Positions 1 to 35,075 of a DNA stretch of 35,075 nucleotides are shown here, piece after piece. Under the pieces are notes generated by a model, which saw only the letters and a list, made by a program, of their open reading frames with translations, made no database searches and was not told the DNA's origin. The DNA lies in the IMG/VR virus record IMGVR_UViG_3300044825_001288, positions 1 to 35,075 of that record, one strand, 5' to 3'. A program made the translations under genes and the position numbers. Within the stretch, counting starts at the first letter, position 1. Every line of letters begins with the position of its first letter. Source of the stretch: a virus.

Positions 1-48
1 TTAGGGTGTGTTTTTAAAACGGAATTCAGGAAGTAGCGAGCTGCCAAA

Positions 49-474
49 ATGGCGCGCGGGCGCAAGAAGGTCGATCGGACGAGCTGGCTCAAGCCTGGCG
101 GGTCGTTGCCTGCCAAGCCGACAGGGCTCACCAAAGAGGAGCAGGCGCACTACGCATGGATACGCGAGGCGCTGGAATGGGTAAGCATGGGCGGACGAGC
201 CGACCTGATGCTCGTCATGCTGGCGGCGAGAGTCGCGGCGCGGGCGGATGTGTTGCGCGCAATCGTGGCGGCAAATCCTCCAACGGCGGCCGACGATCGC
301 CTTCATCCCGCGTGGCAGGAACTGAGCCGGACCGAGTCGAGGCTGCGGGACATACTGGCGGCGCTGTACCTGGCGCCAAGGACGCGGGGAAGCACCCGCC
401 TGCCGGCCGAGTCTCAGGCCGGCGCGCAGCTCGGGGACGACGGACCGAGCGACCTGCTCAAGATCCTCGGCTGA
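49..474 (+). CDS. Terminase small subunit (TerS), P27-like
   Basis: Probable small terminase subunit (141 aa), which recognises the phage packaging site and loads DNA onto the large subunit. It is basic at the N-terminus (MARGRKKVDRTSWLKPGG), followed by a largely helical body rich in Ala, Arg and Leu (about residues 30-115), in keeping with the helical oligomerising TerS fold. Its size and its position directly before an HK97-type large terminase are the main evidence; no single residue is diagnostic. An ATG start lies about 13 nt after AGGAAG. The ATG sits inside a short inverted repeat (GCCAAAATGGCG) that recurs at 30354 and 35012. Its stop overlaps the likely start of terL. Alternative: another helical packaging-associated protein. 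Confidence 0.75.
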   Translation: MARGRKKVDRTSWLKPGGSLPAKPTGLTKEEQAHYAWIREALEWVSMGGRADLMLVMLAARVAARADVLRAIVAANPPTAADDRLHPAWQELSRTESRLRDILAALYLAPRTRGSTRLPAESQAGAQLGDDGPSDLLKILG

Positions 475-2003
475 ACCTCGCCGCCGCCGAGAAGGTCCGC
501 ACCTTCTCCAAGCACTTGCGTCATCTCAAAGGCGAGCATGCTAACCGATCCTTTGCGCTTGACGAGTGGCAATGGCGTGACATCGTCATGCCGTTCTATG
601 GCACCTTGCGGCCGGACGGCCTGCGCCAGTACCGAGTGATGCCGATCGGACTCGCGCGCAAAAACGGCAAATCTACCCTCGCCGCCATGCTTGGCTTGTT
701 CCACCTGTTTGCCGATGGTGAGCCGTTTCCCGAAGTGATCTGCGCCGCCGGCTCCAGGGATCAGGCGGCGATCGTGTTTGATACCGCCGCCGGCATGGTG
801 CGATCGTGTCCGACGCTGGCGTCAATGTGCACCGTGCTGAAGCGTGAAATCGTACACAAAAAAGGTGGGTTTCTGCGCTGCATCGCCGCCGACGGCAAAT
901 TACAGCACGGCTTGAACGCTCATGCCGTGGTTATGGATGAGGTCCATGTGTGGCCTGATCGGGAGCTGTACGAGGCATTAACGACCTCGGTGCTCGCTAG
1001 AAGGCAGCCGGCGATCATCATGATCTCGACGGCGGGACATGACAGGGAAAGCCTGTGGTACGAGATTGTGACGCGCGCTAAGGCGGTATTGGAGGCGCGC
1101 AAGGCCGGCAATGAAATCGACGAGACGATGTGGCCGGTGGTTTATGAGGCTCCTGAGTCGGCGCCGTGGGATCAGGAAACGACATGGCGCATGGCGAATC
1201 CCGGATATGGCGTCAGCGTTCATCCCGACTACTTCCGCGCCAAGGTGAACGAGTGCAGGTCGTCGCCAGCGGAGCTTCAGTCGTTCATCCGACTACACCT
1301 CAACAGGTTCACCGACTCTTTCGCCTCATGGCTCGATCTGGAGAAGTGGGACGCATGCAAGGCCGAGATGCCAAACCTTGACGGCCGGCAATGCTGGGCC
1401 GGCCTCGACCTGTCGGCGACGACGGACTTGTCGGCGCTTGTCCTGGCGTTTCCCGTCGACGATGTCGTCTACCTGATGCCGCATGCCTGGGCGCCGAAGG
1501 CCTGCCTCAAGGAGCGCGAGCGCCGCAACAAGATGCGCTATGACAAGTGGGCGGCCGAGGGACATATCGATCTCGTCGATGGCGAAGTGATCGATTACGA
1601 GCGAATCCGCGCCAAGATCGGCGAGCTCTCCAAGCGCTACCAGATCAGAGACATCGCAATCGACCGCTGGAACGCAGCGGCGCTGGCACAGCAGCTTCAG
1701 TCCGACGGCCTGGATGTCGTGGCGTTTGGCCAAGGTTATGCCAGCATGTCGCCGGCCGCCAAAGACTTTCAGGCGCTGATCATGCAGCGGCGTATCCAGC
1801 ACGACGGCAACCCGGTGCTCCGCTGGTGCATGGGAAATACCGTCGTTGACAGCGACGCCGCCGGCAACATCAAGCCGAGCAAGAATCGCAGCACAGAAAA
1901 GATCGACTTGTGCGTCGCCAGCGTAATGGCCACCGCTCGCGCTAGACTCGGGGAAGTGGCCGGGACATCCATCTACGAGGGGCGGGGGCTTGAGCTGCTG
2001 TGA
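471..2003 (+). CDS. Terminase large subunit (TerL), HK97-type
   Basis: ATPase/nuclease motor that pumps phage DNA into the prohead and cuts it. Counting from 471, a Walker A variant LARKNGKST lies at about 61-69 and Walker B VVMDE at about 153-157. A nuclease Asp follows in GLDLSATTDLSAL (about 311-323), with a second acidic site in IRDIAIDRWNA and a late KIDLCVASVMA motif typical of HK97-like terminases. The start is uncertain. Homology-like sequence begins at AAAEKVRTFSKHLRHLKG, just after a CTG at 471 that overlaps the TerS stop. No in-frame ATG lies nearby; the alternatives are a GTG at 312 or an ATG at 156, both deep inside terS. The last codons overlap the GTG of the next gene by 4 nt, so the genes are translationally coupled. 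Confidence 0.93.
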   Translation: MNLAAAEKVRTFSKHLRHLKGEHANRSFALDEWQWRDIVMPFYGTLRPDGLRQYRVMPIGLARKNGKSTLAAMLGLFHLFADGEPFPEVICAAGSRDQAAIVFDTAAGMVRSCPTLASMCTVLKREIVHKKGGFLRCIAADGKLQHGLNAHAVVMDEVHVWPDRELYEALTTSVLARRQPAIIMISTAGHDRESLWYEIVTRAKAVLEARKAGNEIDETMWPVVYEAPESAPWDQETTWRMANPGYGVSVHPDYFRAKVNECRSSPAELQSFIRLHLNRFTDSFASWLDLEKWDACKAEMPNLDGRQCWAGLDLSATTDLSALVLAFPVDDVVYLMPHAWAPKACLKERERRNKMRYDKWAAEGHIDLVDGEVIDYERIRAKIGELSKRYQIRDIAIDRWNAAALAQQLQSDGLDVVAFGQGYASMSPAAKDFQALIMQRRIQHDGNPVLRWCMGNTVVDSDAAGNIKPSKNRSTEKIDLCVASVMATARARLGEVAGTSIYEGRGLELL

Positions 2004-2440
2004 TCGCCCTGCCAGATCTGCGCCAGTCGGCGGAGCATGACTGCGGACACACCGCCGTCCTGGTTGTGCTGCGTCGCCTGCGCCGGCGTGTCTCTCCTGG
2101 CGATCTGGCGCCACTCGGTGTGAACATGATCGATGGCACCGATCCGAGAGCCATCGAAAGCACTCTGCGCGGCCTCGGCCTGCGTGTGATCTCCGGCGAA
2201 ATGGACATGTCGGACTTGTGGCATCACACCGAGTCGAGCCGGCCGGTGATCTGCCTCATCCGCCGCGACGGTGTCGGCCACTATGTCGTCGTGTCTGGAA
2301 TCTACGAGGGCGCTGTGCGTTTTCAGGATCCCGCCGATGGTCCGAGCAGCATGAAGACGGCGACATGGAAAAAGGCTTGGACGGAGATCGATCGCCTCGG
2401 CGCGGTCTACCGTGGCTGGGGGATCGCCGTTCACCGCTGA
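2000..2440 (+). CDS. C39-like (papain-fold) cysteine peptidase
   Basis: Small 146-aa protein with the layout of a C39-type papain-fold peptidase domain: Gln9 and Cys15 in RQSAEHDCGHTA, His94 in GVGHYVVVSG, and Asp110 in VRFQDPADG. This is the order (Q-C, H, D) seen in bacteriocin-processing C39 domains and their relatives. There is no signal peptide or membrane segment, so it should act in the cytoplasm or inside the virion. The GTG start overlaps the terL stop (GTGA). A peptidase between terminase and portal is unusual; it may process a head protein, or be a delivered effector. The domain call is from motifs only, and some C39-like domains are inactive, but all expected catalytic residues appear present here. 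Confidence 0.7.
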   Translation: MIALPDLRQSAEHDCGHTAVLVVLRRLRRRVSPGDLAPLGVNMIDGTDPRAIESTLRGLGLRVISGEMDMSDLWHHTESSRPVICLIRRDGVGHYVVVSGIYEGAVRFQDPADGPSSMKTATWKKAWTEIDRLGAVYRGWGIAVHR

Positions 2441-2469
2441 TCGTGCCGCCATGCGGTTAGGCTCCCAAT

Positions 2470-3990
2470 ATGGGAGTAATCGACAACATCCGATCCCTTT
2501 TAGGCATCGAGAAGCGCGCGACATTCTCGTTGCGTGATCCGGCGCTTGTCACGCTGTTTGGCGGACATGGCTCCGACGCCGGCGTTGTCGTTACCGAGGC
2601 GACCTCACTCCAATCGTCCCCTGTTTGGGCGGCGATCCGTGTCATTTCTGAGACGGTCGGGTCGCTCCCGCTCATGCTCTACGAGCGCTCAGCCGATGGA
2701 CGCAGCCGCAAGCTTGCGACTGAGCATCCGCTCTACGAACTGCTCTATTGCATGCCGCATCCCGAGATTCCGGCGATGCTGTGGAGCGAAACGCTCATGG
2801 GCCATGCCTTGGCATACGGCAACGCCTACGCCGAGGTTTGCCGGCACCCCGAGACAGGCGAGATACTGTCGCTGCCGATCCTGCGGCCGGACTGGATGGC
2901 GCCTCGGCGCACCGACGAAGGCGAGCTCATCTACGAGTACCGCCATCCCCGCACCGGCAACCACATCTATCGGCCGAGCGAAATCTTCCACCTGCGCGGC
3001 CTCGGGTTCGACGGCCTTGTCGGTTATTCCGTTATTCGCATGGCGCGCGAAAGCATCGGCCTAACGATGGCGGCTGAGCGGTTTGGCGCCAAATTCTTCG
3101 GCGCTGGCGCAAGGCCTTCCGGCGTGCTGACGCATCCAGGGCGACTGAGTGACGACGCTCGCGGCCGGTTGCGCCAAGACTTTGAGCGCTTGCATCAAGG
3201 CGTGAACAATTCACACCGCGTCGCCATCCTCGAAGAAGGGATGAAGTGGGACGCTCTTGGCGTTCCGCCGGAAGACGCGCAGTTTTTGCAAACACGCACC
3301 TTTCAGCTCCAAGAAGTGGCTCGATGGTTCAATCTGCCGATTGGCAAGCTGCGAGGTGCCGGCCAATCGTATGCCAGCATGGAAGCGGAAAACCTTGTCT
3401 TTCTGACGGAAACGCTCCGGCCTTGGCTGATCCGCATCGAGCAGGAAATCTACGCCAAGCTGCTCAACAACATCGAGCGGCGCATCTACTTCGCCGAGCA
3501 TCGAATCGACGACCTGCTGCGAGCGGATCAGACGGCGCGCTACAACGCCTACGCCATCGGCCGCAACTGGGGTTGGCTGTCCGTCAACGAGATTCGCTCG
3601 CGTGAAGGCCTCGACCCGATCCAAGGCGGCGACGAGTACCTACAACCGCTCAACATGCAGCCGATCCAAGCGCCGCTTGGACCGAGCGCACCGACCAGCT
3701 CGCCGGCTGTGGGCACTGTACCTCCCGCAGTCACCCCGGCCACATCCGGCGAGCCCCCCTTGGAGGCCGAGGCCAACGATCTCGCCACCATCGATGAGTC
3801 GACGGTGCGCCTGGCGGAGCAGATGACACAGCACCAGATTGCCGCGTGTGAGCACGGCAAAACCAACCGCTGCCGCATCTGTGGCATCGAGCGCGAGCGA
3901 GTGCTGATCCCGACCGATGGCGTCGGCGGCGAGCACTCGTGGGGAATTAAGTGGAGGCCAATCGGACACAAGCCGGAGACTCAGCCATGA
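2470..3990 (+). CDS. Portal protein, HK97 family
   Basis: The 506-aa dodecameric ring at the capsid vertex through which DNA enters and leaves. The N-terminus (MGVIDNIRSLLGIEKRAT) and the order of segments SSPVWAAIRVISETVGSLPL, HPLYELLYCMPHPE and YGNAYAEV are typical of HK97-type portals, as is its place between terL and the protease/capsid gene. Unusually, after a Pro/Ala/Thr-rich linker (about residues 395-440) the C-terminus ends in a Cys/His cluster, CEHGKTNRCRICG, that looks like a small zinc-binding site. A similar C-x-H...C-x-x-C cluster occurs in the Cys-rich protein at 14729. No strong ribosome binding site is seen. The stop overlaps the next ATG by 4 nt. Confidence 0.95.
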   Translation: MGVIDNIRSLLGIEKRATFSLRDPALVTLFGGHGSDAGVVVTEATSLQSSPVWAAIRVISETVGSLPLMLYERSADGRSRKLATEHPLYELLYCMPHPEIPAMLWSETLMGHALAYGNAYAEVCRHPETGEILSLPILRPDWMAPRRTDEGELIYEYRHPRTGNHIYRPSEIFHLRGLGFDGLVGYSVIRMARESIGLTMAAERFGAKFFGAGARPSGVLTHPGRLSDDARGRLRQDFERLHQGVNNSHRVAILEEGMKWDALGVPPEDAQFLQTRTFQLQEVARWFNLPIGKLRGAGQSYASMEAENLVFLTETLRPWLIRIEQEIYAKLLNNIERRIYFAEHRIDDLLRADQTARYNAYAIGRNWGWLSVNEIRSREGLDPIQGGDEYLQPLNMQPIQAPLGPSAPTSSPAVGTVPPAVTPATSGEPPLEAEANDLATIDESTVRLAEQMTQHQIAACEHGKTNRCRICGIERERVLIPTDGVGGEHSWGIKWRPIGHKPETQP

Positions 3991-6050
3991 TCATCGAGCG
4001 ACGCAGCGGCGGCACCGTCTCGGCTGATGGCAACAAGGTTGTCGGCTACGCCGCCGTTTACGGTCCGATGAGCGAGGATCTTGGCGGATTCCGCGAAGTC
4101 GTGGCGCCTTCAGCCTTTGAGCGCACCCTGGCATCGGGCGTCGATGTCCGCGCGCTGGTTGGCCATGACGACTCGATGGTGATCGGCAGGCTGAGCGCCG
4201 GCACGCTGCGTCTCAGGAGCGACGAACGCGGCCTCGGCATCGAGATCGACTTGCCGAACACCAGCTACGCCAACGACCTGCGCGAGCTGCTGAAGCGTGG
4301 CGACATCTCGCAGATGTCGTTCGGGTTCACGGTGCCTTCCGGAGGCGACTCATGGGGAACCGCTGAAGGCGGCGGCCGCCTGCGCACCTTGAAGAATGTC
4401 GACCTGCACGAGGTGTCGATCGTGGCCATGCCGGCCTATCCAGACACCTCGGCGGCGCTGCGATCGCTGTTTGCCTCGCCGTTTCATTATGGCGCACGGT
4501 GTCTCTTGCTGCGCTACATGGCAAGTAAGCAGATGGCAGAAAAACAAAAAGCATTGTTGAGAAATTTGAAGAGATCAAACGATCGTGACTCGTGGTTGGT
4601 AAGACTGCAGAAAGGTAAATTCCCCTACTTGGAGGTTCGCATGAACCGCATTCAGCAGATCGACAAGCTGATCGAGGAGCGCGGCCTCCTCGTGTCTCAG
4701 CTCGAATCCCTCAACAAGCGCGAGCTGACTCCTGACGAACAGGCTCAGTGGGACGCTCTCACCGCCAAGGTTCAGGAGCTCGACGGCCGCGTGAGCTCCC
4801 TGGAGCAGCAGGTGGCCGATGATCCCGAGCAGGATCAGCAGGCTATCGATGCCGCCATGACTCCCGGCGCCGCTCCCACCGTCGGCCAGAACAGCAAGAA
4901 GCTCGACAACCTTGAATCTCGCCTGTCGATCTTGCGCCGCACCGCTGGCGAAGTGCGTCGCAGCGCTCCCGCTCCGATCGAAGCTCCGGCCTATGTCTCC
5001 GATCTCAACGATCGCAAGGCCAAGGAAGACCGCAGCCTGGCGCTGCGTGGATGGGCGCTCCAGCCTGCCGGCCTGACGACCGACGCTCAGCTCGCCGCTG
5101 CCGAGCGCTGCGGCCTGAACATGAACTCCAGGGCGCTCAACGCCAACCTGTGGGCCAACGCTCCCCGATCCTCCAAGGAGATTGAGGCTCGCGCTCAGTC
5201 TGTCGGCACCACCACCGCCGGTGGCTACCTCGTGCCGACCACCCTGTCGGACGCTCTCGAAAAGCAACTGCTGTACTTTGCGAACATCCGCGAGTACGCA
5301 CAGGTGATCCGCACCGGCACGGGAAATCCTTACGACATCCCGACCGTCAACGACACCACCAACAAGGGTGAAATCATCGCCGAAAACACTGCGTACAACA
5401 CGCAGGATGTGGCCTTCGGCAAGGTTACCCTTAACGCCTACAAGTACAGCTCCAAGCTCGTCCAAGTCAGCATCGAGCTGATGCAGGACAGCATCGTCGA
5501 CATCCCCACGCTGCTCGGCAACCTGCTGGGTGAGCGCCTCGGCCGTATCCAGGCCGATCACTTCTCGACCGGCACCGGCTCCTCGCAGCCGCAAGGCCTT
5601 GTCACCGGCGCTTCCGCTGGCGTCACCGCTGCCAGCGCCAGCGCCATCGCTGTCAACGACCTGCTCGGCTTGGTTCACAGCCTCGACCGCGCTTACCGTC
5701 CTGACGCCAAGTTCATGATGCACGACAGCGTGCTCTTGGCCGTTCGCAAGCTTCAGGACACCCTCGGCCGTCCGATCTTCTCCGAGAGCTACATTGTCGG
5801 CGAACCGGATCGCCTCTTCGGCTATCCCGTGATCATCAACAACTCGATGGCGTCCTCGATCGCCACGACCGCCAAGACTGTGCTCTTCGGCGACTTCAGC
5901 AAGTACATCATCCGCGATGCGCTTGATGTGCAGGTTGTGCGCCTCGACGAGCGTTACGCCGAGTACGGCCAGGTGGCCTTCACCGCCTTCTTGCGCTCCG
6001 ATGCCAAGGTCTTGATGAGCGCCGGCATCAAGCTCCTGACTCAGGCATAA
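3987..6050 (+). CDS. Prohead protease - major capsid protein fusion
   Basis: One uninterrupted 687-aa frame covers two head proteins. Residues about 1-170 are an HK97-type (S78/U35-like) prohead protease: VVGYAAVYG, LVGHDDSMVIG with the catalytic His, and DLRELLKRGDISQMSFGF with the catalytic Ser region. Residues about 170-218 are an AT-rich, lysine-rich linker of unlike composition. From Met219 (ATG 4641) comes an HK97-type major capsid protein: a coiled-coil delta/scaffold domain (MNRIQQIDKLIEERG onward), a linker, then the coat fold (SVGTTTAGGYLVPTTLSDAL, SYIVGEPDRLFGYPVIINN, YAEYGQVAFTAFLRSDAKV). A Shine-Dalgarno GGAGG at 4631 precedes ATG 4641, so the 469-aa coat protein can be made alone. 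ATG 3987 (overlapping the portal stop) is preferred to an in-frame ATG at 3951. Confidence 0.9.
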   Translation: MIIERRSGGTVSADGNKVVGYAAVYGPMSEDLGGFREVVAPSAFERTLASGVDVRALVGHDDSMVIGRLSAGTLRLRSDERGLGIEIDLPNTSYANDLRELLKRGDISQMSFGFTVPSGGDSWGTAEGGGRLRTLKNVDLHEVSIVAMPAYPDTSAALRSLFASPFHYGARCLLLRYMASKQMAEKQKALLRNLKRSNDRDSWLVRLQKGKFPYLEVRMNRIQQIDKLIEERGLLVSQLESLNKRELTPDEQAQWDALTAKVQELDGRVSSLEQQVADDPEQDQQAIDAAMTPGAAPTVGQNSKKLDNLESRLSILRRTAGEVRRSAPAPIEAPAYVSDLNDRKAKEDRSLALRGWALQPAGLTTDAQLAAAERCGLNMNSRALNANLWANAPRSSKEIEARAQSVGTTTAGGYLVPTTLSDALEKQLLYFANIREYAQVIRTGTGNPYDIPTVNDTTNKGEIIAENTAYNTQDVAFGKVTLNAYKYSSKLVQVSIELMQDSIVDIPTLLGNLLGERLGRIQADHFSTGTGSSQPQGLVTGASAGVTAASASAIAVNDLLGLVHSLDRAYRPDAKFMMHDSVLLAVRKLQDTLGRPIFSESYIVGEPDRLFGYPVIINNSMASSIATTAKTVLFGDFSKYIIRDALDVQVVRLDERYAEYGQVAFTAFLRSDAKVLMSAGIKLLTQA
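4631..4643 (+). promoter_or_regulatory. Internal ribosome binding site and start for capsid protein
   Basis: GGAGG at 4631-4635 lies five bases before an in-frame ATG at 4641 inside the protease-capsid frame. It begins exactly at the expected N-terminus of a capsid delta domain. This suggests that most coat protein is made from the internal start, with the fused protease-coat as a minor product. Confidence 0.7.
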
Positions 6051-6068
6051 TCCCGAGGAGGGACTGAG

Positions 6069-6254
6069 ATGAAGATTCAGCTCTTGGTCGCCATGGCGAG
6101 TGACACGCTCGCCTGGCGGCCGGGCGACCTGATAGAGGTCGACGCGGCGGAAGGCAAGCGACTTGTCGACGCCGAGTATGCCATCGCAGTATCGGCCGAA
6201 GCCGAGATCGAATCCGGCGAGGCCAAGACGAAGAGGAGCAAGGAGCGGAGGTAA
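6069..6254 (+). CDS. Small head-associated protein of unknown function
   Basis: A 61-aa protein just after the capsid gene with a good ribosome site (GAGGAGGG). The N-terminal 40 residues (MKIQLLVAMASDTLAWRPGD, then a KRLVDAEYAIAV segment) have the pattern of small phage beta-barrel domains often encoded between capsid and connector genes (pGD.....Ak.Lv..g.A). The tail is charged and lysine-rich. It may be a minor head or connector accessory protein. No enzyme motif is seen. Confidence 0.65.
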   Translation: MKIQLLVAMASDTLAWRPGDLIEVDAAEGKRLVDAEYAIAVSAEAEIESGEAKTKRSKERR

Positions 6255-6257
6255 TTC

Positions 6258-6953
6258 GTGGCAATCTCCGTTCTCACGCCACCCGCAGCGGAGCCAGTCA
6301 CCTTGGCAACGGCCAAGACCTGGCTTCGCGTCGATCACACCGCCGACGACGCGCTCATCTCCGGCCTGATCTCGGCCGCGCGCGATCATGTCGAGCGGTT
6401 CACCCGGCGCTCTCTGGTGCGCACCACATGGCGCATGACGCTGGATACCTTTCCCGGCGGACCGCTGGAACAGCCGCGCTTTTTCAACGCGCCGTATGAG
6501 AACCTGCGGCGCACATGGCGGTATAATTTCGACACTTATGTCGGCGCTCCTTTGGAGCTGCCTCGCGGTCCTGTCACCGCCGTGACGACCGCTGACGGCT
6601 ACGCCTACGACATGCCGAGGGTGCGCTACTACAACTCCACCGGCGTGCTGACGACGCTGGTAAAAGACACCGACTACATCCACGATTTGGCCAGCAACCC
6701 GCCGCGCCTGCAATTGCCGCCAATGACTTACTGGCCGCTGACTCAGCCAGGGCGCAGCAATGCCGTGGAAGTCGATTTTGTGGTCGGCTACGGCGCCAGC
6801 GCCTCGGACTGTCCGCCGCTGCTCCAGACGGCCATCCAGATGCTCGTAGCGCATTGGTACGAGCACCGCGAGGCGGTTGGCCAGTTTGGCGGCGAAGTGC
6901 CTTTGGCTGTCGACAGTATTCTGCGCATCTACCAGATGGGTGATTACCAGTGA
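6258..6953 (+). CDS. Head-tail connector protein (gp6/phiE125 gp8-like)
   Basis: A 231-aa connector that likely binds beneath the portal. The start AEPVTLATAKTWLRVDHTADDALISGLISAARDHVERFTRRSLV is the conserved helical pattern of gp6-like/phiE125 gp8-type head-tail connector proteins (L..aK..Lrvd...dD..i..li.aA...ve..t...l), and the C-terminus QTAIQMLVAHWYEHREAVG is also typical. A GTG start follows AGGAGCGGAGGT. The middle part (about residues 75-150) is beta-rich and longer than in minimal gp6 proteins. It overlaps the next GTG by 4 nt. Confidence 0.88.
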   Translation: MAISVLTPPAAEPVTLATAKTWLRVDHTADDALISGLISAARDHVERFTRRSLVRTTWRMTLDTFPGGPLEQPRFFNAPYENLRRTWRYNFDTYVGAPLELPRGPVTAVTTADGYAYDMPRVRYYNSTGVLTTLVKDTDYIHDLASNPPRLQLPPMTYWPLTQPGRSNAVEVDFVVGYGASASDCPPLLQTAIQMLVAHWYEHREAVGQFGGEVPLAVDSILRIYQMGDYQ

Positions 6954-7276
6954 CTGTTATCGGCGAAATGCGCAAACGCATCGAGCTTCAGGCGCCGGTG
7001 GACACCATCGACGCCTACGGCCAAGCCTCGCGCTCCTGGGCGACTTACGCTACGGTTTTCGCCTCGGTGGTGCCGTCGAGTGGCCAAGAGAACACGATCG
7101 CCGAGGCGATGCAGATCCAGCAGACGCACACGATCACCATCCGCTACCGGGATGATGTCGCGGCCACGCATCGCGCGCTGTTTGGATCGAGGCACTTCAA
7201 CTTTCAATTTGTGCGCAACATCGACGAGCGCAACCGCTGGCTGGAGATCACGGCAACCGAAAGGACGGGTGCCTGA
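6950..7276 (+). CDS. Head-tail joining protein (SPP1 gp16-like)
   Basis: A 108-aa head-closure (stopper) protein. The sequence shows the usual small beta-barrel pattern: IGEMRKRIELQAPVDTIDAYGQASRSWATYATVFASV, then ITIRYRDDVAATHRALFG and a final WLEITATER strand. This matches phage head-tail joining (Phage_H_T_join) proteins in length and in the order of segments (G.lr.ri.lq......d..G....w......a.v). The GTG start overlaps the previous stop. Neighbours on both sides are connectors, which supports the call. Confidence 0.88.
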   Translation: MTVIGEMRKRIELQAPVDTIDAYGQASRSWATYATVFASVVPSSGQENTIAEAMQIQQTHTITIRYRDDVAATHRALFGSRHFNFQFVRNIDERNRWLEITATERTGA

Positions 7277-7857
7277 TGCTGAAACCGTCACGCGCCAAGT
7301 TTGATTCCCAGCAAAGCAAGGTATACGCGCAGCTTGAGGGCTTCGCCAACGCCATGGCTTATCTGCGCGCAGCGGGTCCGAACAAGCTCAAAGCGGCGCT
7401 CAAAAAAGCAGGCCAGCAAGCGGCCAAGTATGTTCTCAAGCGGGTGCGCGAGCTGGCGCCGCAGCGTGTCGTGCGAGTGATGCACGAAGGAAACAAGGTG
7501 CCTGTCTACGGTTCAACCGGATCGCTCAAAAAGTCAATCGGTTTCAGGGTTGGAGTCAACAGGCGCACCGGGAATGTCTACGCCATCATCGGACCGCGTC
7601 GCCGGTTTGAGACGATGGCGTTTATCCAATATTTCAAGCCTCACAAATACGAGAAAGCTGAACGCAACATCATGACGCTAGTGCGCCCGTCGAAGTACAC
7701 GCACCTTTTGGAGAACGGTTTCGAGGCCAATGTCTGGGGACAGAATCGCTTCGTCAAAGTGAAGGCGCGGCCGTTTCTGCGTCCTGCATTGCGTGATGCC
7801 GAGGACATCATCGAGGGCGTCACGCGCAAGGCGATCATCGAGGAGCTCGGCAAATGA
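7276..7857 (+). CDS. HK97 gp10-like neck/tail component
   Basis: A 193-aa protein of the HK97 gp10 type, found at the neck and involved in tail attachment or completion. Characteristic features are an early helix with KAALKKAGQQAAKYVLKRVRELAP, a Gly-x-Leu-Lys-x-Ser segment (TGSLKKSIGFRVG), and the tail YTHLLENGFEANVWG...KARPFLRPALRDAEDIIEG, where the A-RPFLRPAL motif is a hallmark. It lies in the expected order after the joining protein. ATG 7276 overlaps the previous stop by one base. Confidence 0.88.
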   Translation: MLKPSRAKFDSQQSKVYAQLEGFANAMAYLRAAGPNKLKAALKKAGQQAAKYVLKRVRELAPQRVVRVMHEGNKVPVYGSTGSLKKSIGFRVGVNRRTGNVYAIIGPRRRFETMAFIQYFKPHKYEKAERNIMTLVRPSKYTHLLENGFEANVWGQNRFVKVKARPFLRPALRDAEDIIEGVTRKAIIEELGK

Positions 7858-8270
7858 GTCTTCTCGGCAAGGTTGTGCGCGACTACCTCTCAGGCCGGAC
7901 AGGCTACAGCACCTACCTCCCTGGCGGCATCCATCCCGAGCAGGCGCCGCAAGGCTCCTCGCTGCCATTTGCCGTGACGACCGGCAACAGTCGCTCCCGG
8001 CAAATGCACATGGACGGCACGCCAGCGGTGAGCACCGAAGTGATTGAAATGACGATCGTCGCCATGACTCGCTCGGCTGCACAAACCTCGGCCGACTGGA
8101 TCAAGACTCAGCTCCAAGCATCTCCTGCTCGCCAGACTATCGGGAGCACGGTTGTGCATTATTGGAGGATCGAGAACGAGTCGGACGAGTCGCAGGCATT
8201 CGCCGACGGCTCGGACGAGCAGGCTCGCCTGACGACACTCACGATCGTCGGCACCATGGAGGGTGGATAA
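7854..8270 (+). CDS. Tail completion/terminator protein (DUF3168-like)
   Basis: A 138-aa protein in the tail terminator slot between gp10-like and major tail genes. The arrangement (VVRDYLSGRTGYSTYLPGGIHPEQAP near the start, a central EVIEMTIVAMTRSAAQTSADWIKTQL strand-helix, and a last beta strand LTTLTIVGTMEG) fits DUF3168/gpU-like tail terminator folds. Sequence conservation in this family is low, so position and secondary-structure pattern carry the assignment. It overlaps both neighbours (ATGA at 7854, TAATG at 8270). Confidence 0.7.
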   Translation: MSLLGKVVRDYLSGRTGYSTYLPGGIHPEQAPQGSSLPFAVTTGNSRSRQMHMDGTPAVSTEVIEMTIVAMTRSAAQTSADWIKTQLQASPARQTIGSTVVHYWRIENESDESQAFADGSDEQARLTTLTIVGTMEGG

Positions 8271-8713
8271 TGAAAGTTCTTGCCGCAGGCGCCACAGCGT
8301 CCATTGCCACGATCACCGCGTCCGGTGGCGTTGAAACCACTGGCAGCGCTTCCTCGCTGGCCAATCTGGTGAGCATCGGCACCAACAGCCAGACGGCCGC
8401 CACGAGCGACCAGACTGGCTTGTCCGACACGACAATCGTGAAGTACCCCGCTCGCGTTGATCCTGGCACCGTTCAGCTTGAGTTCTTCCTTGACGACACC
8501 GCGACGGCAAGCAACCAGCTCACCTCTTTCAAGAGCAAGCTGACGGCGAAAACCAAGTGCGTTGTCACCGTGGACTTCAGCGGCACGGCAATCGACACGC
8601 TTCTGAGCTACACCGGCTATGTGACGGATGTGACGACTCCGAATGTGGCGGCCAGCGACGACACCCTGCGTTACACCGTGACGCTGACTCTGTCGAGCGC
8701 GCTTCCTTCCTAA
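8270..8713 (+). CDS. Major tail protein (tube)
   Basis: A 147-aa, Thr/Ser/Val-rich beta-strand protein directly before the tail chaperone genes, the usual place of the siphovirus tube protein. Strands such as VQLEFFLDD, CVVTVDFSG and DTLRYTVTLTLSSAL support a tube-type beta sandwich. It is shorter than many lambda V-type proteins but within the known range. The ATG at 8270 is chosen because it overlaps the previous stop (TAATG). The upstream in-frame extension would run through the terminator gene and is rejected. Confidence 0.8.
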   Translation: MKVLAAGATASIATITASGGVETTGSASSLANLVSIGTNSQTAATSDQTGLSDTTIVKYPARVDPGTVQLEFFLDDTATASNQLTSFKSKLTAKTKCVVTVDFSGTAIDTLLSYTGYVTDVTTPNVAASDDTLRYTVTLTLSSALPS

Positions 8714-8721
8714 CGAGGTGA

Positions 8722-9096
8722 ATGATGGCTCTGGACAAGGCCGGCATCCTGGCCAAGGCAAAAGTGCGGGTGGAACGCGTCGAGATACCCGAGTGGGGCG
8801 ACGCGGTCCACATGCGAGAGCTGACGGCAGGCGAGCGCGACCTGTACGAGGGGCAGTCCATCGAGGCCAAGGGCATGGCCAAGTGGAAGGATGTCCGGGC
8901 CAAACTGCTCTCCTTGTCTTTGTGTGATCCCGAGGGTGTTCGGCTGTTCGGTGATGGCGACATCTCGCAGCTCAGCGCTTTGCCTGCCGGCATCGCTGAT
9001 CGTCTTTGGGAGCGCGCGCTCAAGCTGAACCGCATGACGAAGGACGATGTGGAGGCTCTGGAAAAAAACTCCGTGAGCGACCAACCCGGCGGCTGA
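8722..9096 (+). CDS. Tail assembly chaperone, short form (gpG-like)
   Basis: A 124-aa zero-frame product. It carries a beta-rich N-terminus (VERVEIPEWGDAVHMRELTAGERDLYE) that is typical of phage tail assembly chaperones binding tape measure protein. The gene lies between the tube and tape measure genes. Near its 3' end, A_AAA_AAC at 9063-9069 is in the correct phase for -1 slippage. The zero-frame stop comes only nine codons later, so most ribosomes make this short form. Two ATGs (8722, 8725) follow CGAGGTGA; the second may be used. Confidence 0.88.
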   Translation: MMALDKAGILAKAKVRVERVEIPEWGDAVHMRELTAGERDLYEGQSIEAKGMAKWKDVRAKLLSLSLCDPEGVRLFGDGDISQLSALPAGIADRLWERALKLNRMTKDDVEALEKNSVSDQPGG

Positions 9097-9395
9097 TGTT
9101 CGCCTTGGCCGGCCATCTTGGCATGACGGTGGCCGAGCTTGGAGAGCGGATGACGGCGAGCGAGCTGTCGGAGTGGATCGCGCTCATGACAGTCGAGCCA
9201 TGGGGACAGGCTCGCGGGGACATTCAGGCGGCGACGGCGGCGTGGGCTGCGACCGCTCCCTGGGCGAAGGATGTCAGTCTGGCGGACTTCTTGCCACGGT
9301 ACGGGGAGGAGTCGAGGCAGCAGGAGCTGACGCCGGAGCAGGCCAGGGCGATCCTGCTGGCGAGCGGAGCGGTGGAGGTGAAGCGTCGTGGCTAG
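8722..9395 (+). CDS. Tail assembly chaperone, -1 frameshift fusion (gpGT-like)
   Basis: Predicted 224-aa product: residues 1-116 in the zero frame, then a -1 shift at A_AAA_AAC (9063-9069), entering a frame that continues LRERPTRRLMFALAGHLGMT and reaches the stop at 9393-9395. The second frame has the typical GpT-like pattern LAGHLGMTVAELGERMTASELSEWIALMTVEPWGQARGDIQAATAAW, common in second-frame halves of tail chaperones. Alternatively that half could start alone at ATG 9096, which overlaps the stop of the first frame (TGATG). The slippery site and conserved genetic layout make frameshifting the better explanation. It overlaps the tape measure start by 8 nt. Confidence 0.85.
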
Positions 9396-11922
9396 CATCA
9401 TCCGCACTTCGCTCTCGATGGGATGGGATGGCGACGAGGCCATCGCCGGACTCAACAAGCTGGCCGATGCCACGCAAAAAACTGGCCAAGAAATCGACGA
9501 TCTTGCGATCAAGCAGAAGCGCGCAGCCGCCGAACAAAAGGCGTTTGAGAAACGCTTGGAAGGCATGAACGCCTTGGAGCGCCAGGCTGCGATCTTGGCG
9601 CGCGAAACCAAGCAGCGCCGCATGGGTATGACGGCAGGCCAGATCGAAAACGAGATCAAGCAAGAGCAAATCAAGAAGCAAAAAGAGGCGTCTTACGAGT
9701 CGCTGAAAGAACGGCTTCGCGGAATGAATGCGCTGGAGCGCGAGGAATATAAAGCCGCCGAGCGCAAGAAAAAGCTTGTCATGTCGATGACTGCCGATCA
9801 GATTCGGCAGGAGCAGGAAAACGCCAAGAAGCTGGCCGAGCAAGCCAAAAAACGAGATCAAAAAGAATCCGCTTTTGCTGCGCTCAAGGATCGCCTGCGC
9901 GGCATGAACGCCTTGGAGCGGCAAGAATTTAAGAATCAGGAAAGAGAGAAGAAACGGCTGAGCACCATGTCGGCCGCCGAAATCACCAAGGAGATTGAAG
10001 ACAAGCGAATCGCCAAGGAGAAATCATCGTCGTTTGAGGCGTTGAAGAACAAACTGCGCGGCATGAATGCCTTGGAGCGCGAGGAGTTCAAGGAAGAAGA
10101 ACGCAAAAAATCACGGCGGATGAAAATGTCGGCCGAGCAAATTCGCGCCGAAATCGATGCCGAGAAGAAGGGCGAAGAGGCCAAGGCGGCGCAAGCCAAG
10201 AAGGCGGCTGACAAGGCAGCGGCGTGGCAAGAATGGCGCAACAAGTCCCTATTCCAGAAAGCAGCGCACCTAACATCTGGCGCCGCTGACATTCGTGCCG
10301 CCGGCGGCATGGTGTATGGCGCAGCCAGCGGCGTCGCCAACGGCGCGGTGCAGTTCGCTCAGATGGGTGCCGAGCTGGAGTCGATGCAGATCCGCGCGGC
10401 CTACCTGGCCGGGAGCTTCGCCAAAGGCACCAAGGCGATCGAGGACATGCGCCAGGCATCCATGGCGTCGGGGATCGCGCTCAAGGAAAATGTCGCCGCC
10501 ATGACGCAGATGGCCAACGCCGGCATCTCGATGGAGGCATCGACACGCACCGTGCAGCAGGCCTCGGCGGCGGCGGAGCTCCTTGGCGAAAACGGCATGG
10601 CCAGCATCTCTGGCAGCATCTCGGCGCTGTTCAAGGCTGGCACGGCAAGTTCAGGCGAGCTGGATGCGCTGCAATCGCAAGGCATCCATGTCTACGAAGA
10701 GCTGGCCAAGGTGCTGGAGAATACGACAGGCAAGACGCACTCGCTCGAAGAGGCGATGGGAGCGGTGCGGGAAGGCGCCGTTTCCAGCGGCGAGGCGGTG
10801 CGTGCCGTCATGGCGGCCAGCAACAATCAAGAAATGCAGGACGCCGCCGCTCGCTTTGCCGGCTCGTTTGAGGGACAAGTCAGGCGCTTAAAAACGACAA
10901 TGGAGGACACCTTCCGCGAGATCTCCAAGCTGTTCCTCGACAGTTTCGACATCACCTCGATTGCCGCCGGCCTGCGCGGTGCCTTCATGGCGATCAGAGA
11001 CATCGTCAAGGAAATCGCCAACACCTTCTTGCCGGTGATCGATCCGAAAGACAAGGCAAAGGGAGTCGAAAACACTTTCCGCGCCATGCGTGACATCGTT
11101 TACGACTTGGCCGAAAGAATGGCGAACGCTGTCATTGATTTGCGGCAAGCCTTTGAGACGCTGCTGCCAATCATCGAGGCCAACATCAACAAGTTCATGA
11201 AGCGGATGGAATTTGGCTTGTCAGGAATATTTGCCGGCGACGAGATCAACAGGTTTTATGAGTCCGAGGATGCGGTCGCGCGGATGAAGGGACGAGGTGC
11301 CGCAACTCGTGCCGATGCCGCCAAAGCGGGAGTTGGAAAATTCTTTGGCGATGTCCGCGCAGGCGCCGCTGCCAGGGACGCCGCCAACATTGCCAAGCCT
11401 GCCGAGCGCATTGCCGAGGCCAATCGCAAATTGGAAAACCGAGCCGGCGACGCGGCGCTTGCGCTGGAGACGATGGCCAAGAGCGCCAGCAAGTTCGCCG
11501 TTGACACCATGGCGCAAATGCGCACGCCGTTTGAGCAATTTAATTTTGAAGTCAAGAATCTGGCCAAGAGCTGGGACGAGGCCGATCAGGCCGCAAAAAA
11601 CAAGTTGATGACAGGCGACGAACTGAGCAAGTTCCGTGACGCGGCCACGCGCAAAGGCGGCCGACTGCTCCAAGACTTGATCGCCAACAACATCGGCGGT
11701 GAGTCGCAGTTCTCCTCGGGTGCCATTCGTGGCAGCGCCGCCGAAGTCGAGATGCGGGTGCGCGCGCAGTACGGCGAGGAGACGATGTCGATTCAGGAGA
11801 AGATCCGCATCGCCACCGAGCGCGCCGCCTTCAACAGCGACAAGCAGTTGGCATACTCAGCGGCGCTGGTCGACGCATTCGGCAAACAGAAGAACCCACC
11901 AACAGCACAGATGAGCAAGTAA
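9388..11922 (+). CDS. Tail tape measure protein
   Basis: An 844-aa protein that sets tail length and is ejected with DNA. A GTG start follows GGAGGTGA. Residues about 45-265 are a charged coiled-coil region with four copies of a repeat carrying GMNALER (residues 59, 112, 172, 225) followed by an M(T/S)A-x-(Q/E)I segment; spacing is 53, 60 and 53. Residues about 290-560 hold the usual tape measure domain: AAGGMVYGAASGVANGAVQFAQMGAELESMQ, a stretch ending LGENGMASISGSISALFKAG, and FEGQVRRLKTTMEDTFREI. The C-terminal third is helical. The length would correspond to a tail near 125 nm at 1.5 angstrom per residue, a rule of thumb only. Confidence 0.95.
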   Translation: MASIIRTSLSMGWDGDEAIAGLNKLADATQKTGQEIDDLAIKQKRAAAEQKAFEKRLEGMNALERQAAILARETKQRRMGMTAGQIENEIKQEQIKKQKEASYESLKERLRGMNALEREEYKAAERKKKLVMSMTADQIRQEQENAKKLAEQAKKRDQKESAFAALKDRLRGMNALERQEFKNQEREKKRLSTMSAAEITKEIEDKRIAKEKSSSFEALKNKLRGMNALEREEFKEEERKKSRRMKMSAEQIRAEIDAEKKGEEAKAAQAKKAADKAAAWQEWRNKSLFQKAAHLTSGAADIRAAGGMVYGAASGVANGAVQFAQMGAELESMQIRAAYLAGSFAKGTKAIEDMRQASMASGIALKENVAAMTQMANAGISMEASTRTVQQASAAAELLGENGMASISGSISALFKAGTASSGELDALQSQGIHVYEELAKVLENTTGKTHSLEEAMGAVREGAVSSGEAVRAVMAASNNQEMQDAAARFAGSFEGQVRRLKTTMEDTFREISKLFLDSFDITSIAAGLRGAFMAIRDIVKEIANTFLPVIDPKDKAKGVENTFRAMRDIVYDLAERMANAVIDLRQAFETLLPIIEANINKFMKRMEFGLSGIFAGDEINRFYESEDAVARMKGRGAATRADAAKAGVGKFFGDVRAGAAARDAANIAKPAERIAEANRKLENRAGDAALALETMAKSASKFAVDTMAQMRTPFEQFNFEVKNLAKSWDEADQAAKNKLMTGDELSKFRDAATRKGGRLLQDLIANNIGGESQFSSGAIRGSAAEVEMRVRAQYGEETMSIQEKIRIATERAAFNSDKQLAYSAALVDAFGKQKNPPTAQMSK

Positions 11923-12860
11923 TGGGGTACACCTTATTCAAAGAAGTTGAGGCAGGCCGGCGCGCAAGCGTCGATCAGCGCTACCAGCGCACCTACTCCC
12001 GCGTGTTTGTCATCCGCACCGACGCATCGTCTTATGGTCCCTACTATGCCGGCTCGCATCCATCCCTGCCGGCGATCTGGTCGGCACATCCCGAGGATGC
12101 CTATGCTCGCTGCACCTCGCTGGATGTGCAGCAGGAAAGCGGTGATCCTTACCAGTGGCGAGTGACGGCCAATTATGCCTACTACGCCGATCAGGGATCA
12201 GCCGCCAGCACCGGCGATCCTGCCGTCGACAACCAGCAGAAAGGACAGGATCCTGCCGACCGCGTGCAGTCGCCGTTGTCGAGGCCGAGGGATTACCAGA
12301 TCTCGACGACGAGCTACAAAGTCGCAACGGCCACAGCATGCAACACATCCACCAACGCCTACACCGTGCCGGTGGTGAACTCGGCTGGCGATCCGTTCCT
12401 GCCGCCGTTGGAAACGGAGCGCGGCGCCGCCACGATCACCGTCGGCCTAAATAGCACCAGCGCGCCATCGGCGTCATGGATTCAGGCCATCGGCTATGTG
12501 AACGCCAGCAGTTACACCATCGGGCCGTATGTCATCGGTGCCGGCTTGGCCAAGCTCGACAGCGTCTCGGCGCAGCGTGCCTTTGAAAACAACCTTTCGT
12601 ATTGGCGCTGGTCGCTGGTGTTCTCGTACCGTCCGCTCGGCTGGGCGGTTGTCGTCATGGATGCCGGCAAGCGTGAGAAGTCCGCCATCACTGGCGAAAT
12701 GCGGAACATCACGATGAACGGCGTGCCTGTGTCGTCGCCTGTGCCTTTGAACGGCAGCGGCTACAAGCTGAGCAGGAGCGCGATCGAGGCCGATCCTGTC
12801 GGCGCCTACACCTACCTGACTTTCCATGTGTACCCACGCGTGGCATTCCCGAGTTTGTGA
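11922..12860 (+). CDS. Tail protein of unknown function
   Basis: A 312-aa protein directly after the tape measure, where siphophages place distal tail or baseplate proteins. It is rich in Tyr, Ser and beta-strand patterns. Notable segments are VDQRYQRTYSRVFVIRTDA at the N-terminus, PLETERGAATITVGLN in the middle, and FENNLSYWRWSLVFSYRPLG near the end. There is no signal peptide, transmembrane segment or enzyme motif. The ATG overlaps the previous stop by one base. I infer a tail-tip role from position only. Confidence 0.65.
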   Translation: MGYTLFKEVEAGRRASVDQRYQRTYSRVFVIRTDASSYGPYYAGSHPSLPAIWSAHPEDAYARCTSLDVQQESGDPYQWRVTANYAYYADQGSAASTGDPAVDNQQKGQDPADRVQSPLSRPRDYQISTTSYKVATATACNTSTNAYTVPVVNSAGDPFLPPLETERGAATITVGLNSTSAPSASWIQAIGYVNASSYTIGPYVIGAGLAKLDSVSAQRAFENNLSYWRWSLVFSYRPLGWAVVVMDAGKREKSAITGEMRNITMNGVPVSSPVPLNGSGYKLSRSAIEADPVGAYTYLTFHVYPRVAFPSL

Positions 12861-13594
12861 TGGCAGGCTACCTTGTCAGCGAAGACGATCTGAAGCGGCT
12901 CAGCGCCGTGCTCATGGATTATGAGCGCGGCGTGCTGACTCGGCAGAAGTTCCAAGAGGAGACGGCCGGCCAGCTCCCGGTGATGCATGTCGTCAAGGTA
13001 AGCGGCGCGGCATCAGGCGGCAGCTATCCCGGCTACCTGCAAGAGTACAACGAGACAACCGCCACCTGGACAAACCTCGGCACCATTTTGATCAGGGAAG
13101 TCAACGGCGCCGCGCTCACCACAGATCAGCGGTACATCGGCCGTTATGCCGGCGATGTGGCATCAGGTGCGGTTTACCTCGTGCTGGCTGGTGGTGGTGG
13201 CGGTGGTGCCATCCTGTCGCTGGATTTCGTCACCTCCATCTCCTGCGTCGATGGCGTAATCACGCCGGTTTACTCAACCATATGCATCCCCGGCGGTTAC
13301 ATCTGCACCACAACGACAACCACGACAACAGCGGCGCCGACCAGCTCCACCAGCTCGACCTCGACGAGTTCAACTAGTTCAACATCGACCAGCTCAACCA
13401 GTTCAAGCACGACAAGCACGACCACGACATGCGACGCCAATGGTCCCGCTGGATATACCGTTTTTTGCTGGAATGGCACCAACTGGTATGTAGACCAGTA
13501 CAGTTGCAATTCGGGTTATGGAACGCCTGTGTTCCCGAGTTACCCTGGTGCATATATCGGCGATTGCGTCCTTGTATGTTGTGATCCAGTATGA
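12860..13594 (+). CDS. Virion protein with mucin-like Thr/Ser tract and Cys/Trp module
   Basis: A 244-aa protein. The N-terminal third (VSEDDLKRLSAVLMDYERGVL onward) has no recognised domain. A Gly run (about 110-116) follows, then a mucin-like tract made almost only of Thr and Ser with AAP at one point (encoded by about 13307-13429). It ends with a Cys/Trp-rich module: C...GYTVFCWNGTNWYVDQYSC...C..CC. The latter resembles modules in the next two proteins. Position after tape measure and tail-tip genes suggests an exposed tail protein. ATG 12860 overlaps the previous stop (TGATG); a GTG at 12857 is also in frame. The tract is a plausible target for the glycosyltransferase at 15091 (inference). 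Confidence 0.65.
   Translation: MAGYLVSEDDLKRLSAVLMDYERGVLTRQKFQEETAGQLPVMHVVKVSGAASGGSYPGYLQEYNETTATWTNLGTILIREVNGAALTTDQRYIGRYAGDVASGAVYLVLAGGGGGGAILSLDFVTSISCVDGVITPVYSTICIPGGYICTTTTTTTTAAPTSSTSSTSTSSTSSTSTSSTSSSTTSTTTTCDANGPAGYTVFCWNGTNWYVDQYSCNSGYGTPVFPSYPGAYIGDCVLVCCDPV
13307..13429 (+). repeat. Thr/Ser codon low-complexity tract 1
   Basis: Degenerate ACN/TCN/AGY repeat encoding about 41 residues that are nearly all Thr and Ser. The many different synonymous codons suggest selection on the amino acids, not recent slippage only. Confidence 0.85.
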
Positions 13595-13779
13595 CTCACA
13601 TCCCCACCACCATGCCTCCGATCGACTGCCAGTGGCTATGGGATGGCTTCCAGTGGGTGCCTTACGCGCATGAGTCGGGCTGCGTACCTTGCTGGCCGCC
13701 GCTGCAAGACGGAAAGTTCTTCGGCGACATGGTGACGACGGGAAGGACTACGACGCCGCCGCCAAAAGGGGGTGGCTGA
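13591..13779 (+). CDS. Small Cys/Trp-rich protein
   Basis: A 62-aa protein with the same short module as its neighbours: CQWLWDGFQWVPYAHESGC, then PCWPP and a Gly-containing end, with a Thr/Pro-rich tail (TTGRTTTPPPKGGG). It overlaps the preceding stop (ATGA) and the following start (TGATG), so all three are translationally coupled. There is no signal peptide. The module may be a metal-binding or disulfide-stabilised adhesion unit; function is unknown. Confidence 0.6.
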   Translation: MTHIPTTMPPIDCQWLWDGFQWVPYAHESGCVPCWPPLQDGKFFGDMVTTGRTTTPPPKGGG

Positions 13780-14732
13780 TGCCAACAGAGACGACCACGG
13801 AAGCGCCCCCAATAACGACTACCGAAGCTCCTGTAACAACCAGCTCGACATCCTCAACATCAACATCTACTAGTTCGACATCCAGCACCACGACGACAAC
13901 CACGGCCGCGCCATGCACCGGCGGCTGCACTTGGCGATGGAGCGCGGCCGGCCAGACATGGCTGAAATACGGCACCGGCAACTGCTCGACGGGATGCTCA
14001 TGCCAAGCGCCGACATCGCCGGGAACAGAAGACGGCGAGTATCAGACGGTGTCATGTGGTCGGCTGACATGTCAGGCGTGCTGCGGCGGACAAAACACTG
14101 AATGCTGCCCTATTGTTGTGACATGTGGTGACTGTTCAAGCCAGCCAATTCGCTTCCCAAGCAAATTGTTTGTAACTTTTTTAGATTCAGATGGAGAGTG
14201 TCCATGTTTGAATGGATTAGAATTTGAACTAAATTCCATGCCGGTATCGGCTAGATTACCGCAGCCAACCGATGGCTCAGTGATTCATGGATTCTGGAGA
14301 TTTAGGCCAAGTTATGGAATTTATGGATACTACGACAATAACTGTAAGGATAACGAAGACACTATTTTATGCGATGGAAATACGGCGTTTTATTACCCTG
14401 CATGCCAATATGCTTATAGCAATGGGCCTCAATTGACATTGTCGCAGAACCCTATTGGTGTCTGTAATTTTAATTTCTTCTGGTCTCTTACTTTTGATCA
14501 ATTTGTTTTAAATGATAAAAGAATTATTGCTAATGCTGCATCTGATGGAGCAATTTTTCCTTCTGAGTCGACTACAGTTTTTCCTTGTCAAAGTCCGTTT
14601 TTTTTAGAATTTACTTATTTATATTTTAGTAACACCAACCAGTACGATTCAGATCCATTTGCTTGTTTTGAATCCAATATACCTCCATATCGAACATCTT
14701 TAAGAAAATTCAAGGTGACAATCACCGAATGA
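13779..14732 (+). CDS. Receptor-binding-like protein: mucin-like linker, Cys module, AT-rich C-terminal domain
   Basis: A 317-aa protein. Residues about 4-46 are a Thr/Ser/Glu/Pro mucin-like tract. Residues about 47-125 contain a Cys/Trp module (CTGGCTWRWSAAGQTW, then repeated Cys pairs). Residues about 125-317 form a beta-rich domain full of aromatic residues. The DNA switches from GC-rich to clearly AT-rich near 14110 and back at about 14730, exactly with the C-terminal domain, as expected for a domain swapped in from another source. Such exchange is typical of receptor-binding tail proteins. ATG 13779 overlaps the previous stop. Confidence 0.65.
   Translation: MPTETTTEAPPITTTEAPVTTSSTSSTSTSTSSTSSTTTTTTAAPCTGGCTWRWSAAGQTWLKYGTGNCSTGCSCQAPTSPGTEDGEYQTVSCGRLTCQACCGGQNTECCPIVVTCGDCSSQPIRFPSKLFVTFLDSDGECPCLNGLEFELNSMPVSARLPQPTDGSVIHGFWRFRPSYGIYGYYDNNCKDNEDTILCDGNTAFYYPACQYAYSNGPQLTLSQNPIGVCNFNFFWSLTFDQFVLNDKRIIANAASDGAIFPSESTTVFPCQSPFFLEFTYLYFSNTNQYDSDPFACFESNIPPYRTSLRKFKVTITE
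13786..13910 (+). repeat. Thr/Ser codon low-complexity tract 2
   Basis: A second Thr/Ser-rich tract with interspersed Glu-Ala-Pro, at the N-terminus of the next large protein. It is similar in design to tract 1 and again uses mixed synonymous codons. Confidence 0.85.
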
Positions 14733-15094
14733 AACCCTGCAACCACACGCCACCGAAACACGGCTGCCGCCTCTGCTGGCTGTTTGAGCATGACGCACGC
14801 TACCGGCAACTCTGGGGCGGTGATCCTGCCACGGTGACGGCACCAGTGGCGCAGGCGCCGGCGCCGCCACAGCCAACAGCAGAGCAACTGGCCAAGCTGG
14901 AGCAAATCAAAACGGTGATCAGAAAGCCGTGCGTTCACCTTGGCATGGCGCTGGAGGAAAAGCCATCGTGTGGGTGCGGTGGCAAACCGGCACTGCTGCA
15001 CGAGTGCGGCGTGTACGGGAAATGCCGACCATATGCTCCACGGCAGAACGAAGTGCGCGAGTGCGTCGGGTGCGACAGGTATCAGCCTGAATGA
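14729..15094 (+). CDS. Cys/His-rich putative zinc-binding protein
   Basis: A 121-aa protein with two Cys clusters separated by a Pro/Ala-rich linker: an N-terminal CNHTPPKHGCRLCW (C-x-H...C-x-x-C), and a C-terminal cluster with CVHLG, CGCGG, HECGVYGKC and ECVGC. This suggests two small zinc-binding folds. A similar N-terminal cluster ends the portal protein. It overlaps both neighbours by ATGA and is coupled directly to the glycosyltransferase, so a partner or targeting role for that enzyme is plausible. Function is otherwise unknown. Confidence 0.6.
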   Translation: MKPCNHTPPKHGCRLCWLFEHDARYRQLWGGDPATVTAPVAQAPAPPQPTAEQLAKLEQIKTVIRKPCVHLGMALEEKPSCGCGGKPALLHECGVYGKCRPYAPRQNEVRECVGCDRYQPE

Positions 15095-15957
15095 AGCTAA
15101 CCATAGGCATGGCCAACTACGCCGACGCTCAAGGAGCGTGGTGGACGCTTTCAAGCCTACGCCTGCACCATGTGCCGCTATCGTCGAAAGACATCGAGCT
15201 GCTCGTCGTCGATGACATGCCGCAGGCCAATCAGGAGCTGCAAACATCCTGCGCCCTAGCCAAGGCGCGCTACATCCACGCACCCAAAAACCTCGGACCG
15301 GCGCACGCCAAGAACTCCGTCTTTGAGCACGCTCGTGGCGAGCATGTTTTGCTGCTCGATTCGCATGTGCTTCTCGGCGAGTGCCACATCGACACCCTGC
15401 TCAAGCTCATCGACAGCGTGTGCATCGGCGACGACATGTGGGTCGGTCCACTTGTGAACGAGGCTGGGGAAGTGATCGCCACGGAGCTCGTGCCTGAGCT
15501 GCGCGGCGGCATGCTGGGCGTCTGGCATGTGCGACCGCAGATGCCGCCATGGTGCGAAGTACAAGCGCACGGCACGGCGTATATGTGCATGCGCCGGGAG
15601 TCGTGGCCGGGATTCTCGCAGCACTTCCAAGGATTCGCTGGCGAGGAAGTGTACATCCACGAAAAGGTACGGCGGCAAGGTGGCCGAGTGTTCTGCCACT
15701 CCGGCCTGAGCTGGTGCCACCGCTTCATGCGTTTCGGCGTGGCGCCACAGTACAGGCTCACATTGAACGACAAGTATCGCAATCACCTCGTCGCCGCCTA
15801 CGAGTGTGGGTGGTCGGTCGAGCAGATGCGCAACTATTTCCGGCGCAAGCTGCCGGCGGATCAGGCGGTCGTCGTCGAGTCGGAAGTCGCCGTGGTTTGT
15901 CCAGACATCTGGACGCGGGACTGCACCGGCGCGCGGGAGTTCCGAACCCACGACTAG
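15091..15957 (+). CDS. GT-A family 2/27-like glycosyltransferase
   Basis: A 288-aa GT-A glycosyltransferase. The N-terminus MKLTIGMANYADAQGAWWTL begins the nucleotide-sugar fold. LLVVDD (about 37-42) is the first acidic motif and HVLLLDSHVL (about 85-94) holds a D-x-H metal site. The acceptor half has GFAGEEVYIHEKVRRQGG (181-198), then SWCHRF (207-212). D-x-H in place of D-x-D, and a G-E-E...V...GG...H block, are features known from polypeptide GalNAc-transferases (GT27), so a protein acceptor is plausible. It has no membrane anchor and should be cytoplasmic. It sits in one coupled operon with mucin-like tail proteins. Alternative: it modifies host glycans or DNA bases. Confidence 0.83.
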   Translation: MKLTIGMANYADAQGAWWTLSSLRLHHVPLSSKDIELLVVDDMPQANQELQTSCALAKARYIHAPKNLGPAHAKNSVFEHARGEHVLLLDSHVLLGECHIDTLLKLIDSVCIGDDMWVGPLVNEAGEVIATELVPELRGGMLGVWHVRPQMPPWCEVQAHGTAYMCMRRESWPGFSQHFQGFAGEEVYIHEKVRRQGGRVFCHSGLSWCHRFMRFGVAPQYRLTLNDKYRNHLVAAYECGWSVEQMRNYFRRKLPADQAVVVESEVAVVCPDIWTRDCTGAREFRTHD

Positions 15958-15962
15958 GTAGT

Positions 15963-16030
15963 CTGTCGGTAGAGGAGGACACTGCCGATGGATCCGATCC
16001 AGTTCATCCGCGATCTTGGACTACCGACAG
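15963..16030 (+). repeat. 10-bp inverted repeat flanking the holin-like gene start
   Basis: CTGTCGGTAG at 15963-15972 is a perfect inverted copy of CTACCGACAG at 16021-16030. The Shine-Dalgarno site (AGGAGGA, about 15973-15979) and ATG 15988 lie in the loop. Folding of the mRNA could limit or time translation of the holin-like gene. Confidence 0.55.
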
Positions 16031-16233
16031 CTTGCCTCGTCGGCATCGCCTATGGCGTGTGGCAGGTTGCCGGCTGGATCGGCAGCCAGGTGGTGATCCC
16101 GCTGCGCGACAGGCACTTCGCTTTTCTGTCGTCGCTCGAATCGACGCTTGATGCCATCGCTCAGACACAGGCTCAACTCGCCAAGGAAATCGAGCGGGTA
16201 AGCACCGTTTGCCGAGGGAAGGAGCACTCATGA
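15988..16233 (+). CDS. Holin-like small membrane protein
   Basis: An 81-aa protein with one probable transmembrane helix (about residues 11-36, LPTACLVGIAYGVWQVAGWI and on) followed by a helical, Gln/Glu-rich segment likely to form a coiled coil (LESTLDAIAQTQAQLAKEIERV). Size, topology and position at the end of the tail genes, before a secreted protein and a peptidase, fit a one-helix holin or lysis regulator. A strong ribosome site precedes ATG 15988, and the stop overlaps the next ATG. Alternative: a tail-tip membrane protein. Confidence 0.6.
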   Translation: MDPIQFIRDLGLPTACLVGIAYGVWQVAGWIGSQVVIPLRDRHFAFLSSLESTLDAIAQTQAQLAKEIERVSTVCRGKEHS

Positions 16234-16871
16234 TCGTCGCGGCGCTGCTGCTGCTGGCCGGCCAGAAGATCGAGCTGCCGGCCGAGGTGAGGGGAGAGCC
16301 GGGTGCGTTTATTGCGATTACGCCAAAGACTGACGGAAAGCGTGTCAGATACTATTCGCTCGATGCTGGCCTGAATTCATTCCCGGCGGAACTTTTATCG
16401 AATCCCACCGCCACGGTCGTCACGGCACCAGCGCCAGGACGCTACCGTTTGTTGGCCTACACCGCAATCGGCGACATGCCGTCCGATCCTGTCATCATCA
16501 CCGTTGTGGTTGGCGAGGCGGCGCCAAAGCCCAAGGAGCCATCCGCCTACGAGCGATCTTTGCTGGCCATCTGGGGTGCCATCCAAGAGGCCGATCGGGA
16601 CGCTTCCCGCGTCGCCGTGGCGCAGATGTACCGTGCCTGCTCCGTCGAGGCACGCAAGGAACACGGCACCGCCGGCGCTCTTTACGAGGCGCTCTTGAAA
16701 ATCAGCTCAACCGTACCACGCGGCAAGCTGGCCACGCTGCGTGAGCGTGTTGGTGCCGAGATTGCCACGGTGGTGCCAGACGATCCCGGCGCCACCATCA
16801 ACGCCGCGCAACGGCAGCAGGTGTCGGACATCTACGCCATCACGGCGGCGCTGCTGGAGTCCGTGAAGTGA
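16230..16871 (+). CDS. Secreted protein with Ig-like N-terminal domain
   Basis: A 213-aa protein. Residues 1-15 (MIVAALLLLAGQ) form a short hydrophobic signal-like segment. Residues about 16-92 are beta-rich with the pattern PAEVRGEPGAFIAITPKTDG..VRYYSLD.GLN.FP.ELL and GRYRLLAYTAIGD, like an Ig-type domain. A Pro/Lys linker and a helical C-terminal domain follow (about 100-213). ATG 16230 is chosen because it overlaps the previous stop and has GGGAAGGAG upstream. It lies between the holin-like and peptidase genes, so a lysis or envelope role is possible; this is inference. Confidence 0.6.
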   Translation: MIVAALLLLAGQKIELPAEVRGEPGAFIAITPKTDGKRVRYYSLDAGLNSFPAELLSNPTATVVTAPAPGRYRLLAYTAIGDMPSDPVIITVVVGEAAPKPKEPSAYERSLLAIWGAIQEADRDASRVAVAQMYRACSVEARKEHGTAGALYEALLKISSTVPRGKLATLRERVGAEIATVVPDDPGATINAAQRQQVSDIYAITAALLESVK

Positions 16872-17761
16872 GTGACTTGCTCTTCAGCGGATGGGTGCGT
16901 GACGACGACGCGGTCGATGCACTTCTCGGCGAGCTGCCTTACCCTGTCGCCGCTGACACGCCGGCCGGCCGGCACGATCATCCGCTGCCAGATCATGTAC
17001 ACCTTTGGCAATTTGCGCGACAGGTGACAGGCAACCTGTTGCCGGCGGGAACACAAGGCGACATCGGCTCCTGTGTGTCGTTTGGGACGGCGCGCGCGAT
17101 TGAGTACACAATGTTGGCCGAGATCGCCGGCGGCGACAACGAGCAGTTCAAGAAATTGGCCGAGGAGTGCATCTACGGCGGCGCTCGCGTCGAGGTGGCC
17201 GGTGGTCGCCTGCGCGGTGATGGTGCCGTCGGTGCCTGGGCGGCCAAGTGGGTTTCGATCACTGGTGGGTTGATCCCACGCGGCGTGTTCGGCTCGCTCG
17301 ACCTCACCAGCTACAGCGTCGATCGCTGTCGCAAGTACGGCATCGCCGGTGTCCCTGATGAACTGGAACCCGAGGCGCGCAAGCATCAAGTCTTGGCGAC
17401 TCAGGTATTGAGCTGGACCGAGGCCAAGCGCATGCTGGCCAGCGGCTACGGCATCGCCGTGTGTAGCAGCCAAGGCTTCTCCATGAAGCGCGACGCCAAC
17501 GGCATCGCCAAGCCTTCCGGTTCATGGGCGCACTGCATGTGCCTCTGCGGCTACTCGACGATCGGTGGCGAGGAGTACGGCCGCATCGATAACTCATGGG
17601 GTGCCGACTCGCACACCGGTCCGACTGGTCCCGGCGATCCCGGACCGGAAGGCTTTTATGCATCGAGCGCTGTCATCGACAAAATGTTGCGGCAGAACGA
17701 CAGTTGGGCGTTCTCTGCCGTCGCTGGTTTCCCTGTCCGCCGCATTAACTGGACTATATGA
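16868..17761 (+). CDS. Papain-like cysteine peptidase (C1-type)
   Basis: A 297-aa papain-fold peptidase. Gln63 and Cys69 lie in TQGDIGSCVSFGTARAIEY (oxyanion Gln and nucleophile), His222 in GSWAHCMCLCGY, and Asn242 in GRIDNSWG, which is the near-invariant NSWG of C1 peptidases. All triad residues are therefore present. There is no signal peptide; release would need the holin-like protein or virion packaging. The GTG start overlaps the previous stop. It sits in the slot usually held by an endolysin, and no muramidase, amidase or transglycosylase motif is seen in the window. It may degrade envelope protein, or be a virion-borne enzyme. Confidence 0.85.
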   Translation: MSDLLFSGWVRDDDAVDALLGELPYPVAADTPAGRHDHPLPDHVHLWQFARQVTGNLLPAGTQGDIGSCVSFGTARAIEYTMLAEIAGGDNEQFKKLAEECIYGGARVEVAGGRLRGDGAVGAWAAKWVSITGGLIPRGVFGSLDLTSYSVDRCRKYGIAGVPDELEPEARKHQVLATQVLSWTEAKRMLASGYGIAVCSSQGFSMKRDANGIAKPSGSWAHCMCLCGYSTIGGEEYGRIDNSWGADSHTGPTGPGDPGPEGFYASSAVIDKMLRQNDSWAFSAVAGFPVRRINWTI

Positions 17762-17768
17762 GGTGGTT

Positions 17769-18089
17769 ATGTCGCACTCTCACGACTTGCCTAATGCACT
17801 CGACTTTGACGCTTTGCGCACCCTCGTCGACTGGGCGCGAGGCAAGATCCCGTTCTCTCAGGAAGTTCTCGCATCAGGCTGGTGTATCGTCGGGTACGCC
17901 ATGCGCCAGCTCGCACCCGCACCGCGACTCGTTGGCTCACCAGCGGATCCGAGGCCGGTCGAATCCGTCGCGATCGATACCCTGGAGCAGCTTGCTTCCG
18001 AGCAACCAATCAGCCAGGGACTGATCCCGTGGGCGCTGCTGATTGAGTGGCTGATCGCCAAGTTGATTGAGTCCAAGTTGAAAGGCTAA
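17769..18089 (+). CDS. Hypothetical protein with C-terminal amphipathic/hydrophobic helix
   Basis: A 106-aa protein after a ribosome site (GAGGTGG). The N-terminus is His/Asp-rich (MSHSHDLPNALDFDALRTL). The C-terminus QGLIPWALLIEWLIAKLIESKLKG is hydrophobic on one side and could insert in or lie on a membrane. Position inside the lysis operon suggests a second holin, antiholin or spanin-like helper, but no family is recognised. The Met at 17769 is preferred over upstream in-frame starts, which lie inside the peptidase gene. Confidence 0.6.
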   Translation: MSHSHDLPNALDFDALRTLVDWARGKIPFSQEVLASGWCIVGYAMRQLAPAPRLVGSPADPRPVESVAIDTLEQLASEQPISQGLIPWALLIEWLIAKLIESKLKG

Positions 18090-18091
18090 CC

Positions 18092-18403
18092 ATGTGGCGC
18101 TGGTCGATGATCTGGGGCGGCACGCCGCGCTCGCCGCGATGGCCGGCGCTGCGTGCAGCATTCATCAAAGGCCGCCAGTGCGCCGGCTGCGATGCCGGCC
18201 GGGATCTTGAAGCTCACCATATCGTGCCGTATCACATCGATCCGGCGCGAGAGCTCGACACGGCAAACCTGATCTGCCTGTGCCGTGACTGCCACTTCGT
18301 CTTTGGCCACCTGCGAGACTGGAGCGCCAGCAACCCGCAGGTTCGCGAGGATGCGGCCTTGTTTCTGCAAAGGATCCGAGACTATCGCCGGCCACGCTCG
18401 TGA
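18092..18403 (+). CDS. HNH endonuclease
   Basis: A 103-aa HNH-fold nuclease. The core is CAGCDAGRDLEAHHIVPYHI, then ANLICLCRDCHFVFGH: a Cys-x-x-Cys zinc pair before the HH pair, a second C-x-x-C, and a final His. It starts two bases after the preceding stop and is the last gene before the operon terminator. HNH nucleases in phages often assist terminase during packaging; this one is far from terL on a linear map, so a homing or accessory role is equally possible. Confidence 0.85.
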   Translation: MWRWSMIWGGTPRSPRWPALRAAFIKGRQCAGCDAGRDLEAHHIVPYHIDPARELDTANLICLCRDCHFVFGHLRDWSASNPQVREDAALFLQRIRDYRRPRS

Positions 18404-18418
18404 TGACGAGCACTCCCT

Positions 18419-18454
18419 GCCGCCGGGGCGCATGGACGCGCAAGGCGGCTTTTT
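18419..18454 (+). terminator. Rho-independent terminator of late operon
   Basis: GCCGCC (18419-18424) pairs with GGCGGC (18444-18449), with inner GCGC/GCGC pairing, followed at once by TTTTT (18450-18454). It lies 16 bp after the last late gene on the + strand. Confidence 0.8.
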
Positions 18455-18604
18455 CTGTTACAAAATGCCGCCAGATGTAAACATGTCCATGCGTTTTGTG
18501 CTGCGCCGATCATATTTAAAAAACGGCGTTTGCAGCGCTTTTATCAATATGGTTAGGCGTGAATTTCTAAAAAAAAACACGGAAAAACCAGTAAGTGCGT
18601 AATT
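18455..18604. other. AT-rich intergenic stretch without a supported gene
   Basis: Between the two converging terminators the sequence is AT-rich. An open frame reading MDAQGGFFCYKMPP starts inside the terminator hairpin and has no ribosome site or family likeness, so I do not call it. Confidence 0.5.
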
Positions 18605-18634
18605 AAAAAATCAGGAATCACGCATTGCGTGATT
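18605..18634 (-). terminator. Rho-independent terminator of integrase gene
   Basis: A perfect 9-bp stem, AATCACGCA / TGCGTGATT (18616-18634, one-base centre), overlaps the integrase stop. On the - strand it is followed by CCTGATTTTTT. Confidence 0.75.
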
Positions 18635-19763
18635 ACCCCCATTTTTCGACGACGGATTCAACCATCCACCTTGGCGCTGCGGCATATCTGCCTGTAATGG
18701 TATGACTGCCAGTTGAAATGGCTTCATCGTCGCTTTTGCCGTGGTGGCCAAGGATTGCGCCGATAATAGCTTCGGGAACCAGCTTGCTAACCAGAAATGT
18801 GGCGCTGGTATGCCGGACCTGTCTCGGGGTGTAGTGGGGGATTCCGGCGTGTTTGCAGGCAGTCGTCATGGCCGCCGCGTATCCGCTGTACTGCCGTGGT
18901 CCTCGATAGGCGACGCCTGAAAGAGCACTTCTGCCAGGAAACAAAAACCCTTGAGATTTGTCTTGGAGAATTGGCTCCAATACCTTTCTTGCTCGTGGTC
19001 CAACCATGATCGTCAGCGGCAGTCCTTTGGCCAAGTTCTTATGCTGGCTTGGCGTGTAAACCCATGGAGTGCGTTGGCGATTGAGTTCCTGAACTGATAC
19101 GGCCAGTGCCGTCTCGACGCGCTGTCCTGTCAGCAAATGCCATAGAAAAAGCGGGCGCCAGCTTTGCTTCAGGTTTCGCAGTATCTGAAAAATGTGTTTG
19201 CGTGGAATGCCGCGCAAAACTTTGCGAGCAACGCCTTGATCGCCTCGTAATGTCGGCAACCGCTCTAGGCGCAAGGCCTGATCGACATCAACCCATTCTC
19301 GGTCCGATCCCCATCGAAAACAGCGGCATATGCGTGACACATAATGCTTGATGGTTTGCTTGGACAAGCTCCGGTCGATTAGTTGCTGGCGGATGTCAAG
19401 CAGGTGAGCGCGCGTGAATTCTTCGATTGGCTTGTCGGCCATCGGCTGAAGGAGCTCAGCCGCTCGGATACAGGCAAAGATTTCGCCGGTAGGCTTGCCG
19501 TCAGCGCGCTTGTAAGTCTGTCCGCAATACTCCAGCCATCTGGCAACTAATTCGCCAATTGACTTGGGTGCCGACAGGCTGGCAATCGATACAGGTTTGG
19601 TTCGGCGGATAAAATCAGAAACCCAAGCGGCATACTTGCGATTGGCTTCCACGGTCCCCCATGGACCCATGTACACCTGACGGCCTGTCTCTGGATCGAC
19701 CACAAAGGCGTAGTCGCGTTTTTTGTGTCTGCAAAGCTGTGGGATTTTTTGTGTTCGAGCCAT
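18633..19763 (-). CDS. int: Tyrosine recombinase (phage integrase)
   Basis: A 376-aa tyrosine recombinase that would insert and, with the excision factor, remove the phage at a tRNA-Pro gene. N-terminal arm-binding-like region: HKKRDYAFVVDPETGRQVYM. SAM-like core-binding domain at about 66-165. Catalytic domain: Arg215 (LLTGQRVETAL), Lys242 (QHKNLAKG), Arg317 (PRQVRHTSATF), His340 (ILGHHG), Tyr360 (ITGRYAA). The usual first His of the H-x-x-R box is Arg314 here. ATG 19763 is chosen; codons upstream read through the tRNA fragment and are not part of the protein. Start and attachment site are adjacent, as usual. The signature VGPRA..VL.PIL resembles planctomycete integrases. Confidence 0.93.
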   Translation of the reverse strand: MARTQKIPQLCRHKKRDYAFVVDPETGRQVYMGPWGTVEANRKYAAWVSDFIRRTKPVSIASLSAPKSIGELVARWLEYCGQTYKRADGKPTGEIFACIRAAELLQPMADKPIEEFTRAHLLDIRQQLIDRSLSKQTIKHYVSRICRCFRWGSDREWVDVDQALRLERLPTLRGDQGVARKVLRGIPRKHIFQILRNLKQSWRPLFLWHLLTGQRVETALAVSVQELNRQRTPWVYTPSQHKNLAKGLPLTIMVGPRARKVLEPILQDKSQGFLFPGRSALSGVAYRGPRQYSGYAAAMTTACKHAGIPHYTPRQVRHTSATFLVSKLVPEAIIGAILGHHGKSDDEAISTGSHTITGRYAAAPRWMVESVVEKWG

Positions 19764-19774
19764 TTTTTTTGTGT
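19719..19774 (-). repeat. Three TTTTTTGTGT repeats, candidate integrase arm sites
   Basis: TTTTTTGTGT occurs at 19719-19728, 19745-19754 and 19765-19774, in the same direction, 26 and 20 bp apart. Two copies lie in the integrase N-terminal codons, one just upstream. They lie 57-112 bp from the tRNA-derived core, a distance fitting lambda-type arm sites (inference). Confidence 0.45.
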
Positions 19775-19830
19775 CGTTTTGAGTCTTAGTTTGCCTCCAA
19801 GTTTCGCGTTTTTCCCGGTGTTTTTTGAAG

Positions 19831-19877
19831 TCGGGGCGACTGGATTTGAACCAGCGACCTCTTGCACCCCAAGCAAG
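19831..19877 (-). other. attP: attP core: 3' part of a tRNA-Pro(GGG) gene
   Basis: On the - strand the 47 bases read as the 3' part of a tRNA: a perfect anticodon stem CTTGC/GCAAG with loop TTGGGGT (anticodon GGG), variable region, T-arm GCTGG-TTCAAAT-CCAGT, acceptor half CGCCCCG and discriminator A. The D-arm and 5' acceptor half are missing, so it is not a working tRNA. Integration there would restore the 3' end of a host tRNA-Pro gene. It lies 68 bp upstream of the integrase start. Confidence 0.8.
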
Positions 19878-19979
19878 ACCGAAATGACGCAAAAACCTTT
19901 ACCAGCAAAGACTTCCGGCAAATCCGAATACTTGGCAAGTAGACGAAATCTCCGCAGAAACTCAACACTGGCTTAGGCA

Positions 19980-19999
19980 ATTCTTGTGTATTCTTGTGT
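19980..19999 (+). repeat. Tandem ATTCTTGTGT repeat, candidate second arm site
   Basis: Two perfect copies of ATTCTTGTGT in tandem, sharing TTGTGT with the three repeats on the other side of the attP core. Together they would give a P/P' arm layout. The rest of 19878-20162 holds no gene; GGAGGAG before 20163 is the ribosome site of the next gene. Confidence 0.4.
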
Positions 20000-20162
20000 T
20001 GCCGGACAAGTGGTGTCTGTGTAATTTTTTCAGTGGTGCGGATTGTCTGGTTGTAGTGAACAGGCATACAGTACTAGTAGTAAGGACATGCCTTACTCCG
20101 GCGCCTTGGACGCGCGCCGCAATTAGCGCAGAGGTGCGCGCCTCCAGGCACGGAGGAGTTCG

Positions 20163-20537
20163 GTGCAGGATCAGGTTTTGTCTCTTAGCCAAATAGCTGA
20201 AAGGCTTGGCACATCGGTTGAAAGCGTTCGCCGTTGGATCCATCGAGGAGTCACAGTCAACGGCCGAGTTGAGTATCTAGCAGGCTTCCAGATCGGAACG
20301 CCTTGGCGCGTCAAAGAGCAGGAGCTCACGCGCTTTCTTGCTTCGATTCAATCCACCAAACGAGGTCGGGCTGAAGTTCTCGGCGCTAGGAATCCTGGCG
20401 GCGCGGGATCTGCTCATCTTGGGCGCGCTTTAGCTGCTCTAAAAGGTCGCCCATGCCGTGTCTCTGGCAATACTCCTCGATTGCCAACTCAACAACATCG
20501 CGAATCTGCCGCCGATCGCGCTCGGAAAGAGCGCTAA
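20163..20537 (+). CDS. MerR/DUF1580-like HTH protein, candidate excisionase
   Basis: A 124-aa protein with a GTG start 6 bases after GGAGGAG. Residues about 4-62 form a MerR-like winged helix: LSLSQIAERLGTSVESVRRW, a short wing with GVTVNGRVEYLAGFQIG, then TPWRVKEQELTRFL. This resembles planctomycete DUF1580-type and excisionase-like proteins. The part after about residue 72 is Arg/Gly-rich without fold-like pattern and runs 152 bp opposite the convergent gene at 20386, so it may be a read-through tail after loss of an earlier stop. Position beside attP supports a role in directionality of recombination or in control of the switch. Confidence 0.7.
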   Translation: MQDQVLSLSQIAERLGTSVESVRRWIHRGVTVNGRVEYLAGFQIGTPWRVKEQELTRFLASIQSTKRGRAEVLGARNPGGAGSAHLGRALAALKGRPCRVSGNTPRLPTQQHRESAADRARKER

Positions 20538-20607
20538 TCGCTTGATGGTGCGCCTCGCTCACCACCAAAGCGCAGCGTTTTGACGGCTTTTTTCGTGGTC
20601 TAGCCAT
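20386..20607 (-). CDS. Small ribbon-helix-helix-like regulator
   Basis: A 73-aa basic protein on the - strand with a good ribosome site (AAAAGGA, then ATG). The start MARPRKKPSKRCALVVSEAH has a basic arm and a short strand, followed by helices AISALSERDRRQIRDVVELAIEEY, an arrangement like ribbon-helix-helix repressors. The C-terminus is a charged helix. It is divergent from the early operon, with a perfect dyad between them, which is where a repressor of early genes would be expected. No cI-like repressor is seen elsewhere, so this is my best candidate for the lysogeny repressor. The fold assignment is tentative. Confidence 0.6.
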   Translation of the reverse strand: MARPRKKPSKRCALVVSEAHHQAISALSERDRRQIRDVVELAIEEYCQRHGMGDLLEQLKRAQDEQIPRRQDS

Positions 20608-20659
20608 GCATTCCTTTTAGACGCTTGTGGAGTTTTTGGCAATTTTCTTTTGTTTAGTG

Positions 20660-20695
20660 TTGATTCCTGTCGACAGTAATTCTACAACTGTCGAC
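20660..20695 (+). promoter_or_regulatory. Early promoter with overlapping palindromic operator
   Basis: TTGATT (20660-20665), 17 bp, TACAAC (20683-20688) form a sigma70-like promoter pointing to the early operon. A perfect 9-bp dyad, GTCGACAGT (20669-20677) and ACTGTCGAC (20687-20695) with a 9-bp spacer, overlaps the spacer and -10 box. A bound protein would block transcription. It lies between the divergent repressor-like gene and the operon. Confidence 0.6.
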
Positions 20696-20709
20696 CAGAG
20701 GGGACAACA

Positions 20710-20829
20710 ATGCGGTTCTTGTTAATTGTGTTTCTCTCGTGCTGCGTGGGGTGCGCAGCAGTCCAGACCGAGGTCGCGGTGAGCTACCAGTCCGGTGGCA
20801 CCACCATCACGACCGTCATGAGGAGGTAA
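20710..20829 (+). CDS. Small lipoprotein-like peptide (39 aa)
   Basis: A 39-codon gene with a good ribosome site (GAGGGGAC) directly after the early promoter. Translation begins MRFLLIVFLSCCVGC: one basic residue, a hydrophobic core and Cys-rich end resembling a lipobox (V-G-C). The mature part is about 25 residues (AAVQTEVAVSYQSGG...). As the first early or lysogenic gene it might act in the envelope, for example in superinfection exclusion; this is inference. The next gene's AGGAGGT site overlaps its last codons, which supports real coupling. Confidence 0.6.
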   Translation: MRFLLIVFLSCCVGCAAVQTEVAVSYQSGGTTITTVMRR

Positions 20830-20832
20830 TCG

Positions 20833-21048
20833 ATGAGCGTGGAGGAGGTTTATGAGCGGCTGCGTGACGAGCAGGAAATCCTGATCGTGCATCGCCGCCA
20901 TCTGTTGTCGCAGAAGTCCAGAGCTTGGGTGGAAGAGCGCTGGCAGGATTGTCTCAACTACAAGCGCCACATCGACCGCGTCGACCGCGACCTGGCGGAT
21001 GTGTTTACCAGTCTGGTGCGGCTGCGCCTGCTTGGAGGTGCTGCCTGA
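20833..21048 (+). CDS. Small helical protein of unknown function
   Basis: A 71-aa, Arg/Glu-rich helical protein (MSVEEVYERLRDEQEILIVH...LNYKRHIDRVDRDLADVF) with a perfect AGGAGGT ribosome site. It is likely a coiled coil. Its stop overlaps the start of the csrA-like gene (TGATG), so the two are coupled. No family is recognised. Confidence 0.65.
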   Translation: MSVEEVYERLRDEQEILIVHRRHLLSQKSRAWVEERWQDCLNYKRHIDRVDRDLADVFTSLVRLRLLGGAA

Positions 21049-21383
21049 TGTTAGTGCTTACTCTGCGCCACGGCGGTGAAAGCAACGACCACATCCAGAT
21101 GCAAACGCCTGCCGGCGAAATCAAGGTCGAGATCCTTGCGGTGCGTAACGGCAAGGTGCGCCTTGGCGTTCACTGCGGCGACGCGGTCACGGTGATGCGC
21201 CGGAAGGTGGTGGAAAAACTGGACGACCCTGAGTGGGAAGTCATGGCCAGATGTCCCATGTCGAGTCTGTGGACAGATCGCGGACGAGTCGACGGGTGGC
21301 ACTACTGGGAAGACAGTTTCGGTCGCATCTATCGGAATCAAGGAAGGGTTTGGCAGCTCAAAATTCAGGAGGTGGTCCAGTGA
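21048..21383 (+). CDS. CsrA-like RNA-binding regulator with C-terminal extension
   Basis: A 111-aa protein. Residues 1-58 align by eye with CsrA/RsmA: MLVLTLRHGGES at the start, and GEIKVEILAVRNGKVRLGVHCGDAVTVMRRKVVEKL, matching I.V.VL...G..VRLG..AP..V.V.R.E. The residues known to contact RNA in CsrA (Leu4 region and the Arg in the last strand, here Arg51) are kept. CsrA dimers bind GGA motifs near ribosome sites and block or stabilise mRNAs. A 53-residue Trp/Arg-rich extension (about 59-111) is not part of usual CsrA and may target RNA or protein. Start at ATG 21048 overlaps the previous stop. Confidence 0.8.
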   Translation: MLVLTLRHGGESNDHIQMQTPAGEIKVEILAVRNGKVRLGVHCGDAVTVMRRKVVEKLDDPEWEVMARCPMSSLWTDRGRVDGWHYWEDSFGRIYRNQGRVWQLKIQEVVQ

Positions 21384-22162
21384 GTATTGTTCCGGTGAAT
21401 ATCGAGGTTCAGTCCGTCGTTCCGCGCGAAGTTGTGCGGAAAGGCGAGCAGGTGGCCGAGGCCTGCCGGGCGATCGTGCTTCAGTGCTCGATGTCGCTCC
21501 AGGGGAAAAACTACATTCGCGCCGAGGGATGGCAGGCCTTGGCGGCAGCTAACGGCCTGTCGCCTCGCATCTCTGTCGTCGAGGAGCTCGACGGCGGCGA
21601 CATCCGCGCCGTCTGCGATCTGGTGCGCCTAAGCGACGGCGAGATCGTCGCCAGCTCCGAGGGCTATGTCGGCGTCGACGAGCCGATGTGGTCGCGCCGG
21701 CCGAAGTATGCGCGCCGTGCCATGGCGCAAACCCGAGCCACAAGTCGTGCCTGCCGCAGCGCTCTGGCATGGGTGGTGCCGCTGCTCAACGCCGGTTTGG
21801 AGACGACGCCGGCCGAGGAGATTCCCGACGAGGTGCATCATGTCAAGCCTTCCCATGTGGTGCCAGTGGTTCAGGCAGCCGCTCCGGTGGTCGTGGCTGT
21901 GGAACCGGCGCCAGCGCCTGAGCCGGCCAAGAAGAAGGCCGAGGGAATGGCCACGAAGGCGCAAGGCGTTCGCATGAAGGAACTGCACGATGCAGCGGTG
22001 CAGAGGCGCCCCGACCTGATCAAGCCTTGGCCTGAGTACCTCGAAATGCTGCGCGAGGACTACGAGGTGAAAACCAAGCAACTTCTTGCCGGCCTGACGG
22101 AAGAGCAGGCGCAGGAAGTCATCGACCATCTGAACGCTGTTGTCTCTGGAGCAGCGGCATGA
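21380..22162 (+). CDS. Conserved phage protein, possible DNA-recombination helper
   Basis: A 260-aa protein with GTG start after AGGAGGTGG. The first 150 residues carry a pattern common in phage early regions: LQGKNYIRAEGWQALAAANGL, EEL-GGDIRAVCDLV, EGYVGVDEPMW, AMAQTRATSRACRSALAW and ETTPAEEIPDEV. The Q-TRA-SRA-RSAL helix recalls proteins placed next to single-strand annealing or SSB genes, but I cannot assign it firmly. The C-terminal part has an Ala/Pro/Val linker and a helical tail. It overlaps the next gene by ATGA. Confidence 0.6.
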   Translation: MSIVPVNIEVQSVVPREVVRKGEQVAEACRAIVLQCSMSLQGKNYIRAEGWQALAAANGLSPRISVVEELDGGDIRAVCDLVRLSDGEIVASSEGYVGVDEPMWSRRPKYARRAMAQTRATSRACRSALAWVVPLLNAGLETTPAEEIPDEVHHVKPSHVVPVVQAAAPVVVAVEPAPAPEPAKKKAEGMATKAQGVRMKELHDAAVQRRPDLIKPWPEYLEMLREDYEVKTKQLLAGLTEEQAQEVIDHLNAVVSGAAA

Positions 22163-22407
22163 AGCTGATTCGCCCCACCGTCTGGACGACGGACAGCATT
22201 GGCCGGCATCTCTCAATCCCGCCCTGCATCAAGGCGTGTGATTGCTCGCGGTGCCATCGGCTGTGCGTTCGTCAGGTGGTGGTGGAGGAAGACCAGCAGG
22301 TGACGGTGCTGGTGGAGCAGGGTTACGCAGTTGTTTACGGCCGGCATGTGGATGGCCGGCCAGTGTGTGAGTTGTGTCTAGGGAAGGAGTCTGCGAGTGG
22401 ATATTGA
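22159..22407 (+). CDS. Small Cys-rich putative zinc-binding protein
   Basis: An 82-aa protein with CIKACDCSRCHRLCV in the middle and PVCELCLG at the end: two Cys pairs spaced like a zinc ribbon. It is coupled to both neighbours by overlap. It is probably nucleic-acid or protein binding; there is no further assignment. Confidence 0.6.
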   Translation: MKLIRPTVWTTDSIGRHLSIPPCIKACDCSRCHRLCVRQVVVEEDQQVTVLVEQGYAVVYGRHVDGRPVCELCLGKESASGY

Positions 22408-22819
22408 TTGGGAAGATAATAAGCCGGCGATGCCTGTCAATAAGTATGTGCGACCTGGCACGCACGAGATGTTTGTCGTCAGCGCTGACGAGACGACGAG
22501 CAAGAAGGGACATCCCATGCTCAAGCTCGTGCTGCGAGCTGAGAGCGGACCGGATCGAGGCCTGCATGTCTACGAGTACCTGAATGTCGGCCATCCGACG
22601 GAAAGCGTGCGAGTCATGGCCAAGCAGAAGCTGCGCCAGCTTGCCGCCGCCGTTGGCATCGAGCGTGCCTTCAACACGGCGGAGCTTGCCGGCAAGCGCT
22701 GCATGGCGACCACCTACATCGACGGCAATGACGACTACGGCCTGACGGCTCGCGTTCGTTCATTTGCCAAGAGTGAGCAAGACCAAGGCGATCCCAACGC
22801 TCCGGATATGCCTTTCTAG
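22397..22819 (+). CDS. DUF669-like single-stranded-DNA-binding candidate
   Basis: A 140-aa protein with GTG start after GGGAAGGAG. The sequence VRPGTHEMFVVSADETTSKKGHPMLKLVLR, GLHVYEYLNV, AKQKLRQLAAAVGI and LAGKRCMATTYIDG follows the layout of phage DUF669-type proteins, which have an OB-like pattern. The acidic tail DPNAPDMPF resembles the SSB tip (D-D-x-P-F) that binds host replication partners, so it likely coats single-stranded DNA during replication or recombination. Placement beside replication genes agrees. Confidence 0.78.
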   Translation: MDIDWEDNKPAMPVNKYVRPGTHEMFVVSADETTSKKGHPMLKLVLRAESGPDRGLHVYEYLNVGHPTESVRVMAKQKLRQLAAAVGIERAFNTAELAGKRCMATTYIDGNDDYGLTARVRSFAKSEQDQGDPNAPDMPF

Positions 22820-23001
22820 TCCACTGGTGTGGGCAGGCGGGTCGGACCGATCCGAGGTCATCACTAGGCGCGCGGCACCCTGCCACCGCGCGCAACTGAC
22901 ATGCGGCTGTAGGCAGTCCTTGTTTAGGTTCGACTCCCAAAGCGTGTCATGTCAACCAGCGGGGTGCTGATTGACGGTTTTGGTTTTTCATGGGGATTTA
23001 A
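22820..23001 (+). ncRNA. Structured intergenic region, candidate RNA element
   Basis: 182 bp without a gene but rich in hairpins. Hairpin 1 is TCGGA-CCGA-TCCGA, near 22843-22856. Hairpin 2 is GCGCGCGG (22868-22875) with CCGCGCGC (22886-22893). Element 3 is GACATGC (22898-22904) pairing with GCGTGTC (22942-22948, one G-U), enclosing a T-arm-like AGGTTCGACTCCC. This third element looks like a tRNA acceptor and T-arm without D or anticodon arm. It could be a regulatory RNA, a tRNA-like structure or a tRNA remnant at the edge of the AT-rich island that follows. Confidence 0.4.
22940..22953 (+). repeat. Left imperfect direct repeat of AT-rich island
   Basis: AAGCGTGTCATGTC; 12 of 14 bases match 24541-24554. 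It bounds the AT-rich segment on its left, inside the tRNA-like element. Confidence 0.4.
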
Positions 23002-24078
23002 ATGTCTACTCAAGATATGTTTGCAGATCCGTTTTACAAGTATCGTCATCCTCAAGTAGAAAGCGCTCTTAAAGCTGAGGGAATTGAGTACGATTTACAA
23101 GAGCTGTCTTCATCGGTTCTTTCATCAATTGATATTGCTAAATTTCAAACTCGCGATGTTGAAGGCGATGATAATTTTGTAGACGGCGAGCGTGTTCAGG
23201 GTTTTGCTGAATCGATTAAAAACGGAGACCCCCTGCCGGCATGCGTTTTGTTTTATGTAAATAATAAATACATAGCTCTTGATGGTCGCCACAGAATAGA
23301 GGCGCACAAACTCGCCGAAAGTAAATGTTTTGCCGCCTATGTAATTACAAAAATTGACGAATCAACAATGCATTTAAATGCATTAAGGCTATCAAATATG
23401 TTTAACGAAATGAATGGAGAAAGAGCAGGAAAAGATGATGAGGAAAGAAAGCAAAGGAAAGTACAAATAGAGCTTTGCGCGAATGAATGTTTTAAATTAA
23501 TAAGCAACGGGGTTTCCCAAGAAGAAGTTCGAAAAGACATACCAAAGAAATATAAAATTTTGCGACCTAGCCACACCAAGCAAGTTTTTGATTTAGTTGC
23601 AAGGAGTTTAATTGAATTAGATTTAGCTGCTGACAAATCTATGCCTGGAACGAAAACCCAACAATTGGTAAATGCTATTGGTTCATGTGAAATTCAAAAT
23701 ACGCAGAATATAAGCCGCAGGTGCGAACAACACGAACGAGTGAAATTGCTAGAAGCCATTAAAGCAGCGAAAAACCATGGAATTAACTCATACAAAATAA
23801 ATGAAATATTGAAATCAAATCAACATAGTGCTGCCAGCAAAGTTATTGAATCCATTCAAGAAGAAGCAGGCTTAGATAAAAATAATACAAAAATGCAAGC
23901 CGCTGAACGCGTTCTTCTTAATCAGCAAGCCGAGGTAAAAAAATCAATATTTTTATTTGGTAAACAATTAGGATTTAAGATTAATTTTTTTGGTGATGAT
24001 AAAAGCAATTTAGTTAAGCAATTGCAAAACCTTGTGTCTGAAATTAAAGCCTACATTGTATATTTGGAGTCTATTTAA
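23002..24078 (+). CDS. ParB/Srx-like domain protein, AT-rich
   Basis: A 358-aa protein. Residues about 40-110 hold a ParB N-terminal-like domain: IDIAKFQTRDVEGDD..DGERVQGFAESIKNGDPLPACVLFY, then the key motif YIALDGRHRIEAHKLA. A possible DNA-binding helix pair follows (about 165-205, ISNGVSQEEVRKDIPKKYKI). The C-terminal half is Lys/Asn-rich and helical. The gene is markedly AT-rich compared with its neighbours, so it was probably acquired separately. Known relatives include partition proteins and ParB-like NTPases/nucleases; which of these it is cannot be told. The ribosome site is weak (GGGGAT). Confidence 0.75.
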   Translation: MSTQDMFADPFYKYRHPQVESALKAEGIEYDLQELSSSVLSSIDIAKFQTRDVEGDDNFVDGERVQGFAESIKNGDPLPACVLFYVNNKYIALDGRHRIEAHKLAESKCFAAYVITKIDESTMHLNALRLSNMFNEMNGERAGKDDEERKQRKVQIELCANECFKLISNGVSQEEVRKDIPKKYKILRPSHTKQVFDLVARSLIELDLAADKSMPGTKTQQLVNAIGSCEIQNTQNISRRCEQHERVKLLEAIKAAKNHGINSYKINEILKSNQHSAASKVIESIQEEAGLDKNNTKMQAAERVLLNQQAEVKKSIFLFGKQLGFKINFFGDDKSNLVKQLQNLVSEIKAYIVYLESI

Positions 24079-24079
24079 C

Positions 24080-24367
24080 ATGTATAGCGAAGTTATGAAA
24101 TTAGCAAAAGATTATCTAGCGGCCAATGGTTGCATCACGACAAGAATTGCTTCTTACTTGGTTAAATGCAGCGTACCTACGCAAATTTTAAAAAAGCTAA
24201 AAGGACCGGATCGTAATAAGCCATCATATTGGGGCAGAGTAATTATCTCTTCGCTTAAAAAACAAAGCCTTAGTAGAAATTCAATTTATAGGAGCGAAGT
24301 GGAAGATGGGAAAGTTGTTATTTACCTGGTCGACATGCCGAGCGGCACGGAATGTAGCGCTAGCTAG
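24080..24367 (+). CDS. Small winged-helix-like protein in AT-rich island
   Basis: A 95-aa, Lys/Ser-rich protein starting two bases after the ParB-like stop. MKLAKDYLAANGCITTRIASYLVKCSVPTQ has a helix-turn-helix look and WGRVIISSLKKQ with VEDGKVVIYLVD suggest a wing. AT-rich like its neighbour. Its 3' end overlaps the HNH frame by 62 bp. Function is unknown. Confidence 0.55.
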   Translation: MYSEVMKLAKDYLAANGCITTRIASYLVKCSVPTQILKKLKGPDRNKPSYWGRVIISSLKKQSLSRNSIYRSEVEDGKVVIYLVDMPSGTECSAS

Positions 24368-24530
24368 AGCGAATTGGACATGTGAGCACATAGATCATTT
24401 TGGTTGCCGATGCTCTGCATTTACTGGTCTAGATGCTCATCATCTGACTTATGAGCGATTGGGCAGAGAATTGCCAGAAGATTTGATGATTTTGTGTCGC
24501 AAGCATCACATCGAAGTTCACGGGCATTAA
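24306..24530 (+). CDS. HNH endonuclease (small)
   Basis: A 74-aa HNH-type protein: ALARANWTCEHIDHFGCRCS, then LDAHHLTYERLGRELPEDLMILCRKHHIEVHG. Zinc Cys residues, the central HH pair and the final H are all present. The start (ATG 24306) overlaps the preceding gene and has no clear ribosome site, so the N-terminus may be short, or translation may be coupled. It closes the AT-rich island, as expected for a homing-type passenger. Confidence 0.75.
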   Translation: MGKLLFTWSTCRAARNVALARANWTCEHIDHFGCRCSAFTGLDAHHLTYERLGRELPEDLMILCRKHHIEVHGH

Positions 24531-24540
24531 TTATCAAGCC

Positions 24541-24554
24541 AAGCGTGTGATGAC
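24541..24554 (+). repeat. Right imperfect direct repeat of AT-rich island
   Basis: AAGCGTGTGATGAC, 12 of 14 identical to 22940-22953, eleven bases after the HNH stop where the sequence returns to high GC. Confidence 0.4.
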
Positions 24555-24625
24555 GCGCAACCCGACCGGGCGGGGCCATGGATGGCCAACTCGGCCTTAT
24601 TTGACGGCCTAGGGAAGGGGCTTCC

Positions 24626-25519
24626 ATGAGCTGGATCAAGATCAGGGACGATCTGCACGAGGTGCCGGAGGTGTACGAAATCATGCAGCACCTCGCCGAG
24701 CAGGGAACGAGCTTGGACCTGTTTGCCATCACCGGCCGGCTCGTCCGCTGGTTCACCTGGATCAACCACCACATGACCGCCGAGGCACCCGAGGCCAAGA
24801 TCGGCGAGGCATTTATCGACAACCTTGTCGATTGCCGCGGGTTCGCCAAAGCACTCGTTCAGACGGGTTGGATCACGATCAAAGGCGGCACCGTGAAGGT
24901 GAAAAACTACGAGCGCCACAACGGTAGCAGTGCCAAGGAACGAGCGCTGACACAGTCGCGCCAGTTCCGTCACAGGCGCAATTCGGGCGCAGAAATGCAC
25001 CGCGAAAACATGGCTAAAGCTATACCAGCAAACGCTTTAGCCTGTAACGGTACTAGCGTTACGCACCGTAACGGTACTAGCGTTACGCACCGTAACGCTC
25101 CGACCGTTACGACACCGTCGCACCCCGTAACGCATCGCCGTCTCCAAGAGGAGATAGAGGAGAGAGAGAAGAGAGAGGAGAGGAGAGTAGAGGAAACCCC
25201 TCCCCCCACCAATCAATCCGATCCCAATCCAAAACCAACCCAAGACACGCCGTTGACGCCGCTTGAGCAGTTCGTCGACCTGCCGCCGGAGCAGCGTGCG
25301 GCGGCGCTGCAAGCCAAGCGCCAGGCCAACCTGGCTGAGCGTGAGCGGCACATGGCGGCCATGTGGGAGGCGCTGGCCAAGAAGGGGATCTATCCACAGG
25401 GACAGGAACGGCCACCGCCTAGCGCACAAGGTGCAGGATCGGCCTGCAGGTCGACCGATCCGCCTATCAAACGGCTTGAAGGTGGCGCCTTCAAGGAAGA
25501 ATCGGGAGGAAGCGCATGA
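24626..25519 (+). CDS. Replication initiator-like protein (DnaD/O-like)
   Basis: A 297-aa protein. The N-terminal domain (about 1-115) has the typical phage replication-initiator winged-helix pattern: MSWIKIRDDLHEVPEVYEIM, ALVQTGWITIKGGTVKVKNYERHNGSSAKERAL..SRQFRHRR. The middle encodes tandem GTSVTHRN units, which arise from DNA iterons, followed by a Glu/Arg run (EEIEEREKREERRVEE). The C-terminal part is Pro/Gln-rich with a helical end that may bind helicase or loader. An AAGGGG ribosome site precedes ATG 24626. As in lambda O, the origin probably lies within the gene. Confidence 0.75.
   Translation: MSWIKIRDDLHEVPEVYEIMQHLAEQGTSLDLFAITGRLVRWFTWINHHMTAEAPEAKIGEAFIDNLVDCRGFAKALVQTGWITIKGGTVKVKNYERHNGSSAKERALTQSRQFRHRRNSGAEMHRENMAKAIPANALACNGTSVTHRNGTSVTHRNAPTVTTPSHPVTHRRLQEEIEEREKREERRVEETPPPTNQSDPNPKPTQDTPLTPLEQFVDLPPEQRAAALQAKRQANLAERERHMAAMWEALAKKGIYPQGQERPPPSAQGAGSACRSTDPPIKRLEGGAFKEESGGSA
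25044..25132 (+). repeat. ori: Iterons: candidate phage origin of replication
   Basis: A 24-bp unit beginning GTAACGGTACTAGCGTTACG is perfectly repeated at 25044-25067 and 25068-25091, with a diverged third at 25092-25115 and a last GTAACG at 25127. In each unit GTAACG and CGTTAC form an inverted pair 13 bp apart. Repeats inside an initiator gene are the lambda-type origin layout. Confidence 0.65.
25146..25196 (+). repeat. Homopurine (AG) tract next to the iterons
   Basis: About 51 bases almost only A and G, interrupted by T at 25155 and 25188, including a mirror-symmetric 16-mer GAGAGAGAAGAGAGAG. It could unwind or form triplex DNA beside the origin, and encodes the Glu/Arg run of the initiator. 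Confidence 0.6.
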
Positions 25520-25698
25520 ACAAGAAGGACGGCATTGTTGAGGAGATCGAGCGCACTTGGCGCGGGTTGTCATCAATCGCATGGCTCGATGTCGCATGGC
25601 TCTTGAACGAGGTGCAGTGGATGCGGCTCATGCTGCGGCAGGAGTGGCCTGCCGACGCCAGGCCGGAGTGGGTGCGGGAGGTGCTGGGTGATGAGTGA
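25516..25698 (+). CDS. Small Trp-rich hypothetical protein
   Basis: A 60-aa protein with five tryptophans and mostly helical pattern (VEEIERTWRGLSSIAWLDVAWLLNEVQWMRLMLRQEWP). The ATG overlaps the initiator stop; the end overlaps the next gene. It could be a small helper of the replication protein. No family is recognised. Confidence 0.6.
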   Translation: MNKKDGIVEEIERTWRGLSSIAWLDVAWLLNEVQWMRLMLRQEWPADARPEWVREVLGDE

Positions 25699-25846
25699 GC
25701 ATTTGGAAGAGAATCCATGGCGCAAGGTGTTCCCGCGCCAGCAATGCGCTTCCTGCGGACGCATGGCGAACCTGCACGCCGACGACAAGTGCCGCAACTG
25801 TTGGCGCATGGACAACGGCGACGACGAGGCTTACGAGGATGACTGA
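25691..25846 (+). CDS. Small zinc-ribbon protein (51 aa)
   Basis: A 51-codon gene starting MSEHLEENPWRKVFPRQQC. CASCGRMANLHADDKCRNCW is a C-x-x-C...C-x-x-C zinc ribbon, followed by an acidic tail. It overlaps both neighbours by 8 bp. The cysteine spacing and coupling argue that it is real in spite of its size. Confidence 0.65.
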   Translation: MSEHLEENPWRKVFPRQQCASCGRMANLHADDKCRNCWRMDNGDDEAYEDD

Positions 25847-26468
25847 CACCCCATGGTGGGAGGTTTACCGCTCCCTCGGGTTCATGGCCGGCCAGCGCCA
25901 GGAGCAGACGCTGCAAGCGTGGTCGGCGCTGTTTGATGCCGAGGGACGCGACAACGCCGATCTGGTGCAGGTGGCCTATGCCATCGCAAAGCGCGAGAAG
26001 ATTCCGAGCTTTGCCGAGGAGCATCTGGAGGCGATTCGGCAGGAGTTGCGCAAGCTCGATGCCGCGCGGCAGGAGCGGTTGCCGGTCGTGTCCAACCATG
26101 TGCCGTGCCAGTTTTGCGGCGACACCGGCGTCGTCTGCGGCCTGCCGCATTCACGCTACATCACGGCATCGGGATTTTGGACCGCTACAGTCGGCGGACC
26201 GCACTACACGCAGTGTGCCAAGTGCGACAGGTGCGCTGTCGGCAAGGCAGCGCGCACCGGCGACATGTGCACGCTGACGCAGTACGAGATCCGCAACCCT
26301 TACTGGCAGCATCAGCTTGACTCATGGTTGCAATACGCCGAGGCGCAGCGGGTTGCCTGGAGAGCCACGATGGCGGATCCCAACTCGCAGCACCCCGAGA
26401 GCAGCGAGGCGCGGCAATCCATTCAAAAGGTGCTCGACAGGATTCAGAGACATTTGGAGCGCAAATGA
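25839..26468 (+). CDS. Replication-associated protein with zinc-finger-like centre
   Basis: A 209-aa protein. The N-terminus (WWEVYRSLGFMAGQRQEQTLQAWSALFD..) is helical and recalls the helicase-loader slot after O-like initiators. The central part has two Cys pairs, CQFCGDTGVVCG and CAKCDRC, which could bind zinc. The C-terminus is helical (SIQKVLDRIQRHLERK). ATG 25839 overlaps the preceding stop; earlier in-frame starts would run through the zinc-ribbon gene. A loader role is a guess from position only. Confidence 0.6.
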   Translation: MTDTPWWEVYRSLGFMAGQRQEQTLQAWSALFDAEGRDNADLVQVAYAIAKREKIPSFAEEHLEAIRQELRKLDAARQERLPVVSNHVPCQFCGDTGVVCGLPHSRYITASGFWTATVGGPHYTQCAKCDRCAVGKAARTGDMCTLTQYEIRNPYWQHQLDSWLQYAEAQRVAWRATMADPNSQHPESSEARQSIQKVLDRIQRHLERK

Positions 26469-26704
26469 AAATCGTTATCACCATCGAGGATGGATTGGCC
26501 GACATCGAGGTCGGCCTGACGCCGGACAAGTCGGCCGTTTACCTGCACACGATGCGCGACGGCCGGGTTAACTCCGTGTCGGTACTGTCGGCCGGCGAGG
26601 CGCGCATGCTGCTCGTGGCGCTCGACGCGGCCAGCGACGAGATCGTTGAGCCCGACGAAGACGACGACGAGGAAGAGTTCGCCAGGGACGATTGCGATGA
26701 GTGA
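26465..26704 (+). CDS. Small acidic-tailed protein
   Basis: A 79-aa protein: a beta-rich start (MKIVITIEDGLADIEVGLTP) and a helix (SAGEARMLLVALDAA), then a strongly acidic tail (EPDEDDDEEEF). It overlaps the previous stop (ATGA) and the sigma factor start by 8 bp. The acidic tail suggests DNA mimicry or binding to a basic partner; unknown. Confidence 0.6.
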   Translation: MKIVITIEDGLADIEVGLTPDKSAVYLHTMRDGRVNSVSVLSAGEARMLLVALDAASDEIVEPDEDDDEEEFARDDCDE

Positions 26705-27224
26705 GCTCGACGAGCTGTTCGTCGCCAACCACAAGCTCGTGATCAAGGCGTGCCGCCAGTGCCTGCCGATTGCGTGGGAGCTCGACGACTGGGTACAGGA
26801 ATGCTACCTGCATGTCTGGAGCGGCTTGAGGAAATTCGATCCAACCAAAGGCACTCTGGCGACATGGATCTATGCCGTCGTCAGAAATCACGCCAACAGC
26901 GCCAACCAAGCGCGAGCGTTCAAGGGCAGAACCACCCGAGTGGTTTCCCTGGCCGCGCCGGTTGGCGAGGAGCGGGACAGCACCCTGTCGGAGATCATTC
27001 CCGACCGGCAGCCGAGCCACGAGGAAATGGTGATGCGGCGCCTCGATCTGGAGCGTGCCTTGGCGTTCGTGTCTCCCGATGAGCGTGTCTTGTTCGAACT
27101 GAAAGCCGCTGGCGAAAAACGCTGCGATCTGATCGCGCAAGGAGCAACGCGGGGAGCTCTCGACATGAGGTGGAAGCGCGCGCGCAAGCAAGTGGCGCAG
27201 ACTTTGGAGGCGTACTCAGCATGA
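26697..27224 (+). CDS. ECF-type sigma factor
   Basis: A 175-aa sigma70-family factor of the two-domain (ECF) type. Region 2: LVIKACRQCLPIAWELDDWVQECYLHVW..LRKFDPTKGTLATWIYAVVRNHANSANQ, with the expected LDDWVQE and TWIY..VRN patterns. A linker follows (about 75-115). Region 4: LERALAFVSPDERVLFELKAAGEKRCDLIAQGATRGALDMRWKRARKQV is a helix-turn-helix for the -35 element. It would redirect host RNA polymerase, likely to late phage genes. ATG 26697 is chosen over upstream starts that lie in the acidic gene. Confidence 0.82.
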   Translation: MSELDELFVANHKLVIKACRQCLPIAWELDDWVQECYLHVWSGLRKFDPTKGTLATWIYAVVRNHANSANQARAFKGRTTRVVSLAAPVGEERDSTLSEIIPDRQPSHEEMVMRRLDLERALAFVSPDERVLFELKAAGEKRCDLIAQGATRGALDMRWKRARKQVAQTLEAYSA

Positions 27225-27271
27225 ACGATCCGATTGATGCGATGAATTCAATTTTGAAAGGAAGTGAATGA
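27221..27271 (+). CDS. Possible 16-codon leader peptide
   Basis: A 16-codon frame (MNDPIDAMNSILKGSE) starts on the sigma factor stop (ATGA) and ends overlapping the next ATG. It fits the overlap habit of this operon, but is too short to support by content. It may only carry ribosomes to the next gene. Confidence 0.25.
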   Translation: MNDPIDAMNSILKGSE

Positions 27272-27633
27272 TGGTTGATTGGCTTCTTGGGTTCACGATG
27301 CTTCGCTGGATGTCTGGCGAAAATAATGAAGTAGACGATGATCATCGGCCAACGCCAAATATGTCCACCAGCATGATGCTGGTCAATCACCTCGGCGACA
27401 AAAAAATAGAGATCGAAAAGCTTAAAGAAGAGCAGCGCTGGCGTAAATGGCCGGAGGAAAAACCGATTGAGTCCGGAATGTACCTTGTTTACACGAAGTG
27501 GTCAGGCGGGAAATATTGCCAGCGCGATTGTATTGTCGATATCCAATTTTTCTATGTGAATGGTGAAATTTGCGATGGCGGTAGAGAGTGGTTCACTCAT
27601 TGGAAGCCATTTGCCCAGCCGTCCAGCAGGTGA
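27268..27633 (+). CDS. DUF551-like protein, copy 1
   Basis: A 121-aa protein. A central motif RWRKWPEEKPIESGMYLVYT and a final HWKPFAQ match the DUF551 pattern (W...P...P..g.YLv......W.p.p). The N-terminus adds a hydrophobic stretch and coiled coil. Its neighbour is a paralogue, so a duplication is likely. Two start ATGs are adjacent (27268, 27271). Function of the family is unknown. Confidence 0.65.
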   Translation: MMVDWLLGFTMLRWMSGENNEVDDDHRPTPNMSTSMMLVNHLGDKKIEIEKLKEEQRWRKWPEEKPIESGMYLVYTKWSGGKYCQRDCIVDIQFFYVNGEICDGGREWFTHWKPFAQPSSR

Positions 27634-27915
27634 ATGATGAGCATCAAGCCTGAATCATTGGTTGGAATAATCCACTCGATGAAGAATCACATTAGCGCTC
27701 TTGAGGATCAGCTTCGCTGGCGCAAGTGGCCGGAAGAAAGGCCAGAATTTGAATCTACTTGCATAGTCCTGTGGCGTGATGAATTTGGCAGGCTGGTTCC
27801 CGATGTCAGTAAATTTCTTGAATCAAACGAATGGCTTGCCGTTTACACCACAATTATTGCTGATTGCATAGTTTACTGGCGGCCGCTTGGCCAGATGCCG
27901 GAAGGTGAGCAATGA
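27634..27915 (+). CDS. DUF551-like protein, copy 2
   Basis: A 93-aa paralogue of the previous gene: LRWRKWPEERPEFESTCIVLW, ending VYWRPLGQMPEG. The same helix before the motif (ALEDQLRWRKWPEE versus LKEEQRWRKWPEE) suggests tandem duplication and divergence. Function unknown. Confidence 0.65.
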   Translation: MMSIKPESLVGIIHSMKNHISALEDQLRWRKWPEERPEFESTCIVLWRDEFGRLVPDVSKFLESNEWLAVYTTIIADCIVYWRPLGQMPEGEQ

Positions 27916-28442
27916 GTGACGACAAGGAGAGAGAAGAAATCTTTAACAAGATGATGCAACAAATTCATTTAAACCAGTCAATAACACTTTCTAAAAACGA
28001 AAGCGAATTGCTGGTGAAGTGGCACGATGATTGCCAAAAGGTGAGCAGTATGAGCGATCCGATTAATCCAAGCCACTACGACTCACAGGATGGCAGCGAG
28101 ATCGACTGCCTGCGGGCGCAGTTGTCCATGTTGGGAGCGGAGCGCATGCGCGGCTATCACGCCGGCAATGTGTTGAAATATCTCTGGCGCTGGGATCGCA
28201 AAAACGGCGTCGAGGATCTGCGGAAGGCTGTGCGGCACATTGAGTTCCTTGTCGAGCTGGAGGACAACCATGAAGGAGTTTCCAGCGTGGTACGAGGAGG
28301 TCGCCAGTCGGCTGTGCGAGGCGGTGCTCTTGATCAAGGACTCGGGGATGGCATTATCCGGCTCGCCGCCGAGGCCGAGGACGGCGGCGAAATATCTCGA
28401 AGCGGCGGCGCAGATGGTGCTGGCATCGGCGAGGTCAGTTGA
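27912..28442 (+). CDS. DUF3310-domain protein
   Basis: A 176-aa protein. Residues about 47-115 are a DUF3310 domain: SDPINPSHYDSQDGSEIDCL, then GYHAGNVLKYLWRWDRKNGVEDLRKAVRHIEFL, matching the pattern H-Y...E..d....GN..KY.wR...KnG.eDL.Ka. Residues 1-46 are an extra helical segment; a ribosome-site-like AAAAGGTGAG before ATG 28050 would give the domain alone. After residue 119 the frame is Gly/Arg-rich and runs opposite in phase to the gene at 28270, so its tail is probably not conserved. Phage DUF3310 proteins have been linked to nucleotide metabolism, without firm proof. Confidence 0.72.
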   Translation: MSDDKEREEIFNKMMQQIHLNQSITLSKNESELLVKWHDDCQKVSSMSDPINPSHYDSQDGSEIDCLRAQLSMLGAERMRGYHAGNVLKYLWRWDRKNGVEDLRKAVRHIEFLVELEDNHEGVSSVVRGGRQSAVRGGALDQGLGDGIIRLAAEAEDGGEISRSGGADGAGIGEVS

Positions 28443-28497
28443 TGAGCGCTTCCCGCCGAAGAAAAAGCCGGGCGGCGATGCCGCTGGAAACAATTAA
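28270..28497 (+). CDS. Small helical hypothetical protein
   Basis: A 75-aa protein (MKEFPAWYEEVASRLCEAVL, RTAAKYLEAAAQMVLASARSV) ending in a Lys/Pro-rich tail. It overlaps the DUF3310 frame by 173 bp in another phase. Its composition looks more protein-like than the overlapping tail, so I take this as the real gene there. Function unknown. Confidence 0.5.
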   Translation: MKEFPAWYEEVASRLCEAVLLIKDSGMALSGSPPRPRTAAKYLEAAAQMVLASARSVDERFPPKKKPGGDAAGNN

Positions 28498-28777
28498 CGA
28501 AATCGAGAAGGCGTGGTGCTCACGCGCTTTTCAATCGACTCACTGGCATGGATGCCATAGCAGCCACGCGGGGTGCGCGGTTGCTGCCTTGATCGCAGAG
28601 ATTGATCGGCTACGGGATGTAGTCCAGTCTCTGATGGGGTTTCAGCATGAAGCTGACGGTATCAACAAAGTCTCTGGCGGCAGCTCTTCGGCAGCTTGCC
28701 AAGGTCGTCAAAAAGGGAGAGTGTCCAGGCGTGCTGGTTCTGCCGGCACGAAACGAGCTAAGCCTGACAGCGAGTGA
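28478..28777 (+). CDS. Hypothetical protein with His/Cys cluster
   Basis: A 99-aa frame starting MPLETINEIEKAW. The cluster HWHGCHSSHAGCAVAALIAE may bind metal and is followed by a helix (IAEIDRLRDVVQSLMGF). The last third is Ser/Gly/Arg-rich and overlaps the sliding-clamp gene by 131 bp, so it may be non-essential. An earlier ATG at 28442 is possible. Function unknown. Confidence 0.45.
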   Translation: MPLETINEIEKAWCSRAFQSTHWHGCHSSHAGCAVAALIAEIDRLRDVVQSLMGFQHEADGINKVSGGSSSAACQGRQKGRVSRRAGSAGTKRAKPDSE

Positions 28778-29729
28778 TCCCAAGGCAGGCATCTGGTTGA
28801 CGCTGTGGCTGCGCCAAGTGGACGGCATCAACGCTCCCGGCGAATCGTTCGTATTGCCTCTGGAGCAAACGCTTGGCGTCTTGTCGACTGTCCAGTCGCC
28901 AACGATTGAAATCGAGGTTTTAAACGCATCCATCACGCTGCGTTGCCATGGTGGCGAGTGGGTGTTGACAATGGTTGATCCTGCAACGCTTCCACCCGTT
29001 CCGGCCTATGGCGGCCTGAAAACGATTTACAGCGGACATGCCGAGGATGTGGCGCTGGCGATTGGCTCGGTCCAGCACGCCATCGCCACCGGCTCGGCGC
29101 GGTACACCATGACAGGCCTGCACCTGTGCGCCGACAAAGCTTTTTTGAATTTTGTCACGACCGATGGCAGGCGCCTGGCGATTTACACGCTGGACCGATC
29201 CGATTCCAACCAAGACGGCAAGGCGCTGATCCCTCATCAGGTACTGCCGATGCTCACATGGAGCGATGCCGCCACCGTCATGCTGCATGTGGCAAAAAGC
29301 CATTTTGTGGCGCAATGGCACGACGAGGAGAACGCCAGCGTTGCCAAGCTGACATGCTTGCAACTGGAAGGGAATTTCCCCGATTACCGCGCCGTTGTGC
29401 CGTCGAGCGTTGGCGTCGCCTGCGTGCATGAGGTGGAAAGCCTGATGAGTGCCATCCGGCAGGTACAGTTCATGGGCGAGTTGGACCGCGTGGATGTTCA
29501 GTACACGCCAGGCAAAGTGGCTGTGTCGGCGAACTCCACGCATGGCAAGGCTGTCGTGGAAATTCCATGCGAGCACAGCGTCGAAACCAGCTTTCCCGTG
29601 AATTCCAAGTACCTGCTCGACGCTCTCGCAGCGGTGGAAGGGTTGACGGTGAACCTGCACCACACGAACAAAGGCTGCATCATCCTTCAGTCGGACAGCC
29701 TTTTCCAGATGGTGATGCTGTTGAGTTGA
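28647..29729 (+). CDS. dnaN: DNA polymerase III beta sliding clamp
   Basis: A 360-aa beta clamp. The first domain begins MKLTVSTKSLAAALRQLAKVV, with LSLTASDPKAGIWLTL. The second has IATGSARYTMTGLHLCADKAFLNFVTTDGRRLAIYTL, the classic (R)YaL.Gi.l......l..vATDG.RLa motif. The third has LEGNFPDYRAVVPSS and NSKYLLDALAAVEG, as in bacterial DnaN. The C-terminus (FQMVMLLS) differs slightly from the usual MP-M-R-L end. A phage-borne clamp could recruit host polymerase to phage DNA. The start overlaps the previous frame. It is coupled to rusA by a TTGA overlap. Confidence 0.92.
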   Translation: MKLTVSTKSLAAALRQLAKVVKKGECPGVLVLPARNELSLTASDPKAGIWLTLWLRQVDGINAPGESFVLPLEQTLGVLSTVQSPTIEIEVLNASITLRCHGGEWVLTMVDPATLPPVPAYGGLKTIYSGHAEDVALAIGSVQHAIATGSARYTMTGLHLCADKAFLNFVTTDGRRLAIYTLDRSDSNQDGKALIPHQVLPMLTWSDAATVMLHVAKSHFVAQWHDEENASVAKLTCLQLEGNFPDYRAVVPSSVGVACVHEVESLMSAIRQVQFMGELDRVDVQYTPGKVAVSANSTHGKAVVEIPCEHSVETSFPVNSKYLLDALAAVEGLTVNLHHTNKGCIILQSDSLFQMVMLLS

Positions 29730-30091
29730 AGCTCCCGATCCCGCCGAGCGTCAACAAGATTTGGCGCTCGAATCGCGGCAGGGTGCACCGCTCCAAGACT
29801 TACGACATTTGGGTTGCACAGGCCGATGCCGTCGCCATCGAGGCCGGCCTGCTGCGCACCGATGTGATTGCCGAAAAAGTCTCGATCACGATCACCGTCG
29901 CACGCGGCAAAGGGTTTCGCCGTGGTCGCGACCTCGACAACCTCATCAAGCCGATCCTCGACTGGTCGGTGCGGTACGGGCTCCTGGTCGACGACGATTG
30001 GGAGCATGTGCCGGACATTTCAATCCGAATGGGTGACGAGGAGCCGCTGGCCTATGTTCGAGTGCGATACGAAAGATCGCTTCCTTCCTGA
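29726..30091 (+). CDS. rusA: RusA-like Holliday junction resolvase
   Basis: A 121-aa endonuclease that resolves four-way junctions before packaging. LPIPPSVNKIWRSNRGRVHRS is the typical RusA start (P.pPs.N..wr...gr...s), and GRDLDNLIKPILDWSVRYGLLVDDDWEHV holds the catalytic Asp residues (D-x-D-N and DDD). A TTG start at 29726 overlaps the clamp stop (TTGA), gives the normal family length, and is preferred to a longer frame that would start inside dnaN. Confidence 0.9.
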   Translation: MKLPIPPSVNKIWRSNRGRVHRSKTYDIWVAQADAVAIEAGLLRTDVIAEKVSITITVARGKGFRRGRDLDNLIKPILDWSVRYGLLVDDDWEHVPDISIRMGDEEPLAYVRVRYERSLPS

Positions 30092-30467
30092 GCGTGTCAT
30101 CGAGGATCGCGTCCTCGGCCTTGGCCAGGTGATCGACATACCCGATGCCGCCGTGGAAAGCTTGTCCAACGACTGGTCTGGTGATCGCAACCTGTGGCTC
30201 GGCAAGATCGAAGACTGGCTGGAAAAGTTGCCGGCTCGCCTCGGTGGCCTGAGCGCCAGGCAGTGGGCTGCCGCCTGCCTGCATGTCTGTCCCGAGCTGT
30301 ACGCTGAGCCGCCGCGACCGCTTAAGAGCAGCGACGCTACGCCGCGCAGTAAGGCCAAAATGGCGGCGCTTCAACGCCGTGCCGAGGCCGGGTGCAGCTT
30401 GTGGCATCCGCTGGACACTCAAGGCGTGGATCTCCAGCAAACCCTATTCGGGAAAGCTGCTGGTTAA
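30054..30467 (+). CDS. Hypothetical early protein
   Basis: A 137-aa protein overlapping rusA by 38 bp (ATG 30054). N-terminal part LPERVIEDRVLGLGQVIDIPD; centre WLGKIEDWLEKLPARLGGLSARQWAAACLHVCPELY is Trp/Leu-rich and helical; C-terminus basic with GCSLWHPLDTQG. No enzyme motif is recognised. It sits between resolvase and HNH nuclease, where late control or packaging helpers often lie. It contains one of three GCCAAAATGGCG repeats (30354). Confidence 0.55.
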   Translation: MFECDTKDRFLPERVIEDRVLGLGQVIDIPDAAVESLSNDWSGDRNLWLGKIEDWLEKLPARLGGLSARQWAAACLHVCPELYAEPPRPLKSSDATPRSKAKMAALQRRAEAGCSLWHPLDTQGVDLQQTLFGKAAG

Positions 30468-30476
30468 TCTCATGGC

Positions 30477-30767
30477 ATGGCGGATCGTCTACCACAGCAC
30501 CGGCCATGGCGTCCAAATCTGCCGCAGGCGCAGACTCGGCCGTCTACGGCCGCGCGCGGGTACAACGGCAACTGGCGAGCGCTGCGCATGATGGTGCTGC
30601 GCCGCGAGCCGCTGTGCCGCCGATGCGGTGCCGAGGCGAGCCAGGTCGATCACATCGTGCCGCTGCGCCGTGGCGGCACACACGCGGCCGAAAACCTTCA
30701 GGCGCTGTGTCACTCGTGCCACAGTCGCAAAACGCGAACGGAGGACAGCGATGGCAACATTCAATAA
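30477..30767 (+). CDS. HNH endonuclease (terminase-associated type)
   Basis: A 96-aa HNH nuclease with [22 protein letters not shown], then [13 protein letters not shown]. This is the compact form often next to terminase genes that aids cutting of packaged DNA. In a circular map it lies about 4.6 kb before terS. Its stop overlaps the next gene's start region (30751). N-terminal 30 residues are basic and unstructured in look; a start at ATG 30477 is assumed. Confidence 0.88.
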
Positions 30768-31158
30768 GTTCGACGCTTTTGTCGAGGCGGTCGCGGAGAA
30801 GGTTCACAACCTCGGCAGCGATCAGATCACCGTGGCGCTGACGAACACCGCGCCATCGGCATCGAATTCAATTCTGACAGACATTACTCAGATCACATAC
30901 ACCAACCTGTCTAGCAGAAATGTCACGACGACATCGTCGACGCAAACCAGCGGCACCTACAAGCTGGTGGTGGCCGACTTGGTTCTGACGGCAAGCGGCG
31001 CGGTTGGACCTTTTCGCTATGTGGTGCTTTACAATTCAACCGCAGCAAGTGGCAATTTAATCGGCTACTACGATTACGGCAGCAGCATTTCGCTCGCCAG
31101 CGGCGACACATTTACCGTGGACTTCGATCAGACGAACGGCGTTTTGACGATTGCTTGA
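30751..31158 (+). CDS. Conserved phage structural protein
   Basis: A 135-aa beta-rich protein: [60 protein letters not shown] and [23 protein letters not shown] recognise this as a widely conserved phage virion protein (often in structural clusters, no firm name). A good ribosome site (CGGAGG) precedes ATG 30751. It opens the second structural block and may decorate capsid or tail. Confidence 0.72.
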
Positions 31159-31166
31159 GGTAAAAA

Positions 31167-31601
31167 ATGCCAGAAATCAACATGGGTGGTGGTCGCCAAT
31201 TCGACGCAAACAATGGTGGCATCACCCAAGATGAGCATGACAGGAATCTCGCGCAGTCCATCGAGATGCGCGAGAATGAGGTGTATCAGTACCAGATCAA
31301 TATCAATAACTTTGAGTCAATGATCGCCAATCTGAGCGGGCTTCCAACTCAATGGCCTGCTCACCTTGTGCAGTATCGGGGTATGTCCAGAGACGAAATG
31401 GCAGCACGAATTGAAGATGATGATGAATTGGAGATTGCATCTGGTCTAGCTTTCAAAGATGAACTTAAGGCAAGAATTCGATCAGAGAAAATGGAGCAAA
31501 GAAAATCTAAAATGGTTCTTGATACGCTTGTGGGCACATGCCCTGACATCGCAAAGATTCGTGGAATAATTGCGGACATGAAGGCCAATCGACAGGCATA
31601 G
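31167..31601 (+). CDS. Helical structural-block protein
   Basis: A 144-aa, Met/Glu/Lys-rich protein with coiled-coil pattern (MRENEVYQYQININNFESMI, ELKARIRSEKMEQRKSKM). The 5' end is GC-neutral, the 3' end is AT-rich. It lies between two virion genes and may be a chaperone or minor structural protein. No family is recognised. Confidence 0.6.
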   Translation: MPEINMGGGRQFDANNGGITQDEHDRNLAQSIEMRENEVYQYQININNFESMIANLSGLPTQWPAHLVQYRGMSRDEMAARIEDDDELEIASGLAFKDELKARIRSEKMEQRKSKMVLDTLVGTCPDIAKIRGIIADMKANRQA

Positions 31602-31611
31602 GAGGTGACCT

Positions 31612-33822
31612 ATGCCAAATTATTATGTCGCCTCGGCAACGGATGGCACAAGCAGTCTAGATGTTTATTCATGGTCTTCGTCTGGATTTGGCACAAGGAT
31701 GTCAAACCCATCGACAGGAAGTCGAACATCTGCAACAGGTGTAGCGTTCACACCATCTGCCAATGCAATCGCTATCAGCAGGAGTGCCACAACAAATCCA
31801 GTTCAAGCATGGCCTTTTTCCAGTTCTGGTTTTGGGACTGTTTACTCAAACCCTTCAAGTGCTCAGGCATCCAACGCAATCAAATTCAATCCGGCAGGCA
31901 ATGCTGTTGCAACCGTTACGGGTTTTGCGTCGCCTTACATTGACGCCTGGTCTTGGTCATCTGGATTCGGATCGAAATATTCAAACCCTTCAACTACTCC
32001 CGGAAGTACTACCCATGATGTTTCTTGGTCTGCAAATGGATCGCATATCGGCTGCGTGATGTTGTCTACGCCGTATGTTCGTGCGTGGCCATGGTCATCT
32101 GGTTTTGGAACAGTTTATTCCAATCCTTCATCGGCATTGCCAAATTCGGCCTATGGAATTGCATGGTCGCCAAACAACGATGTTGTCTTAGTTGGTCACC
32201 TCAGATCTCCTTATATTTCGGCTTATGCGTTTTCCAGTTCTGGATTTGGTTCCAAATACTCAAATCCAACCACTTTACCAGGCTTTGGGACTAGTGGCAC
32301 ATGCTATGGATGTTGTTTTCGAGGTGCCGGTGATTATGTCGCTGTTGGATCGGTGCAGTCTCCATATATTCACGCCTATTCGTGGAGTTCTGGGTTTGGA
32401 ACAAAAAGTTCCAACCCATCAACCTTGCCAACAGCTATTGGATTTGATGTCGATTTTGCTCCAACTGGCAATCAAATCGTTGGCGTTTTTGCAAGTGCGA
32501 CATCGCCTGCTCCATTAGTAGGGTATAGCTGGTCCAGTGGGTTTGGGGCGCAATATTCGGCACCAACGACTAAGCCAACAAGTTCATCATTTGTCGGTAC
32601 TGTTGCATTCGGGACAGCTCCGACCGCGACAACAATTACGGCATCGGCTGCTACATTTTCTCTTTCAGGTATCGCAGCAAATTTAACTAAGACTGCTGGC
32701 GGCACGGCATACACGATCGTTGCCTCTCAGGGCACCTTCGCCCTGACGGGGATCGATGCCAATCTCAAGATTGGTCGAACGATATCGGCATCTCAGGGAT
32801 CGTTTACTTTTTCTGGGATTGCCGCAGGCCTGAAAGTCGGCCGATCGCTGACGGCATCGCAGGCGTCTTTCACGCTGGTTGGCAAGGATGCGGGTCTGCC
32901 ACGCGGTCTAGCGCTGACCGCATCATCTGGATCGTTTGCCTGTTTCGGTGTTGACGCAGATCTCAAATCTGGTTCGACAATCACGGCATCGACTGGCAGC
33001 TTTGGCCTGACTGGCATCGATACCAACCTCAATATTAGCCGAAATATCACGGCATCGGGTGCCACCTTTGTTCTGACTGGCATCGATGCTAACCTCAAGT
33101 TTGGCCGAACTATCACGGCAGACTCCGGCGCATTTAACGTTTCGTTTGGCGCAACGGCATTTCATATCAGCCGGCGTATTTCATGTGATGCCGAAGCGTT
33201 TGCTTTCTCTGGAGTATCCGTCGGCATTTATCGCGGAAGGACAGTATCTGCTGAATCTTCTGCGTTCCTGTTTTCGGGAAGCACTGCCGGCCTGCTGATC
33301 GGCCGGCGGATGGATGCATCTGCTGGCAGCGTGGCCATTACTGGCGCTGGCGCTGGATTTGTCACCGGTTACGGCATGCGGGTGTCGGCGGGTACGTTTG
33401 CCGTTGACGCCGTCTCGGCCACGCTGTCCAAGGCGATCACGATTTATGCTATCGCTGGAATTTTTACAGCATCGGGATCGAGCGCAGGCCTTTTCCGGTC
33501 GTCGTTGATTGTTGCCGGTCGCGGTCAGTTCTCCTGCGCCGGCATTCCTGCTGGTGTGGCGTCATCCAGGCGGATCAGCGGAACCGTTTCCAACTATGTG
33601 ATCACCGGGAACACCGCTAACTGGGTGGTGCATTACTACCTGCCGTCGACCGTGACGGTAAGCGATGTCGGCGTGAATACCCTTAGCCTGGCTGAGTCGG
33701 TTGTTGGTGCCGCTACGGTGTCGGAGCAATTGGTTGGTACAGCCAGTGCCAGTGAGTCGCTGCCAGCCAGCTTGCAAATCACGGCTGCGAGCGTGGCAAG
33801 CGCTACGATCGTGGATGAGTGA
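31612..33822 (+). CDS. Tail-fibre-like protein: seven-bladed propeller plus 22-residue repeats
   Basis: A 736-aa protein with a perfect AGGAGGTGA ribosome site. Residues about 1-340 contain seven units with an A(Y/W)xWSSGFG(T/S)xYSNPS core, fitting a seven-bladed beta-propeller. Residues about 340-675 contain about fifteen 22-residue repeats of the type ITAS-GSF-LTGIDANLK-GR, likely a beta-solenoid or stacked sandwich; repeats 2-7 are most regular, later ones diverge. A Ser/Val-rich tail follows. It probably forms a tail fibre or capsid/tail appendage that binds the host surface. DNA of the first half is more AT-rich than that of the second. Confidence 0.75.
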   Translation: MPNYYVASATDGTSSLDVYSWSSSGFGTRMSNPSTGSRTSATGVAFTPSANAIAISRSATTNPVQAWPFSSSGFGTVYSNPSSAQASNAIKFNPAGNAVATVTGFASPYIDAWSWSSGFGSKYSNPSTTPGSTTHDVSWSANGSHIGCVMLSTPYVRAWPWSSGFGTVYSNPSSALPNSAYGIAWSPNNDVVLVGHLRSPYISAYAFSSSGFGSKYSNPTTLPGFGTSGTCYGCCFRGAGDYVAVGSVQSPYIHAYSWSSGFGTKSSNPSTLPTAIGFDVDFAPTGNQIVGVFASATSPAPLVGYSWSSGFGAQYSAPTTKPTSSSFVGTVAFGTAPTATTITASAATFSLSGIAANLTKTAGGTAYTIVASQGTFALTGIDANLKIGRTISASQGSFTFSGIAAGLKVGRSLTASQASFTLVGKDAGLPRGLALTASSGSFACFGVDADLKSGSTITASTGSFGLTGIDTNLNISRNITASGATFVLTGIDANLKFGRTITADSGAFNVSFGATAFHISRRISCDAEAFAFSGVSVGIYRGRTVSAESSAFLFSGSTAGLLIGRRMDASAGSVAITGAGAGFVTGYGMRVSAGTFAVDAVSATLSKAITIYAIAGIFTASGSSAGLFRSSLIVAGRGQFSCAGIPAGVASSRRISGTVSNYVITGNTANWVVHYYLPSTVTVSDVGVNTLSLAESVVGAATVSEQLVGTASASESLPASLQITAASVASATIVDE
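32629..33635 (+). repeat. About 15 degenerate 66-bp repeats in the fibre gene
   Basis: Coding repeats of 22 codons, each with (I/L/V)-(T/S)-A-S near its start and F in the strand, often ending GR. Degeneracy at the DNA level is high, so the array is old or under diversifying selection. Confidence 0.75.
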
Positions 33823-33830
33823 GGTGATTT

Positions 33831-34121
33831 ATGGCGACTTATGATCGCGGCGATCTGGTGCGACTTACCGCCACTTTTCAGGTCGGCGGTGTTGCTGCCG
33901 ATCCGACTGCTGTTTACCTGTACATCCGATCGGCCTCGGGTGGACTCACGACGCTTCAGTATGGCGTTGATGCGGCAATCACCAAAGTATCGACAGGCGT
34001 CTATCGGTACGACTACAACGCCGCTACAGCCGGCAATGTCACCTATCGATGGGCTGGCACAGGCGCCGCACAAGCTGCTGAGCAGGGTGCCTTTTTCGTG
34101 TCCGATGAGGTCGGCAGCTAA
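33831..34121 (+). CDS. Small beta-rich virion protein
   Basis: A 96-aa protein: MATYDRGDLVRLTATFQVGG, DPTAVYLYIRSASGG, KVSTGVYRYDYNAATAGNVTYRWAGTG and AAEQGAFFV. The pattern is that of a single Ig-like beta-sandwich domain common among phage virion proteins. GAGGTGA precedes the ATG. It overlaps the phosphoesterase start by one base. Confidence 0.7.
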   Translation: MATYDRGDLVRLTATFQVGGVAADPTAVYLYIRSASGGLTTLQYGVDAAITKVSTGVYRYDYNAATAGNVTYRWAGTGAAQAAEQGAFFVSDEVGS

Positions 34122-34996
34122 TGAGTGCCACCGGTTGGTGGACGATCTCCAAGGCCGGCGACAATGCCTACTCGATGCGCCTCGACTGCGGGCGCGCGGG
34201 CGATGTGCGGCGGGTGCTGCTGCTAGCGGATATCCATTGGGACTCGGCGCACTGCGAGCGGGAGTTGTTGCGTGACTGCCTGAACGAAGCCAAGGCGCTT
34301 GGCGCTCCGGTAATCATCGCCGGAGATTTCTTCGATGCCATGCAAGGCAAATGGGATCCCCGGTCGTCGCAGGAAGTCCTGCGGCCTGAGCATCGTGGCG
34401 GCAACTATCTCGACCTGCTGGTGAGCACGGCGGCAGAATGGCTGATGCCGTGGAAAGAAAGCCTGGCAATTATTTCTTACGGCAACCATGAGACAAGCAT
34501 CAGGAAGCGCCACGAAGTCGATCTGCTCCAGCGACTTTGCCAAGAGCTTCGCCGGGAAGGCTCCCGCGTTGAGTGCGGGCCTTATTGGGGTTTTGTCGTG
34601 TTTACGGCGCAGTTCTCAGGAGCAAAAAGTCATACAGACACAATTACGCTCTGTTACCATCATGGTGCTGGTGGAGGAGGCGAGATCACTCGGGGCCTGA
34701 TCGATCACTCACGCACGCGGTCGATGTACCTGGCTGATGTGTATCTGAGTGGCCACATTCACCGCCGCAATCAGGACGAGAACATCCTGACGACGGTGAC
34801 AGCGCGCGGTGTTGTTGAGCGGCGGCGGCAGTTGTTCCTGCGTGCGAGCTGCTGGAAGGACGAGAGCAGCGACGGTTGGCATGTTCAGATGGGACGAGCG
34901 GCGCGGCCAATAGGCGGATGGTGGCTGGAGTTGCACACGCGCAAGCCGGCGGACGGTCCCGGCTACTCCGTCAGCTATCGAGCGGTGCCAACATGA
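34121..34996 (+). CDS. Calcineurin-like metallophosphoesterase
   Basis: A 291-aa two-metal phosphoesterase. Motifs in order: LLLADIHWD (D37-x-H39), IIAGDFFD (G-D69-x-x-D72), SYGNHE (121-124), CYHHGAGGGG and YLSGHIHRR (G-H-x-H). This is the complete set for the calcineurin-like family. It may act on DNA ends, cyclic nucleotides or phosphoproteins; the substrate cannot be told. It is the last complete gene of the virion block and would precede terS in a circular map, so a role in DNA end-processing is possible. Confidence 0.88.
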   Translation: MSATGWWTISKAGDNAYSMRLDCGRAGDVRRVLLLADIHWDSAHCERELLRDCLNEAKALGAPVIIAGDFFDAMQGKWDPRSSQEVLRPEHRGGNYLDLLVSTAAEWLMPWKESLAIISYGNHETSIRKRHEVDLLQRLCQELRREGSRVECGPYWGFVVFTAQFSGAKSHTDTITLCYHHGAGGGGEITRGLIDHSRTRSMYLADVYLSGHIHRRNQDENILTTVTARGVVERRRQLFLRASCWKDESSDGWHVQMGRAARPIGGWWLELHTRKPADGPGYSVSYRAVPT

Positions 34997-35075
34997 CGGA
35001 TAAAGGCGACCGCCAAAATGGCGGACTGATCGCATCGGTAGGGGGTGATCCGAGTCTTGGGGATTTCCGGGTGAC
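34993..35075 (+). CDS. Partial or circular-junction small ORF
   Basis: ATG 34993 overlaps the phosphoesterase stop (ATGA) and is open to the window end (MTDKGDRQNGGLIASVGGDP and on). If the molecule is circular, it would read ACT then stop (TAG at 2-4), giving 28 aa. It may also be the start of a larger gene cut by the window edge. Confidence 0.35.
   Translation, partial: MTDKGDRQNGGLIASVGGDPSLGDFRV
35011..35023. repeat. GCCAAAATGGCG short inverted repeat near genome end
   Basis: CGCCA-AAA-TGGCG is an inverted repeat; the 12-mer inside it recurs at 43-54 (over the terS start) and 30354-30365. In a circular map the first two copies are about 107 bp apart, either side of the junction before terS. 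Possible terminase or regulator site. Confidence 0.3.

Follow-up and report, generated by a model that had tools for sequence, protein, structure and literature searches.

Genes behind the tape-measure gene

The window, i.e., the whole stretch of 35,075 nucleotides that was analysed, is a contig of a siphovirus-like temperate phage. Its genes run from terminase over portal, capsid, connectors and tail to a tape-measure-like gene, which is followed by the cassette described here (Table 1). Five overlapping genes lie 3' of the tape-measure gene in a chain of overlapping open reading frames, and by gene order a phage-encoded glycosyltransferase sits next to or among virion genes, as in phage systems that glycosylate their own virion. 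An earlier note made from the letters of this DNA had described such a chain with a Cys/His-rich protein in it; the positions of the open reading frames agree with its gene coordinates, and the protein in question is the product of the gene at 14729. The 62-residue gene of the chain was absent from that account. The product of the first gene has no match in Pfam or PHROG. The N-terminus of the gene B product follows a conserved pattern (xGYLL..D...RLAKML..YE).

Table 1. Genes, tracts and predicted sites of the cassette, in positions of the window
Feature	Position	Strand	Remarks
Backbone tail-region protein, 312 aa	11922..12860	+	directly after tape-measure-like gene; conserved family A4
Gene B, 244 aa, proposed substrate	12860..13594	+	conserved N-terminus, Ser/Thr tract, C-terminal Cys/Trp module
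Ser/Thr tract 1, TTTTTTTTAAPTSSTSSTSTSSTSSTSTSSTSSSTTSTTTT	13307..13429	+	41 codons: 22 Thr, 16 Ser, AAP; 38/41 S/T
Cys/Trp module protein, 62 aa	13591..13779	+	C-terminal end TTTPPPKGGG; overlaps genes on both sides; homologues in L002, L003
Gene C, 317 aa, tract/module protein, proposed substrate	13779..14732	+	
Ser/Thr tract 2, PTETTTEAPPITTTEAPVTTSSTSSTSTSTSSTSSTTTTTTAAP	13782..13913	+	44 codons: 20 Thr, 10 Ser, EAP/EAP/AAP; 30/44 S/T
Gene C Cys/Trp-rich module, CTGGCTWRWSAAGQTW...C	13914..14072	+	conserved in A7; pLDDT about 84-95 over most
Gene D, 121 aa, Cys/His (zinc-ribbon-like) protein	14729..15094	+	ORF and fusions in relatives
GT27-like GT-A glycosyltransferase, 288 aa	15091..15957	+	PF00535 and structural model
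D-S-H motif (D90, H92), predicted metal/UDP site	15358..15366	+	invariant in A2; aligned to GALNT DAH
GEE motif (E185, E186), counterpart of GALNT WGGEN	15643..15648	+	invariant; sequence alignment
H210, counterpart of third metal-ligand His of GALNTs (GHVFR)	15718..15720	+	invariant; sequence alignment

Both Thr/Ser tracts with AAP or EAP that the earlier note had pointed out are present, the first exactly at the given position and the second within slightly wider bounds (Table 1). Their codons are mixed, with each of the four for Thr and each of the six for Ser in use, the latter of the AGY as well as the TCN kind. Because of this mixture the tracts look kept as amino acids, and the idea of a slipping DNA microsatellite was rejected on account of the codon diversity. 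A Cys/Trp-rich module (C..CxWxW...W...C..CxC..P), without a match to any Pfam family, flanks each tract. In relatives of gene C, with products of 398 to more than 1000 residues, several tracts alternate with Cys modules. The AlphaFold2 model of the gene C product shows a folded Cys module (pLDDT about 90) and a tract mostly of low confidence (pLDDT about 40); outside the Cys module it is too poor for naming the C-terminal domain. The proteins are thus similar to mucins in that Ser/Thr/Pro-rich tracts of variable length and sequence, disordered according to the model, lie between conserved Cys-rich modules. They differ from mucins in that no sequence relation between the two was found. A random sample of 46 viral loci (380 kb) contains neither kind of tract at thresholds of at least 17 Ser/Thr in 20 residues and of at least 8/19 Ser-Gly dipeptides. 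The search pattern for the Cys module is too strict for diverged loci, and zeros obtained with it carry little weight.

The 15091 enzyme and its fold

The product of the gene at 15091 carries the two elements for which the earlier note had likened it to polypeptide GalNAc-transferases, LLLDSHV (D90-S91-H92) and GEEVYIHEKVRRQGG...SWCHRF (W-x-H-R-F). The residues D90, H92, E185, E186, R194, W208, H210 and F212 do not vary among 32 relatives, the most distant of which have about 34-38% identity. The metal site of GalNAc-transferases consists of D-x-H and a later His (PMC4202792, PMC9996832), and the same pattern is present in the phage enzyme, with the positions taken from the sequence alignment. 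The structural comparison that the note had proposed places GT27 above everything else in the PDB. The model of the enzyme (pLDDT 93.4) has only GT27 polypeptide GalNAc-transferases as its best matches, i.e., the top 41 by Foldseek and the top 29 by VIA-align, the latter with Z-scores of 18.8-23.0 over 246-269 aligned residues. The best one, 6nqt, reaches Z 23.0 (262 aligned residues, 3.3 A), while the best matches outside GT27 are GlfT2 (Z 18.3) and K4CP (Z 18.2).

In sequence, the enzyme matches PF00535 (E 1.1e-9), and its Pfam and NCBIfam matches are general GT2 families; its PHROG matches are all weak, one of them being GtrB-like (O-antigen conversion). Similarity to GT27 is marginal, with E 0.018 for the enzyme profile against GALNT4 and E 0.07 at low probability in hhalign; comparison with three GT27 fragments by hhalign and hmmsearch gave matches too weak to place the enzyme inside or outside the family. 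The likeness to GalNAc-transferases proposed earlier therefore stands for the predicted fold and for the aligned metal-site pattern, for which the label GT27 is right, and is only marginal in sequence similarity. The 288 residues align over their whole length to the GT27 catalytic domain and have no match to a lectin family. We file the enzyme as GT27-like and not as canonical GT27, since the C-terminal ricin-type lectin domain is absent. Compared to the GT27 enzymes of metazoa and Toxoplasma, it shares the GT-A fold, the D-x-H with a later His, the GEN/GEE block and, as proposed here, Ser/Thr-rich tracts as acceptors. It differs in being encoded by a phage, in lacking the ricin-type lectin domain and in an identity of about 14% in the structural match. 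Toxoplasma GalNAc-T3, with a D-S-H site, is described as acting sequentially along Thr stretches (PMC11074326).

Enzyme and tract in related loci

Genome contigs gave no match to the single enzyme sequence and four loci with an enzyme profile, and the annotated phage collection contained one weak match. Among the relatives with at least 54% identity and enough upstream DNA, all have tracts 0.4-4.2 kb upstream of the enzyme gene. Across the whole enzyme family, 51 loci could be assessed, and tracts lie upstream in 40 of them, among these some very diverged loci of planctomycetes and desulfobacteria. Of the remaining 11 loci, without a tract within 4.5 kb upstream, four are from cellular relatives and seven from large AT-rich phages. 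Taking these phages as plain counter-examples was given up after a search of the whole records, in which five of the seven have abundant poly-Thr codon runs elsewhere; the other two have none in records of 41-46 kb. In the same search, G697 and G698, two large phages in which the cassette is complete, gave only a few pattern matches, and their tracts are richer in Ser. The survey suggested in the earlier note thus yields a near-complete co-occurrence of the enzyme with Ser/Thr tracts directly upstream. The contrary outcome named there, an enzyme that often occurs without such a neighbour, is limited to the 11 loci, five of which have the poly-Thr runs elsewhere. Tract and enzyme are also paired where the backbone is unrelated (L017, L058, L232, L234-L237), and in L017 and L018 genes C and D and the enzyme gene form a unit without the tail-region gene. 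Some of the relatives of the enzyme in Planctomycetota and Desulfobacterota are fused to a PqqD-like domain or lie beside tract proteins.

A natural control is provided by relatives that share the upstream tail-region gene, our marker for this set, and that carry either the GT27-like enzyme (28 loci) or, in the same slot, an unrelated glycosyltransferase of family PF11051 (11 loci). Thr/Ser tracts are present in 28/28 of the former and in 0/11 of the latter, where Ser-Gly tracts are found instead in 9/11; L110 and L112, which carry the PF11051 enzyme, lack a clear Ser-Gly tract. These loci do not count as independent cases, and few switches underlie the 28/11 split: on the backbone tree, enzyme type and Thr/Ser tract change together at least twice, once on a branch with support 87/80. 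Elsewhere, Ser-Gly tracts likewise tend to occur within 2 kb upstream of PF11051 relatives. In L012, L013 and L049 the D domain and the tract protein are one fused protein; in L112, L113 and L124, D is fused to the PF11051 enzyme. Tract and enzyme changing together in relatives suggests that the virus sugar-coats its own tail.

A putative system for dressing the tail

We propose, with fairly good confidence, that the cassette serves self-glycosylation, the 15091 enzyme O-glycosylating the tail-region tract proteins of the phage itself. The GT-A enzyme would use a host-made nucleotide-sugar as donor and put the sugar on many Ser and Thr residues of the 12860 and 13779 products, within their disordered tracts. 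Gene order suggests that these are virion proteins of the tail-tip region, in which small Cys-rich modules would alternate with tracts in the fashion of mucins. The Cys/His protein D is most likely an adaptor joining enzyme and tract protein. Glycosylated tracts may form stiff, hydrated bristles at the tail end, with a role in receptor binding or spacing or as a shield of the virion.

A different target for the enzyme, either the host surface (O-antigen-, teichoic- or capsule-like conversion) or phage DNA, with the tracts as flexible linkers and the enzyme gene as a moron behind the tail genes, seems unlikely to us. Phage glycosyltransferases are indeed described as glucosylating DNA or changing the serotype (PMC12619734), and the general GT2 matches, the GtrB-like PHROG match and the four cellular relatives without a nearby tract would fit such a role. 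Yet linkers would not predict that a change of enzyme family in this slot goes along with a change of tract chemistry, nor would D be expected to fuse to both partners. The joint transfer of C, D and enzyme and a best fold match to protein-acting enzymes argue in the same direction, and a GtrA-like membrane partner was not recognised in the gene chain. About equally improbable is that tracts and enzymes are merely common in the phages of one host group and move with clades, having no relation as enzyme and substrate. One phage group holds most GT27-like loci, and distant backbone relatives occur in 3 of 392 Planctomycetota genomes, as this reading would have it; the joint switches within the backbone tree, the pairing with unrelated backbones and the absence of tracts from the random viral loci speak against it.

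A more serious candidate, possible although we do not favour it, is that the tracts are glycosylated with another sugar or mechanism, by a GT2-type enzyme (GlcNAc, galactose or other) that converged on the D-x-H site. The sequence is nearer to GT2 profiles than to GT27, the lectin domain is missing, the structural match has low identity, and a sugar-nucleotide gene was not recognised among the proteins checked. Against this, no other GT-A family equals GT27 in Z-score or in coverage, and the enzyme aligns with GT27 at the later His and the GEE block. This alternative overlaps with self-glycosylation of the tail: the main claim is kept, and the sugar and the ancestry alone differ.

Glycosylation of phage virions as such is known. 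Mycobacteriophages such as Che8 are described as encoding glycosyltransferases thought to modify their own capsid and tail-tube proteins, with glycans located at the C-termini of these subunits and forming a shield (PMC11256854, PMC12619734, on Freeman et al. 2023). Similar to these phages, a phage glycosyltransferase would here act on the phage's own virion proteins, as proposed from the genes. In contrast to them, dedicated mucin-like tract proteins adjoin a GT27-like enzyme and a Cys/His partner, and the type of tract is matched to the type of enzyme. To our knowledge, no phage has been described in which a GT27-like enzyme comes with a dedicated mucin-like acceptor; in line with the earlier note, which knew of no phage system of this design, our literature search found no report of one. 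If the proposal is right, mucin-type chemistry extends to bacterial viruses, and a small, lectin-free polypeptide glycosyltransferase is available together with its natural acceptors. It would also supply a testable annotation rule for environmental phage contigs, in which the type of tract predicts the type of enzyme, and would bear on how the tails of uncultured phages reach or evade their hosts.

More tentatively, and with slightly less than even confidence, we suggest a two-part code for dressing the tail, in which enzyme/tract pairs (GT27-like with Thr/Ser, PF11051 with Ser-Gly) are interchangeable around a shared Cys/His adaptor. Mucin-type O-glycosylation would then occur in a prokaryotic virus, and the relatives in Planctomycetota and Desulfobacterota may be cellular cousins of mucin-type initiation. 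The sister phages with PF11051 (Mannosyl_trans3) have the slot, the D domain and a tract protein immediately upstream in common with the phage described here, whereas their enzyme family is another one and their tracts are Ser-Gly instead of Thr/Ser. Some of the PF11051 enzymes carry a C-terminal methyltransferase domain.

Fold of the enzyme and its two acceptor candidates

The window, an IMG/VR virus record (35,075 bases), shows a siphovirus-like gene order, and neighbouring genes of the cassette overlap by a few bases. The cassette enzyme matches Glycos_transf_2 in Pfam (E 1.1e-9), and its AlphaFold2 model (pLDDT 93.4, pTM 0.92) bears out the resemblance to polypeptide GalNAc-transferases (family GT27) proposed in the earlier note: such enzymes fill the leading 41 places among PDB matches in Foldseek and the leading 29 in VIA-align, with Z 18.8 to 23.0 over about 260 residues at about 3.3 A and 12-18% identity. 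After them come GlfT2 (Z 18.3), chondroitin polymerase (18.2) and B4GALNT1 (17.4) as the best other matches. GalNAc-transferases hold Mn2+ by D-x-H and a later His (PMC4202792, PMC9996832, PMC11074326), ligands with which phage D90-S91-H92 and H210 line up in sequence alignment; D90, H92, E185, E186, R194, W208, H210 and F212 are among the residues invariant in 32 aligned relatives. The phage enzyme resembles GT27 in its fold and D-x-H/His pattern, but it lacks the lectin domain and its sequence similarity is marginal (GALNT4, E 0.018), hence the name 'GT27-like'. The nearest viral structure model belongs to A0A6J7WYC1, a protein of uncultured Caudovirales that shares 56% identity and is named just for its GT-A domain. 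In some surveyed loci (L-numbers) a second GT2-like, glycosyltransferase-looking gene, which perhaps extends the first sugar, follows the GT27-like gene (L017, about 0.9-1.6 kb downstream; L220; L230).

Both Ser/Thr tracts of the window mix all four Thr and all six Ser codons and therefore look maintained as protein rather than as DNA repeats. Flanking proteins are conserved in the two closest sister phages, with tracts varying in length and sequence. In gene C, tracts alternate with Cys/Trp modules; its C-terminal domain, highly variable among relatives and usually ending in ...TE, is possibly a swapped receptor-binding domain.

Features of the window and of surveyed loci
Feature	Position	Remark
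Terminase, portal, fused head protease and major head protein, connectors, tail gene		head-to-tail genes, window
Tape-measure-like ORF	9388-11922	long
Marker gene	11922-12860	ahead of cassette
Gene B	12860-13594	cassette
Ser/Thr tract 1	13307-13429	38/41 Ser/Thr
Small gene	13591-13779	cassette, between B and C
Gene C	13779-14732	cassette
Ser/Thr tract 2	13782-13913	30/44 Ser/Thr
Gene C, second half	14200-14730	AT-rich, 36-41% GC vs about 60% around
Gene D	14729-15094	cassette
Enzyme gene	15091-15957	cassette
Papain-like cysteine peptidase	16868-17761	3' of cassette; PF00112, E 1.6e-4; kept in close relatives, including those with PF11051 enzyme
Integrase	18633-19892
736-aa ORF	31612-33822	no PHROG match
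PF11051 enzymes	L101:12456-13988, L107:12325-13857, L112:12400-13866, L124:12341-13687	Ser-Gly repeat proteins mostly upstream; L101 and L107 with C-terminal methyltransferase domain
Second GT2-like gene	L220:2909-3982, L230:0-917
(Ser-Thr)n protein	L059:6085-6555	long run
PqqD/GT27-like/GT25 fusion	L059:7098-9434	near the former gene

Co-occurrence of enzyme and tract

Enzyme relatives are encoded in 49 viral loci. All those of at least 54% identity with enough upstream DNA have Ser/Thr tract genes 0.4-4.2 kb upstream. Across the whole family, the pairing of enzyme and Thr/Ser-rich neighbour was recovered in 40 of 51 assessable loci (a tract of Ser/Thr or Gly-Thr type at most 4.5 kb upstream, same strand) but not in the other 11, namely seven AT-rich phages and four bacterial-genome loci, and tract presence switches at least five times on the family tree. 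Five of the seven phage records hold 24 to 161 (ACN)7 matches elsewhere, versus 0 to 15 in the reversed control; the other two (41-46 kb) hold none. Among 46 random viral loci (380 kb, picked via an arbitrary 15-mer), none has a tract of at least 17/20 Ser/Thr or at least 8/19 Ser-Gly. In L020, L038 and L041 a third small poly-Thr-tract protein (APATTTTTTTTTAAPTTTTTTTGGA) is encoded upstream, some 7.1-8.2 kb from the enzyme, and in L047, a 132-kb phage with the same enzyme, 1540-aa and 1386-aa ORFs downstream on the opposite strand encode proteins full of TTTTTT-PAP tracts.

A natural control is provided by 71 viral loci collected with the marker gene, treated as neutral, in which the enzyme was identified by profile. 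All 28 loci with a GT27-like enzyme have a 20/20 Ser/Thr tract and none a Ser-Gly tract. Eleven loci hold in the enzyme slot an unrelated glycosyltransferase, PF11051 (Mannosyl_trans3; E 4e-9 to 1e-12, four tested); Ser/Thr tracts are absent from all of these, whereas Ser-Gly repeats are present in nine, the exceptions L110 and L112 having no clear tract (Fisher P 6e-10 and 3e-7, uncorrected for relatedness of the loci). Most members of a broader collection of PF11051 relatives likewise carry a Ser-Gly tract no more than about 2 kb upstream. At least two changes of enzyme type, and at least two of Ser/Thr tract, are needed on the marker-gene tree, where the PF11051/Ser-Gly clade L074-L088-L101-L102 is nested among GT27-like clades (sister-group support 87/80), and L107 and L113-L124 are placed outside them.

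Putative partner D and the proposed mechanism

D, a Cys/His-rich protein with the invariant core CxxLG ... CGCG ... C ... C ... CxxCxxY, has a gene of its own in the window, but forms the C-terminus of the tract protein in L012 (by gene layout also in L013 and L049) and the N-terminus of the PF11051 enzyme in L112, L113 and L124. Being fused to either one, D may, as these arrangements suggest, link tract protein and enzyme. The C-D-enzyme unit is found in L017/L018 too, on contigs 186 and 108 kb long, with no marker gene within 10 kb.

Most likely, the phage enzyme glycosylates the tracts of B and C with D as go-between. D would bring the enzyme and the tract proteins together, Ser/Thr residues would be glycosylated before or during tail assembly, and a bristly tail tip would result. 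It is quite possible that another sugar is placed on the same tract acceptor. Modification of the host surface or of DNA is less likely, since it would leave both the joint switching of enzyme and tract and the D fusions unexplained. Glycosylation of virion proteins by phage enzymes, with a shielding effect, is already known from mycobacteriophages (Freeman et al., 2023, as related in PMC11256854 and PMC12619734). A GT27-like enzyme paired with a mucin-like acceptor is apparently new: as the earlier note had supposed of this exact design, no phage description was found in a literature search mostly outside subscription journals.

Cellular relatives and host

In the Desulfobacterales MAG L059, PqqD-like and GT25 domains flank the enzyme domain in one protein. 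In the systems where its role is known, PqqD acts as a chaperone that binds peptides, which again suggests a peptide as acceptor. L230/L238 show a similar PqqD-like N-terminus. In the diverged planctomycete loci L232 and L234-L237, tract proteins lie immediately upstream of the enzyme. Planctomycetota, the one phylum searched with the marker gene, has distant relatives of it in 3 of 392 sampled genomes, a weak hint that the host may belong there. One Schlesneria MAG carries three near-identical GT27-like gene copies at separate places (L060, L061, L062), with no tracts nearby.
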